Shown here: in pieces, positions 1 through 64,000 of the stretch | Layout: each line of letters begins with the position of its first letter | Position numbering within the stretch: position 1 is the stretch's first letter | NCBI GenBank assembly: GCA_021775595.1 | Contig: JAJFHN010000006.1 | Location: 1 to 64,000 of the forward strand | Direction: 5' to 3' | Length of the DNA: 64,000 nucleotides | DNA from: Hyphomicrobiales bacterium | Lineage (GTDB): Bacteria > Pseudomonadota > Alphaproteobacteria > Rhizobiales > Methyloligellaceae | The notes under the pieces: generated by a model | The model's database searches: none | What the model saw: the letters and a program-made list of their open reading frames with translations, nothing else | What the model was told of the DNA's origin: nothing | Made by a program: the position numbers and the translations under genes

Positions 1-2448
<2,448 letters not shown>

Positions 2449-2607
2449 GGCCACGGCGAAATTCGAGTTGAGCACCGGTGGCCGCTCAATGCCACGCGCC
2501 AATCGTTCTAAGCGATTGGGGCTAATGTAGTATGAACGACAGGGAGTTACGCGATAGCGCAGGCGGCTCGGATATTACGCTGGTGTGCGGCAGGTTGGGC
2601 GCCTGAT

Positions 2608-4665
2608 TTAGTCGGGTGCGGGTGCTGGGGCCGGTGGCGCCGTTTGGCGGAGCGCGCGTATGCGATCGCCGAGTTCGGCCGGGTCGTTGATCGGCGCCGA
2701 ACATTGCGGCCCGATGCACACATAGGCGGTTGGTTTTGAATCCTTGAGCTGCATGCCAGCGGCGGGCGAAGTGCCTGATATCTGCTTGCCGTCGCGCACG
2801 TGTTGGATGACGGCGTTGGGCAGCGAAAGCTCGTTGAGTGCCGCCTTGAATTCGGCTGCGTTCGATTTGGCTTTGTCCATCAGCACGACATGCTGGGGAA
2901 CAAGAAGGTCGAGTGCACCGATGATGAGGGACGCATGGGCGATCGGGTTCTGCCACATGGCGCCAGAAAAAGCGGTGAGCGTGGCCTCGGCGCGCGCGCG
3001 ATAGGCGTTCTCACCTGTCAGCATCCAGAGTTGTACGAGGTTTGAAATCATCGTGCCGTTGGCGTTTGGCGTTGCGTCGTCATGTGCGGCACGGGTTCGA
3101 ACCAACACGTCGGCGGTATCGTCGGCGGTGAAAAAATAGCCACCCGGGTCATCAACCCAATAGTGGACGTCCAACACCTTGGTCCAGGCGCGGGCGTCCT
3201 TGAGATAGCTGGCTTGGCCGGTTACCTCATGCAGCGCGAGGGCGGCGCCAATCATGTTGGCATAATCGGCAGAGGTCGCTGCCGCCGTCGTTTTACCAGC
3301 GCGGGCGGCGTGATAGAGGCGGCCTTTCTTGATCATGTTCTTGCGAACATAGGCGTAGGCACGCTCGGCCGCGCCGAGCCACTCGGCGCGCGAAAAGGCC
3401 TGTGAAGCGCGGGCGAGACTCGCGATCATCAAGCCGTTCCAATCGGCCAGTACCTTGTCGTCCCAACCCGGCCGAATGCGCTTGGCGCGCGCCTTCAACA
3501 ACTTTTGGCGCAATTGCGCGAGCTTCGCATCGTCGTCGGCGTGAAGGCGCTCCATTGAATTCAGCCGATTTAGGATCGTCTTGCCTTCCCAATTGCCGCC
3601 GGGTGTGACGTCGTAGACTTGGGCGAAGATCAGCGCGTCTTCGGGTCCAAGCACGGCCTCGATCTCGCTCTGGGACCAGACGTAGAACTTACCTTCCTCG
3701 CCCTCGCTGTCGGCATCGAGAGATGCGGCAAAGCCGCCGCCCTCGGCCACCATCTCGCTCAACACCCATTGGACGGTTTCGACGATGCGCTGGGCAAAGA
3801 GCGGCGCGCGGGTTTCGCGCCAGACTTCCGTCATCAAGCTGATCAGCTGGGCGTTGTCGTAGAGCATTTTTTCAAAGTGCGGCGCCAACCAGCGCTGATC
3901 GACGGAATAGCGGGAGAAGCCGCCGCCCAAATGATCGTAGATGCCGCCCTGGCACATGTGCTGCAGCGACTTCTGAGCTGCGAACAGGGCGGGCGCGACG
4001 CCAAAGCGCAAGCCGGCGCGCCAGATCAATTCGAGCATTGAGCATTGGGGAAATTTCGGCGCCTGGCCGATACCGCCATGGACTGGATCCATGACCGAGA
4101 GAACGCGGCCGGCGGCGTCGTAAACCAAAGTTTCGCTAATGGCGGCAAGCTCGCCGGCCATTGATGTGGGCTCGAGTTGTTTTTTCAGATGATCGGCGTT
4201 GTGGCGAATGTTGTGGGGTTCTTCGCGATAGACGCGATCGACTTCGCGCAGCACATGCTCGAAGCCGGAGCGGCCGAATTTGGCTTCGCGGGGAAAATAT
4301 GTGCCGCCCCAAAAAGGCTCCGCGTCGGGGGTGAGAAACATGGTGAGCGGCCAGCCGCCCTGTTCACCCAGATTTTGCAAGGCGGTCATGTAGATGGCAT
4401 CGATGTCGGGGCGTTCCTCGCGGTCGACCTTGACGTTGACGAAGAGCTCATTCATCACCGCCGCGGTCGCATCGTGCTCAAAGCTCTCATGCGCCATGAC
4501 ATGGCACCAGTGACAGGCCGCATATCCGACCGACAGCAGGATCGGCCGGTTGCTGGCCTTGGCCTCGGCGAGCGCCTCTTCGCCCCAGGGCCACCAATGG
4601 ACCGGATTGTCTTTATGCTGCAGGAGATAGGGGCTGGTCTCGCGGCCGAGCCGGTTACGGGACAT
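2608..4665 (-). CDS. Thioredoxin-domain protein, YyaL/SSP411 (DUF255) family
   Basis: 685 residues from the ATG at 4665. The open frame extends 57 codons upstream, but the conserved family start ([16 protein letters not shown]) begins right after this ATG. The N-terminal thioredoxin-like domain carries a CHWCH motif (Cys51/Cys54) followed by [10 protein letters not shown]. The rest is the (alpha/alpha)6-barrel-like part related to glycan-processing folds, with [17 protein letters not shown] and [10 protein letters not shown] near residues 245-280. The family is widespread, but its biochemical role is not settled; a redox or sugar-related function is only inference. The gene starts 79 bp from mnmE in divergent orientation, so the two share a short promoter region. 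Confidence 0.88.
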
Positions 4666-4744
4666 AGTGTGCTCCAAGGTCCATGCGGGAGGATGCAGGC
4701 GGACCGAGCCTATTGGATTGGCCGGAAAAAGGGAAACGGGCGAC

Positions 4745-6091
4745 ATGCGCTCTAAGGTCCGAGAGGACGATACGATTTTTGCGCTCTCGAGCGCGCCAGG
4801 GCGTGCGGGCATCGCCGTGCTGCGGGTCTCGGGCAAGGACGCGGGCCAGGCGCTCGAAGCCTTGGCCGGCGTGCGGCCAAAGCCGCGTCAGGCGCAATTG
4901 GCGCATCTGCACGATCCCGCGACAGGTGAGGCGCTGGACCGGGCGCTGGTGATGTGGTTCGAAGGCCCCGCCAGTTACACCGGCGAGGATACGGCAGAGT
5001 TTCACGTTCATGGCGGCCGCGCCGTGATCGCCGGCGTACTCGACGCGCTCACCGCCCTTGACGGTGTGCGTCCGGCAGAGGCGGGGGAGTTTTCGCGGCG
5101 GGCCTTCGAGAACGGTAAATTCGATCTGACGGCCGTCGAAGGCATCGCAGATCTCATCAATGCGGAAACCACAGCGCAGCGCCGCCAGGCGCTGCGCCAA
5201 AGCACTGGCCGGCTCGGTGCGCTCTATGAGGCGTGGCGGGCGGATCTGCTGGCAGCCCTTGCACGGGTCGAGGCGGCGCTCGACTTTTCAGACGAAGCTG
5301 ATGTGCCGGGCGAGGTGGACCGAGAGGCGCGGCCGGTGGTCGAGCGGCTGGTGGATGCGATCGGCCGCCATCTCGATGACCGGCATGGTGGCGAACGCTT
5401 GCGTGAGGGCTACCGCGTGCTGATTGCGGGTGCGCCCAATGCCGGCAAGTCGAGCTTGCTCAATGCGCTCGCCCGACGCGAGGCGGCGATCGTCGCCGAG
5501 GAAGCGGGGACGACGCGTGATGTAATCGAAGTCCATCTCGATCTTGGCGGTCTGCCGATCACGGTTATGGACACCGCCGGCATCCGCGCGGCGGCGGGCG
5601 GTGTTGAGAAGGAAGGTATTCGCAGGGCGTTTGAACGGGCCGAGGACGCTGATTTGGTGATTTGGCTGGTTGATGGCAGCGCGCCCGACTGGTTGCCGCC
5701 CGATGGTTTGGCGCGCCAGGGGCCCATGATTGTGCGTAATAAGATCGATCTCATCGAAGCATCGGAATCATCTGGTGAAAACATTCAACATATTGATATA
5801 TCAGTTAAAAATGATATTGGAATCAATGAACTTGGTGCTGAAATAGAGGCCCGCGCCGGCGCCAGTCTCGGTTCGACCGAGGCGCCGCAACTGACGCGCG
5901 CGCGGCACCGCCACGAGCTTGAGCTCTGCCGCGCGGCGCTCGAGCGATTTCTGAGTGAGCCTTTCGAGGCGCTTGAGCTCAGGGCCGAGGACTTGCGTCA
6001 GGCCGCCGCGGCGCTCGGGCGCATCACCGGGCGCATGGATGTCGAGGACGTATTGGATCTGGTGTTCGCAGAGTTTTGTATCGGCAAGTGA
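4745..6091 (+). CDS. mnmE: tRNA uridine-5-carboxymethylaminomethyl modification GTPase MnmE
   Basis: 448 residues. With MnmG it makes the cmnm5 modification of wobble uridine-34 in certain tRNAs in the cytoplasm. An N-terminal tetrahydrofolate-binding domain is followed by a helical domain interrupted by the G domain: P-loop GAPNAGKSS (~229), TTRDVIE (G2), DTAG (G3), NKID (~332, G4). The C-terminus ends FCIGK, the family's conserved CxGK motif. The start at 4745 is chosen because [16 protein letters not shown] aligns with the family N-terminus; the open frame goes 26 codons further up into the divergent promoter. Bases 5775-5845 inside the G domain are strikingly AT-rich compared with the rest, but the frame is intact. 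Confidence 0.96.
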
Positions 6092-6104
6092 GGCGCGGTC
6101 AGAT

Positions 6105-6120
6105 TGTTTCACGTGAATCA
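6105..6120. promoter_or_regulatory. parS-like centromere site 1
   Basis: TGTTTCACGTGAATCA lies in the mnmE-mnmG gap. It differs at one base from the palindromic ParB-binding consensus TGTTTCACGTGAAACA known from Bacillus and Caulobacter. It is 3.5 kb upstream of parB, which supports a real parS. Confidence 0.75.
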
Positions 6121-6185
6121 ATCCGACGACCCTGCGCGGCAAGAAGCTTTGACGGAAATTTTGGGAATCGGTAGGGTCGCGCGCG

Positions 6186-8096
6186 ATGACCAAGGGACCT
6201 GATAATAGCTACGACGTGATCGTGGTGGGCGGCGGACACGCGGGCTGCGAGGCGGCTGCCGCGGCGGCCCGCCTTGGCGCGCGCACTGGCCTCGTCACCC
6301 ATCGCTTCGACAGCATCGGCGAGATGTCGTGTAACCCGGCGATCGGCGGGCTCGGCAAGGGCCATTTGGTGCGGGAGATCGACGCGCTCGATGGATTGAT
6401 GGGGCGGGTTGCCGATGCATCAGGCATCCAGTTTCGAATACTGAACCGCTCCAAGGGGCCAGCCGTTCAGGGGCCGCGGGCCCAAAGCGATCGCGCGCTC
6501 TACAGAAGCGCCATGCAGGATGCGATCTCCGGGCAATCGGGGCTTGAGGTGATCGAGGCGGCGGTCGAGGACTTGATTGTCGCCGAGGGCCGCGTGGGCG
6601 GTGTCGTGCTCGGCGATGGGCGGCACCTTCACGCCGGTGCGGTTGTGCTCACCACGGGCACGTTCTTGAACGGCCTTATCCATATGGGCACGCGCCAGAT
6701 CCCGGCGGGGCGTCATGGCGATGCGCCAGCGATCGGTCTCTCCAAGCGGCTCTACGCCCTGGGTCTTGCCATGGGGCGGCTCAAGACGGGCACGCCGCCG
6801 CGCCTTGAAGGAACGACGATCGATTGGGCGCGACTTGCCGAACAGCCGGGCGATGAGCCGCCGGTGCCGTTTTCATTTATGACCGACCGGATTACGACGC
6901 CGCAGGTGGTCTGCCACATCACCCACACGCAACCCGAAACCCACGCCATCATCGCGGCCAACCTGGCGCATGCGCCGATCTATTCGGGCCAGATCGAAAG
7001 CACCGGCCCACGTTATTGTCCTTCGATCGAGGACAAGATCGTGCGCTTTAAGGAGCGTCAGTCACATCAGGTCTTTCTCGAACCTGAGGGCCTCGACGAC
7101 AGCACGGTCTATCCCAATGGGCTTTCTACGTCTCTGCCCGAAGAGGTGCAGCTGGCGTTTCTGAAAACCATACCGGGCCTTGAGTCCGTTTCGGTCATAC
7201 GGCCGGGCTACGCCATCGAATATGACTATGTCGACCCGCGCGAACTCGCTCCCAGCCTGGAGATCAAGTCGCTGTCGGGGCTCTTCCTGGCAGGCCAGAT
7301 CAACGGCACGACCGGATATGAAGAGGCGGCGGCCCAAGGACTTGTTGCCGGGCTCAATGCGGCGCTCAAGGCGAGCGGCGCGGCAAATGTCTTTTCGCCG
7401 ACGCGGGCCGACGCCTATATGGGCGTGATGATCGACGATCTGGTGACGCGCGGCGTCTCAGAGCCTTATCGGATGTTCACATCGCGGGCCGAATACCGGC
7501 TGACGCTTCGGGCCGACAATGCCGATCAGCGCCTGACGCCGCACGGCATTGCCCTTGGCTGCGTGGGACGCAACAGGGCGGTCGCTTATAATGAGAAAGC
7601 CGATACGCTAGCTCGCGCGCGGGCGGCGCTCGAGGGCTTCAATCTGACGCCAGATCAGGCGATTGCAGCCGGAATTGCGGTCAATCGCGACGGACGCCGC
7701 CGCAGCGCGTTTGATTTGTTGGCCAACCCGGACATTACGATTGAGCGGCTGTCGGCGATCTGGCCCGATCTGGCGGAACTTGATGCGCCGATTGCCACGC
7801 AGATCGAAGTCGATGCGCGCTATGCAGTCTATTTGGCGCGACAGGAGGCCGATATTGCGGCCTTCCGCAGGGATGAGGGAATCGCCATCCCGTCCGCCTT
7901 TGACTATGACGGCGTGACCGCGCTCTCCAACGAAGCGCGCCAGAAACTGATGCAACACCGGCCGGCGACCTTGGGCCAAGCCTCGCGGATTGACGGCATG
8001 ACGCCGGCCGCGCTGATGGTGCTGCTCGCCCACGTCAAGAAAGCCGCCGATGCCAAGTCCGCAAGATCAAGCCAATCGGGGCGCAAGTCCGCCTGA
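6186..8096 (+). CDS. mnmG: tRNA uridine-5-carboxymethylaminomethyl modification enzyme MnmG (GidA)
   Basis: 636 residues, a normal length for the family. It is the FAD-dependent partner of MnmE in forming cmnm5U34 in tRNA. The N-terminal Rossmann motif is [15 protein letters not shown] (glycines ~15-20). The GidA signatures [15 protein letters not shown] and [16 protein letters not shown] are present, and the C-terminal helical MnmE/tRNA-binding region is complete. The gene follows mnmE after 94 bp that contain a parS-like site, and its 3' end overlaps the rsmG start by 47 bp, as expected for the mnmE-mnmG-rsmG-parA-parB block of alphaproteobacteria. Confidence 0.97.
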
Positions 8097-8754
8097 AGCA
8101 AGCTCTGGCGCCGCGCTGCCCCACATCGTCGACGGGCAGGGGTTCGCCGCCCAGTTCAATGTAGATGACGGGTGTATGGATGCGCTCGCGCGCTATGAGG
8201 CGCTGCTGCGGCGCTGGCAACCGGCGGTCAATCTTGTTGGCGCTGCGAGCCTCGATGATGTGTGGCATCGGCATTTCGCAGATAGCGCGCAGCTGATTGC
8301 GCTGGCGCCGGGGGCCAAATCTTGGCTCGATCTTGGCGCCGGTGCTGGCTTCCCGGGGCTGGTCATTGCGATTTTGGGCGCGAAGACGGGCGCCAGTGTC
8401 ACGCTTGTGGAGTCGTCCAGCCGAAAATGTGCATTTTTGTCCGAAGTGGCGCGCGAAACGGGCGTGGCTGTGGAAATACGAAATGAACGCATTGAATCCG
8501 CGGCAATGGCAGCTACAGTCTCGAACTTCGACGTCGTGACTGCGCGCGGATTGGCGCCTTTAGACAAGCTGTTGCGCCTATCGGCGCCGTTCTTCGGGGC
8601 CCACACGGTGGGGCTGTTCCTCAAGGGTAAGCGAGCCGATTTGGAAGTCGAGGCGGCCAAGCGGGCGTGGACGTTTCACGTGAAACTTGTGCAAAGCCGC
8701 ACGGACCGGCATGCTCGCATCGTCGAGGTGCGCGAACCGATTCCTAAGGGCTAG
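8050..8754 (+). CDS. rsmG: 16S rRNA (guanine-527 N7)-methyltransferase RsmG (GidB)
   Basis: 234 residues. It methylates G527 of 16S rRNA using S-adenosylmethionine; loss in other bacteria gives low-level streptomycin resistance (family knowledge). The SAM-binding loop [14 protein letters not shown] is near residue 95, followed by [14 protein letters not shown] and [14 protein letters not shown]. The ATG at 8050 lies inside mnmG; the first ~25 residues are poorly conserved, so the true start could be slightly later. A perfect 14-bp parS core is embedded in the coding sequence near its 3' end (8673-8686). A GGAGG for parA follows directly after the stop. Confidence 0.95.
8672..8687. promoter_or_regulatory. 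parS-like centromere site 2, inside rsmG
   Basis: CGTTTCACGTGAAACT contains the perfect palindrome GTTTCACGTGAAAC (8673-8686), the core of bacterial chromosomal parS. It sits 78 bp before the parA start. Because it lies in coding sequence, its retention as an exact palindrome favours a selected DNA role. Confidence 0.8.
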
Positions 8755-8764
8755 GCGGAGGAAA

Positions 8765-9604
8765 ATGGTGAAAACGTCGGGATGGGGAGGCGGTCTGCGC
8801 GTGTTGGCCGTCGCCAATCAAAAAGGCGGCGTCGGCAAGACAACCACGGCGATCAATTTAGGCACGGCGCTGGCTGCGGTCGGGCGGCCTGTTGTGATCG
8901 TTGATCTCGATCCCCAAGGCAATGCCAGCACGGGGCTTGGCATCGGCAAGGGGCCTGACGAACGATCCCCCTCGACGCTTGAAGTGCTGCTGGAGACGGC
9001 AAGCATGGCGCAAGCAGCTAAGCCCACCGGAATTCCGCTGCTCTCGATCGTACCGGCGACGGGCGACTTGATGGGGATCGAGCGCGAATTCGCCGCCGGG
9101 CAACACAAAGTCTATCCGCTGCGCAATGCTCTGATCGAATATGCGGCGCACCAGCAGGCGAACGCCGAAGGCCAGGCCAAAACGACCTATGTGCTGATCG
9201 ATTGCCCGCCCTCGCTCAACGTGCTCACCATCAATGCGCTGTCGGCGGCCGATGCGGTTCTTGTGCCGATGCAATGCGAATTTTTTGCCATGGAAGGTCT
9301 GGCGCAGTTGGTGAAGACGATCAACGACGTGCGCGACCGGCTCAACCCCGCGCTCTCCATTCAGGGCGTCGTGCTCACAATGCACGATAAACGCAACCGG
9401 CTTACCCACGAGGTCGAGGAAAACGTTCGGGACGCGCTGGGCGAAAAGGTTTACGCCACATACATTCCGCGCAATGTGCGTGTCGCCGAGTCGCCCTCCT
9501 TCGGCAAACCGATCCTGCTCTACGATCACCAGTGCGAGGGCAGCCGCGCCTATATCGAACTGGCGTCGGAAGTGATCAAGCGGGAACAGCAATTGGCGGC
9601 GTGA
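8765..9604 (+). CDS. parA: Chromosome partitioning ATPase ParA (Soj)
   Basis: 279 residues from ATG 8765, preceded by GGAGG; the open frame upstream runs back into rsmG and is ignored. The deviant Walker A box KGGVGKTT (residues 20-27), the VDLDPQGNAS switch and the DCPPSLN Walker B-like motif identify a ParA/Soj ATPase. It binds DNA non-specifically in the ATP state and moves ParB-parS complexes to segregate the origin region. It is in an operon with parB (12 bp between genes) and next to two parS sites. Confidence 0.97.
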   Translation: MVKTSGWGGGLRVLAVANQKGGVGKTTTAINLGTALAAVGRPVVIVDLDPQGNASTGLGIGKGPDERSPSTLEVLLETASMAQAAKPTGIPLLSIVPATGDLMGIEREFAAGQHKVYPLRNALIEYAAHQQANAEGQAKTTYVLIDCPPSLNVLTINALSAADAVLVPMQCEFFAMEGLAQLVKTINDVRDRLNPALSIQGVVLTMHDKRNRLTHEVEENVRDALGEKVYATYIPRNVRVAESPSFGKPILLYDHQCEGSRAYIELASEVIKREQQLAA

Positions 9605-9615
9605 CGGAGCAAGGC

Positions 9616-10476
9616 ATGACGGCAGGGGTGCAAAAAAAGCGGTTGGGGCGCGGTCTTGTCGACCTGCTCGATGATGCCGCCGATATCGAGACGGCGCGCG
9701 GCATCGAGGGTTACCGCATGGTGGCCTTGGCCTCGCTCAAGGCCAATCCGCAAAACCCGCGTCGGCACTTTGCCGAAGAAGAGTTGGCCGAACTCGCCGC
9801 CTCGATTGGCGAGAAGGGCGTTGTGCAGCCGCTCGTGGTGCGCCCGACAGAAGGCGGCGCCTATGAGATCGTCGCGGGCGAACGGCGCTGGCGGGCGGCC
9901 CAAAAGGCCCAGCTTCACCAGGTGCCGGCTATCGTGCGCCAACTTTCCGACCGCGAGGCGCTGGAGCTCGCGATCATCGAGAACGTTCAGCGCAGCGACC
10001 TCAATGCCATCGAGGAGGCCCGCGGCTATCAGCAACTGATCGAGGCCTTCGACCACACGCAGGAGGAGCTGGCGCAAATTATCGGCAAGAGCCGAAGCCA
10101 TCTGGCCAATATGCTTCGACTGCTGAAATTGCCTGACGGCGTTCAGGACATGATCCGGGAGGGCCAGCTCAGCGCCGGTCATGCGCGGGCGTTGATCGGT
10201 CGCGACAATGCCCTCAAGCTGGCCAAGCAAATCATCGCCAGGGCGATGAGCGTGCGAGCGGTAGAGGCATTGGTGAAGGCGGACGAGGCGCCGCGCAGCA
10301 AACGCAAGGCGGCGATCAAGGACGCCGACACGCGGGCGGCTGAAAGCGAATTGAGCGACGCGCTTGGGCTGTCGGTTACGATTCAAATGCGGCGCGGCGA
10401 AGCCGGTGAACTGCGTATTGCCTACCGCAATTTGGACCAGCTCAATGAGGTTCGACGCAGACTCTTAGAGCTCTAA
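9616..10476 (+). CDS. parB: Chromosome partitioning protein ParB (Spo0J), parS-binding CTPase
   Basis: 286 residues from ATG 9616 (GGAGCAAGG upstream). The N-terminal domain has the CTP-binding motifs GERRWR (88-93) and ENVQR (122-126). The helix-turn-helix follows (GKSRSHLANMLRLLKLP), then a C-terminal dimerisation domain. It loads on parS as a sliding clamp and recruits ParA and SMC (family knowledge). The parS sites at 6105 and 8672 are likely its own targets. It converges with holA, with 21 bp between the stop codons. Confidence 0.97.
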   Translation: MTAGVQKKRLGRGLVDLLDDAADIETARGIEGYRMVALASLKANPQNPRRHFAEEELAELAASIGEKGVVQPLVVRPTEGGAYEIVAGERRWRAAQKAQLHQVPAIVRQLSDREALELAIIENVQRSDLNAIEEARGYQQLIEAFDHTQEELAQIIGKSRSHLANMLRLLKLPDGVQDMIREGQLSAGHARALIGRDNALKLAKQIIARAMSVRAVEALVKADEAPRSKRKAAIKDADTRAAESELSDALGLSVTIQMRRGEAGELRIAYRNLDQLNEVRRRLLEL

Positions 10477-10497
10477 TTGTTGATAATAATCAATGGC

Positions 10498-11514
10498 TTA
10501 ACTGCCATCTCGACACAAGTCGAGCAACGCGCGCTCGGTGATCTGACGCTCGAGAATTGGCCGGCGGCGCGACTGCGCGATGGCCGATTGCAGCGCGATA
10601 ATGCCTTGGCGCACATCGCCGCCCGACCATTTGCGCACTTGGCGCAGCAAGGCGTCGCGTTGGCTATAGCCCACAGGCGGGCGGATTGCGGCAATCGCGC
10701 GGGCGGGCTGAGTCCCTGTGTTGATGTCGACGATCAGCCGGTGCAGGCGCTCAAAATGACGGGCGAGCGCGGCCAGTCCCGCTTGGGGCGATTGACCGGC
10801 GGCGGTGAGGCGGTCGAATTCGCGGAGCGCGCGTTTGGACGACTTGTCGGCCGCGGCCTGGGCGAGGGCGTCGAGGGCGAGCTCGGCGCCGTCGACGACA
10901 ATCGTCTCGACGTCTTGGGCGGAGACGACCGCACCGTCGCCGGCATAAAGCGCGACCTTTTCGACTTCGGAGCGGGCGAGTGCCGGGTCGGTACCGACCA
11001 GTGCCAACAGCATGGTCCGGGCATCGGCTGTGACGGAGCAGCCGCAGCGCTCGAATGTTTGGTCGATCAGCGGGCCAATGTCGCGGGCCACATCGGAATA
11101 GCAGGCGCAGGCCGCGGCCTCCCCTGACGCCTCGAACACTTTGCGCAGCTTGGCGGTGGGACGCAGATTGCCGGCCTCCACGACGAGCAGCGCGTCGCTG
11201 CCGACCCCGATCAAGTCGCTCAACATGTCGACGTTGAGCCGCGGTCCGGTTTTGATGCGCACAACCTTTTGGCTTGCGAACATCGAAACGGTCTGCACTT
11301 CGATCGCCAATCTGTCTGGGTCCTCAGCCAGGTCGCGCTCATCAAGACGGATTATCTCGGCTTTGGGTTCGAAACGCTCGGCGAGCAGGCTGACCAATGT
11401 CGCGGCCCGATCGCTCACAAGTCCGGCCTCGGGGCCATAGAGCAGAAAGGCGCGATAGGCAGCGTCGGGATTGGCGAGCAGGCGGGGCGTCTGTGCGGCC
11501 TTGATGGCGACCAT
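10498..11514 (-). CDS. holA: DNA polymerase III subunit delta
   Basis: 338 residues, the usual length for HolA. It is the clamp-loader subunit that opens the beta sliding clamp. Family features seen include FLLYGPEAGLVSDRA near the N-terminus, MFASQKVVRI, and the C-terminal LLRQVRKWSGGDVRQGI region. There is no Walker A, as is normal for delta. It is transcribed with lptE and leuS upstream on the minus strand; the leuS-lptE-holA order is common in alphaproteobacteria. Confidence 0.93.
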   Translation of the reverse strand: MVAIKAAQTPRLLANPDAAYRAFLLYGPEAGLVSDRAATLVSLLAERFEPKAEIIRLDERDLAEDPDRLAIEVQTVSMFASQKVVRIKTGPRLNVDMLSDLIGVGSDALLVVEAGNLRPTAKLRKVFEASGEAAACACYSDVARDIGPLIDQTFERCGCSVTADARTMLLALVGTDPALARSEVEKVALYAGDGAVVSAQDVETIVVDGAELALDALAQAAADKSSKRALREFDRLTAAGQSPQAGLAALARHFERLHRLIVDINTGTQPARAIAAIRPPVGYSQRDALLRQVRKWSGGDVRQGIIALQSAIAQSRRRPILERQITERALLDLCRDGS

Positions 11515-11584
11515 CAGTCGTTCGGGCCCCTCTCATGCGAGCCCGTCCTGCGGCAGATTTCAATTGAATTGATCGGAGCGCGGC

Positions 11585-12139
11585 TCACGCCGAACGCGAC
11601 AGGAAGGCGGCGATACGGGTCCTGATGCCGTCGGCGACAGTGCGCGCGGCCCTATTTTCGGCATCGAGGCGCGCGCGGGTGTTGGCAAAGATCTGCTCGA
11701 ACTTGTCGTATGCCGCGCGGGATGTGCTCTCGCCTTCGAACACAACGGCCTCGTCGGAGATGCGCAGAAGCTTGAAGCTGGCATCGAGATTGAACAGTTG
11801 GCCCTCGGCATCGCCGGTTGTCTCAACAAGAATGCTGGTGACGTTTTCGCGGATGGCGATCTGCAACCGGTATTTGGGGGTATAGGCATCACCGCCGCCG
11901 GTGGTGCCGAAGATCAATTCGTTGCGCAGCCGTTGACCGACGCGGCCCGGTATGGGCGCGATCACCACGGATTTCATGGCGTCCTTGACAGACCCGCCGC
12001 CCGTATTTGTTCCATAGAGCGGCTGGAACTGGCAGCCGGCGATGAGCGGCGTCAATGCGCTCAATCCGAGCGCCAGCGCGAACGAGCGCCGCGACAGCGT
12101 TCCTTGGGTCTTTTGGTCATTACGCGACGACATTGACAA
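11585..12139 (-). CDS. lptE: LPS-assembly lipoprotein LptE
   Basis: 184 residues. LptE plugs the LptD barrel in the outer membrane and helps insert lipopolysaccharide. The N-terminus has an RR pair, a hydrophobic stretch and a lipobox LIAGC (Cys36), so it is probably a lipoprotein. The body, with QFQPLYGT after the lipobox and a RLRNELIFG segment, matches the alphaproteobacterial LptE/RlpB family. Its start overlaps the 3' end of leuS by 20 bp, indicating translational coupling. A second ATG two codons later is an alternative start. Confidence 0.88.
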
Positions 12140-14726
12140 TCCTCTGCGGCACGACGATCACCTTCTTAACTTTCTTATCGCCAATAGCCTTCATCACATT
12201 ATCGAGGTTTAGGGCCGCAGCCTCAACATCCTCTTTTGCCGCATCCCGCGCGATTGTCAATTCGTCACGGCGTTTGCCGTTGACTTGAACCGCGATGGTA
12301 ACGGTGTCGTCCACAATAAGGGCGGAATCGGCTTGTGGCCATGGTTGGTCGGCAACGAGTGTGTCATGACCAAGGCGCAGCCAGCACTCTTCAGCCAAGT
12401 GCGGCATCATCGGCGCGACCATGATGGTCAAATTATCCAGTGCTTCGCGCAGCGCGGCGTCCGATTTCAACTTTGGCGCAGCCGCGGTAAGCGTGTTGAC
12501 GAACTCATAAATATGCGCGACGGCGCGGTTGAAACGAAGCGCATCCAGGTCCGCGCTGATGGAATGGATGGTCTTGTGGGTGGCGCGCCTAAGGTCAAGC
12601 GCTGGGCCCTCTGAAGCGTTTTCGGGAACGCTGCCGATCTGCGCGGCGCCATCTGCCGCCTCATCGATCAGCCGCCAGAGGCGTTGGACGAAACGCCAGG
12701 CGCCCTCGACACCGGCCTCGGTCCATTGCACGTCGCGTTCGGGCGGCGAATCCGACAGCATGAACCAGCGGATCGTATCGGCGCCGTAGCGGGCAATGAT
12801 GTCTTCCGGGTCGACCGTGTTGTGTTTCGACTTCGACATTTTCTCGATCGGGCCGATTTCAATTTCGGCGCCCGTCTCGATCGCCACAGCGTGGCGACTC
12901 TTACCTTCGCCCTCCAAACGAATGTCGGCGGGATTGACCCAGCCGCCCTCGGCGTCGCGGTAGGTTTCGTGATTGACCATGCCTTGGGTGAAAAGCCCGG
13001 CAAAGGGTTCTTCCACACCTGCGTGCCCCGTCGCCGTCATCGCGCGAGTGAAGAAGCGCGCATAGAGCAAATGCAGAATCGCATGCTCTACGCCGCCGAT
13101 ATACTGATCCACCGGAAGCCAGTAATCGACCGCATTGCGGGCGGCGGGCTCATCGGAGCGGGGCGAACAAAAGCGCGCGAAGTACCAAGACGAATCGACG
13201 AATGTGTCAAAGGTGTCGGTTTCGCGCCGTGCGTCTTTGCCGCAAGCCGGACAGGCGACGTCCTTCCAACTGGGGTGGCGCTCCAGTGGATTGCCTGGTG
13301 TGTCGAAAGTGACGTCCTCGGGCAGTGTGACCGGCAGGTCCGCGCGCGGCACCTGCACCACGCCGCAGTCGTCGCAATGGATCATCGGGATAGGGCAACC
13401 CCAATAGCGTTGCCGCGAGATACCCCAATCGCGCAGGCGAAAATTCGTTCGCCGCTCGCCTTGCCGCTCGCGGCCGACCTGCTGGCTCTCCAGCCGTGCG
13501 ATTGCGCTGTCCAAAGCAGAGTCGACATCGAGTCCATCGAGAAACTTCGAATTGGCGAGCCGGCCATCGCCGATATAGGCCTCATCGCCAACCTCGAAGC
13601 TGGCGGGGTCGGCCTCGGCGGGGATCACCACGGGCGTCACGGGGAGCTTGTATTTCCGGGCGAAGTCCAGGTCGCGCTGATCATGCGCCGGGCAACCGAA
13701 AATAGCACCGGTGCCGTAATCCATCAAAACGAAATTGGCGACATAGACAGGCAGCTGCCAGTTCGGATCGAAGGGGTGGGTCGCGGTCAGGCCGGTGTCG
13801 TAGCCTTGTTTCTCGGCCGTCTCGATGTCCTCCTCGCTGGTGCCCGTTCGTTGGCACTCCTCGATGAAGGCGCCGAGTTTTTCATCCGATTCTGCAAGAG
13901 ACAGACTGAGCGGGTGGTCAGGCGCCAGCGCACAAAACGACGCGCCAAACAGCGTGTCGGGCCGGGTTGTGTAGACGGGCAGCACGGCATGGTCGTCGGG
14001 CGCGCCGTTCAATTCAAACCGGACCAGCGCGCCATGGGACTTACCGATCCAGTTGCGCTGCATGATGCGGACCTTTTCGGGCCAGCGGTCGAGCCCGTCG
14101 AGCGCCTGCAGCAGTTCATTGGCGTATTTGGTGATGGTGAAGAACCACTGGGTCAACTCGCGCTGCTCGACGGGTGCGCCGGAGCGCCAGCCTTTGCCGT
14201 CGATCACCTGTTCGTTCGCCAGCACCGTGTGATCGACTGGATCCCAATTGACCTTGGCCGTCTTGCGGGCAACGAGATCGTTGTCCAAAAAATCCAGGAA
14301 CAGGCGCTGCTCGTGGCGGTAATAGTCGGGGTCGCAGGTCGCGATCTCGCGCGACCAGTCGAGTGACAGCCCAAGCGCCTTAAGCTGACCGCGCATGGCG
14401 TCGATATTGGCGTAGGTCCATTCGGCCGGATGTACGCCGCGCTCCATGGCAGCGTTCTCGGCCGGCATGCCGAAAGCGTCCCAGCCCATTGGATGAAGCA
14501 CATTGAAGCCTTGGGCGCGTTTGGCCCGGGCCACGACATCGCCCATCGTGTAGTTGCGGACGTGGCCCATATGAATGCGCCCGGACGGGTAGGGAAACAT
14601 CTCGAGCACGTAGTATTTCGCGCCATCCGCATCCTCGCGCGCGGCGAACAACTGACGTTCGTCCCAGATCTTTTGCCAGTGCTTTTCGCGCACCGGTGCG
14701 TTGTAGCGCTCGTGTGCCATGGCCAT
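12120..14726 (-). CDS. leuS: Leucyl-tRNA synthetase
   Basis: 868 residues, full length. Charges tRNA-Leu with leucine. The class I signatures are HMGH (52-55, for HIGH) and KMSKS (~628). The CP1 editing domain lies between them, with a TTRPDTLFG motif ([12 protein letters not shown]-like) near 245-260. A zinc-ribbon-like insertion, [10 protein letters not shown] and [11 protein letters not shown], is present near 445-500. The anticodon-binding and C-terminal domains are complete. The ATG two codons in is an alternative start. It is the first gene of the leuS-lptE-holA unit and diverges from the PLP-homeostasis gene over ~170 bp. Confidence 0.97.
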
Positions 14727-14894
14727 GCGTCGTGTCGGACCGGTGGTTGAATGTGTGTCCGTCTGCCCCTGTGATCGGCATGAGGCCCAAAAAGTTTGCG
14801 GGGGTCAAGCGTTGCGCTGCCCGACTTGCACCGGCGCAGCGCAGCGTTATGGTCGGCCGGACGCGGAGCGCGCGCCGGAGATTGGGATCATGCG

Positions 14895-15581
14895 ATGACT
14901 GAAACGGCACAAGACGATGTCGAGGGGCGGCTGACAGCCGTCCGCAGCGCGATCGGCGAGGCGGCGCGTGCGGCTGGGCGGCGGCCAGAGGACGTCCAAC
15001 TGGTGGCGGTTTCCAAGACGCTTGGGGCCAAGCCGATAGAGGAGGCTATTGCAGCAGGTCAGCGCCTGTTTGGTGAGAACAGGGTGCAGGAGGCACAGGC
15101 CAAATGGCCAGAACTCAAAGACCGCTTCGGCGATGTTGAGCTGCATTTGATCGGACCGCTTCAATCCAACAAGGCAAAGGATGCGGTGGCGCTGTTTGAT
15201 GTGATTGAAACGGTCGACAGGGAAAAGATCGCACGCGCGCTGGCGCGTGAGATCGAAGCAAGCGGCCGCAATGTGCGGTTGTTCGTCCAAGTCAACACGG
15301 GCGAGGAACCGCAAAAGGCGGGTGTTTTGCCAGGCGAAGCCCAAGCGTTCGTCACGCGCTGCCGCAGAGAATTTGGCCTGAAGATCGAAGGACTGATGTG
15401 CATTCCACCGCTCGATGAGGAGCCGGCGTTTCATTTCGCCCTGCTTGCCAAGATCGCGGCCGAGGCGGGCGTCGCCCGACTCAGCATGGGCATGAGCGCC
15501 GATTTCGAGACAGCGATCACCTTCGGTGCAACCCATGTGCGGGTCGGTACGGGGGTCTTCGGACCTCGCGAGCCGGCGTGA
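14895..15581 (+). CDS. YggS-family pyridoxal phosphate homeostasis protein
   Basis: 228 residues from ATG 14895 (MTETAQDD); the open frame upstream is low-complexity promoter sequence. It is an alanine-racemase-like TIM barrel that binds PLP through Lys41 in VAVSKT, with FGENRVQEAQ, HLIGPLQSNKAK and LSMGMSADFETAI as family signatures. The protein is cytosolic and buffers PLP levels and amino-acid metabolism rather than having a known catalytic activity. The gene is convergent with the L,D-transpeptidase, 14 bp apart. Confidence 0.94.
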   Translation: MTETAQDDVEGRLTAVRSAIGEAARAAGRRPEDVQLVAVSKTLGAKPIEEAIAAGQRLFGENRVQEAQAKWPELKDRFGDVELHLIGPLQSNKAKDAVALFDVIETVDREKIARALAREIEASGRNVRLFVQVNTGEEPQKAGVLPGEAQAFVTRCRREFGLKIEGLMCIPPLDEEPAFHFALLAKIAAEAGVARLSMGMSADFETAITFGATHVRVGTGVFGPREPA

Positions 15582-15595
15582 CGTGGGTCGGCTGC

Positions 15596-16216
15596 TCAGC
15601 TCAGAACAGTGAGCGCGGCGGCTGGACCAAGACGCGAAACCAGCTGCAGCAGATCTTCGCGCGCCAGCGCTATGCAGCCTGCCGTCGGGCCGTGATCGCT
15701 CGCCCATACATGCATGAAAACAGCGCTGCCCAACCCACGAATGCGGGGGCGATCATTGTGACCGAGCACGATGACGAGATCATAGAGCCCGTCCTTTCGC
15801 CACATCTCTTCGGCGCTTGCGCCATAGGGCAGAACCACCGGCCGGTTGTAATTGCGGTCGGCGGGCGCATCACACCAGCCGTCTTCTTGTTTGATAACGC
15901 GCAGGGGCAAAGCGGTCCGGGGTCGCTTGATGCGATCGGCGCGGTAGAGGACGCAACGAAAATCGAACCTGCCGAGCGGCGTCGCGCAATCGCCTTCACG
16001 CTTCAACGCTGCAATTGAGCCTTTGCCCAAAACACATGGCCAGTAGCGCGGGCCCAGTCGGACGAGACCGCGGGCTGCCTCACCGGCGGGTTTGGCCGCG
16101 CCGGAGCGGGCTGATCGCGGCAGGCGCACGGCGATTGCATCCATCCGTTCACGGATTTTTGAGTCATCGTGACGGCGCGCCACCTTTACCTCGATCTTGC
16201 CATGCGCTTGTTGCAC
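15596..16216 (-). CDS. L,D-transpeptidase (YkuD) family protein
   Basis: 206 residues. The YkuD catalytic signature is visible at the C-terminus: FMHVW (His169), then GPTAGCIAL with nucleophile Cys181. The region GKGSIAALKREGDCATPLG near residues 63-82 is the conserved beta-strand motif of the short YkuD/ErfK subgroup. No signal peptide is evident at the annotated N-terminus, which is unusual if it acts on peptidoglycan in the periplasm; a later start or another substrate is possible. It lies between the PLP-homeostasis gene (convergent) and a response regulator (divergent). Confidence 0.85.
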   Translation of the reverse strand: MQQAHGKIEVKVARRHDDSKIRERMDAIAVRLPRSARSGAAKPAGEAARGLVRLGPRYWPCVLGKGSIAALKREGDCATPLGRFDFRCVLYRADRIKRPRTALPLRVIKQEDGWCDAPADRNYNRPVVLPYGASAEEMWRKDGLYDLVIVLGHNDRPRIRGLGSAVFMHVWASDHGPTAGCIALAREDLLQLVSRLGPAAALTVLS

Positions 16217-16280
16217 CCTAACTGGGGAGTTACATCAGTGTTGGATGTGAGAAAAGACGTCTTGTAACGAGGGATGGCTC

Positions 16281-16967
16281 ATGAGCACGGCGCGCACAAT
16301 CTTGATAGTCGACGACGATGACGACTTGAGGGAAACGCTAACGGAACAATTGGCGCCACACGACGAGTTCGAGCCAATCAGCGCGCCGACGGCCAGCGCG
16401 GCGCTCGAATCGGCCAAATCAAATCATGTCGATTTGATTCTGCTCGATGTCGGTCTCCCGGACATGGACGGGCGCGAGGCCTGCAAGCTGCTGCGCAAGA
16501 ACGGCTACAAGGGTCCTGTCGTTATGTTGACGGGCCAAGACAGCGACGCGGACATGATCCTTGGCCTCGAATCGGGCGCCAATGACTATGTCACCAAACC
16601 CTTCCGCTTCGCCGTGTTGTTGGCGCGCATAAGAGCGCAATTGCGCCAACACGAGCAAAGCGAGGACGCCGTGTTCTCGATCGGCCACTATACCTTTCAG
16701 CCGGCGGCCAAGACGCTGGTGGATGACGCCGGCTCGCGAATCAGGCTGACGGAAAAAGAATCCTCGATCCTGAAATACCTCTATCGCGCTGGCGAAAAGG
16801 TCGTCGGGCGCGACGTGCTGCTGCACGAGGTGTGGGGTTACAATGCCGGCGTGACCACCCATACGCTCGAGACGCACATTTATCGCTTGCGTCAAAAGAT
16901 CGAGAGGGATCCGTCCAATTCTGAATTGTTGGTGACGGAAACGGGCGGCTACAAACTCGTTCCCTAG
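16281..16967 (+). CDS. OmpR/PhoB-type response regulator
   Basis: 228 residues. The N-terminal receiver domain has the acidic cluster VDDDDD (11-15), phosphoacceptor Asp56 in LILLDVGLPDMDG, the switch threonine (MLTGQ) and the TKPFR lysine. The C-terminal winged helix (RLTEKESSILKYL... HTLETHIYRLRQKIE) binds DNA. The run of five aspartates at the acidic pocket is unusual. It resembles CenR/CzcR-like essential regulators of alphaproteobacteria, but that assignment is inference. No kinase gene lies next to it; the ATG follows AACGAGGGATGGCTC. Confidence 0.92.
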   Translation: MSTARTILIVDDDDDLRETLTEQLAPHDEFEPISAPTASAALESAKSNHVDLILLDVGLPDMDGREACKLLRKNGYKGPVVMLTGQDSDADMILGLESGANDYVTKPFRFAVLLARIRAQLRQHEQSEDAVFSIGHYTFQPAAKTLVDDAGSRIRLTEKESSILKYLYRAGEKVVGRDVLLHEVWGYNAGVTTHTLETHIYRLRQKIERDPSNSELLVTETGGYKLVP

Positions 16968-16991
16968 GTCCGATTGTCCGCTCTTATGCGC

Positions 16992-17807
16992 TCATGTGTC
17001 GATCTCGACGATGACCGGCGCGTGGTCGGACGGCTTTTCCCAGTCGCGCGCCACATCGACCACTTCGACCCCGCTTGTGCCCTGGGCCAATGGCGGCGTC
17101 ACCCAGACGTGATCGAGACGGCGTCCGCGGTTTGAGACGCGCCAGTCGCGCGAGCGATAACTCCACCAGGTAAAGAGCCGTTCTTCCGGCGGGATGTGTT
17201 GGCGCGCAACGTCGATCCAGTCCTGCGAGCCCATCAGGCTCGCAAGATGTGCGACCTCGACCGGAGTGTGGCTGACGACCTTGAGCAGCTGTTTGTGGGA
17301 CCAGACGTCGGTCTCGAGCGGCGCCACGTTGAAATCGCCCACAAGCACGAAGCGGTTTGCCGCGCTGTCGCCCTGGCCAGAGAACCAGTTCGTCATGGCG
17401 GTGAGATAATCGAGCTTCTGGCGAAATTTCGGATTGGCGTCGGGATCGGGCACGTCGCCGCCCGAGGGCACATACACATTATGCAGCGCGATCGGTTTGG
17501 CTGCGCCGCCTGGTTCGACTTCGACCGCGACGTGACGGGCGTGGCCGCTGCCGTTGAAATCTTGGGACTCCAGTCGACGGAGCGGCAGCCGCGAACAAAT
17601 CGCTACGCCATGATGTCCCTTCTGACCCCTGACCTCGACATGATCGAAACCGATCGCCTTGATCTGCTTCAAGGGAAAGGCGTCGTCGCTGCACTTGATT
17701 TCCTGCAGGCAGAGTATGTCGGGGGCGTACTGGGCGGCGAATCGCTCAACCAGATTGATTCGCAGGCGCACGGAATTGATGTTCCAGGTGGCGAGTTTGA
17801 CGCTCAT
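16992..17807 (-). CDS. xthA: Exodeoxyribonuclease III
   Basis: 271 residues from the ATG at 17807 (MSVKLATWNINSVR); the frame is open further up but that part is not conserved. It is an AP endonuclease and 3'-5' exonuclease in base-excision repair. Catalytic features are LCLQEIKCSDD (Glu36), NVYVPSGG, GDFNVAPLETD and the terminal SDHAPVIVEI. It faces the response regulator convergently (24 bp apart). The gene diverges from the beta-barrel gene at 18079. Confidence 0.95.
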   Translation of the reverse strand: MSVKLATWNINSVRLRINLVERFAAQYAPDILCLQEIKCSDDAFPLKQIKAIGFDHVEVRGQKGHHGVAICSRLPLRRLESQDFNGSGHARHVAVEVEPGGAAKPIALHNVYVPSGGDVPDPDANPKFRQKLDYLTAMTNWFSGQGDSAANRFVLVGDFNVAPLETDVWSHKQLLKVVSHTPVEVAHLASLMGSQDWIDVARQHIPPEERLFTWWSYRSRDWRVSNRGRRLDHVWVTPPLAQGTSGVEVVDVARDWEKPSDHAPVIVEIDT

Positions 17808-17971
17808 GGGGCGATGGATACACGGGCCAGACCTTCCTTTCCAGTCCCGCGAGGCGGGTTGGGTGATTTTCCCCAACGCCTGGAGGTTGCGCGGCCTTGG
17901 CCCGGCGCGCAACGGTAGATATGCGGGTCTGGCGGCGCGCGCTCAAAAAAAACTTCGCCGCGCGATCGTGG

Positions 17972-17986
17972 TTAATCCTCCATTAA
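17972..17986. promoter_or_regulatory. Possible CtrA-binding site upstream of the beta-barrel gene
   Basis: TTAATCCTCCATTAA fits the TTAA-N7-TTAA consensus of the alphaproteobacterial cell-cycle regulator CtrA. It lies 93 bp upstream of the outer-membrane protein start, in the xthA/OMP divergent gap. A single match of this AT-rich motif can occur by chance. Confidence 0.4.
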
Positions 17987-18078
17987 ATTATCGGCCTCAT
18001 AGTCCCGAAATGAAACAGCTCGAAGGTTACCCGCGCCGTAGGGGCGTGGAGCTTCGCTGAGAGACAAAGGGGACTGTT

Positions 18079-18927
18079 GTGAAAACCTACCGCCACTCGA
18101 TTTTGATCGGTGCCGCTTTGTTAATGGGCCAAAGCGGTGCGGCAACCGCTGGCGGCATGATGCCGGCACCCGAATACCCGCCCGAGCCTTATGAGACATA
18201 CAAAGGAGCCGTGGAAGTCCCGGCGCCTGTGGTTGTTCATGACGCCTGGTACCTGCGCGGCTTCATCGGCATGACCAACCAGGACATCGACAACATTACG
18301 AATACGACGATCGAAAACGGCAATTTCCAGATCGAACAACATGGCTTCGACAGCTCGCCGTTTATCGGCGGCGGCATTGGCTACCAGGTCAACGAGCACA
18401 TTCGCTTCGATTTGACGTCCGAATATCGCGGCGGCGCCGACTTCCGCGGCCTCGACACCTATGTCGACCCAGGCTGCGGACCGGGTGTTTGCACCAACGA
18501 GCACACCGGCGTGAAGAGCGAATGGCTGCTCTTGGCCAATGCCTATTGGGACATCTTCACGTTGCATGGCGTGACGCCTTATGTGGGCGCCGGTATCGGT
18601 ACCGCGCGGGTGACGCTTGATGATTTCTGGGACGTGAACCTGGTCACCAACGGCTTGCATTGGGCCGACGACAACAGCGAATGGAATTTCGCTTGGGCGG
18701 TGACCGGCGGTTTCGCCTACGAACTCTCACCCACCCTCACATTCGATATGGCCTACCGCTATACGGAAACGGGTGACGGCACGACCGGTCCCTACTTCAC
18801 TTACGACCCGGCCGCGCCCCAGCCGCAAGATCCCACCACGCTCGAGGACATTCACTCGCACGATCTGCTGGTTGGCCTGCGCTGGAAATTTGGCCACGAG
18901 GAAGTGATCCCGATCGCTTACAAATAG
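18079..18927 (+). CDS. Outer-membrane beta-barrel protein
   Basis: 282 residues. A signal peptide with cleavage near residue 24 (GAATA|GG) precedes a proline-rich linker. The rest alternates as beta-strands: WYLRGFIGMT, SPFIGGGIGYQVN, FDLTSEYRG, TPYVGAGIGTARV, FAWAVTGGFAYEL, TFDMAYRYTETG and the final LLVGLRWKFG. This is the OmpA/Omp25-like small barrel pattern (8-10 strands), common as abundant surface proteins in alphaproteobacteria. The final strand is followed by ~10 residues. Single gene with its own rho-independent terminator at 18951-18987. The exact function is unknown. Confidence 0.88.
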   Translation: MKTYRHSILIGAALLMGQSGAATAGGMMPAPEYPPEPYETYKGAVEVPAPVVVHDAWYLRGFIGMTNQDIDNITNTTIENGNFQIEQHGFDSSPFIGGGIGYQVNEHIRFDLTSEYRGGADFRGLDTYVDPGCGPGVCTNEHTGVKSEWLLLANAYWDIFTLHGVTPYVGAGIGTARVTLDDFWDVNLVTNGLHWADDNSEWNFAWAVTGGFAYELSPTLTFDMAYRYTETGDGTTGPYFTYDPAAPQPQDPTTLEDIHSHDLLVGLRWKFGHEEVIPIAYK

Positions 18928-18950
18928 CCACACGAATTGCATATCAGCCA

Positions 18951-18987
18951 AAGCCCGCCGTGCAGAAATGCGCGGCGGGTTTTTTTT
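18951..18987 (+). terminator. Rho-independent terminator of the beta-barrel gene
   Basis: CCCGCCG (18954-18960) pairs with CGGCGGG (18973-18979), followed by eight T residues; 24 bp after the stop codon. Confidence 0.9.
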
Positions 18988-19013
18988 ATGGCGATTGAAA
19001 AACAGGAATCCGC

Positions 19014-19053
19014 ATAAAAAAAGCGCCCAACCGCTGCGCGTGGTTGGGCGCTT
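19014..19053 (-). terminator. Strong rho-independent terminator (minus strand)
   Basis: Perfect 12-bp stem AAGCGCCCAACC (19021-19032) with GGTTGGGCGCTT (19042-19053), followed on the minus strand by a T run (19020-19014). It ends the candidate small RNA or the lolA transcript. Confidence 0.9.
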
Positions 19054-19157
19054 AGAAAGCGCTATTTGCGCGGTGCGCCGGGAGGGAAACCGGCGCGAGC
19101 GAATGTGTCTACGGCTAGACGGGGGGCACTACCGATGATATTTGACCCATCCGCTAC
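19014..19157 (-). ncRNA. Candidate small RNA with terminator (anti-Shine-Dalgarno loop)
   Basis: On the minus strand a promoter-like pair TTGAAA (19192-19187) and TATTTT (19170-19165) with 16-bp spacing predicts a start near 19157. The transcript would have a GUCUA-GCCG-UAGAC hairpin (19107-19120) and a hairpin of GCGCCGG with CCGGCGC (19075-19096) whose loop reads UUUCCCUC, complementary to Shine-Dalgarno sequences. It would end in a 12-bp stem AAGCGCCCAACC/GGTTGGGCGCTT (19021-19053) with seven U residues. No ORF fits. It lies 185 bp downstream of lolA, so a long lolA 3' UTR is the alternative reading. No match to a named sRNA family is claimed. Confidence 0.5.
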
Positions 19158-19342
19158 TGAACCAAAAATAGGTGCGCGTTTGCAGATTTCAATCTCCGCG
19201 CCCGAAAAAAGTTAAAAAAAAATTACCAAACCACCCGCCATCGCCTGCGATTCGGCACGTTAAAGGCAGGTTTCCAGACTTGATTATTCTGGTGAATCAG
19301 CGTCTTAAAGAATTAGGGTGTGGATCGGCTTGAGCAAAACCG

Positions 19343-20077
19343 TCAATTGTTAAAATCTGGAAATTGAACGGTCGAGGTATCGAACAGTTTGCTTGAAACC
19401 TCTTTTCCCTTAACCAGATCGGCCACCTGAATGCGGGTGTCGAGACCCTGGGGATCGGTGATGATCCATTCCTTCAGCTCAATCTTGGCGCCCTTCTTGG
19501 TCGCATTGAAGAACAGCTTGATTTGACCGGGAGAATCGTTGGAGCGGTCCTGCAGGGTGAGCACGATGGAATCGGGTTCGCGGACGTAGCCCATGATGCG
19601 GGCATCGCGCACCAAATCGACGTCCTCGGTCAGCAACATGCGGAACGGGGTGGATTCGAGCGGATATTTGTCGACCGTTTTGAGATCATGGTCTTCGATG
19701 GAGAGATATTGGCCATCGGCGACGATGCGCAGCAGGCTGGGCTTGGCGTACTCGAAGCGCAAGCGGCCGGGCCGATGCACATAAAAGCGGCCGGTCGTCT
19801 CGTTGCGGTTGGCGTCGGTCTGGGTGAATTTGCCCTGCAGATGGATCAAATCGTTGAAATAGGCATTGACGCGCTTGATCGATTTGAGCGAAGCGGCGTC
19901 GAGTTCGACTTCCGCCGGTCCGTCATTCGGATCGTCGGCGGCATCGACCTCCGCCGACCAGTTGCCGCCCACCGCGCTTGATGAGCCGGAGTCGGACTTG
20001 TCCTGGGCGTAGGCCTGGCCGTTGCAAAGAACGAGCGCAATGGCAAGTGCGGCCGAGGTTGCGAAAGTGCGGGTCAT
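19343..20077 (-). CDS. lolA: Outer-membrane lipoprotein carrier protein LolA
   Basis: 244 residues. A signal peptide is cleaved near residue 24 (AYA|QDK). A low-complexity acidic linker follows, and then the LolA fold: LIHLQGKFTQTDANRN, GRFYVHRPGRLRFEYAKP, IVADGQYLSIEDHDL and TRIQVADL. LolA is the periplasmic chaperone that takes lipoproteins from LolCDE to the outer membrane. The DxxLGxFxQ-to-RPG...FEY pattern is diagnostic. It lies downstream of ftsK on the same strand (162 bp apart), the conserved ftsK-lolA order. Downstream are an A/T-rich stretch and the small-RNA region. Confidence 0.92.
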   Translation of the reverse strand: MTRTFATSAALAIALVLCNGQAYAQDKSDSGSSSAVGGNWSAEVDAADDPNDGPAEVELDAASLKSIKRVNAYFNDLIHLQGKFTQTDANRNETTGRFYVHRPGRLRFEYAKPSLLRIVADGQYLSIEDHDLKTVDKYPLESTPFRMLLTEDVDLVRDARIMGYVREPDSIVLTLQDRSNDSPGQIKLFFNATKKGAKIELKEWIITDPQGLDTRIQVADLVKGKEVSSKLFDTSTVQFPDFNN

Positions 20078-20239
20078 CGCGTCTATCCGTCTCTGCTCTC
20101 ATTCACGCCTGCCGGCCCGTCATGCGCCGGCTCGGTGGGCCGCTGATTCGCTCGCGTGCGTGATTGACTTAATCAGACACGGAAAAGTGGTCAACATTGG
20201 GCGAGATGAAACCGCTCGGCGCTGAAGCGGGCTGGCGCG

Positions 20240-22678
20240 CTAATAGGGGGCTTCGACGTTGTCTCCGCCGACCAGGATTTCCCGCTTTCCGGAGCTGTTG
20301 GCGGCTGAAATGACGCCTTCCTCCTCCATGCGCTCGATCAGCGTCGCTGCCCGGTTGTAGCCGATCGACAGGCGCCGCTGGACATAGCTGGTCGAGGCCT
20401 TGCGGTCGCGCAGCACGATGGCCACGGCTTGGTCATAGAGATCGCCGCCCTCAGGCGCTGAGCCCGACGCCGGGCTTTCGTCTTCGTCGGGCGCCTCGGT
20501 GACCTCTTCGAGATACTGCGGCACACCCTGTTTGTGCAGATGACGGACGACGCGCTCGACCTCTTCGTCGGAGACGAAGGGACCGTGCACGCGCGTGATC
20601 CGGCCGCCGCCGGCCATGTAGAGCATATCGCCGCGGCCAAGCAGCTGCTCGGCGCCTTGCTCGCCCAAAATGGTCCGGCTGTCGATCTTGGAGGTGACCT
20701 GGAAACTGATCCGGGTCGGAAAGTTTGCCTTGATGGTGCCGGTGATGACGTCGACGCTCGGGCGCTGGGTGGCGGCGATCATGTGAATCCCGGCGGCGCG
20801 GGCCATTTGCGCCAGGCGCTGCACCGCGCCCTCGATGTCCTTGCCGGCGACCATCATCAGATCGGCCATCTCGTCGACAATCACGACGATATACGGCAGC
20901 GGCTCGTAATCCATCACCTCTTGCTCGTAGACCGCCTCACCCGTTTCGCGGTCGAAACCGGTCTGAACGGTGCGTGTGATGGTCTCGCCTCGGGCTCTGG
21001 CTTCCAGCACACGGGCGTTGTAGCCGTGCATGTTGCGCACACCGAGTTTAGACATTTTCTTGTAGCGCTCTTCCATCTCCTTGACGGTCCATTTGAGCGC
21101 GACGACGGCCTTTTTCGGATCGGTGACGACGGGTGCGAGCAAATGCGGAATGCCGTCATAGACCGAGAGCTCCAGCATTTTGGGATCGATCATGATGAAT
21201 TTGCATTGATCGGGCGTCAGCCGATAGAGCAGCGACAGGATCATGGTGTTGATGCCGACCGATTTACCGGACCCGGTGGTGCCGGCGATCAGCAGATGGG
21301 GCATGCGTGAGAGATCGACCGTAACCGGTTCGCCGCCGATGTTTTTGCCCAGCGCCAACTCCAACTCGGCGGAGCTTTGAACGAAATCACCCGCATCCAG
21401 CAGCTCGCGCAAGTACACGGTTTCGCGGGTTGCATTGGGCAACTCGATGCCGATGACGTTGCGCCCCGGGACCACGGCGACGCGCGCGGCTATCGCGCTC
21501 ATCGAGCGCGCGATGTCGTCGGAGAGCCCAATAACCCGCGAAGACTTGGTGCCGGGTGCAGGTTCAAGCTCATAGAGCGTAACGACGGGGCCTGGATGGA
21601 CATTGGTGATGTCGCCCTTGACGCCAAAATCCTGCAGCACGCATTCGAGCAGGCGGGCGTTTTCCTGCAGCACGGCATCGCTCACTCTGGCAGAACGCGA
21701 GGCGCGCGGCGGGGCTTTGAGCAAGCGGACCGGCGGCGCGGTGAAGGGCTTGGCCGGCGCGGCGGCGCGGCTGGCGACGACGCCTGGCTGGACTTGGCCC
21801 TGGGCAGTTCGGGTGATCTGAACGCCGTCGTCGAATTCCGTCACTGGCGGGTTTTCGTCAAAGAAGGGCTCAATGCGGTCTTCGCCGTCCAAGCGAACAG
21901 GCGCGGCCTGCGAGAGCTGTTCGGACGCCGGCATTTCGGCCTGAGGCATTTGAGCTCTTTGCGCCCTAGTGGCGAAGAGCCGGCCGATGCGCGCGCGCGC
22001 TGCGAGCAGCCAGTGACCGGCGGCGCCCAGCGTGTCGGCCGCCAAATCGACAGCCATAGCGGGCTCGCCATCGGATTGGCTTCGGCTCCAAATTAGGGCA
22101 AGGGCGCGCGCCGGAATGGCGCAGGCAAACAGCGTGGCCCATCCCGCCAGCACGAAGAGCGCCAAACCGCCGGCGGCATTGATGATGATCTGCGGCGCAG
22201 CGAAGCTGAACACGCCCAATCCTGAGATCAGAACGTCGCCCATGATGCCGCCAAGTCCGTTGGGAAGCGGCCAGCCCGAAGGCACGGGCAGCGCTGAAAG
22301 GCCGGCCGCGGCGGCCAATGCCGCGCAGGGCCAAGCAAGCAGACGCCACCAGGGCAGTGTGGGGATTAGATTGGCGCGAAGCTGCCAGCCCCATGCCGCC
22401 AGCGGTACGAACAGAACGATTGCAGCCAGGCCGATCGTTTGCATCGCGATGTCGGCGGCGCTTGCGCCCCAAGCGCCCAGCCAATTGCGCGGCAATTCTC
22501 CAGTGGCGTGGTTCAAGCTCGGATCGCCGATCGACCATGAAAGCAGGCTGAGCCAGCCGGCTGCCGCCAATCCGATCGCGACGATGCCGGCCAATTGGGC
22601 CGCCAGACGCAAGAATCCGGCCTCAAATCCGCGTGGAAGCAGCGGTTTGCGTTCGGAGTGTTGACCCAGTACTGCCAT
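20240..22678 (-). CDS. ftsK: DNA translocase FtsK
   Basis: 812 residues, typical of alphaproteobacterial FtsK. Four to five N-terminal membrane segments anchor it at the septum. A short proline/alanine-rich linker leads to the motor domain: Walker [11 protein letters not shown] (~463-472), Walker [12 protein letters not shown], and [11 protein letters not shown]. The C-terminal gamma winged helix ([20 protein letters not shown]) reads KOPS sequences. It pumps chromosome termini through the division septum and activates XerCD at dif. It is followed by lolA and preceded by the aminotransferase only 2 bp away, so the aminotransferase and ftsK are probably co-transcribed. Confidence 0.96.
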
Positions 22679-22680
22679 TG

Positions 22681-23913
22681 TTACCCTTCCCCTTCAGCCC
22701 ATGCCACCACGCGCTCGAGCGCCGTCTCGGTTCGCGCCAGAGTGTCGACCAACGCCAGGCGGACATGGTGTTCACCAGGATTGGGCGTCCCCGCCGCGGC
22801 GTGTGCGAGATAGGCGCCGGGCAACAGTTTGACACCGCAAGCTTTCCAAAGGGTTTTCGCCGCTTCGACGCCGCCGCCGTGCGATTTCAGGTCCAACCAA
22901 AGGAAAAAACCGCCCTGCGGGCGGCGATAGTCAAAGCGATCCGCCAAAATTCGGTCGCAGGCGGCGAATTTTTCGGCATAAAGCGCGCGGCTTTCCACCA
23001 CATGGGCCTCATCATCCCAAACGGCGGCCGAGACGGACTGTATGGGCAACGGCATTTGCGGACAGGAGACGTTTCGCAGGGCCCCGTAGGCGGCAATAAT
23101 GGCTGGATCACCGGCACAAAAGCCCGATCGAAGGCCCGGCAAATTGGAGCGTTTCGATAGCGATTGGAAGGCCAAGACATTGCTGAGCTCGCCAAAGGCC
23201 TCTTGTGCAACCGCAAGCGCACCGGCGGGCGGTGTGTCGCTGTAGATTTCGGAATAGCATTCGTCGGCGAACAACAGGAAGTCATGGCGCCGGGCCAATC
23301 CGATCAGACGTTCGAGATAGGCTCGGCTGGCGGCCGCGCCCTGGGGATTGGAGGGCGAAGCAAAATAGAATGCGGCGGCGCGGTCGAGGATTTCGGGCGC
23401 GATGGCGTCAAGATCGGGCAAATAGCCGCCCGCCTGGGTCGCGTCCAAGAATATGGCCTCGGATTGGGCCGCGCTGGCGGCGGCGGCATAGGCGAAATAG
23501 AACGGATTGGGCAGTAAAACGGTGGGCCGCTCGACATCGGGCTTACGGGCCGTTGCGGCAAAAATGGCGCTGAACAGTCCTTCGCGCGAGCCGCACAGGG
23601 GCAGAATGTGGCGATCTGGGTCGATTACGCCCGTTAAATTTGGATAGCGGCGCGCCATCCAGCGCGCGATGGCTTGGCGCAGCTCGCCGGTGCCCATGAT
23701 CGGCGGGTATTTGCCGAAATCCTCGATACCGGCATTCAACCGATCGGCCACAAAGGGCGGCATCGGATGACGCGGTTCGCCCATGGTCAGGTCAATCGCG
23801 CTCATACCGGGTTCCACGCCCTCCAATAGGGCGGCAAGCCGGCGAAATGGCGAGATTATTTTAGGACTGTCGCTGGCGGCCCTGGGGCGTGATGGCATCG
23901 CACCGTCAACCAT
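22681..23913 (-). CDS. Class I/II PLP-dependent aminotransferase (DapC-like)
   Basis: About 410 residues. The fold-type I aminotransferase signatures are [15 protein letters not shown], the ASPSNPQG motif (PSNPxG), [10 protein letters not shown] (PLP pyridine Asp) and [17 protein letters not shown] with the Schiff-base Lys. The best guess is N-succinyldiaminopimelate aminotransferase in lysine/peptidoglycan synthesis, based on similarity in length and neighbourhood to alphaproteobacterial DapC; aspartate/alanine aminotransferase activity is possible. Start choice is uncertain: GTG 23940, ATG 23913 and ATG 23898 are in frame and none has a clear Shine-Dalgarno. The stop is 2 bp from the ftsK start. 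Confidence 0.8.
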
Positions 23914-24004
23914 GCTGCAAGGCCCAATGGCGGGGTCCACTGGGTGAGCGTAAGGCTAGGAGAGGAGGGTTAAGGGAGCCTAAAGGTTTGGGGGACCGAA
24001 ATTG

Positions 24005-24036
24005 GCAAGAGGCGGCGCGATGGCGCCGCCTCTTGC
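24005..24036 (-). terminator. Hairpin after the second amt gene
   Basis: Perfect 13-bp stem GCAAGAGGCGGCG/CGCCGCCTCTTGC with a 6-nt loop, 27 bp past the amt stop. The following minus-strand sequence is only weakly T-rich, so termination strength is uncertain. Confidence 0.65.
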
Positions 24037-24062
24037 GGGACTTAACGCCCCTCCCTCAAGCT

Positions 24063-25280
24063 CTAAAGATTGTAGCCGCTCTCGCCATGGGCCGTGACGT
24101 CGAGACCGGTGATTTCGTCTTGCTCGGAAACGCGAAGTCCAACGAGTGCGCTGACCAGCTTGATGATGCCGAAGCTGACAATCACCGACCAAACCGCCAC
24201 GACCACCAGCCCGGTGAGTTGGACGCCGAATTGGCCCAGCATGGAAACGCCTTCGGGCAGGCCCGCGCCACCCAATGCGGCATCGACGAAAATGGCCGTG
24301 AGCAAAATGCCGGTGGCGCCGCCGACGCCATGAACTGCGAAGACGTCCAGTGAATCGTCGATGGCAAATCGCTGCTTCACCAGATCGACTGCGTAATAGC
24401 AGATGGTGCCGCCGACCAGACCGATGATCACGGCGGCGCCGGGGCCGACGAAGCCTGAAGCCGGCGTGATCGTCGCCAAGCCAGCAATCGTGCCGGTGAC
24501 GATACCGATCAGGCTCGGTTTGCCGAATTTGAGCCATTCAATGACCAACCAGACGAGAGAGCCTGTCGCAGCCGAGATATGCGTTACGGCCATCGCCATG
24601 CCAGCATCGCCGCCGGAGCTCAGCGCGCTTCCGGCGTTAAATCCGAACCAGCCGACCCATAGCATCGAGGCGCCCGCCATGGTCATCCAAGGAGCGTGCG
24701 GTGGTTTAACGTCCCGCGGAAATCCGCGCCGTGCGCCGAGGGCTGCGACCAAGACCAGCGCCGAGGCGCCCGCTGTCACATGAACGACCAGGCCGCCGGC
24801 ATAATCCATGACGCCCATTCCGCCCAACCAGCCACCGCCCCAAATCCAATGGGTGACCGGCGCATAGACCAGAACCAGCCAGATTGCAGTGAACAGCAGC
24901 ACGGCGGAGAATTTGATGCGCTCGACGAAGGCGCCGACAATGAGCGCCGGCGTGATGATCGCGAACGTCATCTGGAACATGAAGAAGACGGTCTCTGGAA
25001 TGGTGGTGTCGGGGTAGACGGTTTCGCGCCCGACGCCGGCCAGAAACGCTTTGTCGAGGCCGCCAATGAAGGCGGAACCTTCGCTGAAGGCCAAACTGTA
25101 GAGGACGACCAGCCACATCAAGGATGCCAGACAGGCGATGGTGTAACAGTGCATCAGAACCGAAAGCAGATTGCGCGCGTGAACCAGTCCTCCATAAAAC
25201 AGCGCCAAACCGGGCAGCGTCATAAAGAGAACCAACGCGGTGGCGGTAATCAACCAGGCAGTGTCCGCAGCGCTCATCAT
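24063..25280 (-). CDS. amt: Ammonium transporter (second copy, no signal peptide)
   Basis: 405 residues, 11 membrane segments. Signatures: PGLALFYGG near residue 25, MTFAIITPALIVG, HWIWGGGWL, the GxVVHVTAGASALV pore motif with its histidine, and DDSLDVFAVHGVGG with the second pore histidine. The ATG is preceded by GGGGAG. Unlike the first amt it lacks an N-terminal signal sequence and starts directly with TM1. It has its own sigma-54-like promoter and a 440-bp leader region, so it can be expressed apart from glnK-amt. It moves ammonium across the inner membrane under GlnK control (family knowledge). Confidence 0.93.
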   Translation of the reverse strand: MMSAADTAWLITATALVLFMTLPGLALFYGGLVHARNLLSVLMHCYTIACLASLMWLVVLYSLAFSEGSAFIGGLDKAFLAGVGRETVYPDTTIPETVFFMFQMTFAIITPALIVGAFVERIKFSAVLLFTAIWLVLVYAPVTHWIWGGGWLGGMGVMDYAGGLVVHVTAGASALVLVAALGARRGFPRDVKPPHAPWMTMAGASMLWVGWFGFNAGSALSSGGDAGMAMAVTHISAATGSLVWLVIEWLKFGKPSLIGIVTGTIAGLATITPASGFVGPGAAVIIGLVGGTICYYAVDLVKQRFAIDDSLDVFAVHGVGGATGILLTAIFVDAALGGAGLPEGVSMLGQFGVQLTGLVVVAVWSVIVSFGIIKLVSALVGLRVSEQDEITGLDVTAHGESGYNL

Positions 25281-25475
25281 CGATGTTCTCCCCTGGGCGA
25301 ACGCGCATCCAGCGCGCGGGCGCCGGAGCTGGTTTTGTTAAGTCGGGGGAATCGAATGCGGCCAGGTTGCGCCTCTGCAGCTCCAGTCGGCACGTCCCAC
25401 AGGTGCGCTGACTTCACTGCCAATCGGCTGCAACGCGCAGCAACGCCCGCCTCCCCAGGTCAGGTTTATCCTCAT

Positions 25476-25500
25476 GCCGTGCGTGTTTTTTACGCACGGC
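25476..25500. repeat. Inverted repeat at the start of the second amt leader
   Basis: GCCGTGCGT (25476-25484) pairs with ACGCACGGC (25492-25500) around a T-rich 7-nt loop. It begins about where the sigma-54-like promoter would start transcription. Confidence 0.6.
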
Positions 25501-25512
25501 ACGCGAAAGACG

Positions 25513-25528
25513 ATCAAGTCTTGTGCCA
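25513..25528 (-). promoter_or_regulatory. Sigma-54-like promoter of the second amt
   Basis: Minus strand TGGCACAAGACTTGAT: the -24 GG and -12 elements have correct spacing against TGGCACG-N4-TTGC, with A for C at -12. It shares 13 of 16 bases with the element upstream of glnK. Confidence 0.7.
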
Positions 25529-25647
25529 ACAAATTGGGCATGCCGAATAATTGTTTTTGTTCAAATGCTTAGAGCCAGGCTGCCGCACACTCATCGATGC
25601 GGCGAAGCTGAGTTTTGCTCAATTAATAGGCGGCGTGCACAAAGGAT

Positions 25648-25674
25648 GGACACCGCACGAGGGGTGCGGTGTCC
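25648..25674 (-). terminator. Hairpin after the first amt gene
   Basis: GGACACCGCAC (25648-25658) pairs perfectly with GTGCGGTGTCC (25664-25674), 49 bp past the amt stop; the minus-strand T tract is short (CCTTTG). Confidence 0.6.
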
Positions 25675-25722
25675 GGTCCAGCTGATGGGCCGCTGCCTTG
25701 GCGGCGGCGGCTTTGGGAGAGG

Positions 25723-27039
25723 CTACTGCACGACTTCGCCGTGCAGGTTGATATCGAGGCCTTCGATCTCCTCGGACTGCTCAACGCGCAGCCCGATGGT
25801 GAGATCGATCAGCTTGAGGATGATGAACGAGGCTATGCCCGACCATGCGACGGTCGCCAGAATGCCTTCGATTTGAATCAGCACCTGGGCTGAGTTGCCT
25901 TCCAACAGCCCGCCGGTTCCGCCAATCGCTTCGACCGCGAAGACGCCTGTCAGAATTGCACCGACGATGCCGCCAACGCCATGGATGCCGAAAACATCCA
26001 AGGAGTCGTCATAGCCCAAGGCATGCTTGATCACAGTGGAAGCGATGTAGCAGATCACGCCGGCGGAAAGACCGATGATGAGCGCGCCCATCGGATCGAC
26101 AAAGCCGCTTGCTGGCGTGATCGCCACCAAACCCGCCACTGCGCCCGAAATAATACCAAGGATGCTCGGACGCTTGAAGACAATCCATTCGGCAACCATC
26201 CAACCTATCGCCGCGGCGGCGCAGGCAATCTGCGTGACCGCCATGGCCATGCCGGCTGCGCCGTCGGCGGCAAGCGCCGAACCGGCGTTGAAGCCGAACC
26301 AGCCCACCCACAACAACGAGGCGCCGATCAGCGAATAGACCAAGTTGTGGGGCGCCATGTTCTCTACGCCATAACCTTGCCGGCGGCCAAGCACGAGTGC
26401 AGCCACCAGTCCCGCGATGCCCGAATTGATGTGAACGACGGTTCCCCCGGCGAAATCGAGAACACCTGCATCGGCCAAAAATCCGCCACCCCACACCCAG
26501 TGTGTAATCGGCGCGTAGACGATCAGCATCCACAGTCCCAGGAACCAAAGCAGTGCAGAAAATTTCATGCGGTCGGCGAAGGCGCCACAGATCAGGGCGG
26601 GTGTGATGATGGCGAAGGTCATCTGAAAGGTCATGAAGACCGATTCGGGAACCGTGCCGGTCAACGAGTCCTTGCCCATGCCGGCGAGAAACATCTTTGA
26701 CAGCCCGCCGACATAAGCATTGAACGGACCCTCGGTGAAGGCGAGCGAATAGCCGGCAACCATCCAAAGTACGGTCATCAGACAGGCAGCGGCAAAGCTC
26801 TGCATCACCGTGGAAAGCACGTTTTTTTTACGCACCATGCCGCCATAAAACAGGGCAAGGCCCGGCACGGTCATCAAAAGGACCAGAACCGTTGCCGTTA
26901 GCATCCAGGCGGTGTCGCCGCTGTCGAGTTTGGGAGCATCGGCGGCCGCTGCTGCCTCTTGCGCCCAGGCGGCATCGCCCAGGGTCAGAGCGGCGAGCGC
27001 ACCGGCGATGGCAAGTGTCATCGAACTTAAGGTCTTCAT
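25723..27039 (-). CDS. amtB: Ammonium transporter AmtB (first copy, with signal peptide)
   Basis: 438 residues from the ATG at 27039, which has GGGGA 6 nt upstream; an in-frame ATG at 27051 is the alternative. A cleavable signal peptide (AAWA|QE) precedes 11 membrane segments, the AmtB topology with an outside N-terminus. Signatures: PGLALFYGGMVRKKN, MTFQMTFAIITPALICG, HWVWGGGFL, GTVVHINSGIAGLV and DDSLDVFGIHGVGG with the two pore histidines. It lies 31 bp downstream of glnK in an operon. GlnK blocks this channel under nitrogen excess (family knowledge). Confidence 0.95.
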   Translation of the reverse strand: MKTLSSMTLAIAGALAALTLGDAAWAQEAAAAADAPKLDSGDTAWMLTATVLVLLMTVPGLALFYGGMVRKKNVLSTVMQSFAAACLMTVLWMVAGYSLAFTEGPFNAYVGGLSKMFLAGMGKDSLTGTVPESVFMTFQMTFAIITPALICGAFADRMKFSALLWFLGLWMLIVYAPITHWVWGGGFLADAGVLDFAGGTVVHINSGIAGLVAALVLGRRQGYGVENMAPHNLVYSLIGASLLWVGWFGFNAGSALAADGAAGMAMAVTQIACAAAAIGWMVAEWIVFKRPSILGIISGAVAGLVAITPASGFVDPMGALIIGLSAGVICYIASTVIKHALGYDDSLDVFGIHGVGGIVGAILTGVFAVEAIGGTGGLLEGNSAQVLIQIEGILATVAWSGIASFIILKLIDLTIGLRVEQSEEIEGLDINLHGEVVQ

Positions 27040-27070
27040 ATTGTTCCCCATGTTGTACTGCTGATGCTGG

Positions 27071-27502
<432 letters not shown>

Positions 27503-27507
27503 TCAGA

Positions 27508-27523
27508 ATCAAGCCGCGTGCCA
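27508..27523 (-). promoter_or_regulatory. Sigma-54-like promoter of glnK-amtB
   Basis: Minus strand TGGCACGCGGCTTGAT fits TGGCACG-N4-TTGC with one mismatch at the -12 C; predicted start near 27497, leaving an ~88-nt leader. Confidence 0.75.
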
Positions 27524-27607
27524 ACCGGCAAAAAAATCTCTAATGAGTTGTAATTGAAGAGAAATCCCGCTCACACGCGGCGAGGCGCGGGCGGTGGATG
27601 GCCAATA

Positions 27608-27657
27608 ATTGCCTAATAATTAGCCTGTATTGATGTTTTGGATAATTTTTAGGCAAT
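27608..27657. repeat. AT-rich inverted repeat downstream of tesB
   Basis: A 15-nt arm at 27608-27622 pairs with 27643-27657 at 14 of 15 positions (core TTGCCTAA/TTAGGCAA), with a 20-nt loop. It lies 26 bp past the tesB stop and upstream of the glnK promoter; it may terminate tesB. Confidence 0.55.
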
Positions 27658-27683
27658 CACGCCGTCATCGGGTACGGCACGGC

Positions 27684-28547
27684 TCAAGACGAGCGTTTTT
27701 CGCGGATAACGCCTTCTTGGGCGACCGAGGCGACGAGTTCGCCATCAGGGCGAAAAATGCTTCCCCGGCAAAAGCCTCTGCCGCCAGATGCCGACGGGCT
27801 GTCTTGGGTGTAAAGAAACCATTCGTCCGTGCGGAAGGGCCGGTGGAACCACAGGGCGTGGTCGAGGCTGGCCAGCAACAGCTTGGGGTCGAACAGGATT
27901 CGGCCATGGGCGATCAATGCCGTGTCCAGCAACAACAGGTCTGAGGCGTAAGCCAGCACGCACTGATGCAGCGCCGGATCGTCGGGCAGCTTTCCGGTGG
28001 CCCGCATCCAGACGGTTTGTTTTGCCTCGGCGGGTTTGGGGTTCATGTAACGCGAAATATCCACCGGCCTGATCTCGATCGGCCGCTCGCGTTCCCAATA
28101 AGGCCGCATGTAGTCGGGCATGCGATCCTTGAATGCACGCGCCAGTTCGCCTTCACTCGGCAGGTTTTCAGGAGGCGGTACATCCGGCATCTCGCTTTGA
28201 TGCTGGAAGCCTTCTTCCTCACCGTGAAATGACGCCGCCATCGAAAAAATCGCATGACCATGCTGAATGCCGACCACGCGCCGGGTCGTGTAGCTGCGGC
28301 CGTCGCGGATGCGGTCGACCTCATAGATGATGGGGACTTTAGGATCGCCGGGCCGCATGAAATAGGCGTGCAGTGAGTGCGCGGCGCGCCCTTCGACGGT
28401 CCGCGAGGCGGCGACGAGCGCCTGACCGATGACCTGGCCGCCGAAGACGCGCTGCCAGCCATCCTGCGGGCTGCGACCGCGGAACAGGTTGTGTTCCAGT
28501 GGCTCCAGGTCAAGAATGGAGAGGAGTTGTTCGACGGCGCTGCCCAT
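27684..28547 (-). CDS. tesB: Acyl-CoA thioesterase II
   Basis: 287 residues from ATG 28547; the frame is open 153 codons further up but overlaps the divergent ubiH-type gene. It is a double-hotdog thioesterase: LFRGRSPQDGWQRVFGGQVIGQAL and SLHAYFMRPGDP in the first half, SLDHALWFHRPFRTDEW and GRGFCRGSIF in the second. The catalytic triad residues of E. coli TesB (Asp, Thr/Ser, Gln) fall in the second hotdog, where the LASLDHALWF Asp is visible. It hydrolyses medium/long acyl-CoAs in the cytoplasm. It diverges from the UbiH-like gene over 66 bp. Confidence 0.94.
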   Translation of the reverse strand: MGSAVEQLLSILDLEPLEHNLFRGRSPQDGWQRVFGGQVIGQALVAASRTVEGRAAHSLHAYFMRPGDPKVPIIYEVDRIRDGRSYTTRRVVGIQHGHAIFSMAASFHGEEEGFQHQSEMPDVPPPENLPSEGELARAFKDRMPDYMRPYWERERPIEIRPVDISRYMNPKPAEAKQTVWMRATGKLPDDPALHQCVLAYASDLLLLDTALIAHGRILFDPKLLLASLDHALWFHRPFRTDEWFLYTQDSPSASGGRGFCRGSIFRPDGELVASVAQEGVIREKRSS

Positions 28548-28613
28548 GGCGGTCAGTAGTCGGTGGCGCCGGACCAAGTCAAGCGACTTGGAGTGGGGCT
28601 GGAGGTTTTTCGT

Positions 28614-29861
28614 ATGGTCCGAGCGGACGAATCTCATTTCGATGTCGCGATCGTTGGTGGCGGCTTTGTCGGTCTGGCGCTCGCGGCAGCGCTCGAGCGC
28701 GCATCGGGCGGTGATCTCAAAATCGCACTGATTGATGCGGCGCCGATTCAAGACCTTGAAGCCATCGGCGCAGATCCGCGCGCTTCGGCAATAACGGCGG
28801 CGAGCCGCCGGCTGCTCGATGTGCTGGGTGTTTGGCCGCAGCTTGCAGACCGGGCTCAGGCGATACGCCAAATCGACATCACCGACAGCCCGCTGGAGGC
28901 GGCCGTGCGGCCACTGCTGCTGCATTTCGACATGGCGCTCGATGGCGATGAACCGGCGGCGCACATGGTTGAGAACCGCGATCTGCTGCGGGCGTTGAGG
29001 GCGCATGTTTTGGACCTGGAGAGCGTTTCGGTTTTCTCGCCCGATCGGATCAGCGCGATGAGTGCCGGCAGGCAGCGTGCCGACCTGGAGCTCGAAACCG
29101 CCGGGCCAATCAGCGCGCGTCTTGTCGCAGCCGCCGATGGCCGCAGATCGTCCCTGCGGCGAATGGCGGGCATCAAGGTGGTGGGCTGGTCATATCCCCA
29201 GATTGGCATCGCCGCGTGCGTCGAGCACGACGCGCCACACGAGGGCCACGCCGTGCAGCACTTTCTGCCCGCTGGGCCTTTCGCCATCCTGCCGTTGAAA
29301 GGCAACCGCTCTTCACTGGTCTGGAGCGAGCGGCGCGATCGTGGCGCGGAAATATTGGCGGACGGCAAGGAGCGCGTGCTGCAAGAAATTGAGCGCCGTT
29401 TTGGACCGCGGCTCGGGCGCGTCCGGTTGGCCGGTCCCTATGGTGGCTTTCCATTGGAGATGCATATCGCGCGCGCCTTTGTCGCTGAGCGTCTAGCACT
29501 CCTTGGCGATGCGGCCCATGGCCTCCACCCGCTGGCGGGACAAGGGCTCAATATTGGCCTACGCGATGTCGCAGCGCTGGCTGAGGTTGTCGTCGAAACC
29601 GCGCGGTTGGGTCTCGATATCGGTGGCGAGGCTACGCTTGAGCGCTACCAACGCTGGCGGCGCTTCGACAGCGCGCTCTCGGCGACGGCGATGGATGGGC
29701 TGAACCGCTTGTTTTCAAACAACAGCGATGGCCTGCGCGTCGTGCGCGCGCTTGGGCTCGGCGTGGTGGAGCGGCTGCCGGCGCTCAAGCGGTTTTTCGT
29801 CGCCGAGGCGGCGGGTTTTACCGGCGAAACGCCGCGCCTGTTGCGCGGCGAGCAAATCTGA
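28614..29861 (+). CDS. UbiH/UbiF/COQ6-family FAD-dependent monooxygenase
   Basis: 415 residues from ATG 28614, preceded by CTGGAGG. It hydroxylates the benzenoid ring of a ubiquinone precursor at the inner membrane (family role). The Rossmann motif is VAIVGGGFVGLALA (~12-25), the middle motif is ADGRRSSLRRMAGI, and the C-terminal FAD motif is LLGDAAHGLHPLAGQGLNIG, the ubiH/coq6 signature. Which ring position it acts on cannot be read from the sequence. It is convergent with the Trm112 gene, 8 bp apart. Confidence 0.92.
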   Translation: MVRADESHFDVAIVGGGFVGLALAAALERASGGDLKIALIDAAPIQDLEAIGADPRASAITAASRRLLDVLGVWPQLADRAQAIRQIDITDSPLEAAVRPLLLHFDMALDGDEPAAHMVENRDLLRALRAHVLDLESVSVFSPDRISAMSAGRQRADLELETAGPISARLVAAADGRRSSLRRMAGIKVVGWSYPQIGIAACVEHDAPHEGHAVQHFLPAGPFAILPLKGNRSSLVWSERRDRGAEILADGKERVLQEIERRFGPRLGRVRLAGPYGGFPLEMHIARAFVAERLALLGDAAHGLHPLAGQGLNIGLRDVAALAEVVVETARLGLDIGGEATLERYQRWRRFDSALSATAMDGLNRLFSNNSDGLRVVRALGLGVVERLPALKRFFVAEAAGFTGETPRLLRGEQI

Positions 29862-29869
29862 ATCCCGCC

Positions 29870-30088
29870 CTATGACTTGGCGTCGTCGTCGATGACGCGC
29901 GCCTCGTCGGGCAGCATGATCGGGATACCGTCGCGGATCGGGTAAGCCAGACCGGATGCCCGGCTGATCAATTCCTGGCGCTCTTCGTCATACTCAAGCA
30001 CCGTCTTAGAAAGCGGGCAGACCAAGATCTCGAGCAGTTTGGGATCGACGCGCGGTTTGCTTTTGCCGCCGGTGGTCGGATTTGTCAT
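29870..30088 (-). CDS. Trm112/YcaR family protein
   Basis: 72 residues. It has the short Trm112-like zinc-ribbon fold with [13 protein letters not shown], then [20 protein letters not shown], the diagnostic C-terminal stretch. Only one cysteine remains of the zinc ligands, as is usual in bacterial members. In other organisms Trm112 activates methyltransferases; in bacteria the role is unclear. It lies 60 bp downstream of the LON-domain gene on the same strand. Confidence 0.9.
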
Positions 30089-30148
30089 GGCTTCGCTCAG
30101 TTTTGGTTCGACTTAGAGTGTGCGTTGCAATCTAGCGCCTCGGCCGGG

Positions 30149-30907
30149 CTATTGCACGCTTGTGCCCGAACCATCGTCGGGCGATGCCAGGTCCATTTCC
30201 GCCAGCGCCACCAGCACCTCGGCGCGCGCCTTGAGATCGGGCGCCTCGAGCAGGGCCTGCTTTTCCTCCGGACCATAGGGACTGATGACCGAGAGCGTGT
30301 TGACCAGCAGCTCGTTGGACGAACGGGCGATGCTGTCCCAATCGGCCGCAAGATCGTGGGCCTGCAAGTAGCTTTGCAGCACCGCGAGCAGGCGTTCGCG
30401 GTCGACTTCGGCTTCGCCCTCGCCTCGGTCGAGATCGGCGGCAAAACGGTTCGCATCGACCTGGCAGATCCGGTAGGACTTGTCGGAAGTTAGTTCGTCC
30501 ATGATTTCCAGCCGGGCGATTCCGGTGAGCGTGATCAGGTAGCGGCCGTCGTCGGACTCCGAGTAGGCCGTGATACGGCCAAAGGCGCCGATCTTGCGCA
30601 GTGGAACGGCCTTGCCGAGCGGCGATTCGTCGTCAGTCGAAGCGCCCTCGGGTTGGATGACGCAGAGTATTCTGCTGCCGGCCAGCGCGTCGTCCACCAT
30701 CTCGAGATAACGTGGTTCGAACACGTTGAGGGGCAGGGTCGAGCGCGGCAACAAGATAACGCCCGCCAATGGAAAGACGGGCACTACGGCCGGCAGGTCG
30801 GCAGGTTTTGCGTAGCGGTCGGTTATCCCAAGGCTATAGCGTCCCGCGGCGCGTTCACCGGTTTCCGCCTCAGGAAAACAACAGCGATGAAAGCTGCTGA
30901 CGGCCAT
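30149..30907 (-). CDS. LON peptidase substrate-binding domain protein
   Basis: 252 residues from an ATG at 30907. The N-terminal LON domain is clear (VPVFPLAGVILLPRSTLPLNVFEPRYL, the PUA-like fold), followed by GRITAYSESDDGRYLITLTGIARL and a helical tail. There is no AAA+ or protease domain, so it is a stand-alone LON-N protein of unknown role. The first 35 residues are not conserved, and the start overlaps the CnoX-like gene by 38 bp; a non-ATG start nearer to ITDRYAKPADLPAV is possible. Confidence 0.85.
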   Translation of the reverse strand: MAVSSFHRCCFPEAETGERAAGRYSLGITDRYAKPADLPAVVPVFPLAGVILLPRSTLPLNVFEPRYLEMVDDALAGSRILCVIQPEGASTDDESPLGKAVPLRKIGAFGRITAYSESDDGRYLITLTGIARLEIMDELTSDKSYRICQVDANRFAADLDRGEGEAEVDRERLLAVLQSYLQAHDLAADWDSIARSSNELLVNTLSVISPYGPEEKQALLEAPDLKARAEVLVALAEMDLASPDDGSGTSVQ

Positions 30908-31784
30908 TCGTGGTGGCCGGATCCTGGGGACCCCAAACTTCAAAAAACTGCAACAGCAATTTGCGGGCCGCTTCGTCGTTCCATTTGGCCTCGCGCGAGA
31001 CGATTGACATCAAATGTTCGACGGCCTCTTCGCGGGCGCCGCTGACATTGAGCGCCAATGCCAAATCATAGCGCGCCTGGAAGTCATCGGGTGAACTGGT
31101 CACCGTGGCGCGCAGCGATTCCAGATCACCCTCATCGGGCGCCATCTTTGTGAGCTCAAGCTTGCTGCGCACGGCCGCGATTTCGGCGTTGTCTGCTGCC
31201 TCTGGCGGGGCTTGTTCCAGGATTTGTTCGGCCCGCTCATTGTCGCCGATTTCGGCGTAGCAACGGGCGAGGCCGGCGATGGCCTCAATGTCGGTGGCAT
31301 CGGCCTGCAACAACGTCGCGAAGACGCGCGCCGCGCCCTCGATATCTCCTGCCTCAAATGCCGCGCGCGCGGCGGCATGCTCAGTATTCTCGGCGCCAGC
31401 GACTGCAGGCGCCAAACGGTCGACGAACGCCTTGACTTCGCTTTCGGGCAGCGCGCCCATGAAGGCATCGACCGGCCGGCCGCCGTCGAAGGCGAAGACG
31501 GCTGGGATCGACTGGACGCCGATCTGCGAGGCCAGGGCCTGGTTTTCGTCCACATTGACCTTGACCAAGCGTACGGCGCCGCCGGCCTCGTTGACGACCT
31601 TCTCGATCACCGGGGTGAGCTGTTTGCAGGGGCCGCACCAGGGCGCCCAAAAATCCACGATTACGGGCGTGGTGTTGGAGGCCTCGATCACGTCGGCGAC
31701 AAAATGTTCGGTGTCGCTCTCCTTGATGAGGTCCAGATCTGCTCCGCTCGCTGCGCCAGACTGGCTACTGATAATTGGCTCCAT
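30870..31784 (-). CDS. Thioredoxin-TPR co-chaperone, CnoX (YbbN) family
   Basis: 304 residues from the ATG at 31784 (MEPIISSQSG); the open frame upstream is not conserved. A thioredoxin domain with an intact WCGPC (Cys50/Cys53) is followed by tetratricopeptide-like helices with DIEAIAGLARCYAEIGDNERAEQIL. CnoX protects proteins from over-oxidation and hands them to chaperones. E. coli CnoX has lost the first cysteine, whereas this protein keeps both, as alphaproteobacterial members do. It is co-directional and overlapping with the LON-domain gene. Confidence 0.92.
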   Translation of the reverse strand: MEPIISSQSGAASGADLDLIKESDTEHFVADVIEASNTTPVIVDFWAPWCGPCKQLTPVIEKVVNEAGGAVRLVKVNVDENQALASQIGVQSIPAVFAFDGGRPVDAFMGALPESEVKAFVDRLAPAVAGAENTEHAAARAAFEAGDIEGAARVFATLLQADATDIEAIAGLARCYAEIGDNERAEQILEQAPPEAADNAEIAAVRSKLELTKMAPDEGDLESLRATVTSSPDDFQARYDLALALNVSGAREEAVEHLMSIVSREAKWNDEAARKLLLQFFEVWGPQDPATTNGRQQLSSLLFS

Positions 31785-31887
31785 AGCGGGGTGAGTGTGC
31801 TCCGTTCGGGTTGAATTCGCTTTGGGCGCTGTGACTGCGGCGCGCCGTTGGGCGAGGATGGCCGCGCGGCGGGCGTTTGGCAACCGC

Positions 31888-32415
31888 TTATGGCGTGAGC
31901 GGGTCTCGGCGCGCCGGCGGCGCTGCTGTCAGATCGAGGATTTCCGGTTGATGACCGCACGCGGCAATAAATACCAGCAGGCCATCCCGCGCGATGGTCG
32001 TCGTTGCGGTGTTCTCCAGGGGGTGAAAGTTCAACTCGTCATGAGCCATCAGCGCTGCATCGAGCACGACATTGACGCGTCCCGCGCGATCATTGATCAG
32101 CGCGAAGGGCGTGACGGAACCGGGTTCGACGCCGAGCGTCTCAACCATCAGTTCTGCGCGGGCGAAACTGAACCGGCCGCAGCCCTTTGCTTTGGCCAAG
32201 CCATTGAGATCAATCTCCGTCGTCTCCAGCGCGATGACCAGCCACAGCGAGCCCTTTTTGGATTTAAGAAACAGGTTCTTTGAGTGCGCGCCGGGTATCT
32301 CGCCGCGCAACGCCCGCGCCTCCTCGACACTAAAGAGCGCATCGTGTTCACGCGTGCGCGTGGCGATGCCCAGAGTATCGAGTTTGGCAAAAAGGTCGGC
32401 TCGGCCAGCGGTCAT
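31888..32415 (-). CDS. Prolyl-tRNA editing protein (YbaK/ProX, PrdX-like)
   Basis: 175 residues. It is a free-standing homologue of the ProRS INS editing domain that deacylates mischarged tRNA-Pro (Ala or Cys). Visible motifs: SVEEARALRGEIPGAHSKNLFLKSKKG with the conserved lysine, GLAKAKGCGRFSFA, LGVEPGSVTPFALIND, and LNFHPLENTATTTI, the PrdX signature. Which amino acid it clears cannot be told from this. It lies upstream of the thioredoxin gene on the same strand, 103 bp away. Confidence 0.9.
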   Translation of the reverse strand: MTAGRADLFAKLDTLGIATRTREHDALFSVEEARALRGEIPGAHSKNLFLKSKKGSLWLVIALETTEIDLNGLAKAKGCGRFSFARAELMVETLGVEPGSVTPFALINDRAGRVNVVLDAALMAHDELNFHPLENTATTTIARDGLLVFIAACGHQPEILDLTAAPPARRDPLTP

Positions 32416-32584
32416 GATAGAGCCTCAAAAGATGCCGTCTCTCTAGCCTGGCGGCCGCTTGCCTGCAACGCACGTGTTTTTACGCATGGCGGGAGCATGG
32501 ACGCGGGGCATGCAAAGGCGCTACAAGGCGCGGGCCGGGGGCCGCGTTGATCTGGACGGGCTGTAACTAGGGGAAAATGGCGGC

Positions 32585-32971
32585 ATGACAAAAACCGAGC
32601 TCAGCATCTTCATGTTCGGCCTCTATTACATTTTTTCGATTGGCGTGCCGTTCCTGTTTTTCCCGCACTTCGCGCTCGGCCTGTTTGGCCTTGAGGCGGG
32701 TGCCGATGGTTGGATACGGGTTTTGGGACTGATCATCGCGATCATGGGCGCCTATTACGTTGCGGCGGTGCGCGGCGGAGTGAGCGCCTTCTACCCCTGG
32801 ACCGTGCCCTCGCGTTACGCCACGGCTGCGCTGCAGGCGCTCTTGGTGGCGTTGGGCATGATCGGGCCGTCGCTCTTGATGTTTGCCGCTTTCGATGCGT
32901 CGACGGCGACGCTGACATGGTTGGCGCGTCGCGCTGAGGCCGGTGAAGAGGCCTCGCCGGGCATCACTTGA
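32585..32971 (+). CDS. Small integral membrane protein, unknown function
   Basis: 128 residues with three to four predicted membrane segments: FMFGLYYIFSIGVPFLFF (~9-26), GWIRVLGLIIAIMGAYYVAA (~42-62), ALQALLVALGMIGPSLLMFA (~80-100). There is a short charged C-terminal tail. I do not recognise a functional family. It stands alone in the plus direction between the prolyl-tRNA editing gene and tRNA-Gly. Start ATG 32585 follows AGGGGAAAATGGCGGC. Confidence 0.65.
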   Translation: MTKTELSIFMFGLYYIFSIGVPFLFFPHFALGLFGLEAGADGWIRVLGLIIAIMGAYYVAAVRGGVSAFYPWTVPSRYATAALQALLVALGMIGPSLLMFAAFDASTATLTWLARRAEAGEEASPGIT

Positions 32972-33036
32972 GGTGCGCGGGCCCAGGGCCGCTATTGCCA
33001 ACTTTGAGACTTAGCGATAAAGACTCTGACACGGAC

Positions 33037-33111
33037 GCGGGCGTAGCTCAGGGGTAGAGCGCAACCTTGCCAAGGTTGAAGTCGTGAGTTCGAATCTCAT
33101 CGCCCGCTCCA
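33037..33111 (+). tRNA. tRNA-Gly (anticodon GCC)
   Basis: A 75-nt cloverleaf: acceptor stem GCGGGCG/CGCCCGC, D arm TAGCTCAGGGGTAGAGC, anticodon stem CAACC/GGTTG with loop TTGCCAA (GCC), T arm with GTTCGAATC, discriminator T and an encoded CCA. Confidence 0.97.
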
Positions 33112-33124
33112 ATTTTCCGCCAAT

Positions 33125-33871
33125 TCAACCGTGCGCCAATGCCGCGCTCGCGCGCTCCTTGATCACGGCGACCTCGACCGGGTTGGCTTGGCGTCCGATG
33201 GCGAGCACGCCATCCAACGCATCGATGGCGGCTTGCCAGGCGCGGTCATTGACCGCGGCGGCCCGCGCGGCGCTGATGGCGGCGAGCTCGGCCGTATAGA
33301 TCGCTTGCTTGCGGCCGAGCGCGCGTGAGAGCGCGCGCAGTGCCGCACCGATCGCTTCGCGAACGTTATCGGGCCAGATTTGTTCGGCCAGAGTTTCGAG
33401 TTCCGCCAGCGCAGCGTCGGGAGACTCGGCTGAGCGCAGGCGTGCGGCCGCCTCGGGCGCGTGTTGCTCAATAGCGAGCGGCGCGAAGTCGCGCGCGGCG
33501 GCCATGGCGAGCAGATGCGATCTCTCATAGATCACTGCCCTGGTGTCGCTGCTGCCAGAGAGGCGGGCGGCGAACGGGCGAAGCCGATTGAGCTCTTCGC
33601 CTTCGGGCATGGCGTCGTTCAGGGTCAAGGCGAACTGGCTGATTACGGGACAGAATGATTCCGGCAAATCGGTAATTCCGAGGACTTCGCGATAAGAAAA
33701 TCCCGCAACCACAACTGCGGCCTCATTGATGCATGTGCCGCCGTCGGCGCCCGGAAATTCGTGGCTGCCGTGCTTCAATTGCCAATCGAGCCAGCTTTCG
33801 AGTTGGGTGATCGTCATATCGCTCAAGCCTTCCAGTGGATGCCAAATAGGGGGTGACTCCAATAGCGACAT
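33125..33871 (-). CDS. Conserved hypothetical protein
   Basis: 248 residues. The N-terminal third is the most conserved-looking part: GSHEFPGADGGTCINEAAVVVAGFSYREV (I give only key residues: His35-Glu, GGTCINEA). The rest is alanine-rich and helical, with paired repeats resembling small helical-bundle proteins. No signal peptide, membrane segment or enzyme motif is seen. The stop lies 13 bp from the tRNA-Gly 3' end, on the opposite strand. I do not know a function. Confidence 0.7.
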   Translation of the reverse strand: MSLLESPPIWHPLEGLSDMTITQLESWLDWQLKHGSHEFPGADGGTCINEAAVVVAGFSYREVLGITDLPESFCPVISQFALTLNDAMPEGEELNRLRPFAARLSGSSDTRAVIYERSHLLAMAAARDFAPLAIEQHAPEAAARLRSAESPDAALAELETLAEQIWPDNVREAIGAALRALSRALGRKQAIYTAELAAISAARAAAVNDRAWQAAIDALDGVLAIGRQANPVEVAVIKERASAALAHG

Positions 33872-34110
33872 TCTACGCGCTCGTCGCTGGAGTGTTAAGG
33901 CGCGCTGGCATGATACTTAGTATGACGTGGCGAGGGGATGGTTCGATCGCTGGCGGTTGACCGGCATCAATGCCGGCGTCAGGGTGCGGGCGTAGTTGGC
34001 AGGACGGCGCGGCGGATCTGCTCTTGTGAGCATTGCGACGGACCGGTAACGCCGCAAACCGCGGAGACGCGTGCGGCACAACTCAACGGGGAATTCGGCG
34101 CGGCGGCTCA

Positions 34111-36462
34111 ATGACGCAACAGCGAAACTCATTTTTCGGTCTTGGCTTTGGCATTGAGCGCTTAGGTCTGCTGCCGCTGCGGCGGCCGGTACTGGCGGGG
34201 CTCATCTTGCTGCTGGTTTCGCTCGCGGCGCTGGTTGGCTCGTTCCGACTCTCGGTCGATGATTCCCTGAGCGAGCTGTTCCGCACCGATACGGAGGAAT
34301 TTCGTCGTTACGAGCGGATTTCGGAGCTGTTTCCCTCCAGCGAATTCGACGTGCTGGTCGTGGCTGAGGGCAAAACGCTGCTCGATCGCGCTTCGATCGT
34401 GGCGCTGCAATCGGCGGTGCTCGAGCTCAATCTGGTCGAAGGCGTCAGGGGCGTCGTATCGTTTTTCTCGGCCCGCGAGCAGCTCGATGAAGCGGGCTAT
34501 GCCCCGCCGCTCTTTACGGACGAAATTCCCGAGGGCCAGGCCTATGACAGGCTGATTGTACGATTGCGCGAGAACCAGATCGTCGCCGGCAAAATGCTGT
34601 CGGACGATGGGCGCCTGTCGCTGATCGTCATGGCACTGGACAGGGAGGCGGCGAGCCAGGCGGGGCTCGGCAGCGTTATCGGCGAAATCCGCACCGTGCT
34701 GTCGGACAATCTGACCGGGACCGGTATCACCACGCGCCTGACGGGTGCGCCGGTGATGCAGTTGGAGATACGAAATGCCGTCAACCGCGACCGGTTGCTC
34801 TACAACGGTCTGGGCTTCTTGCTGGGCGCGCTCATCGCGTTGATTTTTTTCCGCCGATTCTCGCTAATGCTGATCGCCGCCGCCGGCCCGGCCGCGGCCA
34901 TCGTCTGGTCGCTCGGCACCCTGGCGCTGCTCGACTTCCGCCTCAATCTGTTCGTCAATGTGATTATCCCGCTGATCACGGTGAACGGCTTTTCCGATTC
35001 AATGCATCTGGTGTTCAATATCAGGCGCGACGTGATGATGGGGGTCGCGCCAAAGGAAGCGGCGCGCAACGCCGTTCACAGGGTGGCGCCCGCCTGTTTT
35101 CTCACAGCGCTCACGGCGGCAATCGCTCTGGCATCGTTTATCTTCGCCGAGTCGGCGCTGATCCGAACATTCGGCGCAGCCGCAACAATTGCCGTGCTGC
35201 TTTCCTATTTTGCGGTCGTCTGGGTCGTGCCCACATTGGCGGCGTTGCTGTTGCGGGAAACCCCCGCAAAGACCGGTGCCGAAGTTCCCCATGATGGCGG
35301 AATGACGCTGTTGAGCGACATGTCGGTCCGGCTGTTCGATCACGTCGGACGCTGGGCCACCAGCTATCTCTTGGCGGGCATCGTCATGGTTATGGCGACG
35401 GGCTGGACCTATGGGCTGCTCGAGCCACACTACCGCCTGGCCGATCAGGTTCCCGACCGCGAACAGGCGCTGGAGGCGACGGGGCGGCTCGACGAAAAAC
35501 TGACCGGCGCCAATCCGGTCCACATGGTCATCGAGCTGCCCAAGGGCGTTCCGCTGTATTCCGAGCGTTCGCTCGATCTCATCGCCGCCGTGCACCGCAT
35601 CGTCGAAGAGCAGGCCGGCGTCGGCAATGTGTGGTCGATCGAAACTCTGCGGCGCTGGCTCAGGCAATCGGGCAAACCGGGTGCGGACACGCTCAAAGAG
35701 TATGTTGAAATTCTACCCGAACATCTGACCCAGCGCTTTGTCGCGCCGAGCCAAGAGGCGGTCGTCGTCACGGGCCGATTGCCCGACATCGACGCGTCTG
35801 AGATCTTGCCCGTGGTCGATGGGCTGGATGCGGCGTTGGAGCCCTTGCGGGCCGCCAATCCAGGCTACCTGCTCTACGTTACGGGGCTGCCTGCGATTGC
35901 GGCGCGCAACAGCGCGCAGATGATATGGGAACTCAATGTTGGGCTGATTGCCGACATCTTCGTCGTGATCATCTTTATCGGCCTGGCTTTCCGCTCGTGG
36001 TTTGCCGGCATTGTTTCCATTTTGCCCAGTCTGTTTCCTATCTTCGCGACAGGCGCAATGTTGTATGTCACCGGCGCGGGTTTCCATTTCGCCAGTATCA
36101 TCGCGCTCACGGTCGCTTTTGGTCTGGCGCTCGACAGCACCATTCATTTCATCAACCGGTTTCATCTGGAAGAGATCAGTCCGGACGGTCACCAACGCAC
36201 GACCCGCGAAACACTCGCCCATACCGCGCGCATGATCGGACCGGTTTTGGTGCTGACGACGGTCGTACTGGCACTAGGCTTGGGCGTCACGATTTTGTCG
36301 GATATGCCCTCACTGCGCGAATTTGGACAGTTGAGCGGCGCAACATTGATTGCCGCGCTGTTTGCACAATTGATCATACTGCCCGCATCGATCGTCGTCT
36401 TCCGGCGGCTGTTTGGCGCCCAACCGGCGCCGTCATCCGTTCAAAAGCCAACGAGCAGCTAA
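34111..36462 (+). CDS. RND/MMPL-family transporter (SSD-like)
   Basis: 783 residues. The ATG at 34111 is chosen over an upstream TTG at 34033. It has the duplicated RND layout of a TM segment (~25-45), a periplasmic loop, five TM segments (~220-370), then a second TM (~425), loop and five TMs (~590-770). NVIIPLITVNGFSDSMHLVFN is the TM4-like sterol-sensing-type segment. The family includes lipid/hopanoid exporters such as HpnN and MMPL proteins; the substrate cannot be read here. No membrane-fusion or outer-membrane partner is adjacent. The gene is alone on the plus strand and convergent with the beta-grasp gene. Confidence 0.85.
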   Translation: MTQQRNSFFGLGFGIERLGLLPLRRPVLAGLILLLVSLAALVGSFRLSVDDSLSELFRTDTEEFRRYERISELFPSSEFDVLVVAEGKTLLDRASIVALQSAVLELNLVEGVRGVVSFFSAREQLDEAGYAPPLFTDEIPEGQAYDRLIVRLRENQIVAGKMLSDDGRLSLIVMALDREAASQAGLGSVIGEIRTVLSDNLTGTGITTRLTGAPVMQLEIRNAVNRDRLLYNGLGFLLGALIALIFFRRFSLMLIAAAGPAAAIVWSLGTLALLDFRLNLFVNVIIPLITVNGFSDSMHLVFNIRRDVMMGVAPKEAARNAVHRVAPACFLTALTAAIALASFIFAESALIRTFGAAATIAVLLSYFAVVWVVPTLAALLLRETPAKTGAEVPHDGGMTLLSDMSVRLFDHVGRWATSYLLAGIVMVMATGWTYGLLEPHYRLADQVPDREQALEATGRLDEKLTGANPVHMVIELPKGVPLYSERSLDLIAAVHRIVEEQAGVGNVWSIETLRRWLRQSGKPGADTLKEYVEILPEHLTQRFVAPSQEAVVVTGRLPDIDASEILPVVDGLDAALEPLRAANPGYLLYVTGLPAIAARNSAQMIWELNVGLIADIFVVIIFIGLAFRSWFAGIVSILPSLFPIFATGAMLYVTGAGFHFASIIALTVAFGLALDSTIHFINRFHLEEISPDGHQRTTRETLAHTARMIGPVLVLTTVVLALGLGVTILSDMPSLREFGQLSGATLIAALFAQLIILPASIVVFRRLFGAQPAPSSVQKPTSS

Positions 36463-36476
36463 GGATCAAACCGCCG

Positions 36477-36803
36477 CTAAACGATGGCCGAGCCATAGCC
36501 CCAGCTGTAGGGGACGGGGCCGGAAAGAGCGATGACGTCGTCTTCGTTGAGAAGGGCGGCCGTGTTGACGCCGCCGTAGAGGCTCGGCGTGATGTCGTGG
36601 CCATTGCGCATGACGAGAAAGATTTCGGACTTTGGAACGGCGAGCAATTTGATCAGATCGCCAACGGTGCTGCCGGCGGGCAATGACAGTGTCCTAAAGG
36701 CACCTTCGCCATTGGCGAATTTCGTCAGGCTGTTGAAAAGCCTAGCCTCGATGGTGATATCAAAGGCTTGGCTGTTGTGGCCAATCTCTGCTGTATTGGA
36801 CAT
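36477..36803 (-). CDS. Small beta-grasp (MoaD/ThiS-like) protein without the C-terminal GG
   Basis: 108 residues. The beta-grasp pattern is FDITIEARLFNSL, then LSLPAGSTVGDLIKLLAVP, IFLVMRNG and ALLNEDDVIALSGPVPY, which reads like MoaD/ThiS (TVxDLL, L.dGDvial.PVxGG). The expected C-terminal Gly-Gly needed for thiocarboxylate formation is absent: the protein ends SWGYGSAIV. So it is probably not a sulfur carrier, or it is a divergent regulator. It converges with the RND gene and diverges from the hydrolase gene. Confidence 0.65.
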   Translation of the reverse strand: MSNTAEIGHNSQAFDITIEARLFNSLTKFANGEGAFRTLSLPAGSTVGDLIKLLAVPKSEIFLVMRNGHDITPSLYGGVNTAALLNEDDVIALSGPVPYSWGYGSAIV

Positions 36804-37097
36804 CGATCCCTCGCTGAACAGATAGCGTTGCGTCGCCGCTGTCGGGCCGGCGGACGTTGCCAGCTTCGTCGAGGTGAGATGTATTGAAATTGATATGCGT
36901 CAATGGTGGCGGTCCAAATGGCGCGAGCCGTCACCGCCGGCGCAAAAAATACGGACGCTTGCGGTATCTGTTGTCTACATCAGGTCATTTTTTTGTAATT
37001 ATGCTGCGAAATTCTTGCATCTCCAGCACAAGCCTGTGCATCTATCGGCAGAGGGTCAATTCTGTCGAATGAAATTCAAGCTCAATTTTTCGGAACA

Positions 37098-37889
37098 ATG
37101 AACGTCCTGTCAAAACCAATGGCGCGAATGAATTGGACGAATACCTTCGATTCAGATGACGTGGAAATTGCTTATCTCGACGAGGGCGTCGGCGATCCCA
37201 TTTTGCTGATTCACGGCTTCGCGTGCAATTTCCATATGAATTGGGTTGAGACCGGATGGATCGATACGCTGATAGCGGCGGGCTATCGGGTGCTGGCCTA
37301 TGACTGCCGTGGTCATGGCGCAAGCCAGAAGCTCTACGATCGCTCGGACTATTCGACCCGCATAATGGCTGATGACGGGTTGCGCCTGCTGAATCATGTC
37401 GGCATCGAACAGGCCCACGTGATGGGTTATTCGATGGGCGCTCGGATCGCAGCCTTCATGGCGGCAGATCATCCAGACCGCGTGCGAAGTCTGATTTTTG
37501 GCGGGCTCGGCATCAACATGCTTCGGCGGATGATCGCCACGGGGCCGGTTGCACGCTCGATGGAAGTGAACAACCTCAACGAAATCAAAAACGCCACGCT
37601 GCGCAGTTTCCGCGAGTTTGCCGAATCAACCGGCAGCGACCTCAACGCGATGGCGGTCTGCTTGCGCGCAACGCGCGAAACAATCACGCCTGAAATGTTG
37701 GGCTCGATCCCGGCGCCGACGCTGGTCGTGTGCGGGAGCAAGGACATTTTCAGCGGATCGCCGTCCAAACTTGCGGCCATGGTTCCCAATGGAGAATCCA
37801 TTGAGATCTCCGGGCGCACGCATCAGGAAACCGTGCCGGACCCGGCCCACAAGCAGGCCGTGGTGGATTTTCTGGAGCGCCGTCCTTAG
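37098..37889 (+). CDS. Alpha/beta-fold hydrolase
   Basis: 263 residues. The hydrolase core is intact: oxyanion strand PILLIHGFACN, DCRGHGAS, nucleophile elbow GYSMGARI (Ser), VVCGSKDIFSG (acid) and SGRTHQETV (His). Substrate unknown; the esterase/epoxide-hydrolase/haloperoxidase-like group is the nearest. An in-frame ATG at codon 8 or 11 could be the start. Its stop overlaps the stop of the convergent ADP-ribosylglycohydrolase gene by 4 bp. A 294-bp AT-rich gap separates it from the beta-grasp gene. Confidence 0.88.
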   Translation: MNVLSKPMARMNWTNTFDSDDVEIAYLDEGVGDPILLIHGFACNFHMNWVETGWIDTLIAAGYRVLAYDCRGHGASQKLYDRSDYSTRIMADDGLRLLNHVGIEQAHVMGYSMGARIAAFMAADHPDRVRSLIFGGLGINMLRRMIATGPVARSMEVNNLNEIKNATLRSFREFAESTGSDLNAMAVCLRATRETITPEMLGSIPAPTLVVCGSKDIFSGSPSKLAAMVPNGESIEISGRTHQETVPDPAHKQAVVDFLERRP

Positions 37890-38872
37890 GCAGCCTTGCT
37901 GCCACAAAGCCGCGCGGCCTTGTCGTGAATCTTTTGGCTTCCCGTCACTTGTGTGATCCAGTCGCGCGGAATGCCGTCGGGTGGTGTCAATCCGAAATGC
38001 GCGCCGAGCGCGGCGCCGACCAAAAGTGAGCGGCCGCAATTGTCGCCACCGGCGCGCGTGTTGGCGCGAACGCCATCTGCGTAATTCGCGGCATTCTTCA
38101 AAATGACGAAGCTGAGCGGAACGGAATTTGCGACCGGACAAGCCCGGCCGAATTTTGGGGCCGCTTCATCGAGCTGATCGGCGGGAACGTTCATTGCCTC
38201 CCGCAGCAAAGGCGCGAGTGTCGCGTCGGCGACGGCCGCACCGGCCTCAAGAGCCTGGGTCATATCACTGCCATTGATGAGCGACGCAATAACATGGGCG
38301 CCAACCTGAGCCGCGTTGACCGTGAGATCGTTGTCGCTGGTGACGCGCACCATCGGTTCAACCCGCGCAGACAGAGTCGAGGGCGTTGAATCGGCCACGA
38401 CAATAGCGGCGATGGCGCCCAGACCCGGGATCTGATCGTCATCGATTCCGCTCACCAGCGGCGGCGTGTCGCCGGCGGCCGCAATATTGGCGAGTGTGCC
38501 CTTCGTCGCGTGATCGATATAGCCGATATAGGCGCCGCCTGGACCGAAGTGAGCGGCGAACCGGTCGCGGAAATCCGCCGGATCGGGTTCGCCCGTCGCA
38601 GCCAGTGATGCCAGCGCGATCTTTGCATAATTGCCGTAATGGCTGAGGTCGCCGGCCGACTTTCCAGGATGATAGAAGCCGCTATAGGCGCCCGCCGCGT
38701 TTTTGAAGAGCTCGGCATCGGGTTCGAGAAAAACAAAGTCACCCTTTTGCGCGATCTCGGCCAACAGCTCGCCGTCATAAAGCCAATGCAGAGCCAGTGC
38801 GGCGGCATCGGCGACGACGACGCCCATCAACGTGGCGATCCGCCGTTCTGTAGTGTCGATTTTCTGAGACAT
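37886..38872 (-). CDS. ADP-ribosylglycohydrolase family protein
   Basis: 328 residues. The all-helical family is recognised from GVVVADAAALALHWLYD (start motif, normally GxxxGDALG), DLSHYGNYAKI, a mid-protein helix bundle, and the C-terminal metal motif as GGDNCGRS in NTRAGGDNCGRSLLVGAALGA. The usual GGDTDT is replaced by GGDNCGRS, as in the J1-crystallin-like branch, and the first GDA motif is ADA. Metal binding and activity are therefore doubtful; it could act on another substrate. The gene is convergent and 4-bp overlapping with the hydrolase gene. Confidence 0.8.
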   Translation of the reverse strand: MSQKIDTTERRIATLMGVVVADAAALALHWLYDGELLAEIAQKGDFVFLEPDAELFKNAAGAYSGFYHPGKSAGDLSHYGNYAKIALASLAATGEPDPADFRDRFAAHFGPGGAYIGYIDHATKGTLANIAAAGDTPPLVSGIDDDQIPGLGAIAAIVVADSTPSTLSARVEPMVRVTSDNDLTVNAAQVGAHVIASLINGSDMTQALEAGAAVADATLAPLLREAMNVPADQLDEAAPKFGRACPVANSVPLSFVILKNAANYADGVRANTRAGGDNCGRSLLVGAALGAHFGLTPPDGIPRDWITQVTGSQKIHDKAARLCGSKAA

Positions 38873-38992
38873 TTGCCCCCCTTGTGTTGGGGCAATTGTG
38901 CAATTCTTTTAGCGCTGCGGGCAAATTGTTTCACATCACATCAAGCTGAGCCGGATGTGTAAGGCGCTGTGGGATCGTGCGGCCGCAGCGTT

Positions 38993-40801
38993 TCAGCGGG
39001 GTGTATTTGTCGGTGTGGGTGCAGGCTTGGCTGGAGCGTTCGCGCCATTGGTTTCGGCGCGCCGGTTAATGGTGATCTGGGTCGCAGGCGGCGCGTCCTC
39101 GGCTATTGCTTCGTCTTGAGCGGGATTCATTGGCACCATGGCGCCGGCGGCACGCCACCGGTCGACCACGTCCTCCAAGAAGCCGGCCTCGCCCGCGCCC
39201 TCGCGCCAGCGCTCGGTGAAGCGCGCGGCCCGGCTGCGCGGCATGACGTCTTGGTCGAGGTCGTCGAACCGCATGCGTTGGGGCAGCGTCACGCCATCGC
39301 CAAAGACGACCGCTTCGCGTGTTCCCATGGATGGGAGAAAATCGAGCAAGCTGGCGACCGAGTCGGAGATTGCCGCGCGCACGATGTCCTGATCGCGCTC
39401 ATTCGACAGGCGCATGGCGAAAATGGTGCTGCATTGCGAGAGGATCGTTGGATCGAGTTCGGCCGGTCGCTGCGAAATCACGGCAAGCGATACGCCATAC
39501 TTCCGGCCCTCTTTGGCGATCCGTGCGATGGCGCGCCGGGTCGGATCAAAGCCAAGATCGGGATCGTTCGGCACGTAGCGATGGGCCTCTTCGCAGACAA
39601 GGGTGAGTGGCACGCGGCCATCGCTCCACAGGGCAAAGTCGAATGACATGCGGCAGATGACCGAGACCACAACGTTGACGACGTCCGATGGCACGCCGGT
39701 CAATTCCAAAATGGCGATCGGCTTGCCGTTCACCGGCACGCGAAACAAGCGGCCAAGGATTTCGCTCATACGATCTTGAATCGTCAAATTGCCGAACATG
39801 AATTGATAACGCGGGTCCTGCGAAATCGATTCAATGCGCGTCTTGAGTTGGCGGTAGGGCGTCAGATCTCTGCGATTTTCGAGCCGGCCCATGCGCTCAT
39901 CGATGAATGCTACGACGTCGGAAATGCGGTAAGGCACGGGCGTGTCCACATTGAATCCGCCGAAATCGTCTGCCCGCCGGCGCACCACATGATTGAGTTC
40001 GCGGCCACGGTTGGCGGCATAACTGGCTTTGGCGAGCAAGATCAATTCGGAGAGAATCTCGATCTCGGCCTCGCGCGCTTTTTGACCGTGCATCAGCACT
40101 TCGATCATCTCTTCGAAGGTGAGGAACCAGAAGGGCAGCTGCAGATCCTTTGGCGTTATGACTTCGGCGGAGTCGCCGAAAGACGTGGCGTACTCGTTGT
40201 GGGGATCGAGCAGCAGGATGTGTCCTTTGGGGTTCTTGTCTAAGATCATGCGCAAGATGAGCGCGACACCGCAGGATTTGCCGGTGCCGGTGCTGCCAAC
40301 AACCGCGAAATGCTTGCCCAGCAATTCGTTGACGTCGATCATCGCCGGGATCGAGCGATCCTGCCGCAGCGATCCCAGACGAACGGCCGATGGGCTGTTC
40401 CACAAATATGCGCGCTCGAGTTGCTGCGTCGTTGCCCGGAAGACAAGCTCGCCCAGTGTCGGATAGACCGAGACACCGCGAACGAATTCGTTGCGCGCCT
40501 TGGAGAGCTCGCCAACGAGCTCAAGCTCTGCGATCCGCACCTCTGCTTCTGCTTCGCGCTGGGAGGGAACTGGAACGCTGAGGGCTGAGACGACGCCGAG
40601 CAAAACCGTGCGCGGCGTCTCCACGGTTAAGACCATGCCGAGTTCGGCGCCCTCGGTGGCCCTCTTGGAGCCCGCGCCGTCTTCGTTCAGCAACACAACC
40701 GCTTGCGAACCCGTCACCGAGACGACCCGCCCAATGGGCTGAATGCCGTCGACCGGCTGAGTTATTTGATCTGCGTTCTGATCCATCGTTGGTTCCGTCA
40801 T
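38993..40801 (-). CDS. HerA/DUF87-type P-loop ATPase
   Basis: 602 residues. The N-terminal beta-barrel (HAS-barrel, IGRVVSVTGSQAVVLL) is followed by the motor domain: Walker A GSTGTGKS (~168-175), LLDPHNEY, Walker B TLVCEEAHRYVPND, and a C-terminal SQRPAELDPTILSQC motif. HerA proteins are hexameric DNA translocases paired with NurA nucleases in archaea, or with Sir2/other effectors in defence systems. No NurA, Sir2 or nuclease gene lies next to this one, so a defence role is not supported by context; it more likely belongs to a chromosomal housekeeping group of alphaproteobacteria. Confidence 0.87.
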   Translation of the reverse strand: MTEPTMDQNADQITQPVDGIQPIGRVVSVTGSQAVVLLNEDGAGSKRATEGAELGMVLTVETPRTVLLGVVSALSVPVPSQREAEAEVRIAELELVGELSKARNEFVRGVSVYPTLGELVFRATTQQLERAYLWNSPSAVRLGSLRQDRSIPAMIDVNELLGKHFAVVGSTGTGKSCGVALILRMILDKNPKGHILLLDPHNEYATSFGDSAEVITPKDLQLPFWFLTFEEMIEVLMHGQKAREAEIEILSELILLAKASYAANRGRELNHVVRRRADDFGGFNVDTPVPYRISDVVAFIDERMGRLENRRDLTPYRQLKTRIESISQDPRYQFMFGNLTIQDRMSEILGRLFRVPVNGKPIAILELTGVPSDVVNVVVSVICRMSFDFALWSDGRVPLTLVCEEAHRYVPNDPDLGFDPTRRAIARIAKEGRKYGVSLAVISQRPAELDPTILSQCSTIFAMRLSNERDQDIVRAAISDSVASLLDFLPSMGTREAVVFGDGVTLPQRMRFDDLDQDVMPRSRAARFTERWREGAGEAGFLEDVVDRWRAAGAMVPMNPAQDEAIAEDAPPATQITINRRAETNGANAPAKPAPTPTNTPR

Positions 40802-40834
40802 GCCGGTTGATCCGCGCCGCCGCGTCGGCCTGTG

Positions 40835-41743
40835 CTAGGCCGCGCCCCGTCCTTCTGCTGCGGACGCCTCGGCGTCCGCCTTCTGAAGAAGGATGACGGC
40901 GTTCGTGCCCACGTCTTTTTCGCTCGAGATATGCAAGCGTCCCCGTTGCAGCTCGACCAGCGCCTTGGAAATTGGCAATCCAAGCCCAATTCCGCCGTTG
41001 GCGCGATTGAACCGGTTTTCCGCCTGGGCGAAAGGTTTCTGCACCAAGGCCAATTCTTCCGGGCTCATGCCGATGCCGGTATCGGATACGCAGACCATGA
41101 GGCGTTCGGCGCCCAAGGGCCGGCAGAACAGGGCGATGGCGCCGTCTTCGCCGGTGAAGTTGATGGCGTTGGAGAGCAGCCTGGTGATCACGGCCCTAAG
41201 ATTGTTCAAGTCAGCCCAAACGAGGGATTCGGCGGCGTCTACCTTCAGTACGAAGCGCTTTTTGCTACCGGCGATCTGCGCCTCGGCCCAGCTCGCGCAC
41301 GAGTGCAGCACTTCCTCGATCGACACCACATCCACCGCCACATTGAGCTTGCCGCTCTGAATCTTGGAGATCGTGATGATGTCGTTCAGAATGGCAAGCA
41401 GATCGTCGGCTGATTTGTGGATCAAGCCCGCGAATTCGCTGACTTTATCGCTCTGCAATTGGCTCAGCTGCTCGCCTTCGAGAAGCTTTGAGAAGCCGAT
41501 GATGGAGTTGAGCGGGGTGCGCAATTCGTGGCTTATATTTGCGATGAATTCGGATTTCACACGATTGGCGAGTTCTGCTTCGATGCGCGTTGCGCGTTCG
41601 GCCAATTGGCTGCGGTGGCGCCAAAGTGTATCGCCAAGCCGCATGGAGTAGTCGGCAAGGAGAGAACCGGCCGATCCGCGCTTGGGGACGACGGCGCCGC
41701 GGAAAACGGCGGATTGCTTGTGTCTGGCAGAGGACTGCAGCAT
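40835..41743 (-). CDS. Soluble sensor histidine kinase
   Basis: 302 residues with no membrane segment. HisKA box [21 protein letters not shown] with His72, then ATP-binding domain with the N box near [17 protein letters not shown]1 box [13 protein letters not shown] and G2 box [13 protein letters not shown]. It resembles the PleC/DivJ-like group of kinases by sequence around the H box ([16 protein letters not shown]), but a specific role is not assigned. The short N-terminus lacks a recognised sensor domain. The nearest regulator gene is far off. It is 33 bp upstream of the HerA gene in the same direction. Confidence 0.88.
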
Positions 41744-41914
41744 GGCCCGCAGTGTGGCGCTGCGAAGTTCATATATGGTGAATAAATCGCCTAATTTTGC
41801 GGCAACTCAGGGTAGCGGCAGATGACGAAACGCGCCCCGATATGAGGCGCGTTCCGCTTGATTCTGTTAGCTAATTTGTCTCGCCGCGTGCTGGCGAACG
41901 CTGGATGCCGCTGG

Positions 41915-42544
41915 TTAACAGGGCGGGCCGCCGACGACTGGCTGCCAGACGTCCTTGCCGTGATGGACCAAAACCCGCTGATCAACCCACTGATAGACCG
42001 GCGGTTGGCAGATTTGCCGGCTGCTGCCGGGATGAACCATGACGCGCTGGTCGACCATGCGAACCCTGGCCGGAATCACCTGCGCGCGGACCGCGGGCGG
42101 GGCAACCATCACCCGTGAACGGGCGGTGCGATAAACGGCCGGCCGGTTTTCACGGCACATATAGGTGCTGCCATGCCAGCGCTTGTGCTTCCAAACGGTT
42201 TGCGCCGGCTGGACCATCTGATTGACGGCCACGGTGCGATAAACGGCCGGTGTTTGATGATGAATTACGCGCTCGGGCTTTATCACGACCGGCCGCTGAG
42301 TCCAGGAGTAGCGGGCCGGATCGCGGACCGTATGGCAGCTGCTAGGCTGAACCATGACCTTGACGCGGACAGTTTTGTAAACGTCTGGCGTGCGCACTTT
42401 CTTATAACAGGCGCGCGAAGCCGCCGGCGGCGCGTGGTGATAGACCTTTGCGGTGTGGTGGTAGCCGCCGGCCAAGGCGCCAGCGCTGCTTGCGGCAACA
42501 AAGGCCAGAGCGGCGCCGATCGATGCGAGCGAACGGGTAAACAT
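41915..42544 (-). CDS. Secreted protein with tandem VYRTV repeats
   Basis: 209 residues from the ATG at 42544; signal peptide with cleavage near AGALA|GG. The mature part is five degenerate repeats, each near PxVYRTVxVxxMVxPAxxxW: PDVYKTVRVKVMVQP, PAVYRTVAVNQMVQP, PAVYRTARSRVMVAP, a shortened MVDQRVMVHPG, and PPVYQWVDQRVLVHHG. The composition is basic, rich in Val, Arg, Tyr and His, with six cysteines. It is most likely periplasmic or surface-exposed. I know no characterised family. It diverges from the lemA operon over 261 bp. Confidence 0.75.
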   Translation of the reverse strand: MFTRSLASIGAALAFVAASSAGALAGGYHHTAKVYHHAPPAASRACYKKVRTPDVYKTVRVKVMVQPSSCHTVRDPARYSWTQRPVVIKPERVIHHQTPAVYRTVAVNQMVQPAQTVWKHKRWHGSTYMCRENRPAVYRTARSRVMVAPPAVRAQVIPARVRMVDQRVMVHPGSSRQICQPPVYQWVDQRVLVHHGKDVWQPVVGGPPC

Positions 42545-42805
42545 ACGCAGTACTCCTTGTCTCCAGAAGACACAGTGCAACGCGGATACGATTGGCGCGA
42601 GTGTCTTCCCTACTGCGCTGCAAACTATTGCAGCGCATGCTCCCCAGCAAAAACCAATCCAGATTGGGGTAAATACGTTAGTAAATCCTTCCCCGAACCG
42701 GACCGCCGCCGATTTCGCCGCCCGGAAGGGACTTGCACGGCGGGTTGGAGCGCACTAAACCGGAAAAAACCGAGCATTGGCGCGCCCGCGCCACAGGAGG
42801 CTAGA

Positions 42806-43420
42806 ATGTTGAAGGCGTTTTTTCATCGCACCGCGCGATTGGCGATCAAATTGGCCGCCGCGGCGACCCTTGTGCTGGCGTTGGCGGGCTGCGGCATCAA
42901 CAACATTCCGACCTATGAGGAGCAGGCCAAAGCGTCGTGGAGCGAAGTTCTGTCGCAATATCAGCGCCGAAGCGAGTTGATTCCAAATCTGGTGGAGACC
43001 GTGAAGGGCTTCGCCGAGCAGGAGCGCGGCGTGCTGGTCGACGTCGTTAACGCGCGCGCCAAAGCCACGAGCGTGCAATTGCCGGCGGATATCTTGAACA
43101 ATCCCGCCGCCATGCAAAAATTCCAGGAGGCACAGGGCCAGCTTGGCGGCGCACTTGGCCGGCTGCTGGTGGTGATCGAGCGTTATCCCGAGCTCAAGTC
43201 CAACCAGAATTTCCTGACGCTGCAATCGCAGCTCGAGGGCACGGAAAACAGAATTGCCATCGCCAGGCGGGACTACATTCAGTCGGTCAAGCTCTACAAC
43301 ACGGAGCTGCGCACCATACCCGGGCGCTGGTGGCGGGCGCTGATGTATCCAGATTCTGAGCCTATGGCGAACTTCAGCGTACCGGAAGCCACGACCACAC
43401 CGCCCCAAGTAAAATTCTAG
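42806..43420 (+). CDS. lemA: LemA family lipoprotein
   Basis: 204 residues from ATG 42806 with a strong AGGAGG; the open frame extends far upstream into the divergent gap but is not conserved. Signal peptide with lipobox LALAGC (Cys29), so a lipoprotein. The LemA signature is visible: YQRRSELIPNLVETVKGFA, with the coiled-coil repeat region LGGALGRLLVVIERYPELKSNQNF and ARRDYIQSVKLYN. The gene is followed by two TPM-domain genes, the classical LemA-TPM arrangement. It is a membrane-associated protein of unsettled role, possibly a membrane or protease adaptor. Confidence 0.94.
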   Translation: MLKAFFHRTARLAIKLAAAATLVLALAGCGINNIPTYEEQAKASWSEVLSQYQRRSELIPNLVETVKGFAEQERGVLVDVVNARAKATSVQLPADILNNPAAMQKFQEAQGQLGGALGRLLVVIERYPELKSNQNFLTLQSQLEGTENRIAIARRDYIQSVKLYNTELRTIPGRWWRALMYPDSEPMANFSVPEATTTPPQVKF

Positions 43421-43438
43421 CCGGGCCGGGCAAGGCCC

Positions 43439-44218
43439 ATGCTCAATTGGCCCGCAGCCGCCGTTTCTGCCGTCATGGCGCTGGCGGTCACGGCGTGTTT
43501 GGCGTTTGCAGCTCTCGCGCAGCCCGTGTTTCCGGAGCTGACGGGCCGGGTCGTCGATGGCGCCAACTTGCTCGGGGCTGATGAGCGCGAGCGCCTGCGC
43601 ATCGATCTTGAAGCGCTGGAGGCCAAATCCACCGATCAACTCGTGGTCGTGACGCTGCCGTCGCTGCAGGGTTACGAAATCGAGGAGTTCGGCTATCAGC
43701 TCGGTCGCCATTGGGGCATCGGCCAAGCGGGTAAAGACAACGGCGTGCTGCTTATCGTTGCGCCCAATGATCGCAAGGTGCGGATCGAAGTGGGCCGTGG
43801 CCTCGAGCCGCTGCTGACCGATGCGCTCTCCAACATGATAGTTCAAAATGCCATTCTGCCAGCGTTCCGCAGCGGTGATTTTCCGGCCGGCATCCGCGCC
43901 GGCGTGCGCGATATTTCGAGCGTGCTGCTGGGTGACGCCGAAGAGCTCAAGGCGCGCGCCATGACGCGTTCGGACGACCAAGACGATATCGTTGCGCTCA
44001 TCGTCATACTTATCTGGCTGGCGATTTTCTTGATCATCCTCTGGAGCGTGATCGAAAGTTCCCGATCGGGCGTCAAGGGCAAGGGCCGGCGCGGCTGGGT
44101 GAGCCGCGGTGGCGGATCGCGGAGATCATCGGGCAGCGGTTGGAGCGGCGGCTCGGGCGGTGGATTTTCAGGCGGCGGCGGCGGCTTCGGCGGCGGCGGC
44201 TCATCGGGAAGCTGGTGA
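43439..44218 (+). CDS. TPM-domain membrane protein (YgcG-like)
   Basis: 259 residues. Signal peptide (ALAQ|PVF), then the TPM domain: LTGRVVDGANLLGADERERL, QLVVVTLPSLQGYEIEEFGYQL, NGVLLIVAPNDRKVRIEVGRGLEPLL. A transmembrane segment near 190-208 (IVALIVILIWLAIFLIILW) is followed by a Gly/Ser-rich low-complexity tail of ~45 residues. The TPM domain is a phosphatase-like fold with photosystem II repair roles in plants; bacterial function unknown. Its stop overlaps the next start by one base (TGATG). Confidence 0.93.
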   Translation: MLNWPAAAVSAVMALAVTACLAFAALAQPVFPELTGRVVDGANLLGADERERLRIDLEALEAKSTDQLVVVTLPSLQGYEIEEFGYQLGRHWGIGQAGKDNGVLLIVAPNDRKVRIEVGRGLEPLLTDALSNMIVQNAILPAFRSGDFPAGIRAGVRDISSVLLGDAEELKARAMTRSDDQDDIVALIVILIWLAIFLIILWSVIESSRSGVKGKGRRGWVSRGGGSRRSSGSGWSGGSGGGFSGGGGGFGGGGSSGSW

Positions 44219-44841
44219 TGGCAAACAAAACCACATTGTCACGGGCCGATCAGCGGGCGATCAGCAAAGCCATCGCCAAGGCCGAGGCGCGCACCAGCGG
44301 AGAAATCATCGCTGTGATGGCGCGCGCCAGCGACGATTATATCTTTATCCCGCTGCTGTGGGCCGCACTGGCGGGCCTGCTCGTGCCCTTGGGTCTGTTG
44401 TTCGCCACCGATTGGCCGGCCCAGCACGTTTATATCGCGCAACTTGCAACGTTCGCGGTCCTGGCGGCGATCGGCCTGTGGTGGCCGGTTCGTGTGCGTT
44501 TGGTGCCCAATTCCATCAAGCGCGCCAGGGTCCACCGCAGCGCGTTGCAGCAATTCTTGGCCCAGGACATTCACACCACGAAAGGCCGCACCGGAATTCT
44601 GATTTATGTCTCGCTTGCAGAGCGCATCGCGGAGGTCGTCGCGGACGAGGGAATTTACGCCAAGGTGCCGCCCGAGCGATGGGACGAGATCATCGAGGCG
44701 CTCGTGGCTCGCCTCAAGTCCGGCAAGGCGCGTGCGGGCTTCGTGATGGCGATCGGCGGCTGCGGCGACCTGTTGGCCGAACACTTTCCGCCAGGCAGCA
44801 GCAACGAAAACGAGCTGCCCGATCATCTGATCATGCTGTAG
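44218..44841 (+). CDS. Second TPM-domain membrane protein
   Basis: 207 residues from the ATG at 44218 that overlaps the preceding TGA, a sign of translational coupling. Domain order: short TPM-like N-terminus (RTSGEIIAVMARASDDY), two membrane segments (~45-65 IPLLWAALAGLLVPLGLL; ~75-95 ATFAVLAAIGLWW), then the C-terminal TPM part RTGILIYVSLAERIAEVVADEGI...GDLLAEHFP. It is a typical third gene of lemA-TPM operons. Function unknown. Confidence 0.9.
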   Translation: MANKTTLSRADQRAISKAIAKAEARTSGEIIAVMARASDDYIFIPLLWAALAGLLVPLGLLFATDWPAQHVYIAQLATFAVLAAIGLWWPVRVRLVPNSIKRARVHRSALQQFLAQDIHTTKGRTGILIYVSLAERIAEVVADEGIYAKVPPERWDEIIEALVARLKSGKARAGFVMAIGGCGDLLAEHFPPGSSNENELPDHLIML

Positions 44842-45005
44842 GGCGCGTCAGGACGCGATCTTGCACACCAATGCTGCATGCCCGGAAGACGACCGCGAAA
44901 CAACTGTCGCTTGACGTTCGCCTTCGGCCAGGCTGACCTCTCTTGAGCTGTGAAGAGGTGTACTTATTATATCGGCCGGAACAATCCATCACACTGGGAG
45001 CTCAT

Positions 45006-45729
45006 ATGACTGATAAGAAAGTGGCGGTAATCGCCGGTGCCGGCGAAGGGGTTGGCAAGGCACTGGCCCAGCGCTTCATGCAAGGCGGTTTCGAGACGGT
45101 GATCGCCGCGAGAGACCGAGAGAAGCTCGATCGCATTGCCAAGGATCTAGCGAGCGAGGGCGCCCTTCATGTCGTGCCCACCGACCTCACTGAGCCCAAG
45201 GCGGTTAAAGCGTTGTTTGATGCGGCAGCTGGTCATGGCGCGCTTGGCGCCGTCGTTTGCAACGCTGCCATGGTCCACTTCCAACCGATACTCGAGGTCG
45301 AGCCCGAGACGTTCGAGCAAATTTGGCGCATCGACTGTCTTGCAGGGTTCCTCGTTGGTCAGGAAGCAGCACGCCGCATGGTGCCCAACAAAGAAGGCAG
45401 CATCATCTACACTGGTGCAACAGCGTCGGTCAGAGGCGCTGCGTCCTTTGTCGCCTTTGCCGCCCGCCAAGGCCGGGCTCCGCTCGGTGGCCCAATCAAT
45501 GGCGAGGTCGCTGGGTCCGGAAGGCATTCATGTCGCGCACGTTGTGATCGACGGCGTCATTGATACGCCCGCCAACTGGGAAAAGATGCCCGACCATATG
45601 AACAGTCTCAAAGATCAGCGTCTCATGAAGCCTGTGTCTATCGCCGAGGCGTGCTTTGCGCTGCACCAGCAGGAACAGAGCGCCTGGTCCTTCGAGATCG
45701 ACTTGCGGCCCGCGGCAGAAAGTTTCTAG
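45006..45729 (+). pseudogene. Short-chain dehydrogenase/reductase, frameshifted
   Basis: The first frame begins at ATG 45006 (MTDKKVAVIAGAGEGVGKAL) with the Rossmann glycines and the NAAMVHF stretch, then loses homology after SFVAFAA at 45461. The second frame continues perfectly from there: AKAGLRSVAQSMARSLGPEGIHVAHVVIDGVIDTP to the stop at 45729. Removing one C from 45463-45465 restores the whole protein (~240 aa). Either a recent inactivating insertion or a sequencing error in a C run. The restored YxxxK site reads FAAAK (Phe for Tyr), a variant seen in one SDR branch, so catalysis by the usual mechanism is doubtful. Confidence 0.8.
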
Positions 45730-45878
45730 AGGGCGCGTGATTTGTCCTGCCGAAGGTTGGGAGAGTAATTAGCCGCTTGCGGGCTTGGGTTGCCGGCAGC
45801 CGGCCTTCTCGTCGAATAGCCATGATCTTCGAGACAGTCCAGTGTCGCTACCGGGATTTTGTTGCCGCGGGGGCTGGC

Positions 45879-46127
45879 GTGAACGTTTCTAGACTTGCTC
45901 TGCTGCTTGTCGTCTTTATCGACGTCATGGGTTTTGGGCTGATCCTGCCGATCTTCACCACCATCCTGCTTGATCCCAGCCAGGGCTTCCTGCCCGCAGA
46001 TACGCCGCGTGCCACCAGGCAGTTCGACTATGGCGTCGTGATTGCCGTGTTCTTTCTATTCTATTTTCTGGGCGCGGCCTTCATCGCCAAGATCTCCGAC
46101 TATATCGGACGCAAGCAAGGGATCATG
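45879..46127 (+). pseudogene. MFS transporter N-terminal fragment (truncated)
   Basis: From GTG 45879 the frame encodes MNVSRLALLLVVFIDVMGFG, then IFTTILLDPSQGFLP, a second TM VVIAVFFLFYFLGAAFI and the MFS A-motif KISDYIGRKQGIM. These are the first ~83 residues of a TetA-like transporter. Homology stops exactly where a 16-bp repeat begins (46128), and no remainder is seen downstream. It is therefore a fragment, not a gene. Confidence 0.75.
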
Positions 46128-46143
46128 TTAGCCATAAGCGGAC
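46128..46143 (+). repeat. Direct repeat, copy 1
   Basis: TTAGCCATAAGCGGAC, identical to 47124-47139. It forms the break point of the truncated MFS gene. The AGCGGAC core resembles the arms of the palindromic repeats at 50016. Confidence 0.85.
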
Positions 46144-46162
46144 TTGTCGAGCTCAGGCCCGG

Positions 46163-46534
46163 TCAATCCGGTTGGGGCCTGGGTGGTGTTTCGACTTCGC
46201 GCATATCGCCATCTGCAACCGCAAAGGGTTCGCCTCCCGCAAGAAGAACGCCGCGGTCTTTCATGTCGTCGAAATCAAACATCGCGTTCAACACAACGTC
46301 GGATCTGCCCTGGTATTCTTCAGGGTGATAAATACAAATCCCCATTCGTTCATCCAACTTCTTGTAGGTGTAGCGCGGCTCTCCAACGAGTTTGCCATCG
46401 GCCGTCACGTAGCACGTGCGGGCGGTCTCGTAGGTTACCGTATGGGTCGAAAGGTCCGTGAAATCGCCCTTCTCGGAGTGATGAACACCCGTCCACTCGA
46501 GGCTCTTGCCGATCAGTGATTCCGGCGCCGCCAT
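46163..46534 (-). CDS. MoaF-like calycin-fold protein
   Basis: 123 residues from the ATG at 46534 with GGAGG 7 nt upstream; the frame is open further up without conservation. LIGKSLEWTG, VTYETARTCYVTADGKL, EPRYTYKKLDERMGICIYHPEEYQGRSDVV and LNAMFDFDDMKDRGVLLA fit the MoaF family of lipocalin-like small proteins. MoaF is linked to molybdenum-cofactor genes in some bacteria but its role is not established, and no moa gene is nearby here. It lies between two direct-repeat copies in the accessory region. Confidence 0.6.
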   Translation of the reverse strand: MAAPESLIGKSLEWTGVHHSEKGDFTDLSTHTVTYETARTCYVTADGKLVGEPRYTYKKLDERMGICIYHPEEYQGRSDVVLNAMFDFDDMKDRGVLLAGGEPFAVADGDMREVETPPRPQPD

Positions 46535-46766
46535 CGGTTCCTCCATCTTGCATTTGGAAATTACTCTGGGCGCAGTGTAGCAAACGGCTGGCCCCCCCGG
46601 TCTGAAACCGATGGCGCGTTTGCCGTCCTGTCGCCCCTGGCCAGAAGCGGAAGTCACATATCAGCACGCATCCATTGCGGCGCCTGTCGATACCGATCTC
46701 TAGGCAGGCTTTGCGGGCCCAGCGCCAGGACGGGACACGCTCCGGGCGATGCAATCGTTCCCCGAT

Positions 46767-47075
46767 CTACGTTCGGCTTCGTGGGAATTGCGACTCTCTC
46801 AAAACCTCACATACATAAATGGAGTATTCCGTGTAGAGCTTCTTCCGGCCGAATTTCTGTATCTCGACATGTACGGGATGGTTGCGAAACGCGCGGAGCA
46901 GTTCCTCTGATTCCCAGTGATGGATGGAAACGCGCTCGCCATCTTCGGCCACAAAGGTCTTGTTGGATATATAGCCGGGCATCGATTCGGCGATCTCCTG
47001 CACGCGGGCTCTCAAGGGCTCGGCTTCCGCCTCGGCTTCGGGATTGGTGCGGGATCTGAAAATTGCGATCACCAT
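46767..47075 (-). CDS. Antibiotic biosynthesis monooxygenase (ABM) domain protein
   Basis: 102 residues. The dimeric ferredoxin-like ABM fold is recognised from MVIAIFRSRTNPEAEAEAEPL, ESMPGYISNKTFVAEDGERVSIHHWES, EELLRAFRNHPVHVEIQKFGR and a last strand YTEYSIYVCEV. Family members are small monooxygenases or heme/quinone-binding proteins acting in the cytoplasm; the substrate is unknown. It shares orientation with the MoaF-like gene, 232 bp upstream of it. Confidence 0.85.
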   Translation of the reverse strand: MVIAIFRSRTNPEAEAEAEPLRARVQEIAESMPGYISNKTFVAEDGERVSIHHWESEELLRAFRNHPVHVEIQKFGRKKLYTEYSIYVCEVLRESQFPRSRT

Positions 47076-47123
47076 GGCGAACCCCCGATCTCGATGTTCT
47101 CGAATGCTGTCTGGCGATTGCTC

Positions 47124-47139
47124 TTAGCCATAAGCGGAC
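47124..47139 (+). repeat. Direct repeat, copy 2
   Basis: TTAGCCATAAGCGGAC, identical to copy 1 at 46128-46143, 996 bp apart. The MoaF-like and ABM genes lie between the copies; the phosphagen kinase stop is 30 bp beyond this copy. Confidence 0.85.
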
Positions 47140-47168
47140 ATAACAACCTTACTCATCGAACGCACGCC

Positions 47169-48260
47169 TCAAGCGTTTTCCATCGCCCAGAGCGCGGCGG
47201 CTCCATCGTAAAGCCGGCGCATAATCTCCATCTCCGTGACGCCGAGCCGGGCGCTGGGAGAGATATCCACCAAGCCGCCTTCACCGGCATCGGAATGTTC
47301 ACCGCCGGCACCGCGAACGGCCAGCCCGAGCGTCTTAGCTTCGCGCTTCAAGCGGGTAAGATCGCGACCGTTCGAGGTAAGACCGGGAAGCCGCATATGT
47401 AGGCTGGCGCGCATGCCAGCGCCCAGATTTGTCGGGCAGCTGGTCACATTGCCGTAGCGCGGCGAAGTCGCAAAGGCTGGCAGCAAATCCTGCAAGCACT
47501 CAAGCCCAATACGGAGGCGTTCAAACAACACGTTCAGATTGCCACCATGTTGCATGGCCATGATGCGCAAGTGATCCTCTTCACCCACCCAGACCAGAAA
47601 ATCTTCAGCGCCCGAAACATACATGCCTCGGCCATGGGGCCAGTCCGCGCTGATGCCCGCCACATTGAGATAGCGGTCCGTGCTCATGTCCTTGAACATC
47701 TGATGCGCCTTCACGCGGCGGTCATATTCGGCGGCATCGATTTCATTGGCTGTGCCCGGAGTGATTGAAAAATAGCTGCCGCCGAATGCGGGGTCTTCAA
47801 TCAGCCGCGCGAAGGCTTGCGCCGCAAGCTTCTCCAGAGCCACCCGCTGCTCCTTGTTCATGGCACCCGGCAAGGGAAACGACCCCACATTGCGCGCCAC
47901 CCGCACCCGCATGGAAACTTCTTTCAGGCGTGCGTCAATGGCGCCGAGATCACAGGGGGATGCACCAGTATCCCAGTCATGCTTCTGCGCAATTTCTGTT
48001 TCGGCAGAAATGCCGTGGAAATCTCGTATCATCGGATCCAGCATTGGCGCGAACCGGTCATAGTCGTCCGGGTTCATAGCGTAAGCGCCCATCTGGCTAT
48101 CCGGATTTTCGATGCCGGTCTTGATGATCCTTTCCAGCCGCTGGCGCGCGGGCTCATCGAGACTGCGGAAATAGTCTTCATCGAAATGACGCGCCATCAA
48201 GTTTCCCGGATTGGCTTTTCTTATGGTCCAGATTCTTGCAATCATCTGATCGGGCGTCAT
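47169..48260 (-). CDS. Phosphagen (ATP:guanidino) kinase, arginine/creatine-kinase family
   Basis: 363 residues, full length for an arginine kinase monomer. The N-terminal all-helical domain is present, including GAYAMNPDDYDRFAPMLDP (~58-76), which corresponds to the guanidino-specificity region GVGIYAPD... of animal arginine kinases. The catalytic domain has SMRVRVARN (Arg118, Arg120), WVGEEDHLRIMAMQ (Glu227/Glu228, Arg232), TSCPTNLGAGMRAS (Cys275, Arg284) and RGAGGEHSDAGEGG (Arg316, Glu321). These match the nucleotide-binding arginines, reactive cysteine and two catalytic glutamates of the family. It reversibly phosphorylates a guanidino compound; arginine is the first guess. It differs from bacterial McsB, which lacks the N-terminal domain. 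The flexible loop Arg of arginine kinase (GTRGEH) is Gly here (GAGGEH). It sits in the accessory region. Confidence 0.93.
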   Translation of the reverse strand: MTPDQMIARIWTIRKANPGNLMARHFDEDYFRSLDEPARQRLERIIKTGIENPDSQMGAYAMNPDDYDRFAPMLDPMIRDFHGISAETEIAQKHDWDTGASPCDLGAIDARLKEVSMRVRVARNVGSFPLPGAMNKEQRVALEKLAAQAFARLIEDPAFGGSYFSITPGTANEIDAAEYDRRVKAHQMFKDMSTDRYLNVAGISADWPHGRGMYVSGAEDFLVWVGEEDHLRIMAMQHGGNLNVLFERLRIGLECLQDLLPAFATSPRYGNVTSCPTNLGAGMRASLHMRLPGLTSNGRDLTRLKREAKTLGLAVRGAGGEHSDAGEGGLVDISPSARLGVTEMEIMRRLYDGAAALWAMENA

Positions 48261-49044
48261 GGTTCAATCACTCCGCATTCGGACGGTTGTGACTCCTATT
48301 GCCTGCTTGTCAATGCGCATAACCGACTGACCGGCGCCGAGCGACAATCCCTGGCCGTTCTTGCCGCAGGTGCCAATACCTAATGTCCAGTAACCCTTTG
48401 GTGGTCCAAATCCAGAATTGGAATCTGGCATGCTCGCGGACGCGCTGCATCCATAGTTTTTCGCCTGCGATACCGATGTTTATTGACCGCCTTATACGTA
48501 TGGAGTCATGATCAATGAACCGACTGCCGCCTCTGGCCCCATGGCGGCCAGCAAGCGTGCCGGAGATCGGTTTGGTTCCTCTTCACTGATCAGACCGGAA
48601 TGCCAGCAGTCGTGGTCAGACGCTGAGAAGAAGGAGTGAGGTAATGTCACCACCTGACAGTATATTCGGACCTCGCTCACCAGCGAGGTCCCGGATCGGC
48701 TAACGAGCCAACACAATGTCATCTTGCTTGGCCGAGTCGAAAACAGCAGATATTTCAATCATCAATAGCGAGGGCGACAGCTCGAAGATATGAGCTGTCA
48801 GCGCCTCGCAGATCAGCCCGTTTCTAAATCGGGTATTGCGAAAACCAATCGCAAAAGAGCCCGCTGAGCATTTGGCCGCGGGGCTCATTTGCGTGTGCGC
48901 ACGGCGTCCACTTTGAGCTGGAGAACCGACGCTGATCACGGTAATGGCCTGATGGATTGCCAGTGGCCGAACAATTGCGCATCGCAGGATTGAGCGTTGT
49001 TGCTAATGTTGGCCCGGATTCGCTACGAAGAGGGACCGCAATTG
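48261..49044. other. Gene-poor gap of the accessory region
   Basis: 784 bp in which I see no convincing gene. It contains a perfect 10-bp-stem hairpin (48668-48691) and a few short open frames with no recognisable similarity. Its composition looks less GC-biased than the flanking core genes. The promoter of the phosphagen kinase must lie at its left end, the promoter of the FNT gene at its right end. Confidence 0.5.
48668..48691. repeat. Perfect inverted repeat in the gap
   Basis: GGACCTCGCT and AGCGAGGTCC, 10-bp stem with a 4-nt loop CACC; no adjacent T tract, so not a normal terminator on either strand. Confidence 0.7.
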
Positions 49045-49878
49045 ATGCCGAAACGCGCCACAGCGAGTCGCAACGACAATTCCACTGAGCCAGCTGTGCT
49101 GGACGTCGTCCCACCTCAGCGCATCGCTAGGTTGGTCGAGGACGTCGGCGTGAAAAAGGCCGAGCTCTCATTTCTCGCCACCCTCTCGCTGGGCATTCTT
49201 GCCGGCGCCTTCATTGCCTTCGGCGCAATGTTTTTCACGCTCACCGTCACTGGCAGCGAATTGGGATTCGGCCCGACGCGGGCAATTGGCGGACTTGCTT
49301 TTTCGCTGGGGTTAATCCTGGTGATCGTTGGTGGCGCGGAGCTCTTCACCGGCAACAGCTTGATTGTTCTGGCCTGCGCCAGTCGGCGCATCAGCTTGGC
49401 AGCGCTGGGGCGCAACTGGGGGATCGTCTACCTTGGAAATTTGATCGGCGCACTGGGCGCCGTGGCGCTGGTTGAGCTTTCGGGCGTTCTGGAACTCGGC
49501 GGCGGCGCTGTAGCCGTGACCGCCGAAGCGATTGCTCAGTCGAAGGTGGCGCTTGGACCAATGCAGGCTTTCGTGCGCGGCATATTGTGCAATGTCCTTG
49601 TCTGTTTGGCGGTATGGATGTGTTTCGCCGCGCACACTGTCACCGGCAAAGTTTTTGCCATCATTTTTCCGATCACGGCGTTCGTCGCGCTCGGTTTTGA
49701 GCACTCGGTAGCCAACATGTATCTTATTCCAATCGGAGCACTGCAAGGGGGCGGCGACATCGGACTCTTCGACTTCCTCATGAATATCGTTCCTGTAACG
49801 CTCGGGAATATTGTTGGCGGCGGCGTGCTGGTCGCGCTTGTCTACTGGCTGGTCTATGTGCGCGAGGCGCGACGCTGA
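49045..49878 (+). CDS. Formate/nitrite transporter (FNT) family channel
   Basis: 277 residues from ATG 49045; an upstream ATG (48997) is in frame but the protein there is unconserved. After a soluble N-terminus (~40 aa), six membrane segments: GILAGAFIAFGAMFFTLTVTG, LGLILVIVGGAELFTGNSL, NWGIVYLGNLIGALG, GILCNVLVCLAVWMCFAAHT, IFPITAFVALGFEHSVANMY and VPVTLGNIVGGGVLVAL. The FNT signatures GGAELFTGNS, ILCNxLVCLAVW and FEHSVANMY (slit and pore motifs) are intact. It passes formate, nitrite or a related small anion across the inner membrane. No partner enzyme gene is adjacent. Confidence 0.93.
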   Translation: MPKRATASRNDNSTEPAVLDVVPPQRIARLVEDVGVKKAELSFLATLSLGILAGAFIAFGAMFFTLTVTGSELGFGPTRAIGGLAFSLGLILVIVGGAELFTGNSLIVLACASRRISLAALGRNWGIVYLGNLIGALGAVALVELSGVLELGGGAVAVTAEAIAQSKVALGPMQAFVRGILCNVLVCLAVWMCFAAHTVTGKVFAIIFPITAFVALGFEHSVANMYLIPIGALQGGGDIGLFDFLMNIVPVTLGNIVGGGVLVALVYWLVYVREARR

Positions 49879-50015
49879 GGTCCAACGGCGGGCCACAGGC
49901 TGGTGGGTTGGTCCCTGCCGCACAAACCATTTCTCGATTTTGCCTGCGATCAGAAATACCAAGGCAGAACCAGCGCCACGATCAGCTCTTCATACGCAAG
50001 GCTGGAGCAACCGAA

Positions 50016-50039
50016 GTCCGCTTTGGGTCAAGAGCGGAC
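50016..50039. repeat. Palindromic dispersed repeat, copy A
   Basis: GTCCGCT (50016-50022) and AGCGGAC (50033-50039) around TTTGGGTCAA. It resembles the short AGCGGAC-type palindromes scattered in many proteobacterial intergenic regions. Confidence 0.6.
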
Positions 50040-50061
50040 GCAACGGACAGTGGTTATCAAG

Positions 50062-50086
50062 GTTTGCTTCACCCCAAACAGCAGAC
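50062..50086. repeat. Palindromic dispersed repeat, copy B (degenerate)
   Basis: GTTTGCT (50062-50068) and AGCAGAC (50080-50086), a diverged copy 23 bp after copy A with the same arm-loop spacing and an ACCCCAAA-type loop on the opposite strand. Confidence 0.5.
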
Positions 50087-50117
50087 ATAGACTCCGATTG
50101 GAGCGGTGGCTGGCGCG

Positions 50118-50702
50118 TCAGGACGTCTTCTCGCGCGTCATATAATGATATTCGGCGTTGGGCCTTATGTCGGCGGCGGCGGCGATGCGGTTGGACATGT
50201 TGTAGAACCCGGCCACGGCCGCGATGTCCCAAATATCGCGGTCGGTAAAACCGGCTTTGCGAAGGTTTTCGCGGTCGGCCTCTTCAATTTTGTCGGGGTG
50301 CTCGGTCAGCTTTTCGGTGAAATCGAGCATGGCCTTCTGACGTGCATCAAGGTCGGCGGCGCGATAGTTCTGGACGATCATCTCGCCGAATTCTGGATCG
50401 CCGGAGCGGAAGCGCACGCCCGCCCCGTGCGAGGTCAGGCAATAGTGGCAATGATTGATAACGCTCACCGCGGTGGCGATCATCTCTCGCTCGAGTTTGG
50501 AGAGGCCGCTTTCGCCCTGCATCAGATCGACGCCCATGTCCATAAAGGCGCGCAGTTTGGTGTTGTCGAAGGCATAGGCCACGAAAACGTTGGGGACGAA
50601 TCCGAGTTTTTCCCGGCACAACTCGAAATGGCCTTCGAGATCGTCCTCAAGCTTGTCGAGGGGATTGATGTCGAGGGCGGTTACTTTGCTTTTCGCACTC
50701 AT
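50118..50702 (-). CDS. AhpD/CMD-like peroxidase-related protein
   Basis: 194 residues. The carboxymuconolactone-decarboxylase fold carries the redox motif NHCHYCLTSHG (Cys85, Cys88, His92), the AhpD-type active site, and the preceding glutamate EREMIATAVS. The second half (DLDARQKAMLDFTEKLTEHPDKI ... GFTDRDIWDIAAVAGFYNMSNRIA) is the TIGR01926-like peroxidase-related extension. It probably reduces peroxides with thioredoxin-type partners; not proven. Its 5' end is 152 bp from the divergent glutamate dehydrogenase gene; the region downstream of it has the palindromic repeats. Confidence 0.9.
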   Translation of the reverse strand: MSAKSKVTALDINPLDKLEDDLEGHFELCREKLGFVPNVFVAYAFDNTKLRAFMDMGVDLMQGESGLSKLEREMIATAVSVINHCHYCLTSHGAGVRFRSGDPEFGEMIVQNYRAADLDARQKAMLDFTEKLTEHPDKIEEADRENLRKAGFTDRDIWDIAAVAGFYNMSNRIAAAADIRPNAEYHYMTREKTS

Positions 50703-50854
50703 AAGGTGGCTCCTTGTGTGAACCCTGGGCCAGCGGCGGGATCGCCCCGGGCGCCAGATTTGTTCTTGTCAATTCGAGGTCATCACGCCAATCTCCAGGC
50801 GAGACGAGTTGCCGGTGTATTGATCAGGCGGACCACCGGTGACAGAGGCTAGAC

Positions 50855-53800
50855 ATGGCATTGGCAGCCGAAAGAAATCACGCGACCCAACTTCAAAGGG
50901 TCAGCGATATTATCAACAAATCGGGCCGCGCGGAAAAGCCGCTCACCGAATTTGTTGATATATTCCTGTCCGATATCGACGAAACTGAACTGGACGGTTT
51001 GACGCCGGAAGGACTTGCGGAGCTCGCGGTTTCGGGCTGGGACTTTGTCGCTCAACGCCCGGCCGGCCGGCCCAAGGTCCGTGTCTTTGCCGCCGATCAA
51101 AAGGTGACCGGCGAAGCCAAGCTCATCGTCATCCAGATTCTGTGCGACGACATGCCGTTCCTCATCGACTCGGTGATGGGCGAGATTCTCGAACGCAAGC
51201 TCGGCATTCAGATGGTGATCCATCCGGTGCTGCTGGTCGAGCGGGACGGGCGGCGCAAGCTCAACGACATCAAGCGCTCGAATGCGGAGGTGAATGGCGG
51301 CGTCTATCAGCGCGAGTGCTTCATTCAGGTCCACATCGATCATCTCGATCCGGGTTTCGATATTACGGGCCTTGGCAAAACGCTCGAATCCATCATCGCC
51401 GAAGTGCAAACGGTGGTGGACGACTGGCGGCCGATGCTCAAGCGGCTTGAACGCGCCATCGGCGCCTATACGACCTACCCGCCGCCGGTGCCGGTTTCGG
51501 ACCTGGCCGAGGGCATTCAGTTTCTGCGCTGGCTGATCGACAAGAACTTCACCTTTTTGGGAATGGTGGCGTTGGCGTTCGTTGGTGGCTCGCAGCGCGG
51601 TCGCTTGGAGCCGGTGGCGGAATCGGGGCTCGGCATCTTGCGCGACGAAGATGTGCGGGTGTTGCGCCGCGGGCATGACATGGTGCGGATGACGCCTGAA
51701 ATTCGCAAATTCATCCTTTCCCCTTCGCCGCTGATCATCGCCAAGGCCAATGTGCGTTCGCGGGTCCATCGGCGGGCTCATATGGACTATATCGGCGTCA
51801 AAATTTACGGCGAAAATGGTGATTTTTCAGGCGAACTGCGCATTGTCGGCCTGTTCACCTCGTCGGCCTACACCAAGTCCGTCACGACCATTCCAGCAAT
51901 CCGCCACAAGGTCGATATGGTGATGCGCCAGTCGGGATTCGCGCCCGATGGCCAGGGCGGCAAGGCGCTGTTCAATGTGCTGGAAACCTACCCGCGCGAT
52001 GAGCTCTTTCAAATCGAAACGGCGCAGCTTTTTGAATTCGCGCTCACCATCCAACAGCTTGACTTGCGGCCGCGCGTGCGCGCCCTGCCACGCCTTGATG
52101 AATTCGATCGCTTCGTGTCGATCATCGTCTATCTGCCGCGCAATGGATTTTCGACCGACGGCCAGCACCGCATCGGCAATTTTTTGGCCGAGACTTATCG
52201 TGGGCGCGTCTCGGCCGTTTATCCCTTCTTCCCCGAAGGGCCGCTTGTTCGGGTGCATTATATCATCGGCCGCTATGAGGGCAGTACGCCGGTGCGCGAA
52301 CAGGCTTTTCTCGAAGACGAGATCACCAAAATCATCCGCACCTGGACAGATCAGCTTGAGCGGCGGTTGGTGCGCGAGCTCGATGGGGCGACGGCCGCCC
52401 GCCGGTGGGAGGCATTTGCCACCGCCTTTCCAGCCGCCTACCAGGAATCGGTGGCCGTCGATCGGGCGCTTGCCGATATTGAACACATAGAGCAGTTGAG
52501 CACGGCAAATCCCGTGGCGATCGACTTCTATCGCCGCCGGGTACAATCGCCCAAAACAGTCCGCGTCACGCTCTACAGTTTGAGTGGGTCGATCCCGCTC
52601 AGCCGGCGCGTGCCGATATTCGAAAACTTGGGCTTCTCGGTGATCGATGAGAGCTCCTACACGATCACGCCGACCTTCGATGAGGCCGAGCGCGCCGTAT
52701 CGCTGCACGACATGGTGCTGATGGTCCAGGACGGCGAGGCCTTGCGGCTTGGCGAGCACAAGGAGCGGTTGGAAGAAACGTTTCTTGCCGTCTGGGCTGA
52801 CGAGGCGGCCGACGACCACTACAACCGCCTGGTGCTCAAGGCCGGCATGGCTTGGCGCGAAGCTGCGGTGATGCGCGCCTATGGCTCTTATTTGCGCCAG
52901 ATCCGTTCGCCCTTCGGCCAGTCCTATCTCTCAGACACATTGATCCGGCATGTCGGAATCACGCGCAATTTGATTGCGCTGTTTCGCCAGCTCTTCGACC
53001 CGGAGCGCGCGGCCTCGGTCAACACGAAAAACTCCAAGGAAAGAGGCCTGATCAAAGATATCGAGCAGGCGCTCGAGGCCATACCAAGCCTCGATGAAGA
53101 CCGCATCGTTCGGCAATTTCTGAATCTCGTTTGTCATACATTGCGCACGAATTTCTATGCGCGCGACGCGCAGGGCGCGGCGCCGGAAACAATTTCGTTC
53201 AAGTTCGACAGCCAAAACATCGATGGCGCGCCGGAGCCGCGGCCGTTCGCCGAGATCTTCGTTTCCTCGCCGCGGGTCGAGGGCATTCATTTGCGTGGCG
53301 GTCGTATCGCGCGCGGCGGCTTGCGCTGGTCGGACAGGCACCAGGATTTCCGGACCGAAGTGCTGGGCCTGGCCAAGGCGCAGCAAGTCAAGAACACGGT
53401 GATCGTACCGACGGGTTCGAAGGGCGGATTTGTCCCCAAATGGTTGCCCGAGGGTGGTGACCGCGACGCCGTCATGTCCGAGGGCGTCGCCGCCTATAAG
53501 ATTTTCATCAACGCGCTGCTGTCGCTGACCGACAATCTGGTGGGTGGAAAGGTTGTGCCGCCAAAAAATATGATCCGGCATGATGGCGACGATCCCTATC
53601 TGGTCGTGGCCGCCGACAAGGGCACAGCAACGCTGTCGGACACCGCCAACGAAATCTCGACCGAGCGCGGCTTTTGGTTAGGCGATGCGTTTGCATCGGG
53701 CGGTTCGGCTGGCTACGACCACAAAAAAATGGCGATCACGGCGCGCGGCGGTTGGGAGGCGGTCAAACGCCACTTCCGCGAGATGGACATCGACATCCAA

Positions 53801-55699
53801 ATCACGCCGTTTAGCGTAATCGGCGTCGGCGACATGTCGGGCGATGTGTTCGGCAACGGCATGCTGTTGTCAAAACAGATCAAATTGCTGGCCGCCTTCG
53901 ATCATCGCGATATTTTCATCGATCCCGATCCTGATCCGGCGAAGAGCTGGGCCGAGCGACGACGGATCTTCATGCTGACGCGCTCCACCTGGCAGGACTA
54001 TTCCAAGAAGTTGATCAGTAAGGGTGGCGGCGTCTACAGCCGCGCGGCGAAATCGATCGCCTTGTCCGATGAAGTTAAGGCGCTGACTGGTCTCGAGAAA
54101 TCCGCCGCGACGCCAAACGAGCTGGTGCGCGCCCTTTTGAAGACCCAGGCGGACCTGATGTGGTTTGGCGGCATTGGCACCTATGTGCGCGGCCCCGGCG
54201 AGACCGATGAGCAAGCCGGTGACAGGGCCAACGACGCGTTGCGGATCGAGGCCGATGAGCTTGCGGTCAAGGTGGTCGGTGAAGGTGCGAACCTCGGCTT
54301 GACGCAAATCGCGCGCATCGCCTTTGCCAGGGCGGGAGGTTGCGTCAACACAGACGCGATAGACAATTCGGCCGGCGTCAATTCATCCGACCTCGAAGTC
54401 AACATCAAGATTGCGCTGGGCCAAGCAATTGAAAACGGCAAGCTCGAATTGGCGGCGCGTAACAAGCTGCTGGCGGATATGACGGACGAGGTGGCCAACG
54501 CCTGCCTGCGCAACAACTATTTGCAGACGCTGGCGATTTCGTTGGCGCGGCGGCGAGGTATGGCAGACTTCGGATTTCAACTTCGCATGATGCGCGAATT
54601 GGAGGGCGCGGGGTTGCTCAATCGTGAGGTCGAATTCTTGCCCGACGATGGCGCACTGGCCGAGCGTCAGGCCCAGGGCGAAGCGCTGTCGCGGCCCGAA
54701 CTTGCCGTGCTGTTGGCTTACGCAAAAATCGACCTCTACGACGAACTGATCGCATCGAAAGTGCCGGACGACCCCTATTTCGAGCGCGAATTGATGGACT
54801 ATTTCCCGCCGATGTTACAGAGGCGCTTCGGCGAAGAAGTCGAGCAACACCGACTGCGCCGCGACATCATCACGACGCGGCTCGTCAATAATTTGGTCAA
54901 CCGGGCTGGTGCGTCGGCAGTGACGCGTCTGAAGGACGAGACCGGCCACGCCGCGGACGCCATCATGCTTGCCTACACAGCGGCGCGCGGTGTGTTCGAC
55001 ACTGAAAGCCTGTGTGGTGAAATCGACCAGCTCGACAATAAGGTCGGCGGCGGTTTCCAGCTCGATCTCTATTTGCGCGTGCAGGACGTGCTGCGCCAGC
55101 AAACAGGTTGGTTCCTGCGGCACGCGGATTTGGCGCGCGGCCTCTCTGACGTGATTGAACGCTACAGCGGCGAGATAGCTGCGATCGGAAAATCGCTGAC
55201 GAAGATTCTAACACCTCATCAAAAATCGCGGCTTGAGGCGGTCCGCGCCCGGTTTGCCGAACACGGCGTACCGCCAGCGTTGTGTGAGCGCCTTTGTGTT
55301 CTGCCGTTCCTGGCGACGGGCTCGGACATCGTGCTCGTGGCCGATGAGCTGAAGAGACCGGTTATGGAGGTCGCGCCGCTGTTCGCCGAAGTGGCGGCCT
55401 TTTTCCGTATCGACGAGTTGCGCCACGCCTGCGATCACGTGGCGGCCGACGATTATTTCGATCGCTTGGCGATCAACAACACGGTTTCGGCATTTGCCGA
55501 CATTCACCGTGCCTTGGTCTTTGCGGTGGCGGCTGGCGCCAAGCGCGGACCCACTGATTTCAAGGCTTGGTGCCAAGCGAGCGGACCTGACACAGAACGC
55601 GCCCGGCGCCGGGTTCAGGAAATATTAGAGGGCGGCGAAATTACACTCTCGCGGCTCACCGTTGCAGCAGCTTATTTGCGCGAACTCGTCTCGAAATAG
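50855..55699 (+). CDS. gdhB: NAD-specific glutamate dehydrogenase, 180-kDa (GDH-2/GdhB) class
   Basis: 1614 residues, the normal size for the L_180 class. It oxidatively deaminates glutamate to 2-oxoglutarate and ammonia with NAD. The ~700-residue N-terminal regulatory region contains ACT-like segments. The catalytic core has RGGLRWSDRHQDFRTEVLGL (~815), PTGSKGGFVPK (~852, catalytic Lys), GDDPYLVVAADKGTA (~910) and the NAD-binding GVGDMSGDVFGNG (~990). The C-terminal helical domain is intact. In related bacteria this enzyme is allosterically controlled and is used for growth on amino acids. It diverges from the AhpD-like gene. Confidence 0.96.
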   Translation: MALAAERNHATQLQRVSDIINKSGRAEKPLTEFVDIFLSDIDETELDGLTPEGLAELAVSGWDFVAQRPAGRPKVRVFAADQKVTGEAKLIVIQILCDDMPFLIDSVMGEILERKLGIQMVIHPVLLVERDGRRKLNDIKRSNAEVNGGVYQRECFIQVHIDHLDPGFDITGLGKTLESIIAEVQTVVDDWRPMLKRLERAIGAYTTYPPPVPVSDLAEGIQFLRWLIDKNFTFLGMVALAFVGGSQRGRLEPVAESGLGILRDEDVRVLRRGHDMVRMTPEIRKFILSPSPLIIAKANVRSRVHRRAHMDYIGVKIYGENGDFSGELRIVGLFTSSAYTKSVTTIPAIRHKVDMVMRQSGFAPDGQGGKALFNVLETYPRDELFQIETAQLFEFALTIQQLDLRPRVRALPRLDEFDRFVSIIVYLPRNGFSTDGQHRIGNFLAETYRGRVSAVYPFFPEGPLVRVHYIIGRYEGSTPVREQAFLEDEITKIIRTWTDQLERRLVRELDGATAARRWEAFATAFPAAYQESVAVDRALADIEHIEQLSTANPVAIDFYRRRVQSPKTVRVTLYSLSGSIPLSRRVPIFENLGFSVIDESSYTITPTFDEAERAVSLHDMVLMVQDGEALRLGEHKERLEETFLAVWADEAADDHYNRLVLKAGMAWREAAVMRAYGSYLRQIRSPFGQSYLSDTLIRHVGITRNLIALFRQLFDPERAASVNTKNSKERGLIKDIEQALEAIPSLDEDRIVRQFLNLVCHTLRTNFYARDAQGAAPETISFKFDSQNIDGAPEPRPFAEIFVSSPRVEGIHLRGGRIARGGLRWSDRHQDFRTEVLGLAKAQQVKNTVIVPTGSKGGFVPKWLPEGGDRDAVMSEGVAAYKIFINALLSLTDNLVGGKVVPPKNMIRHDGDDPYLVVAADKGTATLSDTANEISTERGFWLGDAFASGGSAGYDHKKMAITARGGWEAVKRHFREMDIDIQITPFSVIGVGDMSGDVFGNGMLLSKQIKLLAAFDHRDIFIDPDPDPAKSWAERRRIFMLTRSTWQDYSKKLISKGGGVYSRAAKSIALSDEVKALTGLEKSAATPNELVRALLKTQADLMWFGGIGTYVRGPGETDEQAGDRANDALRIEADELAVKVVGEGANLGLTQIARIAFARAGGCVNTDAIDNSAGVNSSDLEVNIKIALGQAIENGKLELAARNKLLADMTDEVANACLRNNYLQTLAISLARRRGMADFGFQLRMMRELEGAGLLNREVEFLPDDGALAERQAQGEALSRPELAVLLAYAKIDLYDELIASKVPDDPYFERELMDYFPPMLQRRFGEEVEQHRLRRDIITTRLVNNLVNRAGASAVTRLKDETGHAADAIMLAYTAARGVFDTESLCGEIDQLDNKVGGGFQLDLYLRVQDVLRQQTGWFLRHADLARGLSDVIERYSGEIAAIGKSLTKILTPHQKSRLEAVRARFAEHGVPPALCERLCVLPFLATGSDIVLVADELKRPVMEVAPLFAEVAAFFRIDELRHACDHVAADDYFDRLAINNTVSAFADIHRALVFAVAAGAKRGPTDFKAWCQASGPDTERARRRVQEILEGGEITLSRLTVAAAYLRELVSK

Positions 55700-55706
55700 G
55701 CTGGCG

Positions 55707-57086
55707 ATGGGCGGGCCAAAGAGCGCCACGGACCGGTCGGGCGGCCGCGCTCCGTTTGCTGGTCTTTTCGGCTGGGCGCTGTTCGACTGGGCAACCCAGC
55801 CATTCTACACGCTGATCCTGACATTCATTTTCGCACCCTATTTCGCCACCGTGGTGGTGGGAAATCCGGTCGAGGGCCAAGCCCAGTGGGGGTATTTGAC
55901 GGCTGTGGCGGGATTGATCGTGGCGTTGTCGGGGCCTGTGCTTGGCGCGATCGCCGATGCCACCGGACGCCGCAAGCCGTGGATCGCAGGTTTTTCGATC
56001 GTCTTGATGGTCGGCATGTCGGCGCTCTGGTTCGCGCTTCCGGGCATCGCAGTATTTCCATTGATCGCGATCGCTTTCATTGCGGCAACGGTGGCGGCTG
56101 AATTCGCCGCGATTTTCACCAATGCCATGATGCCGCAATTGGTTCCCGCCCGAGAGCTCGGCAGGCTGAGTGGTTGGGGGTGGGCGCTCGGCTATGTGGG
56201 CGGACTGGTCAGCCTTGTTTTGATGCTGGCTTTCGTCGTCGCCGATCCGCAAACGCAGAAGACGCTGTTGGGCCTCGAGCCCGTATTTGGACTGGATCAA
56301 GCAACCCACGCCGACGACCGGTTTTCGGGTCCGTTCTCCGCCGTGTGGTTCGGTCTCTTCGCGATCCCGTTCTTTCTTTTTACGCCCGATGGCGGGTCAG
56401 CGCGTGCGGCCTCCGGCGCCATCAAGCGAGGTTTGAGAGAGCTGTGGGGGACGATCCGCGATATTGCCCACTTGCCGCCGATTGCGATCTTTCTATTGGC
56501 GCGCATGCTCTATTCGGATGGGCTGGCGGCGTTGTTCGCATTTGGCGGCATCTACGGCGCGGGCCTGTTTGGCTGGCGCTCATTCGAACTTGGTCTGTTT
56601 GGCATCTCGCTCACCATCGCTGGTGCGCTGGGCGCGGTCGCGGGTGGTATCGCCGATGACCGGTTCGGCCCCAAGCGGGTCATTGTCGGCGCGCTCATTG
56701 GATTGCTGATCGGTACGCTTGGCATCGTCTCCATCGACGCAACGCGCGTGTTGTTCGTGATCGACGTGACGCCAGAGGCCGAGCCAAATGCTCTTTTTGC
56801 GAGCGTCGGCGAACGCGTCTATTTGTGTTTTGCGCTGCTCATCGGCGTGCTGGCCGGCCCGCTGCAGGCGGCCAGCCGCAGCCTCCTCGCGCGTCTCGCG
56901 CCACCGGACAAAATGACGCAATATTTTGGCCTGTTCGCTTTTTCGGGCAAGGTCACGGCGTTCTTGGCGCCGCTGTTGATCGCCACTGCGACCGAGTTGG
57001 CCACGAGCCAGAGGGCTGGGGTCGCCGTGATTATCTTATTTTTTGTCGCAGGGCTCGCGCTGATGGCGCGATTGCGGGCGGGCTGA
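55707..57086 (+). CDS. MFS transporter, UMF1/Atg22-like
   Basis: 459 residues from ATG 55707; the frame is open upstream inside the gdhB end. Eleven to twelve membrane segments. The start GLFGWALFDWATQPFYTLILTF and the A-motif-like GAIADATGRRKPW fit the Atg22/UMF1 group of major-facilitator proteins. The FGLFAFSGKVTAFLAPLL segment near the C-terminus is also typical. Substrate unknown, possibly amino acids by analogy to vacuolar Atg22. It is only 7 bp downstream of gdhB in the same direction, so it may be co-transcribed. Confidence 0.87.
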   Translation: MGGPKSATDRSGGRAPFAGLFGWALFDWATQPFYTLILTFIFAPYFATVVVGNPVEGQAQWGYLTAVAGLIVALSGPVLGAIADATGRRKPWIAGFSIVLMVGMSALWFALPGIAVFPLIAIAFIAATVAAEFAAIFTNAMMPQLVPARELGRLSGWGWALGYVGGLVSLVLMLAFVVADPQTQKTLLGLEPVFGLDQATHADDRFSGPFSAVWFGLFAIPFFLFTPDGGSARAASGAIKRGLRELWGTIRDIAHLPPIAIFLLARMLYSDGLAALFAFGGIYGAGLFGWRSFELGLFGISLTIAGALGAVAGGIADDRFGPKRVIVGALIGLLIGTLGIVSIDATRVLFVIDVTPEAEPNALFASVGERVYLCFALLIGVLAGPLQAASRSLLARLAPPDKMTQYFGLFAFSGKVTAFLAPLLIATATELATSQRAGVAVIILFFVAGLALMARLRAG

Positions 57087-57091
57087 CGGTC

Positions 57092-57460
57092 TCAAGTCTT
57101 GCGCTTGCGCGGCTTCTGTTTTTTCGGCGGCAGGGAGTCGCCATAGGCCAATGCCCGGTTCATCCAATGATCGAGCTGCGCCTCGTCTTCCAGAACATCA
57201 TCGGGCAGCGCCACATATTCACGCATCGGACGCCCTGAAAGCGGCTCGAACGCCGTTGCGCCAAGGCTTTCGCGCGCCACGTCGCGGTCGGCCTGGGAGA
57301 GACGCAAAAACAGACTGCCTTCGAACAGCCCGCAGTACATGTTGCCGTTTACGAAGCCGCACGGATTGCCGAACATTTGGCGCTTTGTGACCCGGCTGTC
57401 GGCTGGCAGCAGGCCCTCAAAGAGGTCGACCATGTAAGGCGGCGGCTTTGTCCAGGCCAT
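57092..57460 (-). CDS. TfoX N-terminal domain protein
   Basis: 122 residues. The TfoX/Sxy N-terminal domain: SRVTKRQMFGNPCGFVNGNMYCGLFEGSLFLRLSQADR and FEPLSGRPMREYVALPDDVL, then a lysine/arginine-rich tail. In gammaproteobacteria TfoX regulates competence, but stand-alone N-domains in other bacteria are of unknown role. It is convergent with the MFS gene (5 bp) and lies 27 bp upstream of the CaCA antiporter stop... same strand, with the antiporter upstream. Confidence 0.85.
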   Translation of the reverse strand: MAWTKPPPYMVDLFEGLLPADSRVTKRQMFGNPCGFVNGNMYCGLFEGSLFLRLSQADRDVARESLGATAFEPLSGRPMREYVALPDDVLEDEAQLDHWMNRALAYGDSLPPKKQKPRKRKT

Positions 57461-57487
57461 GGAGATTCCCTGTGTGGGGGGAGGCGT

Positions 57488-58612
57488 CTAAGGCGCTGCG
57501 TCGAAGATCAGAACGACGTAGGCTGCAAACAGCGCCAGATGCACGACGCCCTGCAGGACATGGGTTCGTTCGCTCACAAATGTGACCAGGCTGACGATCA
57601 ACGTCAATGCGAGCAACACAATGTCCGCCGCCCCCAGGCCGAGCACAACGGATTCGCCGGTGTACCAGCCAACGATCAACACGGTGGGGATCGTCAGGCC
57701 GAGCGTTGAGAGCGCCGAACCAAGGCAGATATTGACCGAGCGTTGCAATTGGTTCGACCGCGCGGCCCGGATGGCGCTGAGCGCTTCGGGCGTCAAGATG
57801 AGCGCGGCGATCAGAAATCCGCCGAGCGCCAGCGGCGCGCCGAGCGCGTCTATGCCGAAATCGACATAAAGCGCTAGGGTCTTGGAGAGCAACAATATCG
57901 GCACGAGCGCTGCGATCAGTCCGATCGCGTGAACGGGGACGCTTGAGACGACAAAGCGATGATCGTCGGCGTGGATGGAACTCAGTAGGCCGCCGTTTTC
58001 CTCAGGCGGCTGGTACTGAAATATGTCGCTGTGGGTGACGGTCTGGACGGCGAGAAAGATGCCATAGAGAACCACCGACATCACAATGAGAAATACCTCC
58101 ATCAGACCGGACAATTCGCCGCCCGGCGCTGAGACGGTGAAGCGGGGCAACACCAGACCGAGCATGGCAAAAGGCATCAACATCGTCAGATATGCGCCGG
58201 CGCCTTGCAGATTGTAGTCCTGCAAGCGGTGCTTGAGGCCGCCGGTCACCAGGCTCAGCCCCACGAGCCCGTTCAGTACGATCATCATGATCGAAAACAT
58301 CGTGTCGCGCGCCAGTGTCGGCTTGTCAGCGCCGACGATCATGATGGAGGCGATCAGCGCCACTTCGATGCCGATGACCGAGAGTGTCAGGATCAGTGTG
58401 CCATAAGGCTCGCCCAACAGGATCGCCAAACATTCGGCGTGGCGAACGACCGCGAACGCCGCCCACAACATCACCGCAAACAGCAGAATCAGCAGCAATA
58501 TCGACGAAGTGAAATCGATGCGTTCGGGCGACAGTTGATCGCCAAAGACAGTGAAGAACAGCAGCAGGAGAAACGCCGCAAACGTCGCTATCTCTCGGCG
58601 GAAGATGGCCAT
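57488..58612 (-). CDS. Calcium/cation:proton antiporter, ChaA-like (CaCA family)
   Basis: 374 residues from the ATG at 58612; the frame continues upstream but the conserved protein begins at MAIFRREIATFAAF. About ten to eleven membrane segments. The two alpha repeats of the CaCA superfamily are visible: GEPYGTLILTLSVIGIEVAL (~69-88) and LGGFLIAALILTPEALSAIRAA... SALSTLGLTIP (~275-320), each with the acidic residue of the ion site. It exchanges Ca2+, Na+ or K+ for protons at the inner membrane; which ion is not readable. It diverges from no gene; HxlR is upstream on the same strand. Confidence 0.88.
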   Translation of the reverse strand: MAIFRREIATFAAFLLLLFFTVFGDQLSPERIDFTSSILLLILLFAVMLWAAFAVVRHAECLAILLGEPYGTLILTLSVIGIEVALIASIMIVGADKPTLARDTMFSIMMIVLNGLVGLSLVTGGLKHRLQDYNLQGAGAYLTMLMPFAMLGLVLPRFTVSAPGGELSGLMEVFLIVMSVVLYGIFLAVQTVTHSDIFQYQPPEENGGLLSSIHADDHRFVVSSVPVHAIGLIAALVPILLLSKTLALYVDFGIDALGAPLALGGFLIAALILTPEALSAIRAARSNQLQRSVNICLGSALSTLGLTIPTVLIVGWYTGESVVLGLGAADIVLLALTLIVSLVTFVSERTHVLQGVVHLALFAAYVVLIFDAAP

Positions 58613-58755
58613 GGGTCGCACCTGCGCAGTTGCAGCCGATCGGCAAAAGCTGTTTGGCATTATGAGTCTAGCGCGTGGGACAGTCGCACAGTTGGCCGGT
58701 ATTTCCCATCCGGCCAATGCGTTTTTTGGCAACTGAGCGCAACCTGCCGCCTGCC

Positions 58756-59454
58756 TCAGGCGACGAGCTTGTCGACCGTGGCGAACGGGCTTAACCCCAG
58801 CCAAGATTGCATGGCCTTTTGCAGCTCTTGGTCCCCGGTCATCAGCAAGGTCTTGGCTTGCTCCGCGCCAGCCACCGTCTCCAATCCCAGCCAGATGGCG
58901 GTCATTGTGCGCAGATCGGTGTTCACGTAGAGATCAACATCGAATCCCGGCTCCACCGAACACAGATCGACGTCTTTTTCAGGCTCGACGATGAGCCACC
59001 ATTTGCGGCGCGGGGCAGACAGTTCCGGGTAGCTGAACTGTATGGTGCTGCGGCGCGGCGGCATTGGATCGGTATTGAGGTTGCGGCGCATGTCCCACAT
59101 CAGCAATTCGGGGTCGAGATTTTCCAGAGACGGATCGCTTTCGATCCATCGCTGTCCCCAATTGCCGATGGCGCCCACAACTGATTCCAGCTCACGGCCC
59201 GCTGAAGTGAGCTTGTATTCGAAGATGTCAGGCTCGCCAGGCGCCGGTGTCCGCTCGACGATGCCCGCGGTCTCAAGGTCGCGTAACCGTTTCGACAGCA
59301 GAGCCGGCGACATTCTCGGCACGCCGCGGCGCAGGTCGTTGAAGCGGGTGGACCCCGCGATCATTTCGCGCACCAGGACGATGGTCCAACGTGTGCAGAG
59401 CGTTTCCGCAGCCATTGCTACGGGGCAAAACTGCTTGTAGCTGCCTTCGGCCAT
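58756..59454 (-). CDS. HxlR-family regulator with C-terminal SCP2-like domain
   Basis: 232 residues. The HxlR winged helix is clear: QFCPVAMAAETLCTRWTIVLVREM, GSTRFNDLRRGVPRMSPALLSKRLRDLETAGIVER (recognition helix), EYKLTSAGREL. The C-terminal ~110 residues (PRRKWWLIVEPEKDVDLCSVEPGFDVDLYVNTDLRTMTAIWLG) look like an SCP2/sterol-carrier ligand-binding domain, a known HxlR fusion. It probably controls the divergent DUF6632-like membrane gene; two direct repeats in the gap are candidate operators. Confidence 0.9.
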   Translation of the reverse strand: MAEGSYKQFCPVAMAAETLCTRWTIVLVREMIAGSTRFNDLRRGVPRMSPALLSKRLRDLETAGIVERTPAPGEPDIFEYKLTSAGRELESVVGAIGNWGQRWIESDPSLENLDPELLMWDMRRNLNTDPMPPRRSTIQFSYPELSAPRRKWWLIVEPEKDVDLCSVEPGFDVDLYVNTDLRTMTAIWLGLETVAGAEQAKTLLMTGDQELQKAMQSWLGLSPFATVDKLVA

Positions 59455-59521
59455 ATTGCTTCCCGCGATTGCGTTTCCAGTGAGTGTTTGAGGGGGAAGT
59501 CTATGCGGGCCAGTTTCGCCT

Positions 59522-59564
59522 GGCCAGTTCAGTATCTGTACCGGCCAGATTCAGTTTGTGTACC
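59522..59564. promoter_or_regulatory. Direct-repeat operator in the HxlR divergent gap
   Basis: GGCCAGTTCAGTATCTGTACC (21 bp; key residues CAGT and TGTACC) at 59522-59542 is followed without gap by GGCCAGATTCAGTTTGTGTACC-type copy at 59543-59564. A partial third copy (GGCCAGTTT) precedes them at 59508. This fits a regulator-binding array between the HxlR gene and the membrane-protein gene. Confidence 0.55.
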
Positions 59565-59653
59565 GGTTCGGCCATGGCGCGGTCCCGAGCCAGCACCCAC
59601 ATGGATCAAAGCAGCAACCGCTGCAGATAGGCAAAAACGCAAGGAGAACGACC

Positions 59654-60046
59654 ATGAACCCCGCAGATAAGGAAAAATATCTGAAGCTCGCGCTCATCGC
59701 ATTCGGTTCGATCTTCTTCTTCATTTATCCGCTTGGTATGGTCTGGCCATCGGGTTGGGTGTGGCATGGCGGCGAAGGGGCCTACTATTTGCAAATGATT
59801 TGCGGTGTTTACGCCGTACTGGGGGCTCATTTGATCGCCGCGGCGAAGAACCCGTCCGAAAACCGCAGTCTGATTTCATTCACCATTTGGTCGAGCGTCG
59901 TGCATGCCGCAATTATGGGCGTACAGGCTGTCACGGACGGCCACGAGCTCGGCCACTTGATTGGCGATGTGCCGGCGCTACTGCTTGTCGCAGGCGTCCT
60001 CTGGTATCTCTCGCCGTCGCAAGCAACGGCAACGCAAACGGCCTGA
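59654..60046 (+). CDS. Small four-TM membrane protein (DUF6632-like)
   Basis: 130 residues from ATG 59654, preceded by AAGGAGAACG. Four membrane segments: LALIAFGSIFFFIYPLGMVW, YYLQMICGVYAVLGAHLIAAA, LISFTIWSSVVHAAIMGVQAV and PALLLVAGVLWYLS. A HELGHLIGD motif sits between TM3 and TM4. It probably belongs to the DUF6632-type family of uncharacterised membrane proteins. It is likely under control of the divergent HxlR regulator and ends at a strong bidirectional hairpin. Confidence 0.75.
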   Translation: MNPADKEKYLKLALIAFGSIFFFIYPLGMVWPSGWVWHGGEGAYYLQMICGVYAVLGAHLIAAAKNPSENRSLISFTIWSSVVHAAIMGVQAVTDGHELGHLIGDVPALLLVAGVLWYLSPSQATATQTA

Positions 60047-60379
60047 CAAACCGGTTTATGATAACAAAGCCGCGATGAAAATCGCGGCTTTGTTGTCTGT
60101 CGTGGGTGGTTTTGAGCGCAGCATTGAGCGGTGCACACGGTGCTTGGAATGGCGAAGCCGGCGACGAATTTGCTTGCGCTATGGCGCGCAACGCCCAATA
60201 TGCAACTTAGCGGTGCGCCTGAAAATTGGATGGGCGCCCCATCTCAACGACCGGTTAAGACGACGACGCCATATGGCCTTACGATTTTTCCCGATATCTG
60301 AGAGACGACACATGGTCAGCCCCGCGTTGCGAGTCTGGCCAATTTCATCCAATTAAAACTACGGGAAAGGACACTCTCC
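60047..60379. other. Gap before the cold-shock gene
   Basis: 333 bp. It holds the terminator hairpin of the membrane-protein gene at its left end and then the promoter and probably long 5' leader of the cold-shock gene. No open frame in it is convincing. Confidence 0.5.
60064..60094. terminator. Bidirectional hairpin terminator
   Basis: ACAAAGCCGCGAT (60064-60076) pairs perfectly with ATCGCGGCTTTGT (60081-60093) around a GAAA loop; 18 bp past the membrane-protein stop. Confidence 0.85.
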
Positions 60380-60598
60380 ATGGCCATTAACGGCACCGTA
60401 AAATTTTTCAATCAAGCGCGCGGATTCGGTTTTATTGAACCTGAGGACGGCTCCAAGGACGTATTCGTACATGCGTCGGCCCTCGAGGCCTCGGGCGTTC
60501 CGGCGATCGACGAAGGTGACAAGGTCACCTTCGAGATCCAGGACGACCCCAAGGGTAGCGGCAAACAGCAAGCGACCAATATTACGCTTCTGTCGTAA
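60380..60598 (+). CDS. Cold-shock domain protein (CspA family)
   Basis: 72 residues, a single cold-shock domain. RNP1 is ARGFGFIEPE (KGFGFI-type) and RNP2 is DVFVHAS, with NGTVKFFNQ at the start. It binds single-stranded RNA and DNA as a chaperone. It has GGAAAGGA upstream, a 330-bp leader-containing gap and a terminator right after it. Single-gene transcript. Whether it is cold-induced cannot be read from the sequence. Confidence 0.96.
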   Translation: MAINGTVKFFNQARGFGFIEPEDGSKDVFVHASALEASGVPAIDEGDKVTFEIQDDPKGSGKQQATNITLLS

Positions 60599-60631
60599 CG
60601 CGCTGGCCCAATAGCGGGCATTGAATATCAG

Positions 60632-60668
60632 ACGCCGTCGGGCTTGCCCGGCGGCGTTTGTCGTTTGT
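60632..60668 (+). terminator. Rho-independent terminator of the cold-shock gene
   Basis: ACGCCG plus CGGGC (60632-60643) pair with GCCCG plus CGGCGT (60646-60657) with one T-G pair in the stem; followed by TTGTCGTTTG. It lies 34 bp past the stop. Confidence 0.75.
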
Positions 60669-60683
60669 GGCGCTGGATAGGGC

Positions 60684-62249
60684 TCAGGTTTCGGCCTTGG
60701 GCACCGGACCTCGGATCAGAACGACTGCAAACAGAGCGCCGATCAGCGAGACGAGCGCCAACATATCCATCACGCCGACAAACGCGTTGTCCAAGACATC
60801 CTGCATTGCCGCTCTGATCTGTACGGCATCTTCTGGAGAGAATTTGGACAGCGCGTTGGTCACGTCGCTCGGTGAGCCATGGGCCAGGATGCGCTCTAGC
60901 GAGCCCTCATCGACGGACGGCAAATCCAGCTTCCGGACAACAGAAACCAGCGCGAAATGACGGACTTCGGCGTTGACGATGCCGCTGGCGGCAATGCCGA
61001 CAGAGGCGCCCAAATACAGGCAGGTGTTGATGACGCCCGATCCCTGCCCGGCGCTCTTGTCGGGCAAGGCACGCAGTCCCAGGTGAGGCAACAGCGAAAA
61101 GCCGAGACCAATGCCAGCGCCGATAATCACCAGTTTCCACCAGATTTCGGCATATGGCGTGTGATCGGCGGTACCGGCCATAAGCCAGAAGCCGACCACC
61201 AGTATCGTCATGCCGATGGTGATCGGCCAGTGGAAGCTGTATGGGGCGAGCAGGCGCGGCGCGGTGAGCGACAAGACGAACATTGTCATGCTGAAGGGGA
61301 GCAGCGAGAGGCCAGCCTTAATGGGTGTGAAGTCGAGCGCGCCCGGCGCTTGGACGAAGAGATTGTAAGCGAAGATGATGCTCATCATCGCATATGTGGC
61401 GAAAAACATACCGGTCGCCGAAGCCAGAAAACGGGGTTTGCGGAAGAACTCAAATTCAACCAACGGTTCGGGTGCGCGATTTTCGCAGAGCACGAACATG
61501 ATCGCGAAGACGACCGAACTGGTGAACAAGCCGAGGGTTTGCAGGGATGTCCAACCCGCCTGATGGCCACTGGTCAGGCCATAGACAAACGTGCCCAGCG
61601 TGACGATCAGCAAGGCAACGCCGATATAATCGATTTTGGTGCTGGGCTTGAGGTCGAGGGGGATCAACTTCAGTTTAATCACCCGATACTGAAGCGTTGC
61701 CGCGATTGTCAGCAGCACCAGGTCGACGGCAAAAATCGCACGCCAACTGATTGAATCGGTCAAAGCACCGCCGATCAAGGGCCCCACGCCCATTGAAAAT
61801 GCGATAGCCCCGGCCCAAAGCCCCATGGCCTGAGGGCGTTTTGGCGCCGGCGTTGCAACGCTGATCAAAGCGGATGAGACGCCGGTGATCGCGGCGGCGC
61901 CGACGCCTTGGCCAGCCCGGCCCAGCAAGATCATCAGCGCATCGGCGGCAAACAGGTTGATGGCGGAGCTGGCGGCGAACAGGCCCAGGCCGATGACGAA
62001 TATGCGCATCTTGCCGAAAATATCGGCGAAGCTGCCCATTACGGCGATCAGCACCGCGCAAGCCAACATATAGATGTTCATGACCCACTGAACCGTCTGA
62101 TCGTTCAGGTCGAGACCGGATTTGATTGCCGGCAACGCCGTCATGATTGCGGTGGTGTTGAAGCCCACGACGAACATGGTGATGAGCGCTGCGGTCAAGA
62201 CCAACTTGTAGTCGCTGTCGCGCAGACTTTTGCTAGCGGTTTGAGCCAT
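60684..62249 (-). CDS. 14-TM MFS exporter (DHA2/EmrB-like)
   Basis: 521 residues from the ATG at 62249; the frame extends 69 codons upstream without conservation. Fourteen membrane segments. Motifs: FNTTAIMTALPAIKSGLDL (motif D1), GSFADIFGKMRIFVIGLGLF (motif A), GRAGQGVGAAAITGVSSAL (motif B) and GLWAGAIAFSMGVGPLIGGAL (motif C, antiporter type). The family exports drugs or other amphiphiles by proton antiport. No HlyD/EmrA partner or regulator is adjacent. It diverges from apbE over 421 bp. Confidence 0.9.
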   Translation of the reverse strand: MAQTASKSLRDSDYKLVLTAALITMFVVGFNTTAIMTALPAIKSGLDLNDQTVQWVMNIYMLACAVLIAVMGSFADIFGKMRIFVIGLGLFAASSAINLFAADALMILLGRAGQGVGAAAITGVSSALISVATPAPKRPQAMGLWAGAIAFSMGVGPLIGGALTDSISWRAIFAVDLVLLTIAATLQYRVIKLKLIPLDLKPSTKIDYIGVALLIVTLGTFVYGLTSGHQAGWTSLQTLGLFTSSVVFAIMFVLCENRAPEPLVEFEFFRKPRFLASATGMFFATYAMMSIIFAYNLFVQAPGALDFTPIKAGLSLLPFSMTMFVLSLTAPRLLAPYSFHWPITIGMTILVVGFWLMAGTADHTPYAEIWWKLVIIGAGIGLGFSLLPHLGLRALPDKSAGQGSGVINTCLYLGASVGIAASGIVNAEVRHFALVSVVRKLDLPSVDEGSLERILAHGSPSDVTNALSKFSPEDAVQIRAAMQDVLDNAFVGVMDMLALVSLIGALFAVVLIRGPVPKAET

Positions 62250-62670
62250 TGCGGAATGTGTCTCGAGGTGCTGGGGACGCGATGGCCGGCCGGATGCCCA
62301 GTCTATTGGCCGACGCACTATGCTAAGTGCAATCGACGCAATTGTAACCTGTGTCGTCGTTGTTTCGGCGGGTTGGACATTGAGGCGGTTGAAAACTCGC
62401 GCTGACCAGGCCGCCGTAAATACGTAGATCGCCGCCGGCGACAGGCAGTCAAACAAAAGATATATCCAAGCGTTTACTGTAATAATATGTGATTGTTTCT
62501 TCTGTTTTTAATTATAATGATTCTATTGTTGTGTTTAGAACCATTATAGGAACAATTGATAAGTTGACTTGATGATTTGAGTTCTGATTATTTGCGGGTT
62601 GTATTTTGAATTTGCTGAAACGGCATCATGCTATCCGCGCAATCGCGGGGACCAAATCCGACGAGCCATC
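62250..62670. other. AT-rich divergent gap between the MFS exporter and apbE
   Basis: 421 bp without a gene. The part from 62450 to 62640 is conspicuously AT-rich and contains the 12-nt-arm dyad at 62513-62548. It must carry both divergent promoters. Confidence 0.6.
62513..62548. promoter_or_regulatory. Strong AT-rich dyad upstream of apbE
   Basis: TATAATGATTCT (62513-62524) and AGAACCATTATA (62537-62548) pair at 11 of 12 positions with a 12-nt spacer. The arms contain ATTCT/AGAA and TTTAGAA elements reminiscent of iron-regulator boxes (Fur, Irr), but no exact consensus match is claimed. Confidence 0.5.
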
Positions 62671-63699
62671 ATGGTCACAAACACCAAATTGCCCTTGAAC
62701 AGGCGCCGCGTGCTGCAAATCATTGGTTGCGCGTCTGCATCGCTTACCCTGCCCATCAGCGCAGCGGCGAAACCGCTCGAGCATCGCCGGTGGCAGGGCG
62801 TCGTTATGGGTGCGTCCGCCAGCATCGAATTGCTGACGGACGATGGCGCTCATTCCGACAGATTGATCGGCACGATTTTGAAAGACATCCGACGGTTGGA
62901 GAACCTGTTCAGCCTCTACTTGCCCGACACGGCAGTCTCAAAGTTGAATGCGGCCGGGCAGCTGACAGATCCCGACAAGGACTTCGTGGCGTTGATGGAG
63001 CTTGCGCGCGGCCTCCACAGGCAAACGGACGGCGCCTTCGACATCTCCGTCCAACCGCTTCTGGCGCTCTATGGCGAGCATTTCTCGGTCAAAAAAGCCG
63101 ACAAGACCGGTCCCGGTCCCGAGCTGATTTCAAAGACTATGCGGCTGGTCGATGGCGCGGCGATCGACATCAAGCCGGATGAAATTCGCTTTGCCAAAGC
63201 CGGCATGAGCGTCACGCTCGATGGCATCGCTCAGGGGTTCATCAGCGATTACGTCGGGCGCCGCCTCAAAGCCGGTGGCATCGAGCGCGTGATGGTGGAT
63301 ATGGGCGAAATCGTCGCCATGGGGCGCGATGGTGACGATCGGCCATGGCGGGTCGGTTTGCTCGATCCCCGCCGCGCGGTGGAGCTTTCGGACATCGTCG
63401 AGCTGGAAGACTTGGCCATCGCCACATCGGGCGGCTACGGCTTGGAGTTTGACGCCAAGGGACGCTATCACCACCTCATTGATCCCAAGACTGGCCAGAG
63501 CACGCGGTACAATTTGGCGGTTACGGTCACGGCGCCGGCTGCGACATTGGCCGATGCGCTCTCCACGGCTTTTTCCGCCATGGACGAGCCTGAGATTGGC
63601 GCGGTTCTCAGGGCCCATCCCGACGCTGGCGCCCATGTGACACGGCTCGACGGCAGCGTTGGCGTGTTGGGTGCGTTCCCAAATTACCGGCGCGCGTGA
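62671..63699 (+). CDS. apbE: FAD:protein FMN transferase (ApbE family)
   Basis: 342 residues from ATG 62671; the frame is open upstream but not conserved. The N-terminus carries a twin-arginine-like stretch (NRRRVLQIIG) and a hydrophobic segment, so it is exported. ApbE signatures: MGASASIELL, FSLYLPDTAVSKLNAAG, TDGAFDISVQPLLALYG, VTLDGIAQGFISDYVGRRL and ATSGGYG. It attaches FMN to threonines of periplasmic or membrane flavoproteins such as Nqr/Rnf or FMN-binding domains. It faces a PepSY-type gene convergently (7 bp apart), a typical ApbE context for a membrane redox protein. Confidence 0.93.
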   Translation: MVTNTKLPLNRRRVLQIIGCASASLTLPISAAAKPLEHRRWQGVVMGASASIELLTDDGAHSDRLIGTILKDIRRLENLFSLYLPDTAVSKLNAAGQLTDPDKDFVALMELARGLHRQTDGAFDISVQPLLALYGEHFSVKKADKTGPGPELISKTMRLVDGAAIDIKPDEIRFAKAGMSVTLDGIAQGFISDYVGRRLKAGGIERVMVDMGEIVAMGRDGDDRPWRVGLLDPRRAVELSDIVELEDLAIATSGGYGLEFDAKGRYHHLIDPKTGQSTRYNLAVTVTAPAATLADALSTAFSAMDEPEIGAVLRAHPDAGAHVTRLDGSVGVLGAFPNYRRA

Positions 63700-63706
63700 G
63701 GCGTGG

Positions 63707-64000
63707 TTATTTCTTGCGGGTGGTGTACCAGTTGTAAAATCCGCTGAACGATAGAAGCACCAAAAATATCGCCGCCGCGTCCATCAATAGAGGCCCCCAG
63801 AAACCGAAAATCCGTCCCGAGTGGAGATCGAGAAGGACGCGGCTGAGCGGCAGGCTCTGGGCGCGAAAACCTTGCATCAAAGTCTCGGAGTACTGGGCTG
63901 GCAAAGGGATGGCCTGCGACCAGGTGGCTTGCTCCTGAACCGGCTGCCAATGATCGAGAGACTTGGATGAATAGACAGCGTCCGGCGTGCGAATGACCAG
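63707..64000 (-). CDS. PepSY-associated TM protein (partial, C-terminal end)
   Basis: The frame runs from the right edge to a stop at 63707, giving the last 97 residues. They read LDHWQPVQEQATW... RVLLDLHSGRIFGFWG, then a final membrane segment PLLMDAAAIFLVLLSFSGFY and NWYTTRKK. The LHSGRIFG plus terminal TM is the C-terminal signature of PepSY-domain membrane proteins, often iron-reductase-like. The N-terminal part lies outside the window. Convergent with apbE. Confidence 0.75.
   Translation of the reverse strand: MVIRTPDAVYSSKSLDHWQPVQEQATWSQAIPLPAQYSETLMQGFRAQSLPLSRVLLDLHSGRIFGFWGPLLMDAAAIFLVLLSFSGFYNWYTTRKK

Follow-up and report, generated by a model that had tools for sequence, protein, structure and literature searches.

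Arginine kinase (AK) is best known from animals and protists, with few bacterial exceptions, and serves in energy buffering. Bacterial AKs have been reported from Desulfotalea psychrophila, Myxococcus xanthus, Sulfurovum and Moritella sp. PE36, and whether they are ancient or derived from eukaryotes is described as debated and unsettled (PMC6429109). A full-text literature search returned no paper joining arginine kinase, alphaproteobacteria and phosphagen; most subscription journals lay outside its reach, so this absence means little. The gene described here was found in a window of 64,000 nucleotides (the whole stretch of DNA analysed), and its sequence, together with a structural model, makes it very probable that it encodes a catalytically competent AK (ATP:L-arginine N-phosphotransferase), the chemistry of the enzyme being strongly predicted.

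The first-pass annotation had placed a full-length phosphagen kinase (PK), labelled arginine/creatine, at positions 47169-48260 of the window. This was confirmed by an ORF intact from ATG to stop and encoding 363 aa (from the ORF list and reading of the sequence), in which both Pfam domains scored over their cutoffs (PF00217, 164.3 bits for a cutoff of 22.4; PF02807, 44.6 bits for a cutoff of 25.7). The N-terminal PF02807 and the C-terminal PF00217 are carried on one chain of about 360 aa, an arrangement expected of an AK as a member of the PK family. The annotation had left out the strand, which is minus; the plus strand is interrupted by stops across 47169-48260. The gene and its putative translation signal are as follows:

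47169-48260, minus strand: gene for a predicted arginine kinase of 363 aa; start codon (ATG) at 48260 and stop codon at 47169-47171
48261-48285, minus strand: GGAGTG, a likely ribosome binding site, some 10 bases 5' of the ATG (gcGGAGTGattgaaccATG), from reading of the sequence

A scan for consensus promoters and terminators at the kinase gene gave no pattern above chance. Ka/Ks values of 0.06-0.18 against three relatives show that the protein is under purifying selection and maintained; since full-length homologs with such values exist, an ORF produced by chance is not an issue.

Residues were mapped by alignment on the numbering of Limulus polyphemus AK, with 37 bacterial members aligned, and the active-site overlay on the Limulus enzyme rests on this sequence alignment; the roles of the mapped residues follow established work on Limulus AK. 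The catalytic landmarks previously listed for the protein (the two Glu, Cys275 and five nucleotide-binding Arg) were all present, with Cys275 correctly numbered. Limulus E225, E314 and C271 correspond to E228, E321 and C275 in the window protein, Limulus R124, R126, R229, R280 and R309 to R118, R120, R232, R284 and R316, and S63 and Y68 of the arginine site to S55 and Y60, all of them invariant in 37/37 members. Two loops were located within the gene:

48081-48098, minus strand: guanidino specificity loop SQMGAY, codons 55-60 (Ser55 and Tyr60 being Limulus S63 and Y68), with no CK-type insertion, by alignment
47292-47315, minus strand: flexible loop RGAGGEHS, codons 316-323, with the catalytic Glu321 and the phosphate-binding Arg316, by alignment

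If the mechanism is that of Limulus AK, the loop S55-Q-M-G-A-Y60 of the N-terminal domain would hold L-arginine by its amino acid end, the arginine guanidinium would be aligned and polarised by E228, E321 and C275, and R118, R120, R232, R284 and R316 would clamp the phosphates of Mg-ATP, the flexible loop around 316-328 shutting over the active site while phosphate passes in either direction between ATP and arginine. Inside the cell, phosphate would be stored as phosphoarginine and given back to ADP on a jump in ATP demand; by analogy with known AKs, ATP buffering via phosphoarginine is the most likely physiological role.

L-arginine as the predicted substrate is well supported by the specificity loop, which has the length of the AK type and lacks the four-residue insertion of creatine kinases (CK). 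The loop being of AK type, the arginine half of the earlier label was kept and the creatine half dropped. CK was also rejected as a candidate on residue grounds, with Tyr60 and not Val at position 68, and Glu321 and not Val at position 314, beside the loop shorter by four residues. Substrate switches are common in the PK superfamily, and the protein could be a kinase of the same fold acting in vivo on another small guanidine (e.g. agmatine, taurocyamine or glycocyamine), a reading favoured by positions 64-65 of the specificity loop, which are Gln-Met in the window protein and Gln/Ser-Met in the bacterial proteins vs Gly-Val in arthropod AKs. It is nevertheless unlikely, given the invariance of the S63 and Y68 equivalents, the AK-length loop, the Arg found at position 68 in taurocyamine kinase and the naming of the nearest solved relative (7ews) as an arginine kinase by its depositors. 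No arginine-metabolism gene that would support the substrate was found among the neighbours of the kinase gene. For an enzyme acting on arginine, Gln-Met at 64-65 and Ala-Gly at flexible-loop positions 311-312 would leave room for changed kinetics or for some preference for another guanidine.

The flexible loop reads RGAGGEH, as the first-pass annotation had given it, and the substitution of Gly for the Arg at the position of Limulus Arg312 is real. The accompanying suggestion of altered affinity did not hold up as well, because Gly is a character of the clade (33/37 bacterial members) shared with Paramecium tetraurelia AK3 and with CKs, and Arg is kept in L035, a close relative from the host's own family; the sea anemone AK has His. 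The Arg-to-Gly change alone is thus no sign of altered function, and the position is a variable site with no evidence for changed affinity.

An AlphaFold2 model of the window protein, built with 33 family sequences, reached a pLDDT of 94.6 and a pTM of 0.91. Its best structural match was P. tetraurelia AK3 (7ews; Z 44.4, 2.0 A over 352 residues, 38% identity), followed by the transition-state complex of Limulus AK (1bg0; Z 41.3, 2.3 A over 346 residues). The superposition on Limulus AK that had been proposed as a check gave a full-length match, and the modelled protein shows the two-domain PK fold over its full length (Z 41-44).

The catalytic domain PF00217 is also that of McsB, and NCBIfam McsB models match the window protein weakly, so that a protein-arginine kinase of the McsB kind, with protein side chains as its target during a stress response, had to be weighed. 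Such a function is scarcely credible here: the scores are 43-103 bits for McsB cutoffs of 381-679, the N-terminal domain absent from McsB is present, the McsB genes sampled belong to ctsR-mcsA-mcsB-clpC operons, unlike the window gene, and in the full tree McsB fell outside all PKs, its branch being 3.3 long and supported at 100/100. Nesting inside McsB, which had been named beforehand as a refutation, was thus not found, and the statement that the protein is not a McsB fragment was borne out; a fragment and a McsB-like kinase were both discarded as candidates (curated-model scores of 103 vs 385 bits and 90 vs 500, separate branch).

Within the PKs, the bacterial members formed one clade with Paramecium AK3 as its sister among the references used, and animal AK, taurocyamine kinase (TK) and CK formed another group outside. 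Support for bacteria plus AK3 was 99/97 in the full tree with McsB; dropping two long rows gave 95/87, and 100/100 was reached once McsB was removed and further taxa were included; constraining AK3 to group with the animal PKs was worse by 6.7 log units and was not rejected (p-AU 0.23). An arthropod-like AK sequence served as PDB query only for drawing PDB alignments and was used in no tree. Any reading of the origin of the family and of the direction of transfer is tentative, given the long branch of AK3, the small number of eukaryotic references (all animal save AK3) and trees that do not include the published bacterial AKs. The explanation by horizontal transfer given in the first-pass annotation was retained in part: transfer is likely, but not as an isolated transfer from an animal, the family being coherent, bacterial and outside the sampled animal enzymes, with a ciliate AK as nearest solved relative. 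It is conceivable, though we consider it rather doubtful, that free-living Alphaproteobacteria have an old bacterial AK lineage, sister to the ciliate AK3 type and perhaps its source, with a bacteria-ciliate phosphoarginine exchange separate from the animal lineage.

A single scan of GTDB contigs returned 32 relatives or loci with 60-85% identity, nearly all from uncultured alphaproteobacterial MAGs (by record titles Hyphomicrobiales, Rhodobacterales, Rhodospirillaceae and others), many of the records bearing marine-sounding names; deeper family members occur in another proteobacterial class. Genome tallies were obtained by Pfam searches of whole genomes counting PF00217 domains of any type, and gave 9/297 genomes in the host's order, 3/30 in its family, 2/385 in its class and 3/299 in its phylum (the window's own genome included), and 2/237 in the phylum reached through L004 (starting genome included). 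The sporadic occurrence in bacteria that had been claimed is borne out by these counts, yet the sequences make up a family: the window kinase is a member of a coherent, patchily distributed bacterial family, rare but not unprecedented. The firm case outside Alphaproteobacteria is L046, whose 153-kb contig belongs to a genome that is 99% complete, and the records of L004 (Polyangiaceae) and L011 (Cocleimonas) may be binning errors. In a genome outside the class, which also has an intact AK, a remnant of an animal-like second PK is spread over two frames (L047/L048, G745:C37:46028-46260).

No member of the bacterial AK clade was found on viruses or plasmids in two IMG/VR scans and in protein searches of phage and plasmid collections, the hits being McsB-type proteins and, from a plasmid of Bandiella (an endosymbiont of a ciliate), a single distant PK. 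Diverse PKs outside the window's clade were observed in a single order of Alphaproteobacteria with small genomes of 1.0-1.7 Mb (7/217 genomes; L034, L069, L070, L071/L049 and L073). One of these kinases comes from Candidatus Bandiella woodruffii, which lives as an endosymbiont in the ciliate Euplotes, and is encoded on a plasmid that also bears a transposase.

Gene neighbourhoods are shared only among near relatives, and no conserved operon partners were found. Most of the genes next to the kinase have unrelated housekeeping roles (e.g. nadD/rsfS, thrS, aconitase, trpA, glnD, ilvD), and in L031 the AK gene is flanked on both sides, by nadD-like and rsfS genes. Two well-separated AK lineages are present in the host's own family, L035 resembling the window protein and L036/L018 falling among Rhodospirillaceae-type sequences. 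Unconserved neighbourhoods, two distant lineages in one host family and patchy occurrence together point to repeated single-gene transfer among bacteria, in which the clade would have moved as a single gene between Alphaproteobacteria and into other bacteria.

Around the kinase gene, the accessory region with pseudogenes and repeats described in the first-pass annotation was recovered, with a broken MFS gene, a split SDR (short-chain dehydrogenase) gene and a 16-bp repeat, TTAGCCATAAGCGGAC, which has three copies in the genome, the third at G000:C67:3935:

45777-46139, plus strand: MFS transporter N-terminal fragment (pseudogene), matching only itself in the genome (Pfam and genome search)
46128-46143, plus strand: 16-bp direct repeat, copy 1, at the break point of the MFS gene (repeat search)
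46767-47075, minus strand: downstream neighbour, a 102-aa protein with an ABM (antibiotic biosynthesis monooxygenase-like) domain, no functional link implied (Pfam)
47124-47139, plus strand: second copy of the 16-bp direct repeat, roughly 30 bp past the 3' end of the kinase gene (repeat search)

The SDR gene (44943-45729) is split over two frames, owing either to a frameshift or to an error of assembly. The host is an uncultured bacterium, and its draft assembly of 103 contigs is presumably a MAG. At 4667-10473, a row of genes resembles mnmE, gidA, rsmG, parA and parB (ORF starts only), suggesting from sequence resemblance that the window may be chromosomal and near the origin.

The isolation of the kinase gene in this accessory stretch, where genes are broken and a repeat occurs, and the patchy distribution of the family, would suit a recent stray gain from a eukaryote, decaying and non-functional here. 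That account is very improbable in view of the intact ORF under purifying selection, of the homologs in other bacteria (one with 85% identity and some 30 besides), and of the base composition: GC (58%) and GC3 (66%) are close to those of the neighbouring genes and only slightly below them, and there is therefore no strong foreign signature. The maintained gene for a probable AK remains the preferred reading.

Compared with known systems, the window protein has its best single-domain PDB sequence match in P. tetraurelia AK3 (266 bits), with which it has in common the loop RGxGGEHS, the DISPSAR motif and the SLTPG/SITPG segment, not seen in the aligned animal AKs; AK3 is, however, a ciliate enzyme with 41% identity over the aligned part, and has Ser where the bacterial clade and the animal AKs have Tyr68. 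The AKs of Limulus and other arthropods have the same catalytic residues, S63/Y68, AK-length specificity loop and fold (Z 41), but differ by their 34% identity, their TRGEHT loop and their place on a separate animal branch. McsB has the catalytic domain PF00217 in common and differs by the missing N-terminal domain, its operon and its distant branch. The AKs reported from Desulfotalea, Myxococcus, Sulfurovum and Moritella are likewise described as bacterial, and no alphaproteobacterium is among those listed. Bacterial AKs were thus already known and the window protein is a further one with a useful evolutionary angle: a bacterial clade that counts over 30 members and has its nearest solved relative in a ciliate gives the ancient-or-acquired question a testable form, and its members are candidate enzymes with which the part played by phosphoarginine in bacteria could be studied.
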